DNA of 64,000 nucleotides. Source: an uncultured Blautia sp. (GTDB taxonomy: Bacteria; Bacillota; Clostridia; Lachnospirales; Lachnospiraceae). The position numbers were made by a program, and so were the translations under genes. The notes under the pieces are model-generated. The model was not told where the DNA came from, did no database searches, and was given only the letters and a program-made list of their open reading frames with translations. The stretch is from the NCBI GenBank assembly GCA_946622645.1, contig CAMOQF010000001.1, forward strand, positions 1-64,000. Direction: 5' to 3'. Shown piece by piece: positions 1 to 64,000 of the stretch; position 1 is the first letter of the stretch; each line of letters opens with the position of its first letter.

Positions 1-3000
1 TCATCCTCTTCACCGTAACGGGCCTTCAGGACCGGGTCGAAGCCGTTGGTCACACGGTTCACGTCCCCTGCCGGCTGCATCGTTTTTGAAAAGGACCATC
101 CCGAATCGTTCTGATCTGTACCTGCTGTGTTGACAGAACCGCTGTCTCCCGCGTAGCCCCCCGCAGAATAGCTGCTTCCGGAACCATAAGAGTATTTTGA
201 AGCAGACGGCTGTGTGACGGTCTTGTTCGGGGTGTACATCATATAAGCGTATAATGTGAGATCTTCATCCGGCATCTCCAGATATCGGAGATCCTCTTCG
301 TAGAACTGGGTCAGGGAATTGTTGAACCTTCCCCAGCTGTAGAAAGTATATCCCGGTATGTTGAATTGAAGATCGTAATACTGTGCCAGAGAATCTCCGG
401 GCTCCTTGTACTCCTCCCTGTAAAGCTCTGTCTGCCGGGTCAGCTTTGGATTGCCATAATATATATACAGGGTGAGTTTTCTCAAGCGTTTAAATACAGC
501 CTCTCCGGAAGAATTCATTCCGATCCCTAAGGAAGGATCCGGACTTATGAAGGAATCCCTGGTCCCGTTCCCTTTCAGGCCGGAAGTGATCGGGTGACCG
601 ACGTCTCCGCTGACTTCAATCTTAGCTTTTTCTGAAAGAGGACCTGTGACACGGATCGGGTTCCAGGTAATACTGCAGCCTGCATTGGCGGATCCGTTAA
701 AATCCGTATTTCCCATGATGACAGGTGACCCTGATATGGACAGACGTCCGCTGTATGAATATTTATGATCGACTGCACATCCTCCCTGGTCCATATTCCT
801 TGTGATAACGCCGCCGGACATGACAAAGGAACTGTCATAATATTCCATATAGACAGCGCTCCCGCTGCTCCATGAAGTGTTCCCGGAGATCTCGCCGCCG
901 GTCATCGTAAAGGATCCATGTCCTATCCAGACAGCTCCTCCCTTAGACTGGTTATATGCTCCTGTGATCTTCCCTCCGCCTTTTGAGTCCGTGATCGTCA
1001 GGTTTCCGGAATTTACTTTGAACACCATCCCGTCAACTGTTTTAGAAGACAGATTGCGCGAGATGACATGGCCGTTGAGATCGATCACCACATCCCGGTC
1101 GCATTCCAGAGCGACATCATCCTGCATTGCATATACATCGCTGTCAAGAACGATCTTGTCGCCGGCTTTTATCTTTTCCTGCAGCTGTTTCCATTCTTTC
1201 GAGACTATGGCTTTTTCAACCGGATAAAAAGCAGCATCCGAGGCCGGCATTCTCATCGTTTTCAGATCCACCTCGATCTTCCCGTTGCTTCCGTCATAGG
1301 ATGCTTCCCAGTGGTCCAGCCTGTCCTTGTCATCGAAGGGGTTCAGACCTGCATACGAAGCAAGCGGATCTCCTTCCAGCAGACTGGCTTTTTTCAGGGT
1401 TTTTGTCCCATCACCGTCTGCGTAGAAGGTGGCTTTCCGCCAGATAAAGAAGGCTGCTTCACCATTGTCTTTTTGTCTGATCACATACGACGGATCGTCG
1501 TTCATAAAGACATCGATGCTTCCCTTTCCGGATAATCCGGAGGTGATCACGGTTCTGGAAGGATCGCTCGTACCGACTTCGATCGCTGCGCCTTCTGTGA
1601 GCGGGCCGATCACCTGTATGGGACCGCACGATATGTCATAACCGGTCGTTGCGGCTCCTGCCTCTCTCGAGATATTTTCCTTTATCACCGGAGAACCGGA
1701 TATGCTGAAGCTCCCCTGTTCACAATACACAGCCCCTCCTGCGCCGGACGTGTTGCCGGTGATCAGACCGCCTTTCATGATAAAGGAAGCATCGCTGCCC
1801 TGCACACGGACAGCTCCGCCTTCTGAGCCGCGGTTGCCGGAAATCTCGCCGCTTTCCAGGGTGAACGTACCATGTTTTACAATGATACCGCTGTGAAGGC
1901 CGCCCGTGATCTTTCCCCCGCCTTTTGAATCCATGATGGTCAGACTGCCGCCATTGACAGTAAATACCGTGTCTTCCGTACCCAGGTAAGAACTTCTGTT
2001 CCGGTCGATCGTATGTCCGTTCAGGTCGATCACCACATCCGTTGTACAGGTGAGGGATCTGTTGTAAGCCTCGTCTGCGACATCCTGTGGAAGAACGATC
2101 TTTCCACCCTGGTTCATTCTCTCCTGGAGAGCCGTCCAGGTCATTCCCCACTGCGCGACAGCCGTATAATCCCGGGTGAAAGGAATGGTTTCTCCTTCCA
2201 TGTACACATGGTCTCCGACCTTCCAGCCGCCAAAGACGATTCCCTTTTTCGGCGGCGAAAACGAACACTTAGGAAATACGACCGTTTTTGCGTACAGGAA
2301 CTCGAGCGCGGGCATTTCACCGGAACCTTCTCCGGGATCGAAGGACAGACGGCATTTTCTGGGGCCGATCACAGCTTCTTTGGCGATCGTGCCTTTCGCA
2401 TCCTGAATGGTCTGTTCCATGACCATTCCATCCTCGGGAAGATAAATGGAAGTTCTTTCCTGCAGGAAGTCGAGCTTTCCATAGAAGGCTGCTGTATCTC
2501 CGGAGGCGCTTACCTTCATTCCGTCTTCCGGCTCGATCCAGTTGATGTCCATCCTGCCCGGCACATACATGCCATACTCTCCGCCCCGGCTTTCAATTGT
2601 GGCGTCCTGCAGATAAAGACTGCCAGCATAGAGGCCTCCTCGCGTCTCGCCTTCCGAAGTCAGTTTTGCGCTGGTTTCTTTGTTGGTCACTCTGAGTTTC
2701 TGGGTATAAACGCCGCACGTATAGCCGGAAGCAGTCACATAACTGTCCAGGACAGCCAGTTCATCCGATCGAAAACCATAATCTCCGCCGATTGCTTTTA
2801 CATTCGTGTAGGAAGTTTTTCTTTCTACATCGATCAGTCCGGCGTCGACCGCCGCTTTTATTTTGTTATAAGCCGTTGCCTCTAACATGGCAATGTCTGT
2901 TATATAGACTGCAGTGGACGCACGGATAGCGGAAGCACCATCGATCCTATACTGCATTCGCGCTATATCCGGAAGAGAGTCCTTCTTCAGATAGACATAC

Positions 3001-6000
3001 CGGCCGGATCTGATACCGCATCCATCTGTACCGGTGGAATGGACCGTAAGCTTTGCGGCATCCTGGACCGTAACGTCCTCTCCGGCGAAGATCCCGTTGT
3101 TTACCGCCTCGATGGAGATGTTCCCGCCGGAAATACCGGTATTGTTCCCGATCATCACAGATCCCTTGCGTGCGTAAATACCGCTGCCGGATGTGCCATC
3201 CGCACGGATCGCAAGTTCTTCCGCATCCAGCACGGTCACATCCTTATCGGCGTAAATGCCATACTCCGCAGCTTCTATGGACAGTTTTCCGCCGGCTGTC
3301 CCGGAAGCCCTGAGGGTGACAGAACCGTCCCGCACATAAATACCGTTTGCGGGATCGTTTTTTCCGCAGAGGACTGTATCTTCAAATTCGATGACCAGAT
3401 CTCGTTCATCTGCAAAGATCAGGGACTCCTGTCCAATGGAAAGCACTGCATCTTTGACCGTCCGTCTGGGGATCCCGGATACATGGGACAGCTTCAGGAC
3501 GCCTGCTGCAGGATCATAGGAGATTTTTCCGTCTCCAAGGATATCCTGGCAGTTTTCGGGCGTAACGAGCTCGTTTCCGATCCAGATGGAATAGCCATAC
3601 TTCCACTGTGCTGTCAGGGTAAGATCATTTCTGTCATCCTCGATATGCAGTGGAGTTCCTGCTTTAAGGATTCGGCCGTCCCAGCTTACCTTCCATCCGT
3701 CAAAATATCTGTTTTTGGGCGCGGTGAACGTACATGCAGGAAGGATGTAGTCCGAACCCGGATGAGCACCCGTGTTTTCCATGGTGCCGCTTCCGCCGTT
3801 CCCATCGAACGTGATGGTACAGGTACTGGTCGGAACCAGGAAGATATCCTGCATTCCCCATCCGCCGATCTGACCTGTATAGATCTCGCCTGTTTTTTTA
3901 TCGAGGAAATCACTGATAAAGACAAACGAGTTATATTCATCTTCCTTGCCTGAGTGTATATCCCACCATCTTTTGCCGATCGCAGTCTTATTTGTGGCGA
4001 TCAGGTAGTCAGACGGGTATTTGTGGCCGATGGTGATCTTGGAAACAGGATCTGCGTTTTCGCTTTTTCCATTGAATTCCCATCCGCCTATTGGGTTCAC
4101 ATACTTACTGACCGCAGTAACACGACCGCTGTAGATATAGATATCCACAGGTACTTCCATGCAGACTTTTTCAAATCCTTGTCCGATGGCGGGTGCAAAT
4201 CCTGTAGATTCTGCATATACTTTTGCTCCGTTGTCAATAGTGATCACGGTATGTTTGCCGTCTGAATCCTTGTAACCATCACAGCCGCTGCCGATACCGG
4301 CTCCGCCTTCTACTACCGTCCGGGTGGCGTCCTTTCTTTCCCGGCTTTCACGCGTAACAGCTGCAGGATCTGCGATGGCGTAAGCTTTTACGTCTCCTCC
4401 GGTGATCGTGACAGTACCTCCATGACCATAGGATCCTCCGCCAATACCGGCGCCCCTGCCATGACCATAAGCGGTCACATTGCCTCCGGTGATCCTGATA
4501 CTGCCTCCGGTACAGCTTTCTCCGCCGCCGATACCGGCAGCGTTGCTGCCGCCTTCTGCAGTCACGGTGCCGCCGTTGATCGTTATAGAAGCTCCTGTTC
4601 CATTCGTCTTGTAGACGTTCGTTTTTGTGCCATCATAGTAATTGTCATGTTTGGTGGGTACATATTCCATATATGCAGGATCTACAACAAATCTTCCGCT
4701 GCCGATACCTGCAGCGCCTTTTCCGCCTTCTGCAGTGATCTGTCCGGCGTTGATGATGATCGTTCCGCCGTTCTCTTCGGGATCGCCGCCTATGGCCGCA
4801 TAGCCATCGTCTCCGCTGGCATGCAGAATCGCGCTGCCTTTTTCCTGGCCCCAGATCGTCAGACTTCCGTTCTCTACATGGATCCCGTGTCTGGCCGTAA
4901 GGACTGCGTCATCATAAAGCACAAGATTGATTCTGCCATTCACTTCGATTCTTTTTTCAATGGTTACATTCCCTTTTACAATATAAAAACCGTCATATTT
5001 ATCATTATCCAGTTCATTGATCTCTTTATCCGCATTTTCTGCCCCGTAAAGCTCCCGGCATCCGGTCTGTGTGACTGTTTTTCCGCTCAGGTCTTTATAT
5101 ACAACGGTTTTTTCTCCGCCGCCGCAGAGTGTACAGTACACCTGATCTGAATCTTCATATCTGTGGCGGGCTTTCTCGATATAATGACAGATCTCACATT
5201 CCCGTATATGATAATCCGCGTCTTCAGGGGTGTAGGGGAATTCTTCTTCCGGCTGATCCTCCTGCACCTTTCTGGTGTATGTCTTATAACTGTGTTTTTC
5301 AGCGTTCAGCTGTGCAGCGCAGCGGGTACAGACAAAACAATGTCCGTTCTCATCCATCATGTAGCTGTCCGATAGGATATGCTCTGTACAGGTTTCCATA
5401 CGGATACAGGCTTTTCTGCAGGCGTCTGTTCTGGTATCCTCCCCTGGAAGTACGGTGACCGGGGACAGACTGTTTAAATCGGTGCCCGCTGAAACCATGA
5501 GATCTCCAAGCGTGATATCCTCGGGGGAGAAATGATTGCTGCCAATGGCAGAGATGCCTCCCTGTGCTAGGACTGTACCGCTGATAATACGTACATCACC
5601 GGCTGCACCGCCTGCGCCGCCGCCAATACCGTGGGTGCCTCCTTTGGTGTTTACAGTTCCTCCTGTTATGCTGACTGAACCGCCGGAACCACCGTTTCCG
5701 CCGCCGATACCGGCCGCATATTTTCCGCCTGTCGCTGTGATCTCGCCCTGTATGATGTTCACTTCACGTGCGGAACCACTGTTTCCGCCGCCGATACCGG
5801 CACTGTTCGTTCCGCCTGACGCGGTCACTTTTCCGCCGGATATACGGATCGCTCCGGCAGACTGGGAACCATTCCCGCCTATGCCGGCACCGTTTTCAGA
5901 CCCTGACGCGGTCACAGTACCGCCCTGAATATCCACAGCTGCGCTGCCGCCGATACCGGCGCCGTTTGTACCTCCTGCGGCATTGACTGTGCCTCTGGCG

Positions 6001-7865
6001 ATCAGCACGCAGGTATTATCGCCGGATGAGCTGCCGATGCCCGGGGCATTGCTTCCGCCCACAGCCGTCACATCGCCGCCATAGATCTCAATGGCACCGG
6101 AGCTTCCGCCGTTTTCAGAACCGATGCCGGCGGAGTCCGCTTTCCGGGAGGCATCAGAGATCAGTTTTCCGGTCTGGTCTTTCAGTCCATAGATCGTAAG
6201 GGATGCGCCCGGCATGACAGTGATCCCTTGTCCGGCCGTGAGCAGGGCATCATTTGCCAGAATGATATTCACGTTCCCGGATACAAGGACACGCCTCGGG
6301 ATCGTGATCTTTCCTGTCACGAGATACCAGGAATAGGACCAGACGTGCAGATCGGAAGTCATCTGCCGGTATACGTTTTTGCTGAGGAGCCATTCTTCCC
6401 CTTCTTTGTTGATGAACCGTACGCCTTCGCTGGATCTGGAGATCCGGACATATGGATTGTCCCGACAGGCCTGGATGCCCTGCTCGTCGTTCAGATACAC
6501 CTGCGTATTGTCTGCGTCCGTTCCTGCGTGCAGTTCGGCGCCTTCGTACAGGATAAAGCTGATCTCACCGGATCCGGCCGTTGGATCCTGTCCCGTACCG
6601 ATCGCCTGTGCGGCCTTATCAAAAGAACCTATCGTCTTTCCGGCAACAGCCGTGATCGTACCGCCGCTGATGGTCAGCGCTTCGCTGCCGGCTTTGTAAC
6701 CGCCGCCTATACCGGCTGCCTGAGATCCCCCGACTGCGGTCACATCGCCGTCTTCTATATTGATGTTGGTGCCGTCACCGAACAGCCCGCCGCCTATACC
6801 AGCCGCATATTGTCCGCCTGTTGCGGTGATCGTTCCGCCGTGGATATAGATAGGCGCGCTTGGCATACCCGTTGAACCGCCTATGCCGGCATCGCCTGCC
6901 TCACAGCTCCCTCCGGCGACAAGCCGTCCGGTACCCTCCGCCTGCACATAGATATGAAGCTCATTTGTCGAAGACCTGTTCACCTGGATCCCCTTGGGAA
7001 TCGTCAGGACAGCGCCATCCGCCAGGATCAGGTTGATCCGTTTATTGACGACGACCCTGGAATCAATGGTCACATTGCCTTCAACAACATACCAGTTGGT
7101 ATGCACGCCGCTCTTCTTGTTATTGATTTCTTTCCATTTGATCACATCCTGTTCCACGACCACACAGTCTGCAGCCGCAGCGGCTTCCTTATTTTCATTT
7201 ATATAAGGAACTCCGGATTTTATGCTGCTCACCTCCGGAAGTTCGGACGTCAGGTCCTCTTCCTCTGATTCAGATCCATCTGACAGGATCTCCTCATCCG
7301 GATCGATCTCTTCCCCGGATTCCTCTCCTGCTTCATCTGCCTCAGGATCCTCCTCCGTTGCTTCCTCCGGTATTCCGGAAGCTTCCTCAGAAGCTGCCGT
7401 ACTCTCCGGGTCCACGTTGTCCGAAGTCTGCTCTGGAACTTCCCCCTCTTCTGAGTCGTCAGACTCTCCGGTCCCGGCAGCAGAAGAATACGGCTCCTCA
7501 GTAACAGAAGTTCCGGCAGTCTCACCGGCAGTCTCAGTATTCTCTGCTGCAGGAGACTCTGCAGCCTCCGTGACAGAACTATCTGCGGTCTCCGCGGCAG
7601 AACTCTCTGCGGTCTCCGCGGCAGAACTCTCTGAAGCCTCAGCGGCAGAACTCTCTGCAACAGCAGCCTCCGGCCCGGCAGTTTGTGTTTCTGTCTCTTC
7701 TGCAAAGGAGACCGGCTGTACGCTCTCATCTGCAGCACCCGCCTCCCGGGTTTTCTCCGCATATACTGCTTCCAGGAAAGGCGCATAACTTCCTGCAGGT
7801 CCTGCCGCCAGAACCAACGACAGAACAACCGCCATGCTCCGTCTCATCCGCATGAATCTGCTCAT
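1..7865 (-). CDS. Very large secreted surface/adhesin-like protein, partial (3' end beyond left edge): signal peptide, Ser/Glu/Ala-rich region, GIGGG-type glycine repeats, InlB-like repeats, beta-solenoid segments
   Basis: ATG at 7865 (complement) preceded by AGGAAGGGGG; N-terminus MSRFMRMRRSMAVVLSLVLAAGPAGSYAPFLEAVYA; reading at 59..5 (NRVTNGFDPVLKARYGEEDE) is in the same frame (7806 nt apart). The ORF track lists no minus ORF ending at 7865, consistent with no stop before the window edge. Confidence 0.88.
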   Translation of the reverse strand, partial: MSRFMRMRRSMAVVLSLVLAAGPAGSYAPFLEAVYAEKTREAGAADESVQPVSFAEETETQTAGPEAAVAESSAAEASESSAAETAESSAAETADSSVTEAAESPAAENTETAGETAGTSVTEEPYSSAAGTGESDDSEEGEVPEQTSDNVDPESTAASEEASGIPEEATEEDPEADEAGEESGEEIDPDEEILSDGSESEEEDLTSELPEVSSIKSGVPYINENKEAAAAADCVVVEQDVIKWKEINNKKSGVHTNWYVVEGNVTIDSRVVVNKRINLILADGAVLTIPKGIQVNRSSTNELHIYVQAEGTGRLVAGGSCEAGDAGIGGSTGMPSAPIYIHGGTITATGGQYAAGIGGGLFGDGTNINIEDGDVTAVGGSQAAGIGGGYKAGSEALTISGGTITAVAGKTIGSFDKAAQAIGTGQDPTAGSGEISFILYEGAELHAGTDADNTQVYLNDEQGIQACRDNPYVRISRSSEGVRFINKEGEEWLLSKNVYRQMTSDLHVWSYSWYLVTGKITIPRRVLVSGNVNIILANDALLTAGQGITVMPGASLTIYGLKDQTGKLISDASRKADSAGIGSENGGSSGAIEIYGGDVTAVGGSNAPGIGSSSGDNTCVLIARGTVNAAGGTNGAGIGGSAAVDIQGGTVTASGSENGAGIGGNGSQSAGAIRISGGKVTASGGTNSAGIGGGNSGSAREVNIIQGEITATGGKYAAGIGGGNGGSGGSVSITGGTVNTKGGTHGIGGGAGGAAGDVRIISGTVLAQGGISAIGSNHFSPEDITLGDLMVSAGTDLNSLSPVTVLPGEDTRTDACRKACIRMETCTEHILSDSYMMDENGHCFVCTRCAAQLNAEKHSYKTYTRKVQEDQPEEEFPYTPEDADYHIRECEICHYIEKARHRYEDSDQVYCTLCGGGEKTVVYKDLSGKTVTQTGCRELYGAENADKEINELDNDKYDGFYIVKGNVTIEKRIEVNGRINLVLYDDAVLTARHGIHVENGSLTIWGQEKGSAILHASGDDGYAAIGGDPEENGGTIIINAGQITAEGGKGAAGIGSGRFVVDPAYMEYVPTKHDNYYDGTKTNVYKTNGTGASITINGGTVTAEGGSNAAGIGGGESCTGGSIRITGGNVTAYGHGRGAGIGGGSYGHGGTVTITGGDVKAYAIADPAAVTRESRERKDATRTVVEGGAGIGSGCDGYKDSDGKHTVITIDNGAKVYAESTGFAPAIGQGFEKVCMEVPVDIYIYSGRVTAVSKYVNPIGGWEFNGKSENADPVSKITIGHKYPSDYLIATNKTAIGKRWWDIHSGKEDEYNSFVFISDFLDKKTGEIYTGQIGGWGMQDIFLVPTSTCTITFDGNGGSGTMENTGAHPGSDYILPACTFTAPKNRYFDGWKVSWDGRILKAGTPLHIEDDRNDLTLTAQWKYGYSIWIGNELVTPENCQDILGDGKISYDPAAGVLKLSHVSGIPRRTVKDAVLSIGQESLIFADERDLVIEFEDTVLCGKNDPANGIYVRDGSVTLRASGTAGGKLSIEAAEYGIYADKDVTVLDAEELAIRADGTSGSGIYARKGSVMIGNNTGISGGNISIEAVNNGIFAGEDVTVQDAAKLTVHSTGTDGCGIRSGRYVYLKKDSLPDIARMQYRIDGASAIRASTAVYITDIAMLEATAYNKIKAAVDAGLIDVERKTSYTNVKAIGGDYGFRSDELAVLDSYVTASGYTCGVYTQKLRVTNKETSAKLTSEGETRGGLYAGSLYLQDATIESRGGEYGMYVPGRMDINWIEPEDGMKVSASGDTAAFYGKLDFLQERTSIYLPEDGMVMEQTIQDAKGTIAKEAVIGPRKCRLSFDPGEGSGEMPALEFLYAKTVVFPKCSFSPPKKGIVFGGWKVGDHVYMEGETIPFTRDYTAVAQWGMTWTALQERMNQGGKIVLPQDVADEAYNRSLTCTTDVVIDLNGHTIDRNRSSYLGTEDTVFTVNGGSLTIMDSKGGGKITGGLHSGIIVKHGTFTLESGEISGNRGSEGGAVRVQGSDASFIMKGGLITGNTSGAGGAVYCEQGSFSISGSPVIKENISREAGAATTGYDISCGPIQVIGPLTEGAAIEVGTSDPSRTVITSGLSGKGSIDVFMNDDPSYVIRQKDNGEAAFFIWRKATFYADGDGTKTLKKASLLEGDPLASYAGLNPFDDKDRLDHWEASYDGSNGKIEVDLKTMRMPASDAAFYPVEKAIVSKEWKQLQEKIKAGDKIVLDSDVYAMQDDVALECDRDVVIDLNGHVISRNLSSKTVDGMVFKVNSGNLTITDSKGGGKITGAYNQSKGGAVWIGHGSFTMTGGEISGNTSWSSGSAVYMEYYDSSFVMSGGVITRNMDQGGCAVDHKYSYSGRLSISGSPVIMGNTDFNGSANAGCSITWNPIRVTGPLSEKAKIEVSGDVGHPITSGLKGNGTRDSFISPDPSLGIGMNSSGEAVFKRLRKLTLYIYYGNPKLTRQTELYREEYKEPGDSLAQYYDLQFNIPGYTFYSWGRFNNSLTQFYEEDLRYLEMPDEDLTLYAYMMYTPNKTVTQPSASKYSYGSGSSYSAGGYAGDSGSVNTAGTDQNDSGWSFSKTMQPAGDVNRVTNGFDPVLKARYGEED
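7577..7660 (-). repeat. Tandem 24-bp repeat (three copies plus partial) encoding (S/D)SSAAETAE-like units in the surface protein
   Basis: aact(a/c)tctgcggtctccgcggcag at 7577-7600 and 7601-7624, diverged copy 7625-7648, partial from 7649. Confidence 0.85.
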
Positions 7866-7900
7866 ACTAATCCCCCTTCCTATGCGTCGTTTGAGTGTGC

Positions 7901-8617
7901 TTAAACCTGCTCTCCTGATTCCAGCAGCGACCGGAAAACATGCGCCTCTTCCGTCCCCTGATCGGCGTAGATCTCAAGCCGCCTGATCCGGTAGGAAAAA
8001 GGTTCAGGCTCTCTGCCGGTCACGAAAGCAAGAAAGGTGTCTGTCACTGTGTCAGGTCTTGTATAATTGGCGCTTGCAGAAGCCAGGCGGTAGAAAATAC
8101 AGTCCTCTTCCGCCCTCATCTCATAGATGAAGGGACGAATGTCCACCTGGTGCTCTCCCGTTTTGGTCGTCTTGGTGATGAAGATCTGTTTTTGCGCCAT
8201 AAAACGATCGATCAGATCGCTTAGCACGCCTTCCGGCTCTTTTCCGGAACGGAAGCGCACCCGGTAATCTGCCGCTGCAACGAGCGACATCGCGTTTCCT
8301 TTTTTCCCATCCGGGACGCAGCGTACACCGGTCACATGCAGTCCTTCCGGCATCACCTGGTCGAGCCGTTCTTTGATCTCTTCTACAGGAAGCTCCTCCG
8401 CAAGCTCCAGATCAAAGTATTCTCCTTCGCTCTCCACGCCCACGCCCAGAGGGGACGCAAATGACATGATCATGTGCGGGCTGTACCCGCCCGAAAAAGC
8501 GGCAGGAAGTTTGGCCCGCCGGACAGCCTTCTGAAAACAGCGCATCGTATCCAGATGTCCGACAAACCGCACCGGCCCTTCTTTAGAAAACCGGATCCGT
8601 ACTTTCAAAGCAGACAC
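7901..8617 (-). CDS. TIGR03936-type radical SAM-associated protein (DUF2344)
   Basis: MSALKVRIRFSKEGPVRFVGHLDTMRCFQKAVRRAKLPAAFSGGYSPH; adjacent to TIGR03960-type radical SAM gene. Confidence 0.88.
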   Translation of the reverse strand: MSALKVRIRFSKEGPVRFVGHLDTMRCFQKAVRRAKLPAAFSGGYSPHMIMSFASPLGVGVESEGEYFDLELAEELPVEEIKERLDQVMPEGLHVTGVRCVPDGKKGNAMSLVAAADYRVRFRSGKEPEGVLSDLIDRFMAQKQIFITKTTKTGEHQVDIRPFIYEMRAEEDCIFYRLASASANYTRPDTVTDTFLAFVTGREPEPFSYRIRRLEIYADQGTEEAHVFRSLLESGEQV

Positions 8618-10520
8618 CTCCTCCGTACTTTCTGGCGCCGCAGGCGGAGCATTTTGCGCGGCAGTTGGGAGTTACTTTTTCTTCGGCGGCCTGCTTCCAC
8701 TCACGCAGCAGAAAACGCTTTGTCACGCCGGCGTCGATAAAATCCCAGGGGAAGATCTCGTCCTCGGTCCGCTCGCGCAGGGTGTAGAAATCAGGATCGA
8801 CGCCTGTCTCAGCGAAAGCTTCCTTCCACAGGTCGTACCGGAACATTTCCGTCCAGGCGTCAAAGAGCGCTCCCTTTTTATAAGCCGCCAGGATGACCGG
8901 TCCGAGCCGCCTGTCTCCGCGGGCGAGAACGCCCTCCAGAACGGTCACGTCCGGCTCATGCCAGCTGTAATGGATGCTCTTCTGGTTCAGCTGGGAACGG
9001 ATCTCGCTTTTTACGATCCTGGCTTTTTGTGTATAATCCTCTTCCCGGCACATTTTCGCCCACTGGAAGGGCGTAAACGGCTTGGGCACAAAAAAGCTGG
9101 TGCTTACGTTGACCTGCACTTTTCCATGGCGTTCCGATTTGGGGACCTCGTAATACTCTTCCGCGATCTTTTCCGCCAGATGCGCGATGCCTTTCATGTC
9201 CTCCTCGGTCTCCGTAGGAAGTCCCAGCATAAAGTAGAGCTTGACGCGGTTCCACCCGCCGCGGAAGGCTTCCCCCGCTCCTTTGAGGATCACCTCTTCC
9301 GTAAGGCCTTTGTTGATCACGTCGCGAAGACGCTGGCTGCCTGCTTCCGGAGCAAAGGTGAGGCTCGATTTCCGGACATCCTGCACTTTGCTCATGACGT
9401 CCAGAGCGAAGGCATCGATCCGGAGAGAAGGCAGAGATATATTGACCGCCTGATCCTGAAACTCATCGATCAGGAAATTGACAAGCTCCGGCAGTGCTTC
9501 GTAATCGCTGGAGCTTAAGGAACTTAAGGAGATCTCATCGTGACCTGTGGCGTCCAGCATCTCTTTTGCAGTGGCTTTCAGCTCTTCGACGTCACGCTGG
9601 CGGGTCGGTCTGTAGATCATACCGGCCTGGCAGAAACGGCAGCCCCTGATACAGCCGCGCATGATCTCGAGGGTGACACGGTCCTGGGTGGCTTTTATAA
9701 AGGGGACCACCGGCCTGTGGATCACGTGATATTCATGTCTGACATCGGTGACTACCTGTTTTTCGACTACGGAGGGCACATCCTCATACAAAGGTGAGAA
9801 CGATGCGATAGTGCCGTCCTCCTTGTAAGCGGCCTCGTATAGAGAAGGCACATAGATGCCGGGAACACTGGCTGCTTTTCGAAGAAAGTCCTGCCGGGAA
9901 CCGCCATTCTTCTGATTTTCGATATACAGGTCGAAAAGAGCGTCGTAGCTTGTCTCGCCTTCTCCGATGTAGAACAGATCGAAGAACATGGCAAGCGGTT
10001 CCGGGTTGTAGGTGCAGGCACCGCCGCCGATCACGAGAGGATCGTCTTCTCCTCTTTCGGAGGATATAAGCGGAATGCCTGAAAGATCCAGCACCTGCAG
10101 CACGTTGGTATAGCACATCTCATACCCGAGACTGATCCCCAGGAAATCAAAATCTTTCAGTCTCTCCTGGGATTCCAGGGCAAAGAGGGGAATATGCTCT
10201 TTCCGCATCAAAGCGTCCAGGTCCGGCCACGGCGAAAAGACACGTTCGCACCAGACGTCGTCTCGTTGGTTGAACATATCGTAGAGGATCATGATGCCCA
10301 GGTTGGACATCCCTATTTCATAAACATCCGGAAAGCACATGGCAAACCGGATGTTCACAGAGTCTTTATCTTTTATTACCGCGTTTACTTCCCCGCCGAT
10401 ATAGCGTGCTGCTTTGTCAACGGAGAGAAGGATCTCATCAGGAAGTGCAAGCTCTCTCAAGGGCGCGCTCCTTTCTGTTTTATACATTTTGCTTGTTCCG
10501 GGTGCCGGGAAAAAGATCAT
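8583..10520 (-). CDS. TIGR03960-type B12-binding/radical SAM protein
   Basis: EIMRGCIRGCRFCQAGMIYRP (CxxxCxxC-type radical SAM motif), LPSLRIDAF; start may be an internal Met (MYKTERSAPLRELALPDE). Confidence 0.9.
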   Translation of the reverse strand: MIFFPAPGTSKMYKTERSAPLRELALPDEILLSVDKAARYIGGEVNAVIKDKDSVNIRFAMCFPDVYEIGMSNLGIMILYDMFNQRDDVWCERVFSPWPDLDALMRKEHIPLFALESQERLKDFDFLGISLGYEMCYTNVLQVLDLSGIPLISSERGEDDPLVIGGGACTYNPEPLAMFFDLFYIGEGETSYDALFDLYIENQKNGGSRQDFLRKAASVPGIYVPSLYEAAYKEDGTIASFSPLYEDVPSVVEKQVVTDVRHEYHVIHRPVVPFIKATQDRVTLEIMRGCIRGCRFCQAGMIYRPTRQRDVEELKATAKEMLDATGHDEISLSSLSSSDYEALPELVNFLIDEFQDQAVNISLPSLRIDAFALDVMSKVQDVRKSSLTFAPEAGSQRLRDVINKGLTEEVILKGAGEAFRGGWNRVKLYFMLGLPTETEEDMKGIAHLAEKIAEEYYEVPKSERHGKVQVNVSTSFFVPKPFTPFQWAKMCREEDYTQKARIVKSEIRSQLNQKSIHYSWHEPDVTVLEGVLARGDRRLGPVILAAYKKGALFDAWTEMFRYDLWKEAFAETGVDPDFYTLRERTEDEIFPWDFIDAGVTKRFLLREWKQAAEEKVTPNCRAKCSACGARKYGGGVCFESTDPVF

Positions 10521-11329
10521 GAAGGGATAAAGCCTTCAAAGATCGGCCAGATCCCTTCTTTTACGGCTTTTTCAAGGTCTTCTTTGTTCCGCAGCGTCCA
10601 GGCGACAGGCTGGATGCCCAGAAGCTTGCCGGAAAGCCATACAGGCGGGATCTTCCGGTCGCCGAAGCGGCATGCTACGAAATCCGGCCTGGTGAGAACG
10701 TTGGTCAGAAGGGTCGTGGCGAGGACAGCCGAAGGCAGGGAAAGACCTGCACGGTCTTTGATAAAATTCTGCGTCAGCTGACCCCGGATCACATCCGGTC
10801 TGTTCTTCTTCAGCCATCTTACGGCGCGCGGGTCGAAGCTCTCCACGCAGTAAGGTCCTCTGTACTTGTCAAGCTCCTGGAATACGCGTTCACAAAGCTC
10901 GCTTTGGTTGCCGCGGTGGACTTTAAGCTCGATGATCAGAGGAACCTTTCCGTCGATCAGGTCCAGGACCTGCCGGAAAGTGGGGATGGTCTGATCGCTT
11001 TCGCCGAGGCGGTACTCTCCCAGCTCAGCCTGGATCAGGGATTCCACAACGCCGCTTTTCCCGGTCATTCTTTTCAGTTCATCGTCGTGAAAGACGGCCA
11101 GATTCCCGTCGCTCAGGAGATGGACGTCCAGCTCACAGCCATAGCCGTGGGAAACGGCTCTCCGAAACGCTTCCAGACTGTTTTCGGGAGCGTCCGGTTT
11201 CTGATGAAGGCCTCTGTGGGCATACAGCCACCCGTCAAAGGCGCTCAGGGAGGAACTGCCGCGGCGCCCTTTCAGCGCCGCCATATACAACGCGGGCAGA
11301 CCCGCTGTAAAGACCAGCCATTTTTTCAT
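10517..11329 (-). CDS. Glycerophosphodiester phosphodiesterase family protein
   Basis: YAHRGLHQKPDAPENSLEAFRRAVSHGYGCELDVHLLSDGNLAVFHDDELKRMTG. Confidence 0.92.
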   Translation of the reverse strand: MKKWLVFTAGLPALYMAALKGRRGSSSLSAFDGWLYAHRGLHQKPDAPENSLEAFRRAVSHGYGCELDVHLLSDGNLAVFHDDELKRMTGKSGVVESLIQAELGEYRLGESDQTIPTFRQVLDLIDGKVPLIIELKVHRGNQSELCERVFQELDKYRGPYCVESFDPRAVRWLKKNRPDVIRGQLTQNFIKDRAGLSLPSAVLATTLLTNVLTRPDFVACRFGDRKIPPVWLSGKLLGIQPVAWTLRNKEDLEKAVKEGIWPIFEGFIPS

Positions 11330-11348
11330 CGCTCATCTACCTTCTTTT

Positions 11349-12653
11349 TTATTCTCGTCTTGCAAGTTCGTCAGTGATGTCTTCCCAGGTGACGCCCTTT
11401 TCCACCATCAGCACCATCGCGTGATACAGAAAATCCGCGATCTCGTACTTGATCTCTTCCGCATCCGGATTCTTCGCGGCGATCACGATCTCGGTGCACT
11501 CTTCTCCCACTTTTTTCAGGATCTTGTCGATCCCTTTGTCAAAGAGATAATTGGTGTAGGAACCTTCACGCGGGTTCTCTTTGCGGTCCACGATCACATC
11601 GTAGACGTGCTGGAACACCCGTAAGGGGTTTGCGTCGCGGGAAGGCTTTTCCAGAATGTTCTTGAAAAAGCAGCTGTAGCTGCCGGTATGGCAGGCAGGT
11701 CCCACCTGAGAGACCCTGGCAAGGATCGTGTCATTGTCACAGTCCAGCGTGAGGGAACGCACATGCTGGACATGGCCGGAGGTCTCGCCTTTTTTCCAGA
11801 GGGTCTGGCGGCTGCGGCTGTAATAAGTCATGCGGCCGGTGCGAAGCGTAGTCTCAAAAGCCTCCTGGTTCATATAGGCGACCATCAGGACCTGGTCGGT
11901 ACGGTTGTCCTGCACGACCACGGGGATCATTCCGTCGGAATTCAGCTTCAGGTCTTCCCAGCGGATATCGCTCTCATACAGACAGACGGACAGCCCCTGC
12001 TCCTGACAGCGTTTTTTAAACGCAGTGATATCGGTTTCCTTCTGACTGATAAAGCTTCCCGAAAGACCGGACAGATTCTGCATGGTTAGCAGAGAGATCA
12101 GTCGATAGCTCTCCTGTTCGTCCGTCAGCAGGATGACCGAAAGGCCGGATGTTTCCTGCAGAGAGGAGACGGTCGAGAGAAGCGTCTCATCGTCATCCAG
12201 GCAGAGGATGCCTTCTGCTTTCTCTCGGATCACCTCGGAAGCAAGCAGCACATCCGGGGCGGACAGGGTGCTGACCCAGATCCGGTCCTTCCCGAAACGC
12301 CCGGACGCTTCCCGCAGAAGTTTTTCATTTTCGCTTCGCGAAAGGTTGAGGACGACCTTTTCGCATCCTGCATAGAGAAGCTTTTTGACATCCTCCAGCC
12401 TTTTTATGTTGCCTGCCGCATACACGGGGATCCCGGCATACAGGCAGATGTTTTTGATCATGGCGATGGCTTTTTCATGGCTCTGGTCGTCCGTCGAAAA
12501 GTCGAACACCAACAGGGCGTCCGCTCCGTTTTCGCCGTAGAAGGAAGCCAGGGGAAGAACTTCTCCGTCCCCGAACAGATTCCTCTGTCCGAAGCCTGTC
12601 ACAGCTTTATTATCCTGCAGATAGATGCAGGGGATCATCTTTTTTTTCATCAC
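11349..12653 (-). CDS. hisIE: HisF-like (degenerate) domain fused to phosphoribosyl-AMP cyclohydrolase / phosphoribosyl-ATP pyrophosphatase
   Basis: HisI: PVVVQDNRTDQVLMVAYMNQEAFETTLRTGRMTYYSRSRQTLWKKGETSGHVQ; HisE: GSYTNYLFDKGIDKILKKVGEECTEIVIAAKN; N-term IPCIYLQDNKAVTGFGQ resembles HisF start. Confidence 0.93.
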   Translation of the reverse strand: MMKKKMIPCIYLQDNKAVTGFGQRNLFGDGEVLPLASFYGENGADALLVFDFSTDDQSHEKAIAMIKNICLYAGIPVYAAGNIKRLEDVKKLLYAGCEKVVLNLSRSENEKLLREASGRFGKDRIWVSTLSAPDVLLASEVIREKAEGILCLDDDETLLSTVSSLQETSGLSVILLTDEQESYRLISLLTMQNLSGLSGSFISQKETDITAFKKRCQEQGLSVCLYESDIRWEDLKLNSDGMIPVVVQDNRTDQVLMVAYMNQEAFETTLRTGRMTYYSRSRQTLWKKGETSGHVQHVRSLTLDCDNDTILARVSQVGPACHTGSYSCFFKNILEKPSRDANPLRVFQHVYDVIVDRKENPREGSYTNYLFDKGIDKILKKVGEECTEIVIAAKNPDAEEIKYEIADFLYHAMVLMVEKGVTWEDITDELARRE

Positions 12654-13258
12654 AATGCTCCTTTGGTCGAAGGAATTCCGTCTACGCGGCTGTCAAAGCC
12701 TGCCGCCATATCCAGGGCTTTTCCGAAGCATTTGAACATGGCTTCCGCCATATGATGGCTGTTTCCCGGAGTCAGGACTTTTATATGCAGGTTCATCTGC
12801 GCGTTCGAAGCGACGGCGTAGAAGAATTCCCTTACCATCTCGGTGGACATATCCCCTATCTTTTCCGTACCGAACGCTGCCTCATAGGAAAAATACGCAC
12901 GTCCGCAGAGATCCACGGCACACAGAACGAGTACCTCATCCATGGGAAGGATAAAGTGTCCGTATCGGCGGATGCCTTTCTTGTCTCCAAGCGCTTCCGC
13001 TATGGCTTTTCCAAGCACGATGCCGGTATCTTCGATCGTGTGGTGGTCGTCCACCTGCAGGTCTCCCTCCACATGGCAGGTCAGGTCAAAAAGACCGTGG
13101 CGGGCAAAACCGTCCAGCATGTGGTCAAAAAAACCTACGCCTGTGCAGACTTCCGTTTTTCCGCTCCCGTCGAGGTGAATGCCCAGACGGATCCTGGTTT
13201 CCCGGGTGTTTCTTTCGATGGCAGACTCTCGCTTTGACATGTCATTTCCTTTCTTCAA
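12650..13258 (-). CDS. hisB: Imidazoleglycerol-phosphate dehydratase
   Basis: GVGFFDHMLDGFARHGLFDL, DDHHTIEDTGI. Confidence 0.96.
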   Translation of the reverse strand: MKKGNDMSKRESAIERNTRETRIRLGIHLDGSGKTEVCTGVGFFDHMLDGFARHGLFDLTCHVEGDLQVDDHHTIEDTGIVLGKAIAEALGDKKGIRRYGHFILPMDEVLVLCAVDLCGRAYFSYEAAFGTEKIGDMSTEMVREFFYAVASNAQMNLHIKVLTPGNSHHMAEAMFKCFGKALDMAAGFDSRVDGIPSTKGAL

Positions 13259-14540
13259 AACGGACGGCGATGGAATTCGCGTGCGCGGTCAGCTGTTCGG
13301 ACGCGGCAAAGCGCTCGATATCCTGATGCACGGCTTCCAGGGCCTGCCTGGAGTAATAGATGATGCTGGATTTCTTGATAAAGTCGTCGACGGAAAGAGC
13401 CGAGAAAAAGCGTGCCGTTCCGTTGGTGGGAAGCACATGGTTCGGTCCTGCGAAATAATCGCCGAGCGGTTCGGAGCTGTATTCGCCAAGGAAGATGGCA
13501 CCGGCGTTTCTGACCTTCATCATGACTTCAAAGGGATTTTTCGTCACGATCTCCAGGTGTTCGGACGCGATGGCGTCCACGGCTTCGATGGCATCCTCCA
13601 TGGAGTCTGTCGTCAGGATATAGCCGAAGCTGTCGAGAGACTTCCGGATGATCTCGCTGCGGGAGAGGACTTTTACAAAGCCTTCGACCTCCTCTTCCAC
13701 TCTGGACGCCAGCTCTTCGGAGGTGGTTACCAGAATGGCGCTTGCCATCTCATCGTGTTCAGCCTGGGACAGAAGGTCGGCCGCGACAAACCTGGGGTTC
13801 GCCGTCTCGTCCGCAAGGACGAGGATCTCGCTCGGACCAGCGATGGAGTCGATGCTTACAAAACCGTAAACGGCTTTTTTTGCAAGGGCTACGAAGATGT
13901 TGCCGGGGCCTACGATCTTGTCTGCCTTCGGGATGCTCTCGGTCCCATAGGCGAGGGCTCCGATCGCCTGCGCCCCGCCGGCTTTGTAGATCCGGTCGGC
14001 GCCGGCTTCACAGGCGGCTACCAGGGTGGATGGAAAGACCTTCCCGTTTTGATCGGGGGGCGTCGTCATGATGATCTCCGGCACGCCTGCGACCTTGGCG
14101 GGAACGATGTTCATAAGGACCGAGGAAGGATAGACGGCTTTTCCGCCCGGCACATAGACCCCCACCCGGGACAGAGGCGTTACCTTCTGCCCGAGCATGG
14201 TTCCTTCCGGCGTGGTGGTAAACCAGCTGTTCTGGAGCTGCTTCTGGTGAAAATCCCGGATGTTCACGAGGGATCTGCGGATCACTTCAAGGAGGGAAGG
14301 ATCCACCAGAGAATAGGCTTCCCGGATCTCCTCTTCCGTGACCAGGACGGTGTCCTTTGTGATCCGGACCTTGTCGAATTTTTCGGTATAGTCAAATACG
14401 GCTTCGTCTCCCCGGGTCTGTACGTCCTGCAGGATGTCGGCGACGATCTTTTCATATTCGCCGTAATTGCGGGGAGAACGTTTTAAAAGGCTGTCCAGAA
14501 GGTCTTTGGTAGATTCTTTGGTGAGTTTTATTCTTTTCAT
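13242..14540 (-). CDS. hisD: Histidinol dehydrogenase
   Basis: VGVYVPGGKAVYPSSVLMN, AGPSEILVLAD, GPNHVLPTNGTARFFSALSVDDF. Confidence 0.96.
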   Translation of the reverse strand: MKRIKLTKESTKDLLDSLLKRSPRNYGEYEKIVADILQDVQTRGDEAVFDYTEKFDKVRITKDTVLVTEEEIREAYSLVDPSLLEVIRRSLVNIRDFHQKQLQNSWFTTTPEGTMLGQKVTPLSRVGVYVPGGKAVYPSSVLMNIVPAKVAGVPEIIMTTPPDQNGKVFPSTLVAACEAGADRIYKAGGAQAIGALAYGTESIPKADKIVGPGNIFVALAKKAVYGFVSIDSIAGPSEILVLADETANPRFVAADLLSQAEHDEMASAILVTTSEELASRVEEEVEGFVKVLSRSEIIRKSLDSFGYILTTDSMEDAIEAVDAIASEHLEIVTKNPFEVMMKVRNAGAIFLGEYSSEPLGDYFAGPNHVLPTNGTARFFSALSVDDFIKKSSIIYYSRQALEAVHQDIERFAASEQLTAHANSIAVRFEERK

Positions 14541-14550
14541 CTTTTATCCT

Positions 14551-15192
14551 TTACAGTACGGCTCTGAGGGAGCGGATAAGTTCACGGATGCGTTCGTCTT
14601 CCATCTTCATGCTGACCTGGTTCACGACCATGCGGGCGGACAGGGGGCAGACCTCTTCCAGCACCGTCAGTCCGTTTTCTTTCAATGTCGAACCGGTCTC
14701 CACGATATCGACGATCACCTCGGAGAGGCCTACGATCGGCGCAAGCTCGATGGATCCGTTCAGTTTGATCAGCTCTACGGTCTGGTGTCTCTGGTTGAAA
14801 AAATAATCCCGCGCGATGTTGGGATATTTGGTGGCGACACGGAGAAGCTGGTTGGTGTTCAGCAGTTCTCTCGCCGATTCCGGTCCGCAGACGCACATGC
14901 GGCATTTTCCGAAGCCGAGGTCCAGGACCTCGTATAGCTTTCTGCCTTCTTCAAGCAGCGTGTCCTTTCCTACGACGCCGATGTCCGCGGCGCCGTACTC
15001 CACATAGGTGGGAACGTCCGGCCCTTTGGCCAGAAAGAAACGCAGCTTTTTCTCTTCGTTTACAAAGATCAGCTTACGCGTCTTTTTATCCTGCATTTCG
15101 GTGCAGGTGATGCCGACCTTCTGGAGAAGTTCCAGCGTCTTCTCGGCAAGCCGTCCTTTTGTCAGTGCAAATGTCAGGTATCTCAAGGGCAA
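14551..15192 (-). CDS. hisG: ATP phosphoribosyltransferase catalytic subunit (short form)
   Basis: [43 protein letters not shown]; ~213 aa short form paired with HisZ. Confidence 0.95.
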
Positions 15193-16307
15193 ACCTCCTT
15201 ATCCGCCGCGAAGAGTCTGACCGCCCTTCCCTCGGCCCTGAGCTTCTGAGCAGTCCTGATGGCCTGCTCTCTTTCCTCCGGAAGGTAGCGGATCTCCTGG
15301 ATCTCGTATCCGGTGTCCTTCAAAAGCTTTTGTCTGGAAAGAGCCAGAAGCAAGTTTTCGATCACGATGCAGAAACCGATGGCCGGCGCGTTCTTCCCGA
15401 AATGCGCGGGAAGATGGTCGTATCTTCCGCCTTTGATGAGGGGCTCTCCGGAGCCGTAGGTAAAGGCGCTGAAGATGATTCCGGTATAATAGCGGTATTT
15501 GCTCAGCATGCCGAAATCGAAGGAGATGTATTTTTCATATCCGTAGCAGGAAAGGATATCATAGATCCGGCGGAGCCTGTCGACAGCAGAAAGCGCCACA
15601 GGATCATCGGTAAGCTTTTCGGCTTTGTCCAGCACGTCCGGTCCGCCATAGAGGGACGAAAGGCTCACAAAAGCCTTTGCCAGGCTCTCTTCCACCCCGT
15701 GTTCCATCACGACGGTCTCTACGCCGAATTCGTTTTTCTGGGAGATCAGCTCACGGATCTCGTTTTCGGTCTCCTCCGGAAGGCCTGCTTTGGCGATCAG
15801 GGACTTGAAATAGTCCACTTCTCCCACGCTCACCTGGAATTCCGTTAGGCCGGATTCCAGGAGGCATTCCACCGTCATGGCGAGCAGCTCTGCGTCGCAG
15901 TCGCAGCTGTCGTCTCCAAAATGCTCCACGCCCATCTGCGTCGTCTCCTTCAGCTGTCCGCGGAGGCTGGAATGATTGATAAAAGTCTTTCCTGTGTAAA
16001 AAAGGCTGACCGGCGTTTTGTCCGGTTCATAGTAGGTCGCGGCCGCCCTCGATACCGGAGGGGTGAAGTCAGGCCGCAGGACCAGCGTATTTCCCTCCCG
16101 GTCAAAAAATTTGAAAAGCTCCCGGGAAGGGGTGGTCCCTACTTCACTTGAAAACACTTCAAAATACTCAAAAGCGGGTGTCTCGATCTCCCGGCACCCG
16201 AACCGCAGGAAAACCTTACGAAGCTTTTCCTGCAGCGCTCTTTTCTGATCGCATTCCGATCCTGTGATATCCCGAACGCCGTCGGGTGTATGAAAGATTC
16301 TCTGCAA
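15183..16307 (-). CDS. hisZ: ATP phosphoribosyltransferase regulatory subunit
   Basis: [50 protein letters not shown] start with GGAGG upstream. Confidence 0.92.
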
Positions 16308-16323
16308 TAGTCTGTCCTCCGGA

Positions 16324-16860
16324 TCAATAATTCCTGTCCGCCAGATCCATTTTCAGCCGCTCCAGATACGGAACCATCACGCCGCCATGCGCCGGCAGAA
16401 AGTAGGCAGGGTTCAGCTCATCCTGGCGGAAGCTCTTGCGCCCGCCGTTGTTCATCCTCTCCCAGAACACCAGAAGCTCTGAGAGACGCAGGTAATAAAA
16501 CCGGTTTTCGGAGCTGTAGAACAACAGAAAAAAGGCGATGCCTCCCTGCTGTTCAAATTCTTCCATAAACCGTACCTGATGCGGATGGATGTTGGCAAGG
16601 GGGAAGGTCTCTTTTGCGCATTCCTTGGCGTCAAAACAGACCGGAATGCCCTGCACTGCCCCGATATAATCCACCGTGCTCTGCTGGTCAAAATACGCGA
16701 GGGTGATCTGGCGTGATTCCTTGTCCATCCGGACCGGCGTGATGGGGGTCGGGATCTTCTGGATCAGAGCCAGGTGTTTTTCCCTGTACTGTTCGTTTGT
16801 GCGGTTTACAAGCTCCTCCAGGGTGCTCCCCCTGAGGCCTCTGCTGTTCCAGGTCGCCAT
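16324..16860 (-). CDS. recU: Holliday junction resolvase RecU
   Basis: MATWNSRGLRGSTLEELVNRTNEQYREKHLALIQKIPTPI...YFDQQSTVDYIGAVQGIPVCFDAKECAKETFPL; start moved inside the listed ORF. Confidence 0.9.
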   Translation of the reverse strand: MATWNSRGLRGSTLEELVNRTNEQYREKHLALIQKIPTPITPVRMDKESRQITLAYFDQQSTVDYIGAVQGIPVCFDAKECAKETFPLANIHPHQVRFMEEFEQQGGIAFFLLFYSSENRFYYLRLSELLVFWERMNNGGRKSFRQDELNPAYFLPAHGGVMVPYLERLKMDLADRNY

Positions 16861-16864
16861 AGGA

Positions 16865-17446
16865 TCACTCCCAGAGGATCTTGGGCTTGATGATCGGCCA
16901 GTAACGGAACAGGGCTTTGCCCACGATCTTGTCAAATTTCACAAACTTATTCACCCAGTAACGGGAGTCCTTCGAATTTTCACGGTTGTCTCCCAGCATG
17001 AAATAGCAGTCTTCCGGCACGGTTATGGTCCCGTTCGGCGTAGAGGCATAGTGGAAGTAGGTGTATCCGGTCGCGAAATCGTCTCTCAGCGGTTCGCTTG
17101 ATCCGTCCACATAGACCTTGCCGTCCTGAATGGTGAGGGTCTCGCCGGGCAGGCCGATGATACGTTTGATAAACAGCTTCTTTTCGTTGTCAGGATAATG
17201 GAAGATCACGATATCGTATCTTTCCGGATCCCTCATCTTGACGTTATAATGGAACGGTCCCAGATCGATGTTGATCCCGTAGGCCATCCGGAGTCCGAAG
17301 ATACGGTCCCCCGTCATGATGGTGGTCTCCATGGATGCGGAAGGAATCTTGGCGTTGATCAGGATGACGCCGTCCACGATCACTACGACAACGACGACCA
17401 GGATGATCATTTTTACATATTCCATGATCTCACTCTTATATTTCAT
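16865..17446 (-). CDS. lepB: Signal peptidase I
   Basis: IPSASMETTIMTGDRIFG, RYDIVIFHYPDNEKKLFIKRIIGLPGET, FMLGDNRENSKDSR. Confidence 0.94.
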   Translation of the reverse strand: MKYKSEIMEYVKMIILVVVVVVIVDGVILINAKIPSASMETTIMTGDRIFGLRMAYGINIDLGPFHYNVKMRDPERYDIVIFHYPDNEKKLFIKRIIGLPGETLTIQDGKVYVDGSSEPLRDDFATGYTYFHYASTPNGTITVPEDCYFMLGDNRENSKDSRYWVNKFVKFDKIVGKALFRYWPIIKPKILWE

Positions 17447-17530
17447 AGGTTCTTCCTCGCCTTCTCCTTCGGAAGAATCGACTATCTGTTCATTCTTTTC
17501 TTCTGAGGGTGTGTTTGGATTTTCGGTCAG

Positions 17531-18499
17531 TTATTCAGCTGTTATGAGGGTGCGAAATGCAGCAGGTACATAGATTCTTTTTCCGGAAAGCGATGGAAGC
17601 GCTTCCACTGTTTCCGGGAAGATGATTTCTGAAGCATGCAGCATCTGGTATGGATATCCGTGGGATCTGGCCCATGTGAGGGATCTCCGGTCGTGACAGT
17701 ACTTTGGATCCCCTGTCACGGGATGTCCGATGGAAGAAAGATGCGCACGGATCTGATGCGTTTTTCCGGTAATGAGACGGACACGAAGCAAGGTACGCTC
17801 TCCGTCCGAACAGACCGGTTCATATTCCGTCTCGATCAGGCTGCCCCCGCCCGGATCGGCGTCACAGATCCTGACCGTATTTGTCCTGCCGTCCTTTACA
17901 AGAAAGCCATGCAGGGAACCGGGACGGTCGACAACGCCTTCTACCAGACATTCGTAGTACTTCCGGATCTTCCGGTCGTGAAACAGGCCGGACAGTGTCT
18001 GTAAGCCCTTCAGGCTCTTTCCGCAGCAGAGGATCCCGGTGGTATTTCTGTCGAGACGGTTGCATACCCCGGGGCGGAAGGTCTTCAGGTCATCCTGTGA
18101 GACAGCGTTTGTCCGAAGAAGATAGCCCAGCAGATACTCGGATGCGGAAGGCTCTCCCGTGTGATCCGGCTGCGAGAGCATGCCGGCCGGTTTCACAAAA
18201 AACAGTACGTCCGGATCTTCATAGATGATCTGAAGTTCCTGCTCAACTGCCTTTACAGGGGCGTCTCCGGTAAACTTCCGGTACGTCTCATCCGAAAAGA
18301 ACAGCTTTACCTGATCGCCGGCACAGAGTTTCTCCTCCCCGGTGGCTTTTCGTCCGTTCAGGGTGATGTTTTTTTTTCGAAGCATTTTATAGAGAAAGCT
18401 TCTGGGCGCTTCGCGGAGCAGCTTTCCAAGATATTTGTCCAGCCGCTGGCCGGCGTCGTTTTCTCTGATCTCAAGTTCTTTCATATTCGTTACAGACAC
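17531..18499 (-). CDS. RluA-family pseudouridine synthase with S4 domain
   Basis: S4 region AGQRLDKYLGKLLREAPRSFLYKMLRKKNITLNG; VCNRLDRNTTGILCCGKS; LITGKTHQIRAHLSSIGHPVTGDPKY. Confidence 0.92.
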   Translation of the reverse strand: MSVTNMKELEIRENDAGQRLDKYLGKLLREAPRSFLYKMLRKKNITLNGRKATGEEKLCAGDQVKLFFSDETYRKFTGDAPVKAVEQELQIIYEDPDVLFFVKPAGMLSQPDHTGEPSASEYLLGYLLRTNAVSQDDLKTFRPGVCNRLDRNTTGILCCGKSLKGLQTLSGLFHDRKIRKYYECLVEGVVDRPGSLHGFLVKDGRTNTVRICDADPGGGSLIETEYEPVCSDGERTLLRVRLITGKTHQIRAHLSSIGHPVTGDPKYCHDRRSLTWARSHGYPYQMLHASEIIFPETVEALPSLSGKRIYVPAAFRTLITAE

Positions 18500-19116
18500 A
18501 GCGCAAGAAGCGTGTGCTTGATCAGTTCATCCCGGTTCAGGTCCGGGTATTTTTCATCCGGCGTAAAGGGGATCCCCTCCCGAAGGGAATCCTGGTGCTG
18601 GTTCATGGAATCCAGACGTTCCAGAAAAGCCTTTTTTTCTTTCAGGAGTTTGACGTCCGCCTTGTAGCCGTTCTTGTGCAGGATATCCTGCGCGTTTTTT
18701 GCGATAAAGGAAGCGTCCGTCTTCGGATCGGAGGAAAAAAGCACCACCGAATTGCCGCAGACCGCAAATGCGTCCAGAAGAGCATTCTTTTCGTAGAATG
18801 TCATGCACATCTCATAAGCCATGGTGAGTGTCCCCTGATGTGCGCTGATATCCCGGTATAAAGCCTCGTCCATGGACGGGCAGCGAAGCAGCATGATCAG
18901 ATGGACCAGGGAACGGCAGCCGGGAAGGCAGCCCACGACAGACAGGACCGTCCAGACGTTCATACGGGTCCCGTAGACGATCCAGGCGACGATCAGAACA
19001 GTGACCGGCAGGAAAAACAAAGCCGCCGTGATCAACGTTCTTCTCTTCTTTTCGTTTTTGAAATAACCGAAATCACCTTTTCCGGGGCGCTTTTTTCGGC
19101 CTTCTGTCTTTGCCAT
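18490..19116 (-). CDS. Uncharacterised membrane protein
   Basis: Two hydrophobic segments after a basic N-terminus; compact operon position; no family recognised. Confidence 0.75.
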   Translation of the reverse strand: MAKTEGRKKRPGKGDFGYFKNEKKRRTLITAALFFLPVTVLIVAWIVYGTRMNVWTVLSVVGCLPGCRSLVHLIMLLRCPSMDEALYRDISAHQGTLTMAYEMCMTFYEKNALLDAFAVCGNSVVLFSSDPKTDASFIAKNAQDILHKNGYKADVKLLKEKKAFLERLDSMNQHQDSLREGIPFTPDEKYPDLNRDELIKHTLLALCL

Positions 19117-20929
19117 GGTTTTCCCTCGCTTTTCCCTTCTCAGGCCGCAGCAGGCAGCCGGGTCCGTATCCGATCAGGTCCATCCTGCCGGCCATCTGCA
19201 GACCTTCCAGCACCAGAGCGCGGTTTTTGGGGTCTTTGTACTGCATCAGAGCCCGCTGGATCGCTTTTTCATGAGGGGAACGGGGCACATACACTTTTTC
19301 CCCTGTCAGCGGATGGATGCCTGTGTAATACATGCACGTTGAAAGCGTCGAAGGCGTCGGATAAAAATCCTGCACCTGTTCCGGCGTAAAATGCAGATCC
19401 CGGATATATTCGGCCAGCTCCACCGCTTCTTTCATGGTACAGCCCGGATGGGACGATATAAAATAGGGAACGGCGTACTGGTCGGTCCCCAGATTTTTGT
19501 TGATCTTTTTGTATTCTTTGAGAAATGCCTCGTAAACGCGGTGCTCCGGCTTTCCCATCAGGCGCAGCACCTTCGGCGAGACATGCTCCGGCGCAACACG
19601 GAGCTGTCCGCTCACGTGATACCGGCACAGGTCAGTAAAAAAGCGCCTGTCCGGATCTGCCATCAGATAATCAAAACGGATGCCGGAGCGGATGAACACT
19701 TTTTTTACGCCGGGCAGTTTCCGGAGCTTTCGCAGCAGCTCCAGATAATCCGAATGATCGACCGTGAGATTGGGGCAGGGTTTCGGGAACAGGCACTGCC
19801 TGTCCTTGCAGGCTCCTTTTACCAGCTGCTTTTTGCAGGCCGGATGCCGGAAGTTGGCGGTCGGACCGCCTACATCGTGGATAAAGCCTTTAAAATCAGG
19901 ATCCTGTGTCATGGAGACAGCTTCCCGCAGGATGGAATCGTGGCTTCTTGTCTGTACGATCCTTCCCTGATGGAAGGTGAGGGCGCAGAAACTGCAGCTT
20001 CCAAAGCATCCGCGGTTGCTTGCCAGACTGAACCGGATCTCACTGATGGCCGGCACGCCGCCCTCCTTGTCATACATGGGATGGGCTCTGCCGGCATATG
20101 GAAATTCGTAGACGTCGTCCATCTCCTGCTCTGTAAGCGGGAGGGAAGGAGGATTCTGTACTACGAAGCCTTTGCCTTTATATTCTTCTGCAAGAGGGAC
20201 AGCCGTAAAAGGATCCGTATTCCGGTATTGTACGGCAAAGCTTTTTGCATACAGAGACTTGTCCGCCGCCATCCGCTCAAAATCCGGAAGAATATGGGCG
20301 TCCGGACAGGCCGAAAGGTCTTTTGCCCGGTAGCAGGTGCCCCGGATGTAAGTGATCTGCGACACAGGGATGCCGGAAGACAAAGCTTCGGCGATCTCCG
20401 GAATGGAATGCTCTCCCATCCCGTACGAGATCAGATCCGCGCCGGAATCCATGAGCACGCTGCGCTTAAGAGAGTCGGACCAGTAATCGTAATGGGCAAG
20501 TCTTCTGAGGCTGGCTTCGATACCGCCCAGGATGATGGGCGTGCGCTTGAAAGTCCTCCTGATCAGATTGCTGTATACGACTACTGCATGGTCCGGGCGA
20601 AGGTGCGTCTTTCCGCCGGGGGAATAGGCATCCGTCTTCCGCCGCTTTCTGGAAACCGTAAAATGGTTGACCATGGAATCCATATTCCCGGCAGAGACCA
20701 GAAAAGCAAGCCGCGGTTCTCCAAAGACGGCAATGCTCTGATCATCCTTCCAGTCCGGCTGCGGGATGATGCAGACTCTGTAGCCGCGCGATTCCAGCAG
20801 ACGGCTTATGATGGCTGTTCCAAACGAAGAATGATCCACATAGGCATCGCCGGATACATAGACGAAATCAGGCCGGTCCCAGCCTCTCTCTTCCATTTCT
20901 TTTCGTGTTACCGGAAGAAAATCAGACAT
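19073..20929 (-). CDS. YgiQ-family radical SAM protein
   Basis: SNRGCFGSCSFCALTFHQGR; RTPIILGGIEASLRRLAHYDYWSD; TDQYAVPYFISSHPGCTM; DFYPTPSTLSTCMYYTG. Confidence 0.95.
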   Translation of the reverse strand: MSDFLPVTRKEMEERGWDRPDFVYVSGDAYVDHSSFGTAIISRLLESRGYRVCIIPQPDWKDDQSIAVFGEPRLAFLVSAGNMDSMVNHFTVSRKRRKTDAYSPGGKTHLRPDHAVVVYSNLIRRTFKRTPIILGGIEASLRRLAHYDYWSDSLKRSVLMDSGADLISYGMGEHSIPEIAEALSSGIPVSQITYIRGTCYRAKDLSACPDAHILPDFERMAADKSLYAKSFAVQYRNTDPFTAVPLAEEYKGKGFVVQNPPSLPLTEQEMDDVYEFPYAGRAHPMYDKEGGVPAISEIRFSLASNRGCFGSCSFCALTFHQGRIVQTRSHDSILREAVSMTQDPDFKGFIHDVGGPTANFRHPACKKQLVKGACKDRQCLFPKPCPNLTVDHSDYLELLRKLRKLPGVKKVFIRSGIRFDYLMADPDRRFFTDLCRYHVSGQLRVAPEHVSPKVLRLMGKPEHRVYEAFLKEYKKINKNLGTDQYAVPYFISSHPGCTMKEAVELAEYIRDLHFTPEQVQDFYPTPSTLSTCMYYTGIHPLTGEKVYVPRSPHEKAIQRALMQYKDPKNRALVLEGLQMAGRMDLIGYGPGCLLRPEKGKARENHGKDRRPKKAPRKR

Positions 20930-20940
20930 GCGGAGCCACC

Positions 20941-21744
20941 TCAGTACAGGGCCTGGGCACGGTAGCCCTCGGCGATGATATCGAGCTGTCGGTGGAAACG
21001 TTCCAGCTGCTGCATGTCTTTGCCGCTGTAGATCCGGAGGAATTCATCCTGTATCTTACGGACCTCCCGTTCGTTGGAGACCTTGTACAGATTTTCGATG
21101 CAGAGCAGGATATCCTGCACGATATCCGACTGCAGGCGCGAAGAATTCTGCGCGTCCATGATCTCATCACGGACCGAGGACATTTCGTGGTCCAGGGCGT
21201 GGATGGCTTCAGCTGCTTTTGTCAGGCGCTCCGCCACATGGGGAGGCATGTCGCCTTTGTATTTATACTGCAGTGAATGCTCAATGGTGGCCCAGAAATC
21301 CATGGCCATGGTACGGATCTGCAGTTCCGCCTGGATCCTTTTTGGTCCCTCCAGCGTTTCGACAGTGTAATAGATGATCAGATGATAGCTGCGGTAGCCG
21401 CTCTCTTTGATCTTTTTCAGATAGTTTTTTTCACTCTTGATCGTGAGATCCGAACGTTTCTGGAGCATCTCCGCCACGGTCTCGATATCTTCCTCAAACT
21501 GGCAGATGATCCGGATGCCGGCGATGTCCTCCACCTCTTCCTCCATACGCTCTATGGGAATGTTCTTCCGCTGCAGCTTTTCCAGGATGGAAGCAACGCT
21601 TTTGACCCGGCCGGTCACCTGCTCGATCGGGGAATACAGGCCGTTCATCCGATGCTCTTCGATAATATGTTCAAATTTCAATATCAGTTCCCTGACCGCC
21701 AGTTCATAGGGGCAGAGGATCTTTCTCCATAGCTGTATTTCCAA
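20941..21744 (-). CDS. Small alarmone synthetase / GTP pyrophosphokinase family (RelQ/YjbM-like)
   Basis: SIEQVTGRVKSVASILEKLQRK..EDIAGIRIICQFEEDI..GYRSYHLIIYY..ELQIRTMAMDFWATIEHSLQYK. Confidence 0.92.
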   Translation of the reverse strand: MEIQLWRKILCPYELAVRELILKFEHIIEEHRMNGLYSPIEQVTGRVKSVASILEKLQRKNIPIERMEEEVEDIAGIRIICQFEEDIETVAEMLQKRSDLTIKSEKNYLKKIKESGYRSYHLIIYYTVETLEGPKRIQAELQIRTMAMDFWATIEHSLQYKYKGDMPPHVAERLTKAAEAIHALDHEMSSVRDEIMDAQNSSRLQSDIVQDILLCIENLYKVSNEREVRKIQDEFLRIYSGKDMQQLERFHRQLDIIAEGYRAQALY

Positions 21745-21772
21745 AATCCTTCACCTCCGGGGAACGCCCGTG

Positions 21773-23269
21773 TTAACGGGAGAGCGCCTTCAGGACGGCG
21801 CAAAGATAGTTCCACGTTCTTTCTGTCGACGCGATATCAAGATGCTCTTCCGATGTATGGATATCAAAGATGTCCGGTCCGATGGACACACAGTCGAGTC
21901 CTTCTAATCGGTCATAAAAAAGACCGCACTCAAGTCCTGCGTGGATCACAGTGACTTCCATCTCTTTTCCAAAGAGATCCTTGTAAACACTTGTCATAAC
22001 TTCGCGGAGAGGAGATTCCTGCCGGTATTCCCAGCCGGGATAATCCCCGTGCACCGTCGCTTTGCCGCCCAGGAACTCTGTCAGGAAGATCAGACGGTTC
22101 TGGAGGTCTTTTTTTGCGGACCCGATGGAAGAACGTACGCTGTTCTCCATCACGAGGGTGCTGTTGTCCAGCTTCAGAATGCCTAAATTAAGGGAGGTCT
22201 CCACGAGGCCCGGGACAGAACCGCTCATCTTCTGCACGCCGAAAGGCGTGTTGCGAAGAAGGAACATGACCTTGCCGAGGCCGGTAGGATGCAGGCATTT
22301 ATATTCACCGGATCCCTGTCTTACGGCCGTAATGGTCACATCCGGGTCGCTGACGGCGTATTCTTTCCGAAGTTCCTCCTGAAGCTTTTCAGCTTCGGCA
22401 AAAACGATCCCTTCATCAGCCGGGGAGATGCAGATCCTGGCGTGACAGCTGCGGGGGATCGCATTGTCCTTGGTGCCGCCTTCCAGTTCCGACAGTCCAT
22501 ATTCTATACGTTCGTTTAAGTTGTACAAAAAACGGGCCATCACAAGGCAGGCGTTCATCCGGATCTTGTCGATCTCACCGCCGGAATGGCCGCCCCGAAG
22601 ACCGGTCACATCGATGGTCATGTCGAGGCCGTTCCGCTCTCTTCTGCCCACGGAGAGTTCGCTTTTCACGACGCTGCCTCCTGCGCAGCCGGCGAGCAGA
22701 ATACCTTCTTCCTCGGAGTCCAGATTGATCATCCGCCTGCCGTCAAGAACGCCCGCGTCCATGGCGGCAGCGCCCAGAAGGCCGATCTCCTCATCCGTTG
22801 TAAAGACACATTCCAGCTTTGGATGGACGATGGAAGGATCAGCCAGAATGGCGAGCATCATGGCTGCCGCGATCCCGTCGTCGCCGCCCAGGGTGGTGCC
22901 GTTGGCTCTTACAAAGCCGTCCGAGACGATCAGGTCCAGCCCGTCCTTCTCAAAATCATGTTCAATGTCCGGCCTTTTTTCACAGACCATGTCGATATGT
23001 CCCTGCAGGATCACGCCGGGGGCGTCTTCACAGCCCTCCGATGCTTCCGCGCGGATGACGACATTGTTCATTTCATCCTGGATATATTCCAGGGCGCGCT
23101 CCTTTGCAAAGGAGACGATGTAATCGCTGATCGCTTTCGTATTGCCGGACCCATGCGGGATTCTGCAAAGCTCTTCAAAGTAGTGAAATACATTTTCCGG
23201 CTGAAGATTTGATAATATGCCCATGCTATCGTTTATCCTTTCAGTCTGGTTTTCTTTTTGAACCAACAA
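21773..23269 (-). CDS. pepD: Aminoacyl-histidine dipeptidase
   Basis: YFEELCRIPHGSGNTKAISDY, VILQGHIDMVCEK, GTTLGGDDGIAAAMMLAIL, HAGLECGLF. Confidence 0.94.
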   Translation of the reverse strand: MLVQKENQTERINDSMGILSNLQPENVFHYFEELCRIPHGSGNTKAISDYIVSFAKERALEYIQDEMNNVVIRAEASEGCEDAPGVILQGHIDMVCEKRPDIEHDFEKDGLDLIVSDGFVRANGTTLGGDDGIAAAMMLAILADPSIVHPKLECVFTTDEEIGLLGAAAMDAGVLDGRRMINLDSEEEGILLAGCAGGSVVKSELSVGRRERNGLDMTIDVTGLRGGHSGGEIDKIRMNACLVMARFLYNLNERIEYGLSELEGGTKDNAIPRSCHARICISPADEGIVFAEAEKLQEELRKEYAVSDPDVTITAVRQGSGEYKCLHPTGLGKVMFLLRNTPFGVQKMSGSVPGLVETSLNLGILKLDNSTLVMENSVRSSIGSAKKDLQNRLIFLTEFLGGKATVHGDYPGWEYRQESPLREVMTSVYKDLFGKEMEVTVIHAGLECGLFYDRLEGLDCVSIGPDIFDIHTSEEHLDIASTERTWNYLCAVLKALSR

Positions 23270-23312
23270 AGGTGCCGAAGGTCTCCCCCCGGCACCAGTG
23301 CATTATACAGTC

Positions 23313-23969
23313 TTATTCATCCAGATCATCGAGATCTTCCAGATCGTCCAACAGGCCCTGTGTGTCAGTTTCCGCCGGTTCGTCCGCTTCCGGTACCGGG
23401 AAGGAAGAAGTCATGGCAGCTGCCTGGGCGGTCTGCGGAGCCAGCTCCTGCCGGTTCTGATTTACGATATCCAGACAGCTCTGAAGTGAATCGATAAAGC
23501 TGCGGTACTTCCCGCCGGCGTCGTCCAGCGTGTCGTTGAGGACCGTACCGATATTGCTCATCATCTCATCCGTGTAAGTGATCGCTGAGAGACGGATGTT
23601 GTTTGCGTCCTGTGTGGCCGAATCCAGGATCTCCTGGGCCTGACGGTTGGCCTCGTTTACGGTCTCATTGGCCTGCGCGTAGGCTTTCTGCATGATCTCA
23701 TGCTGCTGGACAAGCTCGTTGGCCCGCTCCTGCGCGTCCGCGATCAGAGCGTCCGCCTTGGACTGGGCGTCCTCCAGGATGGCGTCCTTGTTGCTGATGA
23801 TCTTCTGATAACGTTTGATCTCGTCCGGCGTTTTTAAGCGGAGCTCACGGAGATATTCCGAGATCTCTTCCTTGTCGACGACGATCTTGCGTGTAGAAAG
23901 AGGCTGATATTTACAGCTCTCCACATACTCTTCGATTTCTTCAATGATCTGTTCTATTCTGCTGCTCAT
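23313..23969 (-). CDS. DivIVA-like / ATPase-like coiled-coil protein of unknown function
   Basis: Long Glu/Gln/Ala-rich coiled coil (AQERANELVQQHEIMQKAYAQANETVNEANRQAQEILDSA) with acidic C-terminus EDLDDLDE. Confidence 0.7.
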   Translation of the reverse strand: MSSRIEQIIEEIEEYVESCKYQPLSTRKIVVDKEEISEYLRELRLKTPDEIKRYQKIISNKDAILEDAQSKADALIADAQERANELVQQHEIMQKAYAQANETVNEANRQAQEILDSATQDANNIRLSAITYTDEMMSNIGTVLNDTLDDAGGKYRSFIDSLQSCLDIVNQNRQELAPQTAQAAAMTSSFPVPEADEPAETDTQGLLDDLEDLDDLDE

Positions 23970-23989
23970 TCCCCTGATTCTCCTTATCG

Positions 23990-24475
23990 TTAAGCGCTTG
24001 TGTGAATTTTTCGCATGACCTCCGAAATGATCTCCGGCGGCGCAAAGCGGCTCAGGTCGCCCCCAAACCGGGCAACTTCTTTCATGATGGTGGAGCTGAG
24101 ATAAGCATATTCAAGACTTGTGGTCATAAACATGGTCTCGATGTCAGGTGCGAGCACACGGTTTGTCTGCGCCATCTGCAGCTCATATTCAAAGTCAGTC
24201 ACTGCCCGAAGTCCTCGCACGATCACCTGCGCGCCGTTCTCACGGGCGAAGTCGACCGACAGGCCTTCAAAGGGCTTTACGATCACATTATGTATACCAT
24301 CAGTTGCCTTTTTCAGTATATTAACACGTTCTTCAACAGAAAACAATGGACTTTTTGCAGAATTATGTAAAACTCCGAGGATCAGCCGGTCAAAGCTGGA
24401 GCTCGATCTTTTGATGACGTCCAGATGGCCGAAGGTTACCGGGTCAAAGCTGCCTGGATAAACGGCTACTACCAT
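23990..24475 (-). CDS. coaD: Phosphopantetheine adenylyltransferase
   Basis: [63 protein letters not shown]. Confidence 0.97.
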
Positions 24476-24480
24476 AAGGC

Positions 24481-25038
24481 TTACTCTCTTTCTTTTCTTT
24501 TGATAAACAGGTGGCGGTTGGTCTTGTAGGTCTTTTCACGAATGATGTAAAAACCGGCATCCTCTATCCAGGAGAGATCCGACTTAAGGTCCGCTTCCAG
24601 GATAAGAAGGGTTTTTTCAGATGCCAGAGAGCTGTTCCGCAGCCAGGAGAAGGCTTCTTTTTCAAGCCCCTGTCCGTAGGGAGGATCCATGAAGATCACG
24701 TCGAACGCTTCACGTCCTTCCAGCGTCTTCAGCGCCTGCAGGGCATCCATCGCCAGTACCGTCCCGCCGGAAAGCTTTGTAAAGGCCAGATTTTCCTTGA
24801 TGCAGGAAACGGCCTTTTTGTCCCGGTCAGTAAAGACGGCCGAAGAGGCACCGCGGGAAAGCGCTTCGATCCCGATGGCCCCGCTCCCGGCATACAGATC
24901 CAGGAAAGAAGCACCCGGGATCTCATTCTGCAGAATGTTGAAGAGGGTCTCCTTGATCCTGTCCGTGGTGGGACGCGTGTTGGAACCGGGGGGCGTTTTT
25001 AAGGGAAGATGCCTTGCTTTGCCAGCGATCACTCTCAT
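24481..25038 (-). CDS. rsmD: 16S rRNA (guanine(966)-N(2))-methyltransferase
   Basis: [67 protein letters not shown]. Confidence 0.96.
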
Positions 25039-25430
25039 TTCAGGTTCAGTCTCCAGTCAAGGTCTCCGCGTGAAAGCCCAAGGATCAGAAGCTCCGCGGT
25101 CGCGATATTGGTCGCTACGGGGATGTTGTACTGATCGCAGCGCTTTACGATCGCGTGAAGATCCGGTTCTTTGGCATCGATCATCACGGGATTGTAGAAA
25201 AGGATCACCAGGTCAAGGTCCTCCCGCTCTACCATCTCCATAAACTGTTTGTCTCCGCCGATACTGCCGGCAAGGAATTTGTGTACATGCAGCCCGGTCG
25301 CGTCCTCGATCCGACGGCCGGTGGTACCGGTCGCATAGACCTCATGACGGGCCAGGATGTTTTTATATGCGATGCAAAAGTCCTCGATCAACACTTTTTT
25401 GCTGTTGTGTGCTATTATTCCCAGATTCAT
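25035..25430 (-). CDS. mgsA: Methylglyoxal synthase
   Basis: LAGSIGGDKQFMEMVEREDLDLVILFYNPV; CDQYNIPVATNIATAELLI; YATGTTGRRIEDATGL. Confidence 0.94.
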   Translation of the reverse strand: MNLGIIAHNSKKVLIEDFCIAYKNILARHEVYATGTTGRRIEDATGLHVHKFLAGSIGGDKQFMEMVEREDLDLVILFYNPVMIDAKEPDLHAIVKRCDQYNIPVATNIATAELLILGLSRGDLDWRLNLK

Positions 25431-25486
25431 CTGAATTTCCTCCGTGCATTTTCTTTTACACAGCCCAAATTTCAGGTCTATACAAC

Positions 25487-25515
25487 ATTATAACAAACAG
25501 ACAAATAAAGTGCAA
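25487..25515 (-). promoter_or_regulatory. Probable sigma-A promoter for mgsA-rsmD-coaD operon
   Basis: Minus strand TTGCAC-17 nt-TATAAT (ATTATA at 25487-25492; GTGCAA at 25510-25515). Confidence 0.6.
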
Positions 25516-25560
25516 TCTAATTATCAAAAATATACAAAATAAACATGAGACATCTTTCAA

Positions 25561-25599
25561 TAAAAAAGCAGATATGGTCCATATACGGATCATATCTGC
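25561..25599 (-). terminator. Rho-independent terminator downstream of DUF6465-type gene
   Basis: Minus: GCAGATATGATCC GTATAT GGACCATATCTGC TTTTTTA (13-bp stem, one mismatch). Confidence 0.85.
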
Positions 25600-25622
25600 C
25601 ATTCGGTCATCTTTCGGTCTGA

Positions 25623-26069
25623 TTACAGTTCGATAATGCCGGTCACATCGCCGTTGATGACATAGTATGCGCTGTTGTCTTCCGGTTTGATATAAACCTT
25701 GACATCCTTAAGATCTTCTGCTTTGTTCTTAAGCTCGTCTGTCCAGATCTTTTTGACCTGTTCCACGACATCCTTTGCATAGACTTCTTTGCCCCAGAAC
25801 TGTACATAAACAGCTGTGGTGGTTTCAGCCTTTGCAGCGGGCTTTTCAGTCTTGGCAGCCTTGACGGTCTTTTTGGCTGCGGTCTTTTTGACTGCTTCTT
25901 TGACAGTCTTTTCAGCAGATTCCTTGACAGCCTTAACAGCCTTTTCAGCTTTTTCGACCTTCGCGGCGACAACAGGTGCCTTTGTTTCTTTAACGGTAGT
26001 CTCTACAGTTTTTGCAGCTTCTTTGACGACTGCAGTCTCTGCAGCTTTCTCAGATGCTTTCTTTACCAT
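25623..26069 (-). CDS. DUF6465-type protein with Lys/Ala-rich N-terminal region
   Basis: Start [20 protein letters not shown] (GGAGG 8 nt upstream); C-term [62 protein letters not shown]. Confidence 0.85.
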
Positions 26070-26281
26070 GTGGATTGCCTCCTTAAAAATCAATTAAAAC
26101 AAGTAAATCTTTTTTCCGCCCACTAGGATACTACGTTTTTTTTTGAATTGCAACAACAGATTTGAAAATTGTTAATTATGAGTGTTTTTTAAGTGGATAC
26201 TGTCCAATATTTGTTAAAGATTCACCTGAATATTGACCAAAATCGGTAATTTTTGCGACGATTACGAAGCAAAAATCCGAC

Positions 26282-28333
26282 TTAAATGGTAAGCTTTTTC
26301 AGATTTCCTTCCATATATAATGTAAGACGTTTCTGCAGCGGAAGGTTCTGCGGAAGGGCGAGTTCCGGGTCCAGAGTCAGGATCTCTCGCGCAGCTTCGC
26401 TTGCCTGCTGCAGGATTCCGGCGTCCTGATAGATGTCGGCGAGGCCGAATTCCAGAACGCCGCTCTGACGGATGCCGAAGAGGTCTCCGGGGCCTCGAAG
26501 CCTTAAGTCTTCTCCCGCGATAAAAAAGCCGTCGTTGGAGGAATTGAGGATCTCCAGTCTCTTCCGTGTCTCTTCATCCTCATTACCCTGCATGAAGATA
26601 CAGTAGGACTGGTGCTCTCCTCTCCCGACACGGCCGCGAAGCTGATGCAGCTGGGCAAGGCCGAATCTCTCGGCGTTTTCCACCATCATGACGGTTGCGT
26701 TCGGTACGTTCACGCCTACCTCGATCACCGTGGTGGAAACCAGAACGTCGATCTCGCCGGATGCAAAAGCATTCATGATCCGGTTCTTTTCACGGGCCGG
26801 CATCCTGCCATGCAGTGCGCTCACGGTGATGTTTTCCGGGAGAGCCTTCTGGAGCCTCTCGGTGTAGTCGGTCACGTTTTCCGCTTCGATCTCGGAGGAC
26901 TCTTCCACCATAGGACAGATGACATAAGCCTGCCTGCCTGCTTCCGTCTGGTTTTTGATAAAATTCCAGGCGTTTGCCCTCCAGTGCGTTCCAACTACGC
27001 AGTTTTTGATGGGAAGCCTGTTTTTCGGTTTTTCATCGAGGACAGAGATGTCCAGATCACCGAACAGGATGATCGCCAGCGTACGCGGAATGGGCGTCGC
27101 GCTCATGACCAGCACATGGGGAATGTCTTCCCCGCCGGAGAGCATCTGCCTCTGCTTGACGCCGAAACGGTGCTGCTCATCCGTGATGGCCAGCGCAAGA
27201 TTTTTGTACCTGACCTTTTCCTGAATGAGCGCATGCGTTCCGATGATCATGAGTGCTTCTCCGGACCGGATCTTTTCGCAGATCTCTTTCTTTTCCTTCG
27301 CCGTCTGGCTTCCTGTCAGAAGGACCGGACAGAAGTGTTCCAGCCCGTTTTCGGATAGAAGGGCGCACAGGCTTTCATAATGCTGGTGTGAGAGCACCTC
27401 GGTCGGCACCATGAGGGCGCTCTGCCATCCGTTCTCGGCTGCAAGGATCATAGCCAGAAAAGCAAGGATGGTTTTTCCGGAGCCGACATCTCCCTGGATC
27501 AGCCGGGAAGTCAGCGGAATTCCCGTCAGATCCCGTTCTATCTGATGCCAGACATTCTGCTGGGCGGATGTCAGGGTGTAGGGGAGCTCTTCGATCACAC
27601 GCTCTGTGGTCCACACCTTTTTCATGGGAAAAGCGTTCCGGCTTGTCCCGGCATTTTCTTTCAGATGCTGCAGAGAAAGGATGAAAAGGAGAAATTCGTC
27701 GAACACCAGACGGCTGCGGGCGATGATGAGCTGCTCTTTATCCTTCGGAAAGTGGATGGTTTCCTCCGCAAAGCTTTCATCGCACAGGCCATAGCGTTCC
27801 CGGATCTCCGGGGGAAGGGGATCCGGCTCCCGGACCTTCTCATTCAGGGCGTTCCGGACCAGCCGCTGCACGGTCTTGTTGGAGAGGCCGGCGGTCAGCC
27901 GGTAGACCGGCTGAAGGGAAAGATTGACTTCCCGGTATTTTTCCGGCAGAAAGACCTCCGGATGCTGGAGCTGCAGCGTTTTGCCGCGGCGTACGCAGAC
28001 GCCCCGGAACAGGAAGAGGCTTCCCCTCTTCAGGATATTCCGAAGATATGCCGAGCGGAACCAGGCCGCTGTGATCGTGCCGCTGTCATCCTGCAATGTC
28101 GCGCTTGTGACGGGAATACGTCCTTTGGCGTTTACGGAGACGCCTGAAGAGACACGCGCCTGGATGGTCACCATCTCTCCTTCCCGGACATCCCGGATAC
28201 GGACAGGAGGCGCGTATTCCTCATACCGGCGCGGATAATAGCAAAGCAGGTCCTGCACTGTGGCGAGACCTGCTTTTTCCAGAAGCTTTTCCGTTTTATC
28301 GCCGACTCCTTTGAGTTCTCTTAAAAGCTTCAT
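26282..28333 (-). CDS. recG: ATP-dependent DNA helicase RecG
   Basis: [79 protein letters not shown]. Confidence 0.97.
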
Positions 28334-28346
28334 ATTATAATACCTT

Positions 28347-30020
28347 TTATTCTACGGAAAGAATGTAATAGTAGACCGGCTGTCCGCCAGGATTTATGAC
28401 GATCTCCATGTCCGGATAGGCTTTGGTGATCTTCTGGTTCAGCTCTTCGACTTCTTCTTCCGTGGTCTCGGCGCCATAATATACGCTGATGACGCCAGCC
28501 TCTTCGGTAGTCATGGCTTCCAGCGTATCCAGGGCGACCTGGATTCTGTCCTCGCCGACAGCAAGGATGCCGTTGTCACCGACGCCCATGAAGTCCCCTT
28601 CATGGATCTCTTTGTTGTTGAGTCTGGTATCGCGGACCGCGTAGGTGATCTGACCGGTCTTTACGTACGACATCGCTTCTTCCATGGCGGAGAGGTTGTC
28701 TTCCGGAGAGTTTTCCTCCATAAAGCCGATCATGGCGGAGATGCCCTGGGGGATGGTCTTGGTCGGAACGACCATGATCTTTTTGTCCTTGGTCAGGTCC
28801 CGGGCCTGGTTGGCCGCCAGGATGATGTTCTTGTTGTTCGGCAGGATGAAAATGGTCTTTGCCCGTACGTGCTTGATCGCCTTCAGCATATCGTCCGTAC
28901 TGGGGTTCATGGTCTGGCCGCCTTCGATCAGATAGTCGACGCCCAGCTCACGGAAGATCTCCGAAAGTCCGTCTCCGGAGGAAACGGAGATAAAGCCGTA
29001 TTCCTTCATCGGCTTTTTGGCTTCATCCTCCTCCGCCTGGATGCGGGCGAGCTTTTCAGCGTCTTTGATGAGCTTTTCCTGATGCTCTTCGCGCATGTTG
29101 TCGACCTTCATCCGGGAAAGTTCGCCGTAGGTAAGACCTTTTTCAAATGCCTGTCCTGGATGGTTGGTGTGGACATGGACTTTTACGATCTCGTCGTCCG
29201 CGACGAGCACGATGGAATCGCCGATGGAGTTCAGGAAGGCTTTGAATTCATCCTCTTCTTCTTCCGAGAGCGGTTTTTTAAGAAGAACGATGAACTCGGT
29301 GCAGTAACCGAATTTAATCTCTTTTTCGGTATCCTCGGAGATCTTTGTCACGGCCGGGCGGGCTTCGCCGGGCGAAAAGCGGGCGTAATCGATATCTTTG
29401 CCCATGTAGCCGTCCAGAGCGCCATGCAGTACTTCCAGAAGGCCCTGTCCGCCGGAATCCACCACGCCTGCTTCCTTTAAAACGGGAAGCATATCCGGCG
29501 TTTTCAGGAGGGTCTCCTCCGCATGAACGATGATCTCGCGGAAGAAAGTCTCCAGATCATTCACATCCTCGCAGATCTCGGTGGCTTTTTCAGCCGCTTC
29601 TCTCGCAACGGTCAGGATGGTGCCTTCCTTTGGTTTCATGACTGCCTTGTAGGCTGTCTCGACCGCCTTTTCCATGGCTGCGGCCAGCATTTTTGCATCC
29701 AGCTGATGATGGTCTCTTACGCCGCGGGTCAGGCCGCGGAGAAGCTGAGACAAAATGACGCCGGAATTGCCCCGGGCCCCTCTGAGGGATCCGGAGGAGA
29801 TGGCTTTGCAAAGGCCTTCCATGGTGAGGTCTTCGTCCTTGATGGCGCAGACTTCCTGTACGGCGGAGATGATGGTAAGCGACATGTTTGTTCCGGTATC
29901 CCCGTCGGGAACCGGAAATACATTCAGTTCATTGATCCATTCTTTCTTAGATTCAAGATTCCGGGCTCCCGAGAGGAACATTCTGGAGAGCATCACGGCA
30001 TCTATGGTCGTGTTATTCAA
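28347..30020 (-). CDS. DAK2-domain FakA/YloV-type fatty acid kinase-like protein
   Basis: NVFPVPDGDTGTNMSLT, SLRGARGNSGVILSQLLRG, DSGGQGLLEVLHG. Confidence 0.93.
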   Translation of the reverse strand: MNNTTIDAVMLSRMFLSGARNLESKKEWINELNVFPVPDGDTGTNMSLTIISAVQEVCAIKDEDLTMEGLCKAISSGSLRGARGNSGVILSQLLRGLTRGVRDHHQLDAKMLAAAMEKAVETAYKAVMKPKEGTILTVAREAAEKATEICEDVNDLETFFREIIVHAEETLLKTPDMLPVLKEAGVVDSGGQGLLEVLHGALDGYMGKDIDYARFSPGEARPAVTKISEDTEKEIKFGYCTEFIVLLKKPLSEEEEDEFKAFLNSIGDSIVLVADDEIVKVHVHTNHPGQAFEKGLTYGELSRMKVDNMREEHQEKLIKDAEKLARIQAEEDEAKKPMKEYGFISVSSGDGLSEIFRELGVDYLIEGGQTMNPSTDDMLKAIKHVRAKTIFILPNNKNIILAANQARDLTKDKKIMVVPTKTIPQGISAMIGFMEENSPEDNLSAMEEAMSYVKTGQITYAVRDTRLNNKEIHEGDFMGVGDNGILAVGEDRIQVALDTLEAMTTEEAGVISVYYGAETTEEEVEELNQKITKAYPDMEIVINPGGQPVYYYILSVE

Positions 30021-30041
30021 AATCCCGTTCCTCCTCTGTTG

Positions 30042-30401
30042 TTAATCGATCACCCGAACGCCTTCCGCGAAAATGTTGATCTTTTCGATCTCCATACCGG
30101 TGAAGGCTTCCATTTTATATTTGACATTGTTGACCAGATTGTCCGCAATGGTGCTGATGCTGACGCCGAATGCGACGATCACATGAAAGTCAAGCTGGAT
30201 TTTATTATCAGGCGTGATCCGGACATTGATGCCATGCTTCAGGCTGTCTCCGCGAAGAAGCTTTACCAGGCCGTCCTTCATGCTGACGGCCGCCATGCCG
30301 ACGATGCCGAAGCATTCCACCGCGACGCTCCCGGCATAGGTGGCGATCACATCTGTATCGATCACGATGCGTCCTAATCCGGAATCAATACTTCCGTTCA
30401 T
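30042..30401 (-). CDS. Asp23/Gls24 family envelope stress response protein
   Basis: GRIVIDTDVIATYAGSVAVECFGIVGMA...VRITPDNKIQLDFHVIVAFGVSISTIADNLVNNVKYKMEAFTG. Confidence 0.92.
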   Translation of the reverse strand: MNGSIDSGLGRIVIDTDVIATYAGSVAVECFGIVGMAAVSMKDGLVKLLRGDSLKHGINVRITPDNKIQLDFHVIVAFGVSISTIADNLVNNVKYKMEAFTGMEIEKINIFAEGVRVID

Positions 30402-30503
30402 AAGATACCTCCTAATTCATTCTTAATAAATGATGATTCAGTGGTATTATACCGTGTTTTACCAAAAAAGAAAACAATATTTTTCCAATTTATGATTTTT
30501 CCC

Positions 30504-30532
30504 TTGCAAAAGCCATTTTCATCTGTTAGAAT
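30504..30532 (+). promoter_or_regulatory. Probable sigma-A promoter of rpmB
   Basis: TTGCAA (30504-30509), 17-nt spacer, TAGAAT (30527-30532). Confidence 0.7.
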
Positions 30533-30569
30533 AAGGAATGTTGAAAACATGAGTCAAGGAGGTGCAGTC

Positions 30570-30758
30570 ATGGCCAGATGTGCAATTTGTGATAAAGGCG
30601 CTCATTTTGGAAATAACGTGAGTCATTCACATAGAAGATCCAATAAAATGTGGAAATCCAATATCAAATCCGTTCGTGTTAAGCTTGCAAGCGGAGCCAA
30701 CAAGAAAATGTACGTTTGTACTTCTTGTCTCAGATCCGGCAGAGTAGAACGCGCATAA
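30570..30758 (+). CDS. rpmB: 50S ribosomal protein L28
   Basis: MARCAICDKGAHFGNNVSHSHRRSNKMWKSNIKSVRVKLASGANKKMYVCTSCLRSGRVERA; AAGGAGGTG upstream. Confidence 0.97.
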   Translation: MARCAICDKGAHFGNNVSHSHRRSNKMWKSNIKSVRVKLASGANKKMYVCTSCLRSGRVERA

Positions 30759-30780
30759 GAGCGATTATCATGCTGAACAA

Positions 30781-30815
30781 AACGCCCTCACAAGTGTGAG
30801 GGCGTCTTTTTTACT
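30781..30815 (+). terminator. Rho-independent terminator after rpmB, possibly bidirectional
   Basis: ACGCCCTCACAAGTGTGAGGGCGT followed by CTTTTTT; AAAA on the other flank. Confidence 0.9.
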
Positions 30816-30827
30816 CTGTACGCTTTA

Positions 30828-31232
30828 TTATTCCTGGTTTTCTCCCTTAGATTCTTCCGGCGTATGAATGACGATCTCATCGGGGACGTCATCCGCGGAT
30901 CCCGGCGCAAATTTGTTGACCAGATCGGGAACCATGTCAAGCACCTTGTTCAGATTGCTCTGGTTTTTGATATTGACAAGCTTGGTGCTGCCGTTATGGA
31001 TCACCAGCAGGGCACACGGCGTCATCTTTCCGCCGATCCCGCCGCCGTCATTGTTCTTTTTTTCTCCTCCGAAGGCACCTGCCCCGGCACCGAAGGAAAT
31101 GTCCATCAGGGGAAGTATAGTGACATCTCCCACATGAATGGCATCTCCCACCACCGTCTTGGCGGAAAACACGCTGTCCATTCCCTGGAATAACGAACTG
31201 ACTGTCTCTCTGAAGTTATTTCCCTGTGCCAT
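30828..31232 (-). CDS. GerW/YtfJ-family sporulation protein
   Basis: NFRETVSSLFQGMDSVFSAKTVVGDAIHVGDVTILPLMDISFGAGAGAFG. Confidence 0.93.
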   Translation of the reverse strand: MAQGNNFRETVSSLFQGMDSVFSAKTVVGDAIHVGDVTILPLMDISFGAGAGAFGGEKKNNDGGGIGGKMTPCALLVIHNGSTKLVNIKNQSNLNKVLDMVPDLVNKFAPGSADDVPDEIVIHTPEESKGENQE

Positions 31233-31233
31233 C

Positions 31234-32208
31234 TTATTCCTCCTTCAAAGGTATGGTCTTGTTTTTGGTTTTCAGTTTTTTCAGAACAAAACGAATATTT
31301 TTGCTGAGCAGTATCTTGAGTCCCGCCAGTACAAAAGCACAGCCGTACACCCGGCCCTTGGCCGTCAGTTCCCCCGCTGCGAAATCTCTGCATTCAAACG
31401 AGGGATGAAGCACGACATTGTTTTTATGGAAGGGAACCGTCATGGCAAAAGCGCCTGTGACGCGTCCCGTCAGAGACGGATCTTCACTGCCGAAGGATAT
31501 CTCGCCCCACATCCGGGTCGGAAGCACATGGCGGATGAGGAATCCGGCTTCCCGAAGCACCAGGGCGATTGCTTCCTGCGTCCTTTCGTCAAAAATGAAA
31601 TCATGCCACCAGGCCGCGGTGGCCCAGGTATGCCGGATCTGATCCAGTACGGCGGCGGCCTTATCCTTTATTCCGGTAAATACGCCTTTGATCTTTCCAA
31701 AAAGGGAAGTTTTTGGTGATGCGCCGCTGTCTGCAGCCGTGTCTTTGTCAGGTACAGGCTCCTCCTCCGGAGCAGGCAGAGCGGGGGGCTCGTCTTTCGC
31801 TTCCGAAAGGGTATCCGGCTCCTCCGGGAGGCTTTCTTTTTCCTCGGGAGCCGTATCTTTTTCCTCCTGGATCCAGACGGATTCTTCTGCCTCAGGCTCT
31901 TTTTCCTGCGCTCTTGGTTCATTTTTATCCCCGAGCAGGAACTTGTCAAGCGGGATCCCGAAAAGCCTTACTTTAATATCGGTATCATGATCCTGATAGA
32001 TCACTTTGACCCACGCGCCCCCGAACAGCCAGCTCACGCCGGCGTCCGCCTGAGCCTGGCTGAACTTCATCTCTTCCGTCTTGGCCGCGTGAAAACGGTA
32101 GCGGACCGGACAGAACAAAAGCAGAAGCACTGCCAGAAGAAGCAGGCCGAGAAGGATCCCCAGGATGATCAGGATGATTTTCAGGATTGTCCATAGGATG
32201 TGCGCCAT
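31234..32208 (-). CDS. DUF2953 (YtfI-like) membrane protein
   Basis: N-terminal TM segment then CPVRYRF..; Glu/Pro-rich linker; FGSEDPSLTGRVTGAFA; paired with GerW gene. Confidence 0.85.
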   Translation of the reverse strand: MAHILWTILKIILIILGILLGLLLLAVLLLLFCPVRYRFHAAKTEEMKFSQAQADAGVSWLFGGAWVKVIYQDHDTDIKVRLFGIPLDKFLLGDKNEPRAQEKEPEAEESVWIQEEKDTAPEEKESLPEEPDTLSEAKDEPPALPAPEEEPVPDKDTAADSGASPKTSLFGKIKGVFTGIKDKAAAVLDQIRHTWATAAWWHDFIFDERTQEAIALVLREAGFLIRHVLPTRMWGEISFGSEDPSLTGRVTGAFAMTVPFHKNNVVLHPSFECRDFAAGELTAKGRVYGCAFVLAGLKILLSKNIRFVLKKLKTKNKTIPLKEE

Positions 32209-32212
32209 GCTC

Positions 32213-32524
32213 TCACCTGTTTTTTATGTATTCTTTGAGGTCGAACCCTTTTTTCTTTCTGACCATGCCTTCCACGATCTTTTTGACCAGGTCGATGGCC
32301 TCTTTTTTCCCTTTGGCCATGCCTATGATCAGAGGACAGCTGTCATAAAGACTCCGCTGTATCAGAAGGTTCGCAGGGATCAGCTCGCAGATGTTGTCCG
32401 GATTGTTCGACAAAGTGACAAGCCAGATGCCATTCGCGGCATGACCCGCGTCGATCTTTGACTGGATGGCCACATTGCCGTGGATGCCGTCAGAGATATA
32501 ATAATGATCCAGCCAGTGCAGCAT
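32213..32524 (-). CDS. Conserved-looking hypothetical protein
   Basis: Likely start MLHWLDHYYISDGIHGNVAIQSKIDAGHAANGIWLVTLSNNPDN inside listed ORF. Confidence 0.7.
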   Translation of the reverse strand: MLHWLDHYYISDGIHGNVAIQSKIDAGHAANGIWLVTLSNNPDNICELIPANLLIQRSLYDSCPLIIGMAKGKKEAIDLVKKIVEGMVRKKKGFDLKEYIKNR

Positions 32525-32555
32525 GTCTGTTCTCCTGTGTGAGGACCTGAAAGGC

Positions 32556-33011
32556 TCAATAATATTTTCTGGTTCCGGGCCACTCGTGGGCTTTCCGGAG
32601 CTCCTGGTATTCCTGGTACGCTTTTTCAACGATCTGTTTTTCGTTGGCGAAGCGGAGCAGATGGATCACTTCGTGATATTTATAGTATCCTGAGTCTACA
32701 AAGAATTCTTCTCTTTGCGGGCGGCTATGATAATTATCTGCCGTCATCAGAAACCAGTGCACTTCTTTGGATACCATGTCTTCCGGCACGTTGAAGCTGT
32801 ACTGGCTTTTTCCGATGTATTTGACGATGGCTGCCCTGACGCCGGATTCCTCACGGACTTCGCGCAGAGCGGTCTCTTCATGGGTCTCTCCTTCTTCCAC
32901 GGTTCCTTTGGGAAGCACCCATCCTTCATAGCGGTTTTTGTAAGATTTGTACAGAGCCAGAATCTTACCTCGATGAATTACCACACCCCCGCAGCTTGTT
33001 GCCTCGATCAT
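32556..33011 (-). CDS. NUDIX hydrolase
   Basis: GTVEEGETHEETALREVREESGV (Nudix box). Confidence 0.93.
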   Translation of the reverse strand: MIEATSCGGVVIHRGKILALYKSYKNRYEGWVLPKGTVEEGETHEETALREVREESGVRAAIVKYIGKSQYSFNVPEDMVSKEVHWFLMTADNYHSRPQREEFFVDSGYYKYHEVIHLLRFANEKQIVEKAYQEYQELRKAHEWPGTRKYY

Positions 33012-33050
33012 TGCACAACCTCCTGCATGTGTGTGTCAAAAACTGTATCT

Positions 33051-33079
33051 AGTATACATCTTTTTTTTACACCTGACAA
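33051..33079 (-). promoter_or_regulatory. Probable sigma-A promoter for NUDIX operon
   Basis: Minus TTGTCA-17 nt-TATACT (TGACAA 33074-33079, AGTATA 33051-33056). Confidence 0.65.
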
Positions 33080-33082
33080 GGT

Positions 33083-34612
33083 TTAATGTAATGAATAATA
33101 CTGGTCGAAGATGACGCCTGCGATGGGAACGGCTGCATCGGAACCGGTGCCGCCCCCTTCGACGATGACCGCGAGGGCGATGTCGGGATCTTCTGCGTCA
33201 GCGTACCCGATGAACCAGGAGTGAGAAGACCCGTCTTCATCATATTCGGCGGAGCCTGTCTTGCCTGCGGCCGTGTAGCCGCGGCCGTTCAGGGCGGAGG
33301 CGGTTCCGCTCTGTACGACGCCCTGCATGAGCTTGCCGAGCAGATTGGCTTCGTTCAGGCTCATGATGCGTTTGTAGGAGGATGGTTTTGTCGTTTTGAT
33401 GGTATCTCCGCTGCTGTTCCGGATCGAATCCACCAGCGTCGGCTTCATTACGGTACCGCCGTTTGCCACGGCGCAGGCAAGGAGAGCCATATGGGCCGGT
33501 GAAACCAGAGTGTTCCCCTGACCGATGGAGGTCTGCATGATGAGCGCCACCGGAGAAGAGCCTGTCAGAGAAAATGTGCTTTTCCGGTAATTGTCGAAAG
33601 GCAGCTTTTTGTTGAACAGCAGGTCCTCAGCCGTCTGCCTGAGAGAGGTGCCTCCCAGGTCTGTCCCGATCTCCGCGAAGGCACAGTTGCAGGAGTTTGC
33701 AAAGGCCGAATACAGATTTTCCGGGCCGTGGGCCGTCTCTTTGTAGCAGTGGATGGTATGGTCTTCCTGGGTGATGGTCCCTTCGCAGAGATAGGAATAC
33801 CCCTCAAGGGTCCCTTTTTTACGGAAATAATCCAGAGCAGTCACCAGCTTGAAAGTGGAACCGGGAGGATACGCTCCGTTGGTCACCCTGTTGAGAAGGC
33901 TGGAGTCATTGGCGTCCGCCACCAGATTGTCCCAGTTGAAATCCAGGTAATTCGGATCAAAATCCGGTTTGCTGACCATGCACAGGATGCGGCCCGTCTT
34001 CGGTTCAAGGGCAATGATGGCTCCTCTTCTGTCTCCAAGGGCGTTGTACGCCGCCATCTGAAGCGGAACGCTCAAAGAAGTGATCACATTGTCCCCCTGG
34101 TTTTTGCGGCCGTGATACTCGTTCTTGATCTGGTCGATAAAAAACTCATGGGAGGAAAGCAGGTTAAAGTTGACTTCCGACTCGAGGCCGCTCTTTCCAT
34201 GGGTGTCAAAGCCCACGACATGGGCGAACATGGCTCCATACGGATAGACTCTCTGCTCCGTCCCGTCCTCATAGACGTAAGTCTGGGCCAGGATCTCTCC
34301 GTCCGCCGAAAGGATATTCCCTCGTACGACTCGGTCCGAGAAGGTATCCTGCCGGGTGTTGTACGGGCTGTTGATAAAGTCATCGCTCTCGGAAACGTTG
34401 AACCAGACCAGATACCCGATCAGGGACAGGAAGATCAGGATGAAAAAGACGGAAACATACGTATATTCACGGTTCCCCGGTCTTTTTTCAGTCGATGGTC
34501 CTTCTTGCTCTCGGTACGCCTGCGCGTCTTCTTCTGTTGTTCTCTTCCTGCTCTTCGGCTCTTCTTCGAGCCTCCTGCCGTAATCTTTCAATCTCTTCAT
34601 CCTCTTCTTCAC
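33083..34612 (-). CDS. Penicillin-binding protein, class B-like transpeptidase
   Basis: GAYPPGSTFKLVTALDY (SxxK), ANSCNCAF (SxN), GYTAAGKTGSAEYD (KTG). Confidence 0.94.
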   Translation of the reverse strand: MKKRMKRLKDYGRRLEEEPKSRKRTTEEDAQAYREQEGPSTEKRPGNREYTYVSVFFILIFLSLIGYLVWFNVSESDDFINSPYNTRQDTFSDRVVRGNILSADGEILAQTYVYEDGTEQRVYPYGAMFAHVVGFDTHGKSGLESEVNFNLLSSHEFFIDQIKNEYHGRKNQGDNVITSLSVPLQMAAYNALGDRRGAIIALEPKTGRILCMVSKPDFDPNYLDFNWDNLVADANDSSLLNRVTNGAYPPGSTFKLVTALDYFRKKGTLEGYSYLCEGTITQEDHTIHCYKETAHGPENLYSAFANSCNCAFAEIGTDLGGTSLRQTAEDLLFNKKLPFDNYRKSTFSLTGSSPVALIMQTSIGQGNTLVSPAHMALLACAVANGGTVMKPTLVDSIRNSSGDTIKTTKPSSYKRIMSLNEANLLGKLMQGVVQSGTASALNGRGYTAAGKTGSAEYDEDGSSHSWFIGYADAEDPDIALAVIVEGGGTGSDAAVPIAGVIFDQYYSLH

Positions 34613-35888
34613 GCAGGATATACAGTCCCTGAATGATGGACATCATGATCAGCGTGCTGATCACGGAGGTGCCTCCGTAGCTTACCAAAGGAAGGGTCAC
34701 GCCGGTCAGCGGGATAAACTTGGTCACGCCTCCGATGGTCAGAAAGACCTGGAAGGCATATTCCGTGCCGAGGCCTAAGGCCACCAGCTTGTAAAACGGA
34801 TTTTTGATCCGCAGCGAGATGTTGACGATCATCAGGAAAAGGCTCATGCACACCAGGATCAGGCAGATCCCGAAGATTCCGCCGAGCTCCTCGCATATCG
34901 CGGAAAAAATGAGGTCGTTTTTGACCACAGGGATCTTTTCCGGCGACCCCTGGCAAAGTCCCATGCCGAACCATCCGCCGGTGCCGATGGCAAAGAGGGA
35001 CTGTACGATCTGGTATCCTTCGTTCTCATAGACTGACATCGGATCCTTCCATGCGCTGACCCTCTGCCGCACATGGCCGAACAGCTGATAGGCGGCCGCC
35101 GAAGCAGCGGCGCCCGACAGAGCGCCTGCCGCGAGCAGGGACGCTTTTCGCGTGGTCACATAGATCATGACCAGGTAGGTAACAAAGAAGATCAGCGCGC
35201 TGCCAAGATCCCGGCTGATCACAAGGATCACCACATGCAGGGCTGCGACGACAGACGCAATGATCACACGTTTCAGCGTCACAGTCCGGCACAGGGCAGA
35301 AGCCATGAAGAACACGAAGGTGATCTTGATGACTTCCGACGGCTGGATGCCAAGGAGGGACAGTTTGGCGCCGTAGCTGGTCCTTGCCAGCACAAAGACG
35401 GCCCCCAGCATGATGATCCCGACAGCGGCATAGAGCCAGGTGAGTTTTTTCAAAAACCGCATTTTCCTGATCAGGAACGGGATCAGGAGGGCCAGCGCGC
35501 CTCCGCCCGCCGCGATCAGGAGCTGACGGTTGGCCGCATCCTGGTCCAGCCTGCACAGCATGATGAAACCGACGCTCTGCAGCATGCACATGTTGTTCAG
35601 GAGCAGCATGGAGGCTTTTCTATAGAACACCCTGTACAGGGACAGAAGAACCGAAAAATACGTCATCATAAGGATATAGAAGACGATGACTTCCATCCTC
35701 CGGGTCTTGAGCCAGATCACGAGGAACGCTATGGTGTCCATCGTGACGATCAGAAGGATCTGCTTGTTCAGCGATTCTGTCTGATCATGCCTCTTCTGGC
35801 GGACCACCTGATAAAAACAGTAAAAGGTGTAGACCACCATCAGGGTGAGGATCACATATTTGGATAATTCAACCGTTACATTGAGCAT
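34488..35888 (-). CDS. FtsW/RodA/SpoVE family protein
   Basis: LLGIQPSEVIKITFVFFMA; SRDLGSALIFFVTYLVMIYVT; FIPLTGVTLPLVSYGGTSVIST. Confidence 0.95.
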   Translation of the reverse strand: MLNVTVELSKYVILTLMVVYTFYCFYQVVRQKRHDQTESLNKQILLIVTMDTIAFLVIWLKTRRMEVIVFYILMMTYFSVLLSLYRVFYRKASMLLLNNMCMLQSVGFIMLCRLDQDAANRQLLIAAGGGALALLIPFLIRKMRFLKKLTWLYAAVGIIMLGAVFVLARTSYGAKLSLLGIQPSEVIKITFVFFMASALCRTVTLKRVIIASVVAALHVVILVISRDLGSALIFFVTYLVMIYVTTRKASLLAAGALSGAAASAAAYQLFGHVRQRVSAWKDPMSVYENEGYQIVQSLFAIGTGGWFGMGLCQGSPEKIPVVKNDLIFSAICEELGGIFGICLILVCMSLFLMIVNISLRIKNPFYKLVALGLGTEYAFQVFLTIGGVTKFIPLTGVTLPLVSYGGTSVISTLIMMSIIQGLYILREEEDEEIERLRQEARRRAEEQEENNRRRRAGVPRARRTID

Positions 35889-35891
35889 TGG

Positions 35892-38084
35892 TTAGACTAC
35901 TCCTCGTCTGAAATGTCCTCTGGTAAGTGTCAGAGAGTTTTCCGGTACGGCGCCATCCCTGTAAGCTGCTCTGAAGACCGCGAGGATCTTCCTGGCTTCC
36001 TCTCCTCTTTCTGTCGTAAAGGAAAGGCGTACAGCAGAAGGCTGCAGTTTCAGGACTCTTTCACTTTCTTTCAGGAGGCCTGTGGGGATGCTGTTATAGA
36101 TGATATTATAACAATGCCGGTCTCCGTCTGTATCCTTGGCTTTTCCTGGGCGGCAGACACACTGCACGGGGAATTTCGCCCGGGTCCTGTCCGTGAGGGT
36201 CAGAAGTCTCTCGTCACGCGTACAGCGGTCCAGGTTTTTCTGCAGGCACTGGACGCTCACCATCATGGGCGAACGGCCGTACACGATGATCTCGGAGACA
36301 TACGGATCGCGGCCGGAAAGCTCCCGCTCGTTCAGTTCCAGCGGCGCGGTGAGCCTTTGAAAGCCTTTTTCCTTCCAGAAACGGATCGCTTCATTGTTCC
36401 AGGTGTAGAGTGAAGCATCCAGCACACAGCAGGACGCCAGTCCCCATTCATGGAACGATGCCGCCATCTCCAGATCCCGGCAGACAAATCCGGAAAGCCC
36501 TTTCTGCAGATATTCCTGCATTTCTTTCCGGAAAGACGGCGGAAGGACGCCTCTGTTGATCTGCGGAAGGTTCAGAAAGACGGCAGGGTGTTCCGATCCG
36601 GACGCTTTTAACGTATCGAGGCAGTGATCCAAAGCCTGCCAGGGAACGTACAGGCAGTCTATGCCGTTTTCATGCAGCATGGCTTCCGCCTGTTCTTTTG
36701 TTTCACAGGAGACCGTCAGCAGACACTGTATGCTGTCTCCCTCGACCCTCTTCTGTGCCGGCAGAAGTTCTTCTTTCACAGGACAGGAAGTCCTTCTGTA
36801 TGGATGAAGGATCTCTTCTGACAAGGCCTGGATGGCTTTTCGTCGCAGGTCGTTCAGCTCTCCCATGCTGATAAAGATATCCGGATCCATGTTCACAGAA
36901 AGGTTCTCCCAGAAAAAATGCGTCTCCCCGAGACGGTCCATCTGCTTCCGGATCCTTTCTTCCGATACCGGAGAGGAAACCGCCTCCTGCACAGGCGTGC
37001 CCTTCAGGCTGATCTTGTACTCTCCGGCTTTCAGGCGCAGAATCGAAGGCTCTGTTTTATGCAGGGTCAGTTCTCCCTTGACCGGGATACGGACGGGACT
37101 GGGCACTGTCCCCTCTCCGGAGGTCTTTTTGTCCGGATAAAAATCAATCATGTGAGGGCCTTTCGGCTTCCGGTAATAGCCTTCCGAAGAGCCTCCTCTG
37201 GAAAACAGGTCCGTAAGAGTCTTCAGATCAGCCGGATCGACCCGGTATCCTTCTCTTCCGTTCCGGAGGTACAGGTCCAGATATTTCCGGTAGATCGCGG
37301 TCACGCCGGATGCGTAAGCGGGCTGTTTCATGCGCCCTTCGATCTTGAGAGAACATACGCCCGATTCCAGTATATCCGGCAGAAGCGATACCGCGCACAT
37401 ATCCTTGGGGCTTAAGGGGCAGAATTCACCCCTGGTTCCTTTTGACGGGAAGCTGCCGTTTTTGTATGGAAGCCGGCATGGCTGCGCACAGCGGCCGCGG
37501 TTTCCGCTCCTGCCGCCGATCAGGCTGCTCATCAGACATCTGCCGGAATAACAGTAACAGAGCGCCCCGTGGATAAAAGCCTCCAGTTCCATCTCCGGGC
37601 AGGCTGCCTTGATCTGCTGAAGCTCTTTCAGGGAAAGCTCACGGGCGGTCACGACACGTCTGACGCCTTCATTCCACAAAAACCGTACGCCCTCCGGCCC
37701 GGTCACATTCATCTGTGTGCTTGCGTGCAGGGAGAGTTCCGGGAACCACCGCTTTATACACGACAGAACGCCCATATCCTGTACCAGGACCGCATCCAGG
37801 CCTGCTTCGTAAAGAGGCGCCAGATAGTCGTAGAGGGTCGTGCTCAGTTCTTCTTCTTTTAACAGCGTATTGACGGTCAGATACAGCTTTCTGCCGTACA
37901 GATGGACAAAATCAATGGCTTTCAGCAGCTCTTCACGGTCAAAGTTTCTGGCGTAAGCCCGGGCGCCGAAAAGATCGCCTCCCAGATAGACCGCATCGGC
38001 CCCAGCATAGACGACGGCCTGCAGCCCTTCAAAAGAACCGGCCGGAGCCAACAGCTCTGCTTTTGTACTGTTTTTTTCTGACAT
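35892..38084 (-). CDS. U32 family peptidase
   Basis: KAELLAPAGSFEGLQAVVYAGADAVYLGGDLFGARAYARNF; YCYSGRCLMSSLIGGRSGNRGRCAQPCRLPY. Confidence 0.95.
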   Translation of the reverse strand: MSEKNSTKAELLAPAGSFEGLQAVVYAGADAVYLGGDLFGARAYARNFDREELLKAIDFVHLYGRKLYLTVNTLLKEEELSTTLYDYLAPLYEAGLDAVLVQDMGVLSCIKRWFPELSLHASTQMNVTGPEGVRFLWNEGVRRVVTARELSLKELQQIKAACPEMELEAFIHGALCYCYSGRCLMSSLIGGRSGNRGRCAQPCRLPYKNGSFPSKGTRGEFCPLSPKDMCAVSLLPDILESGVCSLKIEGRMKQPAYASGVTAIYRKYLDLYLRNGREGYRVDPADLKTLTDLFSRGGSSEGYYRKPKGPHMIDFYPDKKTSGEGTVPSPVRIPVKGELTLHKTEPSILRLKAGEYKISLKGTPVQEAVSSPVSEERIRKQMDRLGETHFFWENLSVNMDPDIFISMGELNDLRRKAIQALSEEILHPYRRTSCPVKEELLPAQKRVEGDSIQCLLTVSCETKEQAEAMLHENGIDCLYVPWQALDHCLDTLKASGSEHPAVFLNLPQINRGVLPPSFRKEMQEYLQKGLSGFVCRDLEMAASFHEWGLASCCVLDASLYTWNNEAIRFWKEKGFQRLTAPLELNERELSGRDPYVSEIIVYGRSPMMVSVQCLQKNLDRCTRDERLLTLTDRTRAKFPVQCVCRPGKAKDTDGDRHCYNIIYNSIPTGLLKESERVLKLQPSAVRLSFTTERGEEARKILAVFRAAYRDGAVPENSLTLTRGHFRRGVV

Positions 38085-38117
38085 ATCCTTCCCTCAGATC
38101 CGAAAATCGCGTTCTAC

Positions 38118-38149
38118 CAAAAACGGGGCTGTCGCTTAGGACAACCCCG
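38118..38149 (-). terminator. Rho-independent terminator downstream of zapA
   Basis: Minus CGGGGTTGTC CTAAGC GACAGCCCCG TTTTT. Confidence 0.88.
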
Positions 38150-38160
38150 GTCTCGTCATA

Positions 38161-38568
38161 TCAGTTGATCAGCTCGTCGATCTCTTTTTCCAGCTCCTGT
38201 ACCTTGCCTTCAAGGGCCTGTTTTTCCTCGGTCAGCTTCTGCTCTTTTTTCTGAGCCTCCTCGATCTGCATGCGCAGCGAGACAAGCTCATGCTTTAAGC
38301 TGTACATCTCCTGGTCTTTCTGGTTGAGATCCTGTTCAAAGACTTCCGCCTGCTTTTTGGCTTTGAAATAGTCGTCTGTAATGTTCAGGCCAAGGAGCAT
38401 GTAGCGGGTCTCCATCGGAAAATGGGAATAGCCAGGAAGACCGCTGAGTTCAGAGATCTTGTTGTTCATGTAGGAGGCTACTTTCTGAAAATAGTCGGCG
38501 CTTTCATAGCCGCCAAGGGTGATGATCTTTCCTCCTATGATGACCTGCGCTGTATTTTTTACTGCCAT
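38161..38568 (-). CDS. zapA: Cell division protein ZapA
   Basis: MAVKNTAQVIIGGKIITLGGYESADYFQKVASYMNNKISELSGLPGYS plus coiled-coil C-terminus. Confidence 0.88.
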   Translation of the reverse strand: MAVKNTAQVIIGGKIITLGGYESADYFQKVASYMNNKISELSGLPGYSHFPMETRYMLLGLNITDDYFKAKKQAEVFEQDLNQKDQEMYSLKHELVSLRMQIEEAQKKEQKLTEEKQALEGKVQELEKEIDELIN

Positions 38569-38677
38569 TTTGCGGCCTCCTGTTCTCCTGCGGCCGTGAG
38601 GGATCTGCACGTACAGTCCCCGGCCGGAAATACTACTTATAGAATACACTATTTCAGGCTAAAAGTATAGCACTATT

Positions 38678-40084
38678 TTATGCGGCTGTCTGCTCTGCAG
38701 GTGTTTCTTGCGGCGCAGCATCTAAATCGATCATATCCGCCGGTTCTTCCGGAGCTGTTTCCTCCGGCGCTTCCGGAGTCGTTTCTTCCGGTGCTTCCGG
38801 AACCGCTTCTGCGGCTGCCTCTTCCGGCTCCACGATACCATCGTCCAGGACAGGTTCTTCCGCCGGTTTCGCTGCAGATCCTTCTGCGGGCTGCTCTGTC
38901 GGTGCCGGCGCGTCCGCCGGGATCCTGTTTTCTGAGAGTTCATCCAGCCAGCGGAAGGTTCCGGTCTTCTTCACGTCTTCTCCGTAGATCGTTGCAAAAT
39001 CGTTCTTCATGGAGATCACGTTCAGTCCGCTTTCTTCCCATTTTGCACGAAGCTCTTCTGCTTTTTCCGGATCTCCGTAATCACGCACGTCGTCGTCCGC
39101 GATCAACATGAAAGCGGCGCTCTTGTACTTGTTGTTGTAAAGCGTAAAGTTGTGCATGCTCATGTCGCCGCCGCTGTTTCCGAAGGAAAGAACGGGCTGA
39201 CGGCCGATCTCCTGCATGATCTGACGGACTTTGTTCATCTTCAGGTTCTTTATGATCAGTCTGTCTGTCCGGACCACGTCATCGCTGGAGGTGAACACAT
39301 ATTCAAGGCCGTCCGGATCTTCCTGGTTGGTGGCGTCGAGCTCCACATCCATACCGATAATGTTCTCGTAAGGCACGTCGATCATGCCTTCCATATAAGT
39401 ACGGCATATAAACCGGTCGCTTCCGGAACAGACAAAGACTTTAAAGTCGTTTTCCTGCAGATAATCGATCACTTCGATCATGGGAAGGTAGAAGGATTCC
39501 GCATAAGTCATGCCTTCAAAACCATCCACATCCTTCACCAGGATGTTGGTGACGAAGTCTGAGAATTCGTTGATGGTCATTCCGGCGTAGGCTTTTGCCG
39601 CGTGAAGCGCATGCTCGATATCCATGTGCTCGGGGAAGGATTTATCCAGGGCATGGTCGCGCAGCATACGTCCGAACTCCAGCATCTCCGTATCCGGCTG
39701 ATAGGTGGGATCCACCAGGATACGCCAGGCCAGCAGATAATATTCCAGATAGGTCGGGCAAAGCTCGGCGCATAAGGTGCCATCCATGTCGAATGTTGCG
39801 ATCCGTTCCTCCGGAGGGATGTAATCCGGGGATTCTTCATCCGTTACGCTCTCGACATAGTCGATCAGGGTATTGAGGGCGGGAGCGTCCGGGTTCCAGT
39901 AATGAAAAACGTCTTCGTATTCATATTCTTCACCGGTATCTTCACTGATCTCTGCTGTATCAATGGACACTTCCCGGACTTCTTCCGGCGATTCGTCTTC
40001 TTCAGCGAAGGCCATGCCGGCCATTCCGGAAGCAGAAAGCACGGATGCCATCAGGACAGCGATAAAGCGGTTTCTTTTTTTCAT
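38678..40084 (-). CDS. Secreted HAD-superfamily phosphatase-like protein with Pro/Glu/Ala-rich C-terminal tail
   Basis: Signal peptide MKKRNRFIAVLMASVLSASGMAGMAFAEED; HAD motif I ATFDMDGTLCAE; motif II FVCSGSDRF; LSFGNSGGDMSM; tail VPEAPEETTPEAPEETAPEEPAD. Confidence 0.88.
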   Translation of the reverse strand: MKKRNRFIAVLMASVLSASGMAGMAFAEEDESPEEVREVSIDTAEISEDTGEEYEYEDVFHYWNPDAPALNTLIDYVESVTDEESPDYIPPEERIATFDMDGTLCAELCPTYLEYYLLAWRILVDPTYQPDTEMLEFGRMLRDHALDKSFPEHMDIEHALHAAKAYAGMTINEFSDFVTNILVKDVDGFEGMTYAESFYLPMIEVIDYLQENDFKVFVCSGSDRFICRTYMEGMIDVPYENIIGMDVELDATNQEDPDGLEYVFTSSDDVVRTDRLIIKNLKMNKVRQIMQEIGRQPVLSFGNSGGDMSMHNFTLYNNKYKSAAFMLIADDDVRDYGDPEKAEELRAKWEESGLNVISMKNDFATIYGEDVKKTGTFRWLDELSENRIPADAPAPTEQPAEGSAAKPAEEPVLDDGIVEPEEAAAEAVPEAPEETTPEAPEETAPEEPADMIDLDAAPQETPAEQTAA

Positions 40085-40116
40085 TATTCTATTTCCTCCT
40101 TTTGGATTTTCATACT

Positions 40117-41121
40117 TTACTCAGTCTCAGGAAGCGGATAACCAAGGTGTCTGTATGCGAGAGGCGTAGCGGTACGGCCGCGCGGAGTCCGGTTCAGGAA
40201 ACCGTTCTTCAGCAGATACGGCTCATAAACGTCCTCAAGAGTGCCAGCGTCTTCTCCTATGGCAGCCGCAAGGGTGTCAAGACCGGCAGGGCCGCCGTCA
40301 AAATTCAGGATCAGCGTCTGCAGGATCAGGCGGTCCACTTTATCCAGGCCGTAGGAATCCACCTCCAGCAGATCCAGGGCGAAACAGGCCACATCGTGGG
40401 TGATGATGCCTTCATATTTGACTTCCGCGAAATCGCGGACCCGCTTTAACAGGCGGTTGGCAAGACGCGGCGTGCCGCGGGAGCGTTTTGCGATCTCTTT
40501 TGCGCCTTTTTCGTCGATCCGGACCTGCAGGACTTCCGCGGAACGGAGGACGATGGTGGTCAGCTCCTTCTGGGAATAGAATTCCAGGTGCTGTACAACG
40601 CCGAAACGATCGCGGAGCGGTGCGGACAGAAGTCCTGCCCTTGTCGTAGCTCCGACCAGGGTAAAACGCGGCAGAGAAAGCCTTATGGACCGGGCGGAGG
40701 CGCCTTTCCCGATCATGATGTCGATCACAAAGTCTTCCATGGCCGGGTACAGCACTTCTTCCACCTGCCGGTTCAGGCGGTGGATCTCATCCACAAAAAG
40801 GATGTCGCCTTCCTGCAGATTGTTCAGAATGGCGGCCATATCGCCGGGGCGCTCGATGGCCGGACCGCTGGTCACTTTGAGATGCGTCCCCATCTCGTTG
40901 GCTATGATTCCGGAAAGCGTGGTCTTGCCAAGACCGGGCGGTCCGTAAAACAGAACATGGTCAAGACTGTCGCCTCTCTGCCTGGCTGCTTCTATATAGA
41001 CCTGTAAGGTTTTCTTCGTTTTTTCCTGACCAATGTATTCATCCAGTGTTTTCGGACGGAGGCTTCCCTCCAGAGGGATGTCTTCATCTCTGACATCGGT
41101 CGTGATGATCCTGTTTTCCAC
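40117..41121 (-). CDS. ruvB: Holliday junction branch migration helicase RuvB
   Basis: [52 protein letters not shown]. Confidence 0.98.
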
Positions 41122-41137
41122 AGTGGTTTCTCCTTAA

Positions 41138-41743
41138 TTACAGATTCCGCAGTGCCGCATGAAGGATGGTCTCGACATCTGCGTCATCGGGCACGTCTGC
41201 TTTTTTGACTGCCCGGAGAGCGTCGGTAGAACTGTATCCCAGGGCTGTGAGGGCTTCCACGGCTTCATGTCGGGCTGCGGAAGCAGAACCGGCCGGAACG
41301 GACGGAGCGGATTCTTTTGAGAATTTCCGTTCGAAGGCATCCTGCAGATCAAGCTTGTCTTTCAGCTCCAGGATGAGCTTCTGTGCGGTTTTTTTACCGA
41401 TCCCGGGCGCTTTGGAGATGGTCCTGATGTCGTCCGAGAGAACGGCAAACCGCAGTTCATCCGCAGTGAGGCCGGAAAGCACGCCGATGGCTCCTTTCGG
41501 ACCGATCCCGTTTACCTGTAGAAGCATTTTGAACATCGTCAGGTCGTCTTTGGTAAAAAAGCCGTACAACTGCATATCGTCTTCTTTGACATGAAAATAC
41601 GTATGGATCCGATATTCTTCGCCTGTCTGGATCTGGGCCAGCGATCCGGACGGCATATATATTTCATAACCGATGCCGTTGTTCTCCAGGATCACGGAGG
41701 TTTCTGTCATGTCAGCGGCGGTTCCTTTGATAAAAGCGATCAA
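41138..41743 (-). CDS. ruvA: Holliday junction branch migration protein RuvA
   Basis: MIAFIKGTAADMTETSVILENNGIGYEIYMPS; VNGIGPKGAIGVLSGLTADELR. Confidence 0.97.
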   Translation of the reverse strand: MIAFIKGTAADMTETSVILENNGIGYEIYMPSGSLAQIQTGEEYRIHTYFHVKEDDMQLYGFFTKDDLTMFKMLLQVNGIGPKGAIGVLSGLTADELRFAVLSDDIRTISKAPGIGKKTAQKLILELKDKLDLQDAFERKFSKESAPSVPAGSASAARHEAVEALTALGYSSTDALRAVKKADVPDDADVETILHAALRNL

Positions 41744-41922
41744 TCTTATCTCCTCCTGTCAGAGATGTGTCTGCTGTGGAAGCTTTCTCATATCCGCGCA
41801 TCAGCGGATGCAGCCTCCTGGTGACCAGTATAGCACATTGTGGATTTTCTGTCATTCCTTTTCAGACAATCGATCCTTTTCTCAGGAAACCGGATGTGGT
41901 ATGATACTGAGGAGGTGATGAC

Positions 41923-42930
41923 ATGATCCGGATCTGTACATCCGTTCCTCTTCCGCCTGCGGCGCTTCCCGTACTTCCTTCTCTGGAATCACTGACAGGT
42001 TTGAAAGAGGACTGTGTTTTTTATGATATCGAGACGACGGGTACGTCGGTTGAAAAAGCGAATATCTACCTGATCGGTATGGGCAGGCTGCTTGAAAAAC
42101 GGATGGATATGGTGCAGCTTTTTGCGGAAGATCTCTCTGAAGAAGCCGATATCCTGAAAGCTTTTCAGGAAGAACTCTGCGGTGCTTCCTCTACGGTACA
42201 ATATAACGGCAGCTCCTTTGACCAGCCTTTCATACGAAAGAAATGCAGTCTGTATGGGCTCTCCTGTATTCTGGACAGCCTGCCAGCCCTCGACCTTTAC
42301 CGGAGCCTTTCTGGCTTCAAGTCTGTTCTTGGACTCTCTTCCTTACGCCAGAGAGATCTGGAAGAGAGACTGGGCGGGACAGCCCGCGAATTCCCGGACG
42401 GCCGGAAAGGGATCAGCCTGTACAAAGCGTACTTAAGGGATCCTGAGGAAGTTTATTCAAACCTTCTGATCGGACACAACCGTGAGGATCTCTCCGGGAT
42501 GGGACTGATCCTCTCCTGCTTCAGTCTCGAACAGCTGCGGAGAGGCATGTTTCATGTTCTGACGGCCGGCATGGAAGGAGAGAGTGTCTCGATCAGATGC
42601 AGCGTCGAAGTTCCATTCCCGACCGGTATTCAATTGCAGAAAGACGGCGTCCATCTGGATGGAGAAGGCAGCTGTTTTACGATCCGGCTTATCATGAAGG
42701 ACGGAAGACTGCGTAAATACTACCCGGATTATAAAAATTATGACTATCTTCCGGCTGAAGACACCGCCATTCCCAAAAGCCTCGGGAAGTTCATGGACCG
42801 TTCTCTCAGAAAACCGGCCGTAAAAGAGACTTGTTATACCTGGTTCCCGGTGACGGACGCCTTTTTGGCAGACCGGATTCTGCAGTATGCAGTGGTCCGT
42901 GATCTGCTTCCCGTCATCCTGAACAACTGA
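41923..42930 (+). CDS. Ribonuclease H-like domain protein (YprB-like exonuclease)
   Basis: CVFYDIETTGTSVEKANIYLIGMGRL; VQYNGSSFDQPFIRKKC; NREDLSGMGLI. Confidence 0.88.
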   Translation: MIRICTSVPLPPAALPVLPSLESLTGLKEDCVFYDIETTGTSVEKANIYLIGMGRLLEKRMDMVQLFAEDLSEEADILKAFQEELCGASSTVQYNGSSFDQPFIRKKCSLYGLSCILDSLPALDLYRSLSGFKSVLGLSSLRQRDLEERLGGTAREFPDGRKGISLYKAYLRDPEEVYSNLLIGHNREDLSGMGLILSCFSLEQLRRGMFHVLTAGMEGESVSIRCSVEVPFPTGIQLQKDGVHLDGEGSCFTIRLIMKDGRLRKYYPDYKNYDYLPAEDTAIPKSLGKFMDRSLRKPAVKETCYTWFPVTDAFLADRILQYAVVRDLLPVILNN

Positions 42931-42940
42931 TTTCCGCAAG

Positions 42941-42982
42941 AAAAAGAGCTATCGCACAGATGTACGATAGCTCCGTTTTTTT
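42941..42982. terminator. Bidirectional rho-independent terminator between RNase H-like gene and S1 gene
   Basis: GAGCTATCG CACAGATGTA CGATAGCTC with TTTTTTT on + and TTTTTCTT on - flank. Confidence 0.9.
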
Positions 42983-42989
42983 GGCTTTA

Positions 42990-44195
42990 TTATTCGACCG
43001 GAATCTCTTCGGCAGCTTCTTCAACTGCTTCTGCAGCTTCCTCGACTGCCTCGACAGCTTCTTCTGCTGCTTCGGGAGCAGCTTCGACTGCTTCTTCGAC
43101 TGCTTCTGCAGCTTCTTCCTGTACGGGAGCGGGAGCCGGTGCAGCGTTCTCAAGAGCCTTCATGCTCAGGCTGATCTTCTTGTCTTCGCCGTTAAAGTCA
43201 ACGACCTTTGCTTCGATCTCCTGACCGATGCTCAGAACGTCGGAGGGTTTGGCAACATGCTCTCTGGAGATCTGAGAGACATGAAGCAGAGCGTCCACGC
43301 CGGGAGCCAGCTCTACGAAAGCACCGAAGTCTGTCATACGGGCTACACGGCCTTTTACGATATTGCCGACTGCAAATTTGTCTGCAGCGTTGAGCCACGG
43401 ATTTTCATCCGGGAATTTCTTGGACAGAGCGATCTTTTCGCCGTTGATGTCTTTGATGAGGACCTTGACGGCATCGCCTACGCTGAAGACCTTGCGCGGA
43501 TTTTCAACACGGCCCCAGGACATCTCGGAGATGTGCAGCAGTCCGTCTGCGCCGCCCAGATCGATGAATGCACCGAAATCGGTGACGTTCTTTACAATAC
43601 CTTCGATGGTATCGCCGATGGAGATCCGCTCCATAAGAGCTTTCTGCTTTTCAGCCTTCTCGGCCAGCAGGAGCTGCTTGCGGTTGCCGATGATGCGGCG
43701 TCTTCTGGGATTGAACTCGGTGATGACAAACTCGATTTCCTGTCCTGCATACTTGGTCAGGTCTTTTTCATAGGTGTCGGAAACAAGGCTGGCCGGGATG
43801 AATACTCTGGTCTCTTCTACATTGACGCAGAGACCGCCGTCCAGAACCTGAGTGACCGGAGCTTTGAGGACTTCCTGGGTTTCAAATGCTTCTTCGAGAC
43901 GCTTGTTGCCTTTTTCTGCTGCCAGTCTCTTGTAGGTCAGGATAACCTGTCCTTCACCATCGTTTACCTTGAGGACTTTTGCTTCCATGGTATCACCAGG
44001 ATGCACGACCTCAGTGAGAACAACGCTGGAGTCATTGGTGTACTCGCTCTTGGTGATGATCCCGTCGGACTTGGCGCCGATATTAAGAATGATCTCATCG
44101 TCTTTTACGTCGATGACAACGCCTTCTACGATCTCGCCGTTGCGGATCGTCTTTACGGAATCTTCCAGCATCTGTTCAAAACTCAATTCTGACAT
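42990..44195 (-). CDS. S1 RNA-binding domain protein (ribosomal protein S1-like), Ala/Glu-rich C-terminus
   Basis: Start MSELSFEQMLEDSVKTI; S1 repeats EGIVKNVTDFGAFIDLGGADGLLHISEMS and KGRVARMTDFGAFVELAPGVDALLHVSQIS. Confidence 0.94.
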   Translation of the reverse strand: MSELSFEQMLEDSVKTIRNGEIVEGVVIDVKDDEIILNIGAKSDGIITKSEYTNDSSVVLTEVVHPGDTMEAKVLKVNDGEGQVILTYKRLAAEKGNKRLEEAFETQEVLKAPVTQVLDGGLCVNVEETRVFIPASLVSDTYEKDLTKYAGQEIEFVITEFNPRRRRIIGNRKQLLLAEKAEKQKALMERISIGDTIEGIVKNVTDFGAFIDLGGADGLLHISEMSWGRVENPRKVFSVGDAVKVLIKDINGEKIALSKKFPDENPWLNAADKFAVGNIVKGRVARMTDFGAFVELAPGVDALLHVSQISREHVAKPSDVLSIGQEIEAKVVDFNGEDKKISLSMKALENAAPAPAPVQEEAAEAVEEAVEAAPEAAEEAVEAVEEAAEAVEEAAEEIPVE

Positions 44196-45042
44196 GTTCT
44201 TGAACCTCCTCAATAATCTTCTTTGGGGTGGAAGCCCCTGCCGTAATACCTACATAACTACTGCATTGGAACATTTCAGAATCCAAGTCTACAGGTGTTT
44301 GTATATAGTAAGTATTTGCGCATTCCTTTTTGCATATTTCGAACAGTTTCTGTGTGTTGGAGCTGGACCTTCCGCCGATGACCAGCATCGTGTCCGACCG
44401 TGCGGCGATGGTGCGTGCTTCCTGCTGCCGGATCTCCGTTGCACTGCAGATCGTGTTCACTATGCTCAGAAAATCTGAAACATGATTATCATACCTCTTT
44501 TTTTCAAAAATTTCAACTAATTCTTGAAAAATGTTATAATTAAATGTGGTTTGCGATACGACGCATATCTGTGTATCCGCAGGCGGAATAAAGTCGAGCG
44601 CCTGCTGTCTGTTTTTCAGGACTGTATACGGTCCGCTGCACCATCCGCAGATGCCCTGCACTTCCGGATGCACGGCGTCTCCGATGATCACGATGTGTTT
44701 CCCTTCGGTGCTTTTCTCCCTTACGATTTTGTGGATCTTCAGCACAAACGGACACGTTACGTCGACATAGGGGATGTGATATTCCTGCAGCAGATCGTAG
44801 ATCTTTTTTCCGACGCCGTGGGAACGGATCACGACCGTCGAATCGTGAAGCGAAGGGATATCGTCTTCCGTGATCACACGGACGCCCTTTTCTTCGAGAT
44901 CGCGGACCACTTCCTCGTTGTGGATGATCGGTCCGAGGGTACAGATGCGGCCTTTCTGTTCTTCGGCCAGCTGATATACCCTGTCCACCGCGCGTTGTAC
45001 GCCGAAACAGAAACCGGCGCTCCTGGCTGTCTCGATCGTCAT
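44176..45042 (-). CDS. ispH: 4-hydroxy-3-methylbut-2-enyl diphosphate reductase
   Basis: MTIETARSAGFCFGVQRAVDRVY; TLGPIIHNEEVVRDLEEKGVRV; VIIGDAVHPEVQGICGWC; start moved inside listed ORF. Confidence 0.95.
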   Translation of the reverse strand: MTIETARSAGFCFGVQRAVDRVYQLAEEQKGRICTLGPIIHNEEVVRDLEEKGVRVITEDDIPSLHDSTVVIRSHGVGKKIYDLLQEYHIPYVDVTCPFVLKIHKIVREKSTEGKHIVIIGDAVHPEVQGICGWCSGPYTVLKNRQQALDFIPPADTQICVVSQTTFNYNIFQELVEIFEKKRYDNHVSDFLSIVNTICSATEIRQQEARTIAARSDTMLVIGGRSSSNTQKLFEICKKECANTYYIQTPVDLDSEMFQCSSYVGITAGASTPKKIIEEVQEHVRIEF

Positions 45043-45046
45043 TGAT

Positions 45047-45733
45047 TTATGCTTCCTTTTTCTCAGACTGTTTTCTTTTCGCAACGATATCGCAGATGGC
45101 CGATTCCACCTCCTCGATCGACAGATCGGAGGAATCCACCAGGACGGCATCCGGAGCCTGGGTGAGGGGTGCCGTCTCACGTCCGGAATCGCGAGCGTCC
45201 CTTTCACGGATCTCGGAAAGGACTTCCTCATAGTCGACGTTTTCACCCTTCTGGATCAGCTCATCACAACGCCTTCTGGCGCGTTTTTCGGCGGAAGCGG
45301 TAAGGAAGATCTTCACCTGTGCATCGGGAAGGATCACCGTGCCGATATCTCTTCCGTCCATGACGACGTCGTATGCTTCGGCCAGGTTTTTCTGCAGGTC
45401 CAGCAGATGGGCGCGGACCTCAGGGACCGCCGAACTCTTGGACGCCATCTGGCTTACTTCTTCCGTGCGCAGAAATGCGTTTACGTTTTCTCCGTTCAGA
45501 AGGACGATCTGTTCGCCGTCTTCGTACCGGATGGAAATATCCGCCTTTTTGCATTTTACGGCTATGGAAGCCGCATCATCGGCGGAAATACCGTTCCTTG
45601 TAAGAAAAAGCGCCATTGCTCTGTACATGGCGCCCGTGTCCACGTAAATGGCTCCCGTTCTCTGTGCTACTCTTCTTGCGATGGTGCTTTTTCCGGCTCC
45701 GGCCGGTCCATCGATCGCGATCTTAAACCCCAT
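45047..45733 (-). CDS. cmk: Cytidylate kinase
   Basis: MGFKIAIDGPAGAGKSTIARRVAQRTGAIYVDTGAMYRAMAL; DGRDIGTVILPDA. Confidence 0.96.
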   Translation of the reverse strand: MGFKIAIDGPAGAGKSTIARRVAQRTGAIYVDTGAMYRAMALFLTRNGISADDAASIAVKCKKADISIRYEDGEQIVLLNGENVNAFLRTEEVSQMASKSSAVPEVRAHLLDLQKNLAEAYDVVMDGRDIGTVILPDAQVKIFLTASAEKRARRRCDELIQKGENVDYEEVLSEIRERDARDSGRETAPLTQAPDAVLVDSSDLSIEEVESAICDIVAKRKQSEKKEA

Positions 45734-45749
45734 GGTATTCTCCTCTTCT

Positions 45750-46979
45750 TTACGGTATGGAAACCGCCGCCAGATGCGCGGTCGCCCAGGCGATCTGCAG
45801 ATTGAATCCGCCGGTGCAGGCGTCCACATCCAGCACTTCGCCGATAAAATAAAGTCCTTTCACCATCCTGGACTCCATGGTTCCGGGATCGATCTCCTTT
45901 ACATGGACGCCTCCGCGGGTGATGATCGCTTCTTTAAACGATCCGGTGCCTGTGATGGTACAGCCAAAAGTCTTTATGACCGCTCCGAGGCGTCTTCGTT
46001 CTTCCCGTGTGATATCATGGACACGTTTCCGTTCTTCGATCCCGCTCCTCCGGATCACAACGGGGATCAGGGAAGAAGGAAGAAGCTGATCCAGGGCATT
46101 GCAGAACTGTTTATGCAGATTTTCCTCAAAATCACGCAGGATCCTGGCGTCCAGCTTTTCGGGATCCAGAGCCGGTTTCAGGTCGATCTCCGCTGTAAGA
46201 GGCCCTTTTTTCAGCAAGGCGCCGACATGCGCGCTGGCTGTCAGCACCAATGGACCGCTGATGCCGTTGTGGGTAAACAGCATCTCCCCGAAATCTTCAA
46301 AAAGCTTCTTTTTTCCGTTCCGGATCGTAAGACGTACGTTCCGGAGAGAAAGCCCCTGCAGAGGCCTGAGGTCCTCTTCCTGCGTGAGTAGAGAGGTGAG
46401 CGAAGGCTGCAGCTCCCGTACGGTATGTCCGGCTTCTTCGGCAAAGCGGTAACCGTCTCCCGTGGAACCTGTCAGTGGATACGACATTCCTCCGGAAGCA
46501 ACGACCACGGCGTCCGATGCAAACAGGCTGCCGTCCGCCAGCACGACTCCGCAGGCGGTCCCGTCCTGAATTCTGATCTCTTTGACCGTTGTGTTCAGGT
46601 GGATCTGTACACCCTCTTCCCGCAGCCTTTTTTCAAGGGCACGGATGATATCCGAAGAATGGTCCGATACCGGAAAGACACGGTTCCCTCTCTCCGTCTT
46701 AAGAGGTACGCCCGCCTGCCGGAAGAAGCTCATTACGTCCTGGCTGTTATATTGGTAGATGGCGCTGTATAAAAACCGCGGATTCGTCACCACCGACCGC
46801 AGGAAATCCTCCTCATCACAGTCGTTCGTCACATTGCAGCGGCCCTTCCCTGTGATGAACAGCTTTTTCCCAAGCTTTTCATTCTTTTCAAAAATGTGCA
46901 CTTCATGTCCGCGTTCTGCCGCATGCACCGCGCACATCATTCCCGCGGCTCCTCCGCCGATGACCGAAACGACACTCAT
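45750..46979 (-). CDS. HI0933/YhiN-family NAD(P)/FAD-dependent oxidoreductase
   Basis: VIGGGAAGMMCAVHAAERGHEVHIFEKNEKLGKKLFITGKGRCNVTND; C-term VDACTGGFNLQIAWATAHLAA. Confidence 0.93.
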   Translation of the reverse strand: MSVVSVIGGGAAGMMCAVHAAERGHEVHIFEKNEKLGKKLFITGKGRCNVTNDCDEEDFLRSVVTNPRFLYSAIYQYNSQDVMSFFRQAGVPLKTERGNRVFPVSDHSSDIIRALEKRLREEGVQIHLNTTVKEIRIQDGTACGVVLADGSLFASDAVVVASGGMSYPLTGSTGDGYRFAEEAGHTVRELQPSLTSLLTQEEDLRPLQGLSLRNVRLTIRNGKKKLFEDFGEMLFTHNGISGPLVLTASAHVGALLKKGPLTAEIDLKPALDPEKLDARILRDFEENLHKQFCNALDQLLPSSLIPVVIRRSGIEERKRVHDITREERRRLGAVIKTFGCTITGTGSFKEAIITRGGVHVKEIDPGTMESRMVKGLYFIGEVLDVDACTGGFNLQIAWATAHLAAVSIP

Positions 46980-47012
46980 TCATCCATACCTTTCACTGCA
47001 TGATCGTTATTT

Positions 47013-47046
47013 TCAAAAAGCCTGCCCGCCGGAGGCGGAGCAGGCT
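47013..47046 (-). terminator. Rho-independent terminator after the carboxyltransferase/Na+ pump cluster
   Basis: Minus GCCTGC(T)CCGCC TCC GGCGGGCAGGC TTTTT. Confidence 0.88.
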
Positions 47047-47061
47047 TGCTTTTAAACTTTT

Positions 47062-48474
47062 TTATACGGGATAGGACCCGGTTCCTTTGTCGGCCTCGGC
47101 GGCGTCCACCTTGGACTGCTGCGCGTCACGATACTTGAAGAAATCGGTCGCGACCTGCGGGAACAGCGCGTAGGACAGAACGTCTTCGTCCTGCTGCTTA
47201 TAGCTGGCCATTTCGCTCTCCAGCTTATCCAGCTCGTTCTCGATCAGATCGGCCGGTCTGCAGGTAATCGGCTTTGCATCGCCGATGCACTTCTTCTGTA
47301 CTTCAGGATTGAAGGGCTTGACGGTGGAACCGTATTTGCCAAGCAGGATATCCTTGGTCTGGTCGGTGACCATCTTGTAGCGTTCGCCGAAGATCACGTT
47401 GAACACAGCCTGCGTACCTACGATCTGAGAAGACGGGGTGACCAGAGGCGGCTCGCCGAGATCCTTACGGACTCTCGGGACTTCCTCAAGCACTTCGTAG
47501 AACTTGTCTTCCGCGTGCTGCTCTTTCAGCTGGCTGGTCAGGTTGCTCAGCATGCCGCCGGGTACCTGATACAGGAGGGTCTTGATGTTGACGCCCAGGT
47601 TCTTCGGATTCAGGAGGCCTGTATCCAGCGCCTCGTCGCGAAGCGGACGGAAATAATCGGCGATCTCTGCCAGAAGCTTCTGGTCAAAGCCGGTGTCATA
47701 CGGCGTACCTTTGAAGGTCTCTACCATGACTTCCGTAGCCGGCTGTGAGGTGCCGAGTGCGAACGGAGACATCGCGCAGTCGATGATATCCACGCCGGCT
47801 TCCACTGCCTTCAGATAGGTCATGGAAGCGACGCCGGAGGTGTAATGGGTATGCAGATCGATCGGAAGGCTTACGGTCTCCTTCAGGGCGCTGACAAGCT
47901 CAGTCGCCTTGTAGGGAAGCAGCAGGCCGGCCATATCTTTGATGCAGATGGAATCCGCGCCCATGGCTTCGATGCGTTTTGCGGTCTCGGTCCAGTATTC
48001 CAGTGTGTAGGCATCGCCCAGTGTGTAGGAAAGAGCGACCTGTGCGTGTGCTTTTTCCTTGTTGGCGGCCTTGACGCAGGTCTCGAGGTTTCTCAGATCG
48101 TTCAGGCAGTCAAAGATACGGATGATATCGATGCCGTTGGCAACAGATTTCTGAACGAAATATTCCACCACGTCATCGGCGTAGGGGCGATATCCCAGGA
48201 TGTTCTGTCCGCGGAACAGCATCTGCAGCTTGGTGTTCTTAACGCCGTCACGGATCTTTCTGAGTCTCTCCCACGGATCTTCATGCAGGAAACGAAGTGA
48301 GGCGTCAAAAGTGGCGCCGCCCCAGCATTCCAGGGAATGGTAGCCGACTTTGTCCAGTTTATCCAGGATCGGAAGCATCTGCTCCGTGCTCATGCGGGTC
48401 GCGATCAGGGACTGATGAGCATCACGCAGGATGGTTTCCACAATTTTTACCGGTTTTTTTTCGATTTGTGCCAT
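47062..48474 (-). CDS. Pyruvate carboxylase B / oxaloacetate decarboxylase alpha / transcarboxylase 5S-like carboxyltransferase
   Basis: MAQIEKKPVKIVETILRDAHQSLIATRMSTEQMLPILDKLDKVGYHSLECWGGATFDASLRFLHEDPWERLR; no fused biotin domain. Confidence 0.93.
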   Translation of the reverse strand: MAQIEKKPVKIVETILRDAHQSLIATRMSTEQMLPILDKLDKVGYHSLECWGGATFDASLRFLHEDPWERLRKIRDGVKNTKLQMLFRGQNILGYRPYADDVVEYFVQKSVANGIDIIRIFDCLNDLRNLETCVKAANKEKAHAQVALSYTLGDAYTLEYWTETAKRIEAMGADSICIKDMAGLLLPYKATELVSALKETVSLPIDLHTHYTSGVASMTYLKAVEAGVDIIDCAMSPFALGTSQPATEVMVETFKGTPYDTGFDQKLLAEIADYFRPLRDEALDTGLLNPKNLGVNIKTLLYQVPGGMLSNLTSQLKEQHAEDKFYEVLEEVPRVRKDLGEPPLVTPSSQIVGTQAVFNVIFGERYKMVTDQTKDILLGKYGSTVKPFNPEVQKKCIGDAKPITCRPADLIENELDKLESEMASYKQQDEDVLSYALFPQVATDFFKYRDAQQSKVDAAEADKGTGSYPV

Positions 48475-48502
48475 AGTGATTGTTCTCCTTCTATGTTGAT
48501 CA

Positions 48503-49651
48503 TCAGACGCCAAAGATTGCCATAAAGGTACCGGCTGCGACAGCCGTGCCTATAACGCCCGCCACATTGGGTCCCATGGCGTGCATCAGCAGGAAATTGG
48601 TGGGATCCGCCTGAGCGCCCACCTTCTGCGATACACGCGCGGCCATGGGCACGGCGGAAACGCCTGCGGAACCGATCAGCGGATTGATCTTTCCTCCTGA
48701 TATCTTGCACATCAGTTTGCCGAGCATCACGCCGCCGAAGGTACCAAAGGCGAAGGCGGCAAGACCAAGCGCAACGATCTTCAGAGTGCTGATGTTCAGG
48801 AAAGCTTCCGCACTGGTGGAAGCTCCTACGGAAGTACCCAGAAGGATGACCACGATGTACATGAGGGCGTTGCTGGCAGTTTCGGTCAGCTGTTTGACAA
48901 CGCCTGATTCACGGAACAGGTTGCCCAGCATCAGCATACCGACGAGCGGTGCCGTGGTCGGAAGGATCATACACACAACGATGGTGATGACGATGGGGAA
49001 GAGGATCTTTTCAAGCTTGGAGACCGGACGAAGCTGGTCCATCTTGATCTTGCGCTCCTTTTCGGAGGTGAAGGCCTTCATGATGGGCGGCTGAATGATC
49101 GGCACCAGCGACATGTAGGAATACGCCGCCACTGCGATGGGGCCCATCAGGGTCGTCTGGCCAAGCTTGCCGGCCAGGAAAATGGAGGTCGGGCCGTCCG
49201 CGCCGCCGATGATGGAGATGGCTGCGGCTGCCTTTCCGTTAAAGCCAAGGAAGATCGCCAGAAAATAAGCGACATAAATACCCAGCTGTGCTGCAGCTCC
49301 CAGAAGGAAGCTGATGGGGTTCGCGATCAGGGGACCGAAGTCCGTCATGGCGCCTACGCCCATGAAGATCAGGGACGGAAGAATACTCCACTCGTCCAGG
49401 ATATAGAAATAATGCATGAGTCCGCCGACTCCGTTGCTCATATCCTCCGGGCGGGCAATGATGTCCGGATAGATATTGACCAGCAGCATGCCGAAGGCAA
49501 TGGGGACCAGAAGAAGCGGTTCAAAACCATGGCGGATCGCAAGATACAGGAACCCACAGGCCACCACGATCATCAGATAATTGCCCCATGTCAGGTTAAA
49601 GAATGCTGTCTGATGCAGGAGATTGGACAAGGTATCTGTTACATAAGACAT
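48503..49651 (-). CDS. Na+-translocating decarboxylase beta subunit (OadB/MmdB/GcdB family)
   Basis: LIFMGVGAMTDFGPLIANP, SIIGGADGPTSIFLAGKL, GVSAVPMAARVSQKVGAQADPTNFLLMHAMGPNVAGVIGTAVAAG. Confidence 0.95.
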   Translation of the reverse strand: MSYVTDTLSNLLHQTAFFNLTWGNYLMIVVACGFLYLAIRHGFEPLLLVPIAFGMLLVNIYPDIIARPEDMSNGVGGLMHYFYILDEWSILPSLIFMGVGAMTDFGPLIANPISFLLGAAAQLGIYVAYFLAIFLGFNGKAAAAISIIGGADGPTSIFLAGKLGQTTLMGPIAVAAYSYMSLVPIIQPPIMKAFTSEKERKIKMDQLRPVSKLEKILFPIVITIVVCMILPTTAPLVGMLMLGNLFRESGVVKQLTETASNALMYIVVILLGTSVGASTSAEAFLNISTLKIVALGLAAFAFGTFGGVMLGKLMCKISGGKINPLIGSAGVSAVPMAARVSQKVGAQADPTNFLLMHAMGPNVAGVIGTAVAAGTFMAIFGV

Positions 49652-49667
49652 TTGATTCCCTCCCGTC

Positions 49668-50042
49668 TTAGTTCATGGTAGCAAGCGTATCTCCGTTCTC
49701 TACGGCAGCGCCTTCTTTTACATCGATGCTGGCGATGGTTCCGTCCTGAGGAGCCACGACCGGGATCTCCATCTTCATGGATTCCAGAAGAATGACCGTG
49801 TCGCCGGCTTTGACGGTCTGGCCGATGCTGGCTTCAACTTTCAGCACCTTGCCGGGAACCGAAGCGGTGACCTTGACTGCGCCGGCGCCTGCTGCAGGAG
49901 CGGCAGCCTTGGGAGCAGCTTTCGGCGCTGCCTTCGGGGCAGCCTTGGGAGCAGCGGCAGCTGCGGGTGCAGCACCGGCGGCATTTTCTTCTACGGTAAC
50001 GTCATATGCAGTTCCATTAACAGTGATGGTATAGCTTTTCAT
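49668..50042 (-). CDS. Biotin carboxyl carrier protein of a decarboxylase/transcarboxylase
   Basis: Ala/Pro/Lys linker (AAPKAAPKAAPKAAPKAAAPAAG) and biotinyl domain VILLESMKMEIPVVAPQDGTI. Confidence 0.95.
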   Translation of the reverse strand: MKSYTITVNGTAYDVTVEENAAGAAPAAAAAPKAAPKAAPKAAPKAAAPAAGAGAVKVTASVPGKVLKVEASIGQTVKAGDTVILLESMKMEIPVVAPQDGTIASIDVKEGAAVENGDTLATMN

Positions 50043-50077
50043 TTTTGAATTCCTCCTGAAAGATCATTTCTTAATTT

Positions 50078-50863
50078 TTACCTTCTGGAACGGCCGGCTC
50101 TGCGGATCGAACGGACCACAAAACCATCCGGCGTAGTGCCTTCCGCCGCTGCTATGGCCGCTGCTATGACAGCTACCAGTTCCTGGTCATCTGTTTCATC
50201 TTCTTCATAGACTTCGGGTACGGCAGGTTCCGGCGCTCTTACGGGAACGGCCGTCTCTGCTGCTTTTTTCTTGTTTTCTCCGTTCGGGATCAGCTTGAAC
50301 AGGGAGATCACGAAGCAAAGGAATATAAGCATTACGAACACGGTGCCAAGCCCCATCACTGTGTTCAGGCCTGCCCGCTGCATGTTGACCGACATGGGCA
50401 GATCCACATTGATGGTGAGGTTGCCGGGTTTTCCGTCAACAGCGTTGATGGTGTAGATAAAATCCGCGTCGTATTTTTCAAACACTGTTCTCTGGGTCAC
50501 CGTGTAGGTTTTTTTGTCCTCCGAAAGCTCCACCTTGACGGAGTCTTCCGGCTGGTCTTCTTTGTAGGCTCCCAGTTCTTCTTTGTTGGAGGCCCAGGCG
50601 TTCGCCGCGCTGGCGGAGAAAGCGTCCGTGCTCTCTTTTAACTCTTCGAGCTGGTTATCTTCTAACGAAACCACCTGCTGGGTCAGGCCGCGCACAAGCT
50701 TGTCGAGATAGGCTTCGTTCGATTGCTCTTTCTCGGTCTGTTCCGCTGCTTCTTCTGCTTCTGCATAGATCGCTCCGGCAGATACAAGCATCAGACACAA
50801 GGCCAGAAGAGCCGTCAGACCGACGCGTGTCAGTCGTTTTAAACTCTGTTTCATCTGCCTCAC
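50078..50863 (-). CDS. OadG-type gamma subunit with N-terminal signal peptide and extracytoplasmic domain
   Basis: Signal peptide, LNTVMGLGTVFVMLIFLCFVISLFKLIPN TM segment, C-term ELVAVIAAAIAAAEGTTPDGFVVRSIRR. Confidence 0.85.
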   Translation of the reverse strand: MRQMKQSLKRLTRVGLTALLALCLMLVSAGAIYAEAEEAAEQTEKEQSNEAYLDKLVRGLTQQVVSLEDNQLEELKESTDAFSASAANAWASNKEELGAYKEDQPEDSVKVELSEDKKTYTVTQRTVFEKYDADFIYTINAVDGKPGNLTINVDLPMSVNMQRAGLNTVMGLGTVFVMLIFLCFVISLFKLIPNGENKKKAAETAVPVRAPEPAVPEVYEEDETDDQELVAVIAAAIAAAEGTTPDGFVVRSIRRAGRSRR

Positions 50864-50868
50864 CTCAC

Positions 50869-52305
50869 TTATACGGTTCCGTGTTTTTTGTCCGGGCGAT
50901 CCTGCCGTTTGGTAAACAGCATCTCAAAAGCGCCGATCACATATTTTCTGGTATCAGCAGGCGCGATGACGGTATCCACATAGCCTCTGGCGGCAGCGGA
51001 TTCTGCGCCGGACTGGAGTTCCTTGTATTCGGCGGCTTTCTGTGCCTGTACGGAAGCAGCTTCATCGGCGTACATGATCTTGGCGGCCATATTGGCGTCC
51101 ATCATGCCGATCTCGGCGCCTTCCCATGCGAATACAGTGTCGCATCCGATGGCTTTGGAATTCATGGCAACGTAGGCGTTACCATAAGCTTTTTCAAGAA
51201 TGACGTTTACCTTCGGAACAGTCGCTTCCGCAAAAGCGCTGATCATGCGGGCGACGGCGCCAGCGATCCTCTTTTCGGAGCATACAGTCGCTTCAAAGCC
51301 GGCCGCATTGGTAAGTGTAAGTACCGGGATGCCGAAGGCATCGCAGAATTTGACGAAGGAAGCCGCTTTGTCAGCGCCCTTGGCAGAGATCTTGCCGCCG
51401 AAGTCGCAGGCTGTTTCGCCTTCTTCGTTGTAAAGAACACTGCGGTTTGCCACTGCGCCGACTGTACTTCCGTTGAGGCGAAGGAAACCGGTGACTATGT
51501 CTTTTCCGAAGCAGGCTTTGGTCTCAAAGAAATCCTGATCGTCCGCGATGCGGGAAAGGGCAAGCGCGGTATCTCCGGCACAGGCGTCCATATCCTCTAC
51601 CACACGGTTCAGGTCGTCCGTGCATTCAGCGAACGCATCCGCATCTTCACAGTTGGAAGGAAGCAGGGAGACCAGCGCTCTGATCTTCGCGAAGATATCG
51701 TCAGCAGAACCGACGCCGTCGATCAGGCCGTTTTCCGCGCTCTGGAAGGAGGCCGATGCTGTGTCGCATTTGGAGACATGGTTGCCGTCCAGGGTGTTGG
51801 GAGCGTTTACAAACATTCTGCCCTTCTCTTCTTCGATAAAGGTGAAGTCCGTAAGTCCGGGGATAAAGGCCATACCGCCGCCGCAGTTTCCGAAGATACC
51901 GGTGATCTGCGGGATCACGCCTGAGGCTGTAACACTTTTCAGGTATATCTCGCCGAAGGCTTCCAGCGCGTCGGTCGCCTCTTCAAGACGCATTCCTGCG
52001 CTGTCGATCAGACCGATCACGGGAGCGCCGGTCTTCAGCGCAAGGTCATAGAGCCTTGTGATCTTTTTGGCGTGCATTTCACCTACCGTGCCTTTTAATA
52101 CTGAGGCATCCTGGCTGTAGACATAAACCAGTTTGCTGTCAATGACACCATACCCGGTGATCACGCCGTCGGAAGGTGCCTTTTTCTCAGTCAGGTTGAA
52201 ATTGGTGGATCTGGCCTGGACTGCCGCACCGATCTCAACAAAACTGTTCGGGTCGAGCAAGGATTCGATTCTTGCGGCCGCCAGACTTTGTGTTGCAGTA
52301 CTCAT
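50869..52305 (-). CDS. Acyl-CoA carboxyltransferase (MmdA / transcarboxylase 12S-like)
   Basis: ARIESLLDPNSFVEIGAAVQAR, GVITGYGVIDSKLVYVYSQDASVLKGTVGEMHAKKI, GAPVIGLIDSAGMRLEEA. Confidence 0.92.
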   Translation of the reverse strand: MSTATQSLAAARIESLLDPNSFVEIGAAVQARSTNFNLTEKKAPSDGVITGYGVIDSKLVYVYSQDASVLKGTVGEMHAKKITRLYDLALKTGAPVIGLIDSAGMRLEEATDALEAFGEIYLKSVTASGVIPQITGIFGNCGGGMAFIPGLTDFTFIEEEKGRMFVNAPNTLDGNHVSKCDTASASFQSAENGLIDGVGSADDIFAKIRALVSLLPSNCEDADAFAECTDDLNRVVEDMDACAGDTALALSRIADDQDFFETKACFGKDIVTGFLRLNGSTVGAVANRSVLYNEEGETACDFGGKISAKGADKAASFVKFCDAFGIPVLTLTNAAGFEATVCSEKRIAGAVARMISAFAEATVPKVNVILEKAYGNAYVAMNSKAIGCDTVFAWEGAEIGMMDANMAAKIMYADEAASVQAQKAAEYKELQSGAESAAARGYVDTVIAPADTRKYVIGAFEMLFTKRQDRPDKKHGTV

Positions 52306-52362
52306 TGTATGTCCTCCATTGTTAAAATGATAAAAATAATAACTCCAAAATTTGCCAATTTT

Positions 52363-52391
52363 ATTCTACCTTCTTTGTGAAGGAATTTCAA
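52363..52391 (-). promoter_or_regulatory. Probable sigma-A promoter of the carboxyltransferase/Na+ pump cluster
   Basis: Minus TTGAAA-17 nt-TAGAAT; spacer contains CCTTC-ACAAA-GAAGG. Confidence 0.7.
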
Positions 52392-52419
52392 TAGCATTTT
52401 TCCGGTGAAATGAAAATGC

Positions 52420-52995
52420 TTACACCGGGACCGTGATGCGTTCGTTGATCTCCTGTTCCGCTTCCGCCTTGAAGTCTTCCAGCTGGACAGGATCCAGATC
52501 CGGCAGCTCCTCCAGGGTCCTCACGCCGAAACACCGCAGGAATTCTTCCGTGGTACCGAACAGGATTGGCCTTCCGGGCGCATCCAGACGGCCAAGCTCT
52601 TTGATCAGTTCATATTCCAGCAGCTTGTTGACCGCGAAATCGCTCTTGACGCCGCGGATCTTCTCGATCTCGGAACGGGTCACGGGCTGTTTGTAGGCGA
52701 TGATGGAGAGCGTCTCCAGCATGATATCGGTAAGGACCGGCTTCTTGGGATGAAGGGCGATCTTGATCAGATATTCATAATACTCTTTTTTGGTGCAGAG
52801 CTGGTACGAATCCTCCAGCTCGATGATCTGGATGCCCCTGTCTTCCTCTTTATATCGTTCGATCATCTCGTTGATCAGCTGACGGACAGCCGCTTTGTCC
52901 AGAGACAGCGCTTCCGCGATGGTGGAAAGCTCGACCGAATTTCCCATGGCAAACAGGATGGCTTCGATAGCGGCCTGGTATCTGGTTGTTTCCAT
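52420..52995 (-). CDS. scpB: SMC-Scp complex subunit ScpB
   Basis: AIEAILFAMGNSVELSTIAEAL; MLETLSIIAYKQPVTRSEIEKIRGVKSD; GRPILFGTTEEFLRCFG. Confidence 0.96.
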   Translation of the reverse strand: METTRYQAAIEAILFAMGNSVELSTIAEALSLDKAAVRQLINEMIERYKEEDRGIQIIELEDSYQLCTKKEYYEYLIKIALHPKKPVLTDIMLETLSIIAYKQPVTRSEIEKIRGVKSDFAVNKLLEYELIKELGRLDAPGRPILFGTTEEFLRCFGVRTLEELPDLDPVQLEDFKAEAEQEINERITVPV

Positions 52996-53008
52996 TATGC
53001 TGCCTCCT

Positions 53009-53788
53009 CTATACTTCTTCCAGTATTTCCTGCCAGGTGTCCGGATCGGTGACCACGGAGATCGTGATCTCGCCGAACAGGGACTCCTGTTCCACGTGGA
53101 TGCTGCCCATCTTCATCAGCTCCAGCACGGACAGAAAGGTGACCACCATCTGCGTCCGGCTGCTCTGCTTTTTCAGGATCGTCCGGAAAGAAAAGGTCCT
53201 GTGATCTCTGGCGTAAGCCTTCAGCTCCTCCAGCTTTTCGGAGACGCTGACCTCCTCCTGCTCGATCCTGCCGAAACGGCTCCGGATGGGATCGACCTTG
53301 TCCTCCTGCCGCCGGACCAGGTCGTCAAAGACCTTTTTTAAGGCCTGCAGCGTGAGTCCCGCAAGCAGCTCCCGGGGGTCCGCTTTCTCACGGTATTTTA
53401 ATACTTCGCCGGGGATGGTCGGTTTTTTGAAGAATTTTTCATCCTCCCCTTCCATCTTTTCCCTGAGCTCATAGGACATGGCCTTGTACATCTTGTATTC
53501 CAGCAGTTTCTGGACGAGCTCCGCCCTGGGATCTTCCTCCTCTCCTTCCTCCGTCACTTCCTTGGGAAGGAGCATGCGGCATTTGATGTCCAGCAGCGTG
53601 GCGGCCATCACGAGAAACTCGCTCATGATGCCGAGATCCTCTTCTTCCATGGAATGGATATATTCCATGTACTGGTCCGTGATCTCCACAATAGGGATAT
53701 CATAGATGTCGATCTTGTTCTTGTCGATCAGGTGCAGCAGAAGGTCCAGAGGACCTTCAAACACGTTCAGCTTTACGTCGATGGCCAT
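53009..53788 (-). CDS. scpA: Segregation and condensation protein ScpA
   Basis: VFEGPLDLLLHLIDKNKIDIYDIPIVEITDQYMEYI; SEFLVMAATLLDIKCRMLLP. Confidence 0.96.
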   Translation of the reverse strand: MAIDVKLNVFEGPLDLLLHLIDKNKIDIYDIPIVEITDQYMEYIHSMEEEDLGIMSEFLVMAATLLDIKCRMLLPKEVTEEGEEEDPRAELVQKLLEYKMYKAMSYELREKMEGEDEKFFKKPTIPGEVLKYREKADPRELLAGLTLQALKKVFDDLVRRQEDKVDPIRSRFGRIEQEEVSVSEKLEELKAYARDHRTFSFRTILKKQSSRTQMVVTFLSVLELMKMGSIHVEQESLFGEITISVVTDPDTWQEILEEV

Positions 53789-54591
53789 TTGTCTTCTCTC
53801 TTTCGAAGGCGGATGCTGAGTATCTCCCGGGGATTATGGATGCGCAGATGCAGGACGTGGTCTCCCAGACCGGCCGATACCAGCATGCACTGCGACTGCC
53901 TGTAATAATCACCGCAGCAGTACCGGGGGAACAGCCGGAACTGCGGGCTGATCAGGCCTCTGTGTTCGTCAAACCGGACAACGCCGCCATGATAGTGCCC
54001 GCACAGGGTCAGATCGGCCCCCCATTCGAAATAGGTTTCTGCATAATAAGGATTGTGCGCCAGAAGGATGGTCGGCATCTCCGTGTCGCAGGGGCGCAGG
54101 TAATAATCCAGTGCTTCTTTCTTAAGCGCCGGAGAAAACGGCTTTTTGTACCAGGGTGAGAGCGGAAGCTCCAGCCCGTAGATCCGCAGGCTCACGTCCT
54201 TAAGCGTGAGGATCTCGGAAGAATTGGCGAGAAAGCGTACGCCGGCCTGCTTGAGCTTTTTCTCGTATTTCCGGTAGGCGGTACGGAATTTCCCTGTCAG
54301 TTTCTGCCGGGTCTCATGGTTCCCCATGGCATAGAAGACCGGACAGAAGTCGGCCGCCCCTGTCAGCAGGTCCGCGGCGGCATCCAGGGAATCCGGATTA
54401 TGCCGGATCATCATATCGCCGCCCGAAAGGACCGCATCCGGTCTCTCGTTTCTGATCGCGTTGATCAGGTCTTTTTGTCCTTCCCCATAGACCGCGCCGT
54501 GCAGATCCGTCATATACACCAGACGGACTTCTCTTCCGCCCGGAAGACTGTCCAGGGAAAGATCGTATTGTTTAATCCTGAAGTTGTTCAT
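53773..54591 (-). CDS. Metallophosphoesterase
   Basis: VYMTDLHGAVYG, AVLSGGDMM, YAMGNHETR, ILLAHNPYYAE, LTLCGHYHGG. Confidence 0.93.
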   Translation of the reverse strand: MNNFRIKQYDLSLDSLPGGREVRLVYMTDLHGAVYGEGQKDLINAIRNERPDAVLSGGDMMIRHNPDSLDAAADLLTGAADFCPVFYAMGNHETRQKLTGKFRTAYRKYEKKLKQAGVRFLANSSEILTLKDVSLRIYGLELPLSPWYKKPFSPALKKEALDYYLRPCDTEMPTILLAHNPYYAETYFEWGADLTLCGHYHGGVVRFDEHRGLISPQFRLFPRYCCGDYYRQSQCMLVSAGLGDHVLHLRIHNPREILSIRLRKREDKWPST

Positions 54592-54600
54592 GATATCCCC

Positions 54601-56205
54601 TCACAGCATGGGCGCGACGACTCTTAAGAGACTCTGCGTCGCCCGCACGGCAAGCTTCTGATTTCTGCAGAAGCTGATATCCATCTCCCGGCAGTATGGC
54701 AAAGCTTCCATAAAATCCTGTTTCACGTCCAGGACCACCGGGTTTGCGTACATCCAGACGCCGTCCTCAAAATGCAGGTACAGGCTCCGGTAATCCAGAT
54801 TGATGGTGCCCACGACGGCGACTTCATCGTCGCACACAAAGGACTTCGCATGAAGAAAGCCCGGCTGATATTCAAAGATGCGTACGCCGGCTTCCAGCAG
54901 CTGTTCATAGTAAGAATGCGTAAGCATGTTGACGATCTTTTTGTCCGGTATTCCGGGCGTCATGATGCGCACGTCCACGCCGCTTTTGGCGGCGAGCGAA
55001 AGAGCCGTGATCATCTCGTTGTCTATGATGAGGTAGGGCGTACAGATATAGACGTATTCCCGGGCACGGTTGATGATGTTCAGGTAAACGCTCTCTCCGA
55101 CGACTTCGGAGTCCAGCGGAGAATCCGAGAAGGGCTGAATATAGCCTTCGCCCGAGAATGGTTCCGGATGGAAATGATGGGGTCTGTAGTATTCGTACCG
55201 GATTTCATCCGGGATATTGTTTACGATCTGCCACATATGCAGGAACATGACGGTCATGTTCCAGACCGCCTCGCCTTTCAGCATGACGGCCGTATCCTTC
55301 CAGTGTCCGAAACGCTCTTTCTGGTTGATGTATTCATCGGAAAGGTTGATGCCGCCGGTAAAGCCCGTGCAGCCGTCGATCACACAGATCTTACGGTGGT
55401 CGCGGTTGTTCTGGATAATGTTCACGATGGGCCGGAAAGGATTGAATACCATGGATTTGATGCCTTTGGCCGCGATCTTCTCGTAGTATTTTGTAGGCAG
55501 GGTGGAAAGGCATCCGAAGCCGTCGTAGATCAGCCGGACGTCTACGCCCTGCGCGGCTTTCCGTTCGAGGATCTTCAGGATGGTCTGCCACATCACGCCG
55601 TCGTTTATGATGAAGTATTCGATAAAGATATAATGCTTTGCCTTGGAAAGCTCTTTGACCAGGACCGGGAACATGTCCTCCCCGACCTGAAAATATTCTG
55701 CCGTGGTATTGCTGCAGAGGGGAAATCCTGATTTATCACGGATGTATTTTGACTGCGCAGCCATGGATGGGTTTTCGTTTTCGATGGTTTCCCGGATCGA
55801 CGGGTCTTCCTGCAGGAAGGGCCTTCCGGATTCCATCAGGCGGTCGAACCGTTTCTGTATTTCGGAGCCGATACGGGATTTGCCGAACATCAGATAGAAC
55901 AGCAGGCCGAACACGGGTATGCACATGATGGTGACGGACCAGGCCAGCTTGTAGGAAGGGTTGATCTTCCGGCTCAGGATGCGGAGCACGATGACGAAGG
56001 ACAGGATCTCGACTCCGAAGGAAATGTAGCGTGAAAAGCTGATCACCCGCGCAAGGAGCAGCCCCATCCAGGCGATCTGGAGGATGAACGAGAACGCAAC
56101 ATAAAAAGCCTTGTTGAAGATCAGTTTCAGGATCCTCGACAGGAACTGTACGATGATGTTCTTCTTATTCTGTTTGGGGGCGTTGGGATCTCTTCGGATG
56201 ATCAT
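54601..56205 (-). CDS. cls: Cardiolipin synthase
   Basis: Two HKD-type motifs: NRDHRKICVIDGCTGFTGGINLSDEY and FLHAKSFVCDDEVAVVGTINLDYRSL. Confidence 0.94.
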   Translation of the reverse strand: MIIRRDPNAPKQNKKNIIVQFLSRILKLIFNKAFYVAFSFILQIAWMGLLLARVISFSRYISFGVEILSFVIVLRILSRKINPSYKLAWSVTIMCIPVFGLLFYLMFGKSRIGSEIQKRFDRLMESGRPFLQEDPSIRETIENENPSMAAQSKYIRDKSGFPLCSNTTAEYFQVGEDMFPVLVKELSKAKHYIFIEYFIINDGVMWQTILKILERKAAQGVDVRLIYDGFGCLSTLPTKYYEKIAAKGIKSMVFNPFRPIVNIIQNNRDHRKICVIDGCTGFTGGINLSDEYINQKERFGHWKDTAVMLKGEAVWNMTVMFLHMWQIVNNIPDEIRYEYYRPHHFHPEPFSGEGYIQPFSDSPLDSEVVGESVYLNIINRAREYVYICTPYLIIDNEMITALSLAAKSGVDVRIMTPGIPDKKIVNMLTHSYYEQLLEAGVRIFEYQPGFLHAKSFVCDDEVAVVGTINLDYRSLYLHFEDGVWMYANPVVLDVKQDFMEALPYCREMDISFCRNQKLAVRATQSLLRVVAPML

Positions 56206-56225
56206 AGGGTCCTTCTGAAATGCAA

Positions 56226-56260
56226 CACAAAATCCCTGACTGTACAGCCAGGGATTTTAT
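56226..56260 (-). terminator. Rho-independent terminator downstream of rpsU
   Basis: AAAATCCCTGGCTG-TA-CAGTCAGGGATTTT on minus strand. Confidence 0.85.
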
Positions 56261-56267
56261 GCGCATA

Positions 56268-56444
56268 TTAATTATATTTACGTTTTCTTGCCGCTTCAGA
56301 TTTTTTCTTACGACGAACGCTGGGTTTCTCGTAATGTTCTCTCTTACGGATCTCCTGCTGAATACCGGCTTTAGCACAGCTTCTCTTGAATCTGCGAAGA
56401 GCGCTGTCTAAAGTTTCGTTTTCTTTTACGATCACATTCGACAT
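56268..56444 (-). CDS. rpsU: 30S ribosomal protein S21
   Basis: [58 protein letters not shown]. Confidence 0.97.
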
Positions 56445-56445
56445 C

Positions 56446-56497
56446 TTAGCACACCTAACCTCCCTCCAGTTGTAGATTGTGCTAAAAACAACAACTG
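56446..56497 (-). other. Potential RNA pseudoknot in rpsU 5' leader overlapping the Shine-Dalgarno
   Basis: Order CAGUUGU / UUAGCACA / ACAACUG / UGUGCUAA (ABAB complementarity, 7 bp and 8 bp perfect), SD in third loop, ATG 1 nt after last arm. Confidence 0.5.
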
Positions 56498-56523
56498 TGT
56501 GGGTTTTTTCTTGCACATCCCCA

Positions 56524-56553
56524 ATTATATATCATGCACAACGTTGTAGTCAA
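56524..56553 (-). promoter_or_regulatory. Probable sigma-A promoter of rpsU
   Basis: Minus TTGACT-18 nt-TATAAT; palindrome ACAACGTTGT adjoins the -35. Confidence 0.7.
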
Positions 56554-56567
56554 TAGCTTTTTTTGTT

Positions 56568-59207
56568 TTACTTCAACATGTCGGCCAGTATGCCGGCTGC
56601 GGAAGCGACGGCCTGTTCAGCCTTGGACGGATCCTTGCCGCCTGCCTGTGCCATGCCGGGACGTCCGCCTCCGCCGCCTCCTACGATCGCAGCGGCCGCT
56701 TTGATCAGGTTGCCTGCGTGGGCGCCTGCCTTCTGGGCGGCTTCGGTGGCCATGGAAAGGAGGTTGACTTTCGAACCGTTGACGGCTACAAGAAGAACAA
56801 CGCCTTCGCCGATCTTTTCTTTCAGCTGATCGCCGAGGTCGCGGAGCTCGTTCATGTCGACATTTTCCACCTTTGTGGCAAGAAGCTTGACGCCGCCGAC
56901 TTCCTGTACCTGGCTCATCACATCGCCGAGAGCGCCCTGGGCGAGCTTGCTCTTCAGGGAATCATTTTCGCTCTGAAGGGCTTTGAGTTCTGCCTGCAGA
57001 TGGGCGATCTTGCTCACCAGTTCCGACGGAGACGCCTTTAACGCGCGGGCAGCTTCATGGAGCTGTTCCTCTTCCTTCTGGTAGTATGCCAGAACGCCTT
57101 TGCCGGTAAGGGCTTCGATCCTGCGGACCCCGGCCGAAATACCGGACTCAGAGACGATCTTGAAAAGCTGTATGCGGCCGGTGCTCATCACATGGGTGCC
57201 GCCGCAGAGCTCCATCGAGAAGTCTCCCATGGAAACGACGCGGACTTCGGAACCGTATTTTTCACCGAAGAGCGCCATCGCGCCTGATTTCTTGGCATCC
57301 TCCAGGCTCATGATCTGGGTCATGACCGGCAGATCCTCCTGGATCTTCTCGTTTACAAGATCCTCGACCTTTTTCAGCTCTTCCGGCGTCATGGCCTGGA
57401 AATGGGCAAAGTCAAAACGGAGCCTGTCAGGAGATACGAGGGAACCTTTCTGTTCCACATGGGTACCCAGAACGACCTTCAGCGCTTTCTGAAGCAGATG
57501 AGTCGCGCTGTGATTCTTTTCAATATCGCTTCTTTCGGCTTCATCGACAGACAGCGTCACCTGGTCTCCCACAGAGATCATGCCGGATTCCATATGTCCC
57601 ACATGGCCCACTTTGCCGCCGCGAAGCTTGATGGTGTCCTCAACGACAAAACGTCCGTTGGCGGTCTCGATCACGCCGTGATCGCCCACCTGGCCGCCCA
57701 TGGTGGCGTAGAACGGGGTCCTTTCCGTGAGGATGGTGCCTTTCTGCCCTTCCAGGAGAGAATCTGCAAGGTCTTCTTCCGTTGTCAGGACCGTGACGAC
57801 AGAGTCCGCTTTCACACGGTCGTAGCCGATGAACTCAGTCGTGACGGAAGCGTCGATCTTATCATAGACGGTCGCTTCGGCGCCCATATAGTTGGTCTCT
57901 TTGCGGGCGGTACGGGCTTTGACTCGCTGTTCTTCCATGCAGGCCTTAAAACCGGCCTCGTCGATATCGTAGCCTTTTTCTTCCAGGATCTCCTGTGTCA
58001 GATCCAGCGGGAATCCATAGGTGTCATAGAGCTTGAAGGCGTTCTCGCCGGAAAGGGTCTTTTCACCGGCAGCCAGAAGGTTTTCTTCCATCTCTCCGAG
58101 GATGCGAAGGCCCTGGTCGATGGTCTTGTCAAACTGTTTCTCTTCGTTCGCAAGAACTTTCAGAATGAACTCTTTCTTTTCTTCCAGCTCAGGATAACCG
58201 TCTTTGGAACCGCGGATCACTTCCTCGGAAAGACGGGTCAGGAAGCCTCCCTCGATCCCCAGGAGACGTCCGTGGCGGGCGGCTCTGCGGATCAGGCGGC
58301 GAAGCACATAGCCGCGGCCTTCGTTGGTGGGCATGATGCCGTCGGAGATCATAAAGGTGGCGGAACGGATGTGGTCGGTGATCAGGCGGATGGAAACGTC
58401 GTCTTTATAGACGGCACCGTATTCCTTGCCGGCGATTTCGCAGACCAGGTTTCGAAGCGAGCAGATCGTATCCACGTCGAAGATGGAATCCACGTCCTGC
58501 ACGACGACGGCCAGACGCTCGAGGCCCATGCCGGTGTCGATGTTCTTCTGCTTCAATTCCGTATAGTTGCCGTTTCCGTCGTTCTCAAACTGGGTGAAAA
58601 CGTCGTTCCAGACTTCGATGTAGCGGTCGCAGTCGCAGCCCACCTTGCAGTCCGGCTTTCCGCAGCCGTATTTTTCGCCGCGGTCATAATAGATCTCGGA
58701 ACAGGGGCCGCACGGACCTGCGCCGTGCTCCCAGAAGTTGTCTTCTTTTCCGAAACGGGAGATCTTCTCTTTGGGGATGCCGATCTTCCTGTTCCAGATA
58801 TCGAAAGCTTCGTCATCATCCAGATAGACGGACGGATACAGACGGTCCGGATCAAGACCCACCGTCTTTGTCAGGAACTCCCAGCTCCATTCCAGCGCTT
58901 CTTCCTTAAAATAGTCGCCAAAGGAGAAGTTGCCGAGCATCTCAAAGAAAGTCCCATGACGGGCTGTCTTGCCGACGTTTTCGATATCGCCGGTACGGAT
59001 GCACTTCTGGCAGGTGGCCACACGTGTGCGGGGCGGGATCTCCGCGCCGGTAAAATAGGGCTTTAAAGGAGCCATCCCGGCGTTGATCAGAAGGAGGCTC
59101 TTGTCCCCCTGCGGAACCAGGGAAAAGCTCTTCATCACAAGATGCCCTTTGCTCTCCATAAAATCCAGGAACATCTGACGGAGTTCATTGACGCCGTATT
59201 TTTTCAT
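56568..59207 (-). CDS. alaS: Alanyl-tRNA synthetase
   Basis: MKKYGVNELRQMFLDFMESKGH; LLLINAGMAPLKPYFTG; NHSATHLLQKALK; ELCGGTHVMSTG. Confidence 0.98.
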   Translation of the reverse strand: MKKYGVNELRQMFLDFMESKGHLVMKSFSLVPQGDKSLLLINAGMAPLKPYFTGAEIPPRTRVATCQKCIRTGDIENVGKTARHGTFFEMLGNFSFGDYFKEEALEWSWEFLTKTVGLDPDRLYPSVYLDDDEAFDIWNRKIGIPKEKISRFGKEDNFWEHGAGPCGPCSEIYYDRGEKYGCGKPDCKVGCDCDRYIEVWNDVFTQFENDGNGNYTELKQKNIDTGMGLERLAVVVQDVDSIFDVDTICSLRNLVCEIAGKEYGAVYKDDVSIRLITDHIRSATFMISDGIMPTNEGRGYVLRRLIRRAARHGRLLGIEGGFLTRLSEEVIRGSKDGYPELEEKKEFILKVLANEEKQFDKTIDQGLRILGEMEENLLAAGEKTLSGENAFKLYDTYGFPLDLTQEILEEKGYDIDEAGFKACMEEQRVKARTARKETNYMGAEATVYDKIDASVTTEFIGYDRVKADSVVTVLTTEEDLADSLLEGQKGTILTERTPFYATMGGQVGDHGVIETANGRFVVEDTIKLRGGKVGHVGHMESGMISVGDQVTLSVDEAERSDIEKNHSATHLLQKALKVVLGTHVEQKGSLVSPDRLRFDFAHFQAMTPEELKKVEDLVNEKIQEDLPVMTQIMSLEDAKKSGAMALFGEKYGSEVRVVSMGDFSMELCGGTHVMSTGRIQLFKIVSESGISAGVRRIEALTGKGVLAYYQKEEEQLHEAARALKASPSELVSKIAHLQAELKALQSENDSLKSKLAQGALGDVMSQVQEVGGVKLLATKVENVDMNELRDLGDQLKEKIGEGVVLLVAVNGSKVNLLSMATEAAQKAGAHAGNLIKAAAAIVGGGGGGRPGMAQAGGKDPSKAEQAVASAAGILADMLK

Positions 59208-59223
59208 CTTGCTTTCCTCCCTC

Positions 59224-60465
59224 TCAGAGTGTCACTCTGTGGAATTTCTTTTTTCCTTTTTTGATCACGATGCCTTCGGCTCCGATCTGTTCTTTTGTCA
59301 GCGCAGCATAAACATCGGTGATCTTATCGTTCCCTGCGGTCACGCCTCCCTGCTGAATGGAACGGCGGGCGTCGGAACGGGTCTTTTCTAGCCCTGTCTT
59401 TACCAGGAGCGAGATCAGGTCTGCTTTATCATTTTCATCAAAATCTTCGTCCGTCAGTACGGTGCAGGGCATGTTTTCGGTATCGCCGCCGCCTGAGAAC
59501 AGGCTGCGCGCGCCATCCTGGGCCTTTTTGGCCTCTTCCTCGCCATGTACAAGGCTGGTAAGCTCGTAAGCCAGGATCTCTTTAGCCTTATTCAGCTGAC
59601 TGCCTTCCCAATGGGACATCTCATCGATCTGCTCCAGCGGGAGGAAGGTCAGAAGACGCATGCAGTTCAGCACATCCGCGTCATCCACATTGCGCCAGTA
59701 CTGGTAAAAATCGAAAGGAGACGTCTTGTTCGGATCCAGCCAGACAGCGCCCGACTGGGTCTTGCCCATCTTCTTTCCTTCCGAATTCAGAAGCAGAGTG
59801 ATGGTCATCGCGTAGGCATCCTTGCCCAGTTTTCTGCGGATCAGCTCGGTGCCGCCCAGCATGTTGCTCCACTGGTCGTCCCCGCCGAACTGCATGTTGC
59901 AGCCGTATTTCTGGAACAGCATATAAAAATCATAGCTCTGCATGATCATGTAGTTGAATTCCAGGAAGGAAAGGCCTCTTTCCATACGCTGTTTGTAGCA
60001 CTCAGCGGCCAGCATACGGTTCACGGAGAAATGAGGACCTACTTCCCGGAGCAGTTCCACATAATTAAGGCCCATAAGCCAGTCGGCGTTGTTCACCATC
60101 AGGGCTTTTCCGTCCGAAAAATCGATAAAGCGCTCCATCTGCTTTTTAAAGCATTCGATGTTGTGCTGGATGGTCTCTTTTGTCATCATCTGGCGCATGT
60201 CGGTCCTGCCGGAGGGATCTCCGATCATGCCGGTTCCGCCGCCCAGAAGCGCGATGGGCCGGTTGCCGGCCATCTGCAGCCTTTTCATCAGGCAGAGCGC
60301 CATAAAATGGCCCACATGCAGGCTGTCGGCGGTGGGATCAAAGCCGATGTAGAAGGTGGCTTTCCCCTCGTTCACCATATCCTTGATCTCGTCTTCATCT
60401 GTCACCTGCGCGATCAGGTTTCTGGCTTTCAGTTCTTCCCAAAGTGTCATACTCTTGTCCTCCAT
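59224..60465 (-). CDS. tyrS: Tyrosyl-tRNA synthetase
   Basis: FYIGFDPTADSLHVGHFMALCLMKRLQMAGNRPIALLGGGTGMIGDPSGR; GKKMGKTQSGAVWLD. Confidence 0.98.
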   Translation of the reverse strand: MEDKSMTLWEELKARNLIAQVTDEDEIKDMVNEGKATFYIGFDPTADSLHVGHFMALCLMKRLQMAGNRPIALLGGGTGMIGDPSGRTDMRQMMTKETIQHNIECFKKQMERFIDFSDGKALMVNNADWLMGLNYVELLREVGPHFSVNRMLAAECYKQRMERGLSFLEFNYMIMQSYDFYMLFQKYGCNMQFGGDDQWSNMLGGTELIRRKLGKDAYAMTITLLLNSEGKKMGKTQSGAVWLDPNKTSPFDFYQYWRNVDDADVLNCMRLLTFLPLEQIDEMSHWEGSQLNKAKEILAYELTSLVHGEEEAKKAQDGARSLFSGGGDTENMPCTVLTDEDFDENDKADLISLLVKTGLEKTRSDARRSIQQGGVTAGNDKITDVYAALTKEQIGAEGIVIKKGKKKFHRVTL

Positions 60466-60497
60466 TCTTCTAATGGGTAAGTATACGATTATTAATT

Positions 60498-60977
60498 CTA
60501 TGTTGTCAAGGGGATATCTTCCAGCAGGTCTTCCCCGTCGGCGGCGGAAGTGGCCAGCTGATCACAGCGCTCGTTTTCGGGATGCCCGTCATGTCCTTTG
60601 ACCCAGATAAAACGGACTTTGTGCGGCTTTTTTGCCTCCAGAAGTCTTTCCCAGAGTTCGACGTTTTTGACGGGCTCGTTCCCGCTTCGTTTCCAGCCTT
60701 TCAGGATCCATTTCTCGATCCAGTGCTCGTTAAACGCATCCACAAGGTACTTGCTGTCGGAATACAGGTCCACTTCACATGGCCTGTTCAGGGCTTCCAG
60801 CCCGACGATGGCTGCCATCAGCTCCATGCGGTTGTTGGTGGTTTTTTGATATCCCTGGCTCAGTTCACGTTCATGCACATTTCCTTTTGGATCCACATAG
60901 CGGAGGATCACGCCGTATCCTCCGGGGCCCTCCGGGTTCGCGCGGGCAGAACCATCTGTAAAAATGCTGACTTTCAT
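60498..60977 (-). CDS. rnhA: Ribonuclease HI
   Basis: [74 protein letters not shown]; start moved inside listed ORF. Confidence 0.95.
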
Positions 60978-61033
60978 ACACGCCTCCTCACACTCCTTGA
61001 AGGACAGGCAGGCCCGTTCTTCTGTCATTTGCG

Positions 61034-61063
61034 TAAAAAAAAGGCTGCCTGTCCGGCAGCCTT
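61034..61063 (-). terminator. Rho-independent terminator downstream of the SleB-like hydrolase gene
   Basis: Minus AAGGCTGCC GGACA GGCAGCCTT TTTTTT. Confidence 0.92.
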
Positions 61064-61078
61064 GATTACCCCTTTTTC

Positions 61079-62416
61079 TTACAACGGCCAATCCACAAAG
61101 AAGGTCATGTTGTTCCATGTAAAGGATTCACATTTGAGACCCAACGCTTTAAAGGATGCCGGTGTCATAAAGTATTTGTAATTAAAATCTTTGCCCTCGT
61201 TCAGCCCCTCGATCACGCGGGGAGAACCGTTGGTCAGGTAGTTGTTGAAGATCCTGTAAGCTTCATCTACAGCCTGGTAAGCCAGAGCCTTGTTGTCGAA
61301 GCCGCCTTTCAGTCTCCTGTTCATCCAGGGATCGCTCACCGGATAACGGACTACCGAATGTCCGGGAGTGTGGCTGGAATTGCATTCCTGATAGACAACG
61401 TACCGTACTTCCGATGGGAAGTAGGGATGGATCGTTCTGTTGAGTACGGTCAGCGCAACGGCTTCCATACCGATGAGACCTGTGCAGCCTGCCTCAGATT
61501 CTACCAAAGCGGCGAGAATGTCTCTGTCGGAGGCCTGTCCGTTGGCCACGCCGAGATCCGTCTTGAATTCGGATACCAGATTCCAGGAACGGTTTCTGAT
61601 CTCGTCTTTTACGACGACATAAGCGCCTCTGTCCTCATAGGTATACGCCTTACCGGAACCGGTCTGCTGAGGAATGAATTCAGAGCAGACGCCCTTGCTG
61701 TCTACAAGATACTTGACGCCGTCCACCGTGATTACGGTATCGGTATACATGGCGCCTGATTTGTCAAAGTAATAATTCAGGCCTTTACTGGTAAGCCATC
61801 CGGTCCTGGCCTTGCCGGATTTCTGGAAGAAATATTTTTTCCCGGAAATCGTGACAAAACCTTTTGTGTACATGATGCCGGATTTTTTCTTGTCGGAATT
61901 GGCCTTAAAGTAATAGTAAGCGCCGCCTACCTTTTTAAGTCCTGTGTAAAGAAGACCGTTGGAGGCTTTGAAATATCTTTTTCCATCGGAAAGAGTGAGC
62001 CATCCTTTGGCCATCATGCCGGTGCTGGGATCAAAGTAACGGACGCTGCCGTTTGAATACTTTTTAAATCCCGTGTACATATAACCAAGAGATCCAAGCT
62101 TGTTGGCGAAATAACGGATTTTTTCTCCGTTTTCATCCTTCTGCCAGCCGATTACCTGATGTCCCTTCTCATCAAAGTAATATTTTCTGGTTTTGATGGT
62201 TACAAAAGAATTCTTGACCGGTACGCCTTTTTTGTAGTAATAACAGACTTTCTTTCCGTTTTCGCTGACGATCTTAAAACCATTTGTGGTAGCTGCGGAG
62301 ACATTACGTGCACCGGCTGTAAGGCTGAAGCCGAACACAAGCAGCAGAACCATCACAAAAAGCTTTAAGCCGCGAAGACGGAAAGCTTGACAATGGGTTA
62401 CTGTTTTTTCGTACAT
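61079..62416 (-). CDS. Secreted cell-wall hydrolase: choline/cell-wall binding-type repeats plus SleB-like (Hydrolase_2) domain
   Basis: Signal peptide; repeats [94 protein letters not shown]. Confidence 0.92.
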
Positions 62417-62467
62417 ATGAACCTCCGTGACGCAAATTGCGCGTCAATAAGCTTCTCCCCTTTAAAT

Positions 62468-62534
62468 ATTCTGTGTAATTGTAACGACTTTGTGAACAGT
62501 TTACACAGAATTCAATTCTGTTCATTACAGAATT
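62468..62534 (-). repeat. Four alternating complementary ATTCTGT/ACAGAAT segments in the leader of the SleB-like gene
   Basis: ATTCTGTGTAA 62468-62478, TTACACAGAAT 62501-62511, ATTCTGT 62515-62521, ACAGAATT 62527-62534 (+ strand). Confidence 0.85.
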
Positions 62535-62544
62535 ATTAACACTG

Positions 62545-62573
62545 ATTATAATCCTCGAACGAATTTATGTCAA
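62545..62573 (-). promoter_or_regulatory. Consensus sigma-A promoter of the SleB-like hydrolase gene
   Basis: Minus TTGACA-17 nt-TATAAT, both hexamers perfect. Confidence 0.9.
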
Positions 62574-62680
62574 GCCTTGAGAGGTTTGTTTCGAAAAAAT
62601 CGTTAATTTTAACCACTATTCTACCAAAATATTTCGTGCTTTCGTTGGAATAGCGCATGATTATGCAAATTTGTTCTGTA

Positions 62681-63223
62681 TTACGCCTGCATTGACAGGA
62701 CTTTTTTGTTCTGCCAGATGTAAGTTGCCAGCGAAATCACGGTCAGCGCCACGGAAAGCCAGATAAAGATCTGTGAAAGGACCTGTAAGAACTGCAGATC
62801 CGAATTCAGAAGCAGCAGAATGATCATGATCATCTGGGAAACGGTCTTGAATTTTCCCCAGTAGTTCGCTGCGATCACGATACCGTTTTCGGCGGCGATC
62901 AGGCGGAAACCGCTGATGATGAACTCTCTCGCTATGATGATCAGAACGACCCAGGCGGGGATCCGGCCCAGCTCGATCATGCAGATCAACGCGGAACAGA
63001 CCAGCAGCTTGTCAGCCAGAGGATCCATAAATTTACCGAAATTGGTAACCTGTTTGTTTTTGCGGGCCAGATACCCGTCCAGCCAGTCTGTCATGCTGGC
63101 AGTGACAAAGATGACGATACATATATAGCGGTTTGCCGCACCGCCCCATCCGGTCAGCATAAAGATGGCCAGAAACGGTACAAGAATGACTCTTGCTAAG
63201 GTCAGCTTATTCGGCAGATTCAT
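62681..63223 (-). CDS. pgsA: CDP-diacylglycerol--glycerol-3-phosphate 3-phosphatidyltransferase
   Basis: MNLPNKLTLARVILVPFLAIFML; ASMTDWLDGYLARKNKQVTNFGKFMDPLADKLL. Confidence 0.96.
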   Translation of the reverse strand: MNLPNKLTLARVILVPFLAIFMLTGWGGAANRYICIVIFVTASMTDWLDGYLARKNKQVTNFGKFMDPLADKLLVCSALICMIELGRIPAWVVLIIIAREFIISGFRLIAAENGIVIAANYWGKFKTVSQMIMIILLLLNSDLQFLQVLSQIFIWLSVALTVISLATYIWQNKKVLSMQA

Positions 63224-64000
63224 CTGAGATCACTCCAATCAAATCGTATTCCATGGATCCTGTCACGGTCACCCGTACAAAATCCCCTGTCATAAGAGTT
63301 TCGGACGTCTGAACAAAAATACAGCCGTCCACTTTGGGGGCATCGCCGTAGGTGCGGCCCATATAGGCGTTCTCACCGCTGACTTTGCCTTCGATCATGA
63401 CCAGTACGCTGCTCCCGATCCTGCCCTCTCCTTTTTCGGCGGAGATCTCCTGCTGCAGGAGCATCAGTTCTTCACGCCTGTCTTCCTTCACTTCTTCCGG
63501 GATCTGGGACGGGCAGGATGCAGCCGGCGTTCCTTCTTCTGCGGAATATGTAAATACGCCGAGACGGTCAAACTCCATCTCGTCGACAAACTCCATAAGG
63601 ATCTCGTGATCCTCCTGCGTTTCTCCGGGAAAACCCGTGATCAGCGTAGTCCTTAAGACGATATCCGGGATCCTTTCCCGAAGGGTATGAATGATACGAG
63701 TCAGATCTTCCCTTGTCGTCCTGCGGCCCATCCTTCGCAGTATTCTGTCGCTTGCGTGCTGGATGGGAAGGTCCAGATAATGACAGATCTTTTTTTCCTG
63801 CTCCATGACCGAGATCAGATCCTCATCGATCTCTTCCGGGTAACAGTACAGAAGCCGGATCCAGCGAAGTCCGTCAATGGCGCAAAGCTTTTTCAAAAGG
63901 AGGGCGAGAGACTTTTTCCCATACAGATCGACGCCGTACACGGTGGTCTCCTGCGCTACCAGGATCAGTTCTTTAACGCCCTGAGCGGCCATTGTCTCCG
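63207..64000 (-). CDS. rimO: Ribosomal protein S12 methylthiotransferase, 5' part beyond right edge
   Basis: ELILVAQETTVYGVDLYGKKSLALLLKKLCAIDGLRWIRLLYCYPEEI; DLPIQHASDRILRRMGRRTT; RTTLITGFPGETQEDHE; C-terminal TRAM-like region. Confidence 0.93.
   Translation of the reverse strand, partial: ETMAAQGVKELILVAQETTVYGVDLYGKKSLALLLKKLCAIDGLRWIRLLYCYPEEIDEDLISVMEQEKKICHYLDLPIQHASDRILRRMGRRTTREDLTRIIHTLRERIPDIVLRTTLITGFPGETQEDHEILMEFVDEMEFDRLGVFTYSAEEGTPAASCPSQIPEEVKEDRREELMLLQQEISAEKGEGRIGSSVLVMIEGKVSGENAYMGRTYGDAPKVDGCIFVQTSETLMTGDFVRVTVTGSMEYDLIGVISDESAE

Follow-up and report, generated by a model that had tools for sequence, protein, structure and literature searches.

A WalR-type box at the predicted start site of a choline-binding hydrolase gene in Blautia suggests membership of a genus-wide cell wall regulon

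A gene for a secreted, SleB-like hydrolase in the 64,000 nt stretch of DNA analysed here (the window) is preceded by a consensus promoter and by a leader in which four short segments alternate in complementarity, raising the question of whether this leader acts as an RNA switch, as an operator for a DNA-binding protein, or as something else. The reading we favour, with a probability of roughly 0.68, is that promoter and leader belong to a genus-wide, WalR-type (OmpR/PhoB-family) regulon of cell wall hydrolase genes, and that this regulon is probably repressed. Its basis is sequence: the promoter, the boxes described below, the conservation of box 1 and the association of the box with wall genes. 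As a member of this regulon the window locus is new and somewhat decayed, and carries an unexplained but modest leader structure.

The hydrolase gene (61079..62416, minus strand) encodes a choline-binding-repeat protein of 445 aa with a C-terminal Hydrolase_2 (SleB-like) domain. In Pfam searches the product scored 85 bits to Choline_bind_3 and 30 bits to Hydrolase_2, the latter being weak but above the cut-off of 27, and the hydrolase domain gave no match in the PDB. Judging from the translated neighbours, the gene is flanked by pgsA and an RNase H gene. The nearest named relatives of the genus to which the genome belongs are Blautia. The only close syntenic ortholog, at 62–63% identity, lies downstream of pgsA in L065 and L067, the leaders of which are identical to each other, and a search for a closer one in 299 genomes across the family (298 genera) returned only the window's own gene at E <= 1e-75. 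A leader peptide was considered and rejected: the 73 aa reading frame that opens in the leader (62304..62525) runs into the gene in a different frame, and no ATG is present at that place in the ortholog leader.

The minus-strand promoter had been predicted to carry two perfect hexamers, and this was confirmed by a 12/12 match to TTGACA-17-TATAAT at 62573..62545 (62545..62573, minus strand). It corresponds to the sigma-A consensus, and transcription is predicted from the position of the -10 hexamer to start at about nt 62538. Perfect promoters of this form occur 30 times in the genome, the reversed pattern not at all; by its sequence, that of the hydrolase gene is strong-looking and not unique. 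The syntenic ortholog has TTGACA-17-TATACT at this position, and much of the spacer is conserved. A promoter-like site matching at 10/12 positions was also seen on the opposite strand (62524..62552, plus strand), overlapping the same -10 region and directed back at pgsA; it is probably a chance product of AT-rich, partly palindromic sequence.

The four segments follow each other on the minus strand in the order 1-1'-1-1', at 62533–62527, 62521–62515, 62511–62505 and 62474–62468, as originally described. None of 20,000 mononucleotide shuffles contained 7-mers in this order, and within the window an array of this kind spanning up to 80 nt occurs only once. The last pair of segments does extend to 11 perfect base pairs (62511–62501 with 62478–62468); among 20,000 mononucleotide shuffles, 36 contained a perfect inverted repeat of at least 11 bp. 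Folding of the leader gave -35.5 kcal/mol, compared to -20.3 kcal/mol for its dinucleotide-shuffled versions (z = -5.5), and DNA folding parameters gave the same two hairpins (z -6). Hairpin P1 (62515..62533, minus strand) is formed by segments 1 and 1' with a pair probability near 1, and hairpin P2 (62468..62511, minus strand) by segments 3 and 4 through their 11 perfect base pairs. The small hairpin predicted before the Shine-Dalgarno (SD) sequence was likewise recovered, as P3 (62429..62445, minus strand); it lies directly upstream of the SD and has the form GACGC-N7-GCGTC, with arms at 62445–62441 and 62433–62429.

The ortholog leader is also stable (z -5 to -6) and retains a long hairpin in the position of P2, with unrelated arm sequences, as well as a counterpart of P3 before the SD (GACACG-CAAAA-CGTGTC) that includes one compensatory change. 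P1 is absent from it. Most other homologues in the genus have leaders with z near 0, apart from a few (L008, L025 and L014) that fold more stably than shuffled versions. P2 and P3 thus belong to this sublineage, and two species do not suffice to demonstrate selection at the RNA level. The hairpins may represent lineage-specific 5'-UTR structure rather than a switch, and could, for example, shield the message at its 5' end or give an ordered structure to the region of the ribosome binding site.

Homologues were compared from 29 genomes of the same genus, and in 27 of these the gene is preceded by a promoter scoring 11–12/12. Gibbs sampling without a seed, applied to the 45 nt following the -10 in the 27 homologues and with the window excluded, gave the motif TGTAACAAATTTGTAAT, i.e., TGTAAY-N5-TGTAAH, which is recognisable in 25 of them (total score 508, against 219–247 for shuffled input). 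The motif fits the WalR consensus, TGTWAH-N5-TGTWAH (PMC9210968), and is linked to the promoter. When a matrix built from the homologues, again without the window, was run over both strands of the window, the best position in all 64 kb was GTTAAT-AATTC-TGTAAT (GTTAATAATTCTGTAAT; 62524..62540, minus strand). This site, box 1, lies over the predicted start site, from about -2 to +15, and scores 11.9 bits, with a composition-adjusted P of 0.0055 against shuffled leaders. Its first half, GTTAAT, is degenerate and departs at two bases; the corresponding box of the ortholog, TTTAACAATTCCGTAAT, scores 14.3 bits.

The second-best position in the window is also in the leader. Box 2, TGTAAC-GACTT-TGTGAA (TGTAACGACTTTGTGAA; 62480..62496, plus strand), is inverted relative to box 1 and occupies the loop of P2, from about +43 to +59 (9.4 bits, P 0.016). 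In the alignment with the ortholog its half-sites are largely kept while the 5 nt spacer and the flanking stem arms have been replaced, the pattern to be expected where a protein binds a direct repeat. In the same register, however, the copy in the ortholog reaches no more than 1.4 bits (6.9 bits in an overlapping one), and box 2 is therefore less certain than box 1. The AATTCTGTAAT of box 1 supplies segment 1 and sits beside a sublineage-specific hairpin, which explains part of the segment array.

The same arrangement is widespread in the genus. A search for the promoter followed by the box returned 43 matches in 30 of 41 genus genomes, and none with the reversed control. All 30 of the promoter-box loci that were fetched precede genes for secreted repeat proteins, most of which have NlpC/P60-like or Hydrolase_2-like ends, and Pfam choline-binding repeats were present in 8 of 8 downstream proteins checked. 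With the box inverted, the promoter-linked pattern matched 26 times in 64 genomes (control 0), and in at least 20 of these 26 cases a second SleB-like gene lies downstream. The window genome has this second gene as well (G000:C9, L168), with TTGACA-17-TATAAT and, after it, an inverted box in decayed form, GTTCATAAAAATGTAAC. In two genomes (L111, L121; G004, G016) ftsE carries an inverted TGTAAC-N5-TGTAAT box upstream of the -10, an activator-like position. A relaxed promoter-box pattern matched three times in the window's own genome (control 0), each time before an envelope-type gene: the hydrolase described here, a protein with SH3-like and 3D-like parts (recognised by eye) and a sugar transferase-like protein. 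The bare box, searched without a promoter in this genome and four relatives, was not clearly more frequent than the reversed control, and the regulon claim is therefore based on the promoter-linked arrangement.

The alternating segments had originally been taken as an attenuator-like or riboswitch-like leader, in which pairing among segments 1 to 4 toggles mutually exclusive folds controlling transcription or translation. The array and the stability of the leader are indeed far above chance, the ortholog leader shares that stability, and a 60 nt transcript transiently favours pairing of segments 2 and 3 until synthesis of segment 4 replaces this fold. Exclusive folds did not emerge from the full leader, where hairpins 1:2 and 3:4 coexist with pair probabilities of 0.86–1.0, and forcing the 2:3 pairing, with or without 1:4, gave -27.4 versus -35.5 kcal/mol, about 8 kcal/mol worse. 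No terminator-like site was found between promoter and start codon, nor a U-tract terminator competing with an antiterminator. The alternating 1-1' segments do not occur in L065/L067, P1 is missing from most other homologues as well, most homologues in the genus have no stable leader at all, and an Rfam search of the leader gave no match above the gathering score, only sub-threshold chance matches to snoRNAs. A switch of this kind appears very unlikely. Pairing with the SD gives it some further credit, since the SD of the ortholog can pair with UUCCGU of box 1 and in the window part of the SD is paired in an extended P3, and this raises the variant of a control at two levels, whereby the same stretch would be both a DNA box for a wall-stress regulator and an RNA element for translation. 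Segment 1 (UUCYGU, inside box 1) could pair with the SD (ACGGAG), hairpins P1–P3, which differ in sequence between the two species while hairpins persist, would decide whether the SD is accessible, and overlapping letters would control both transcription and translation of the hydrolase; we consider such a double role even less probable. The lowest probability of all falls to the suggestion that the palindromic array is itself the operator of a dedicated repressor. A perfect 17 bp palindrome, ACAGAATTNAATTCTGT, does lie just downstream of the predicted start site, but the search proposed for further copies found none in the genome when up to 2 mismatches were allowed, and it is absent from the syntenic ortholog; being unique, it is not a shared operator. 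The idea of an operator in the DNA immediately after the start site is supported in kind, although the ACAGAATTsAATTCTGT dyad is not that site. What is conserved instead is the direct-repeat, WalR-type box that overlaps segment 1; another copy, in inverted orientation, lies between segments 3 and 4.

Less easily set aside is the possibility that the box is bound by another regulator of the OmpR family rather than by the WalR ortholog, with the same mode of action. The genome encodes five full-length OmpR-family response regulators, none of which exceeds the YycF/WalR cut-off of 340 bits. The best of the five (C105) reaches 273 bits to YycF, and its gene is followed by those of a histidine kinase and a GerMN-domain (Germane) protein; among PDB entries it matches RegX3 and MtrA best over the full length, which favours an MtrA-like identity. 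The second (C13, 250 bits), the gene of which has a kinase gene and a MutS2-like gene as neighbours, is another candidate. On the other side, the target classes (hydrolases, ftsE) and the spacing of the box fit WalR, C105 has the highest YycF score in the genome, and in every member of the Firmicutes examined the WalR regulon contains many peptidoglycan hydrolases (PMC9210968). Binding by such a different family member is rather unlikely on balance.

For the WalR-type regulon preferred here, the phosphorylated regulator would bind box 1 as a dimer and block RNA polymerase at the start site, tying expression of the hydrolase to the status of the wall; the inverted box about 45 bp further downstream may strengthen repression. 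Judged from position alone, with a box at -2 to +15 of a consensus promoter, repression is most simply the sign of control, and the placement of box 1 would suit repression as at iseA. Many Gram-positive bacteria restrain wall-cutting enzymes through DNA sites of the WalR type. Boxes for WalR (YycF/VicR) are known in B. subtilis from iseA, which is repressed, and from yocH and lytE, which are activated, and sites have been predicted in C. difficile. Shared with these are the direct hexamer repeat with its 5 bp spacer and the class of gene, i.e., peptidoglycan hydrolases and envelope genes. The sites described here differ in that the box lies just after the -10 of choline-binding hydrolase genes, its first half is degenerate in the window, an extra inverted box and leader hairpins are present, and the regulator is a candidate. 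Hydrolase genes such as lytE, the target class found here, are under positive control by WalR in B. subtilis, and iseA is repressed by WalR~P (PMC7299342). A start-site box on hydrolase genes predicts WalR-like repression, a sign opposite to that at lytE.

The MtrA regulon of Actinobacteria offers a further parallel, as an OmpR-family regulator that represses wall hydrolase genes (mepA, nlpC and rpf2 in C. glutamicum), and ftsE is an MtrA target in Dietzia (PMC9599347). It belongs to another phylum, however, and the Dietzia motif is TCG-rich (PMC9599347), unlike the TGTAAC-N5-TGTAAT found here. Four complementary leader segments also recall alternating-segment attenuators such as the trp leader, which differ from the present case in that here there is no terminator, competing stable fold or conserved leader peptide, and the array is not conserved. 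A literature search for WalR together with Blautia or Lachnospiraceae found no relevant work, the top results being unrelated microbiome papers. If the regulator is confirmed, the gut genus Blautia would have a compact and testable wall-hydrolase regulon. The locus also illustrates how the juxtaposition of a protein-binding box and a lineage-specific hairpin can produce a conspicuous array of inverted repeats.

Two further arrangements were seen among the related genomes. The same box also accompanies a lipoprotein-like gene in L124 and L133, where it is placed within the promoter, in the spacer that separates TTGACA from the -10. In many relatives (L010, L016, L005, L015 and others), the hydrolase gene is divergent from a gene for a small, Cys-rich protein (MSDLAATNCGC...), the leader of which contains a conserved, CATATGATGGAGTGTAAA-like stretch that is possibly a sporulation-sigma promoter.
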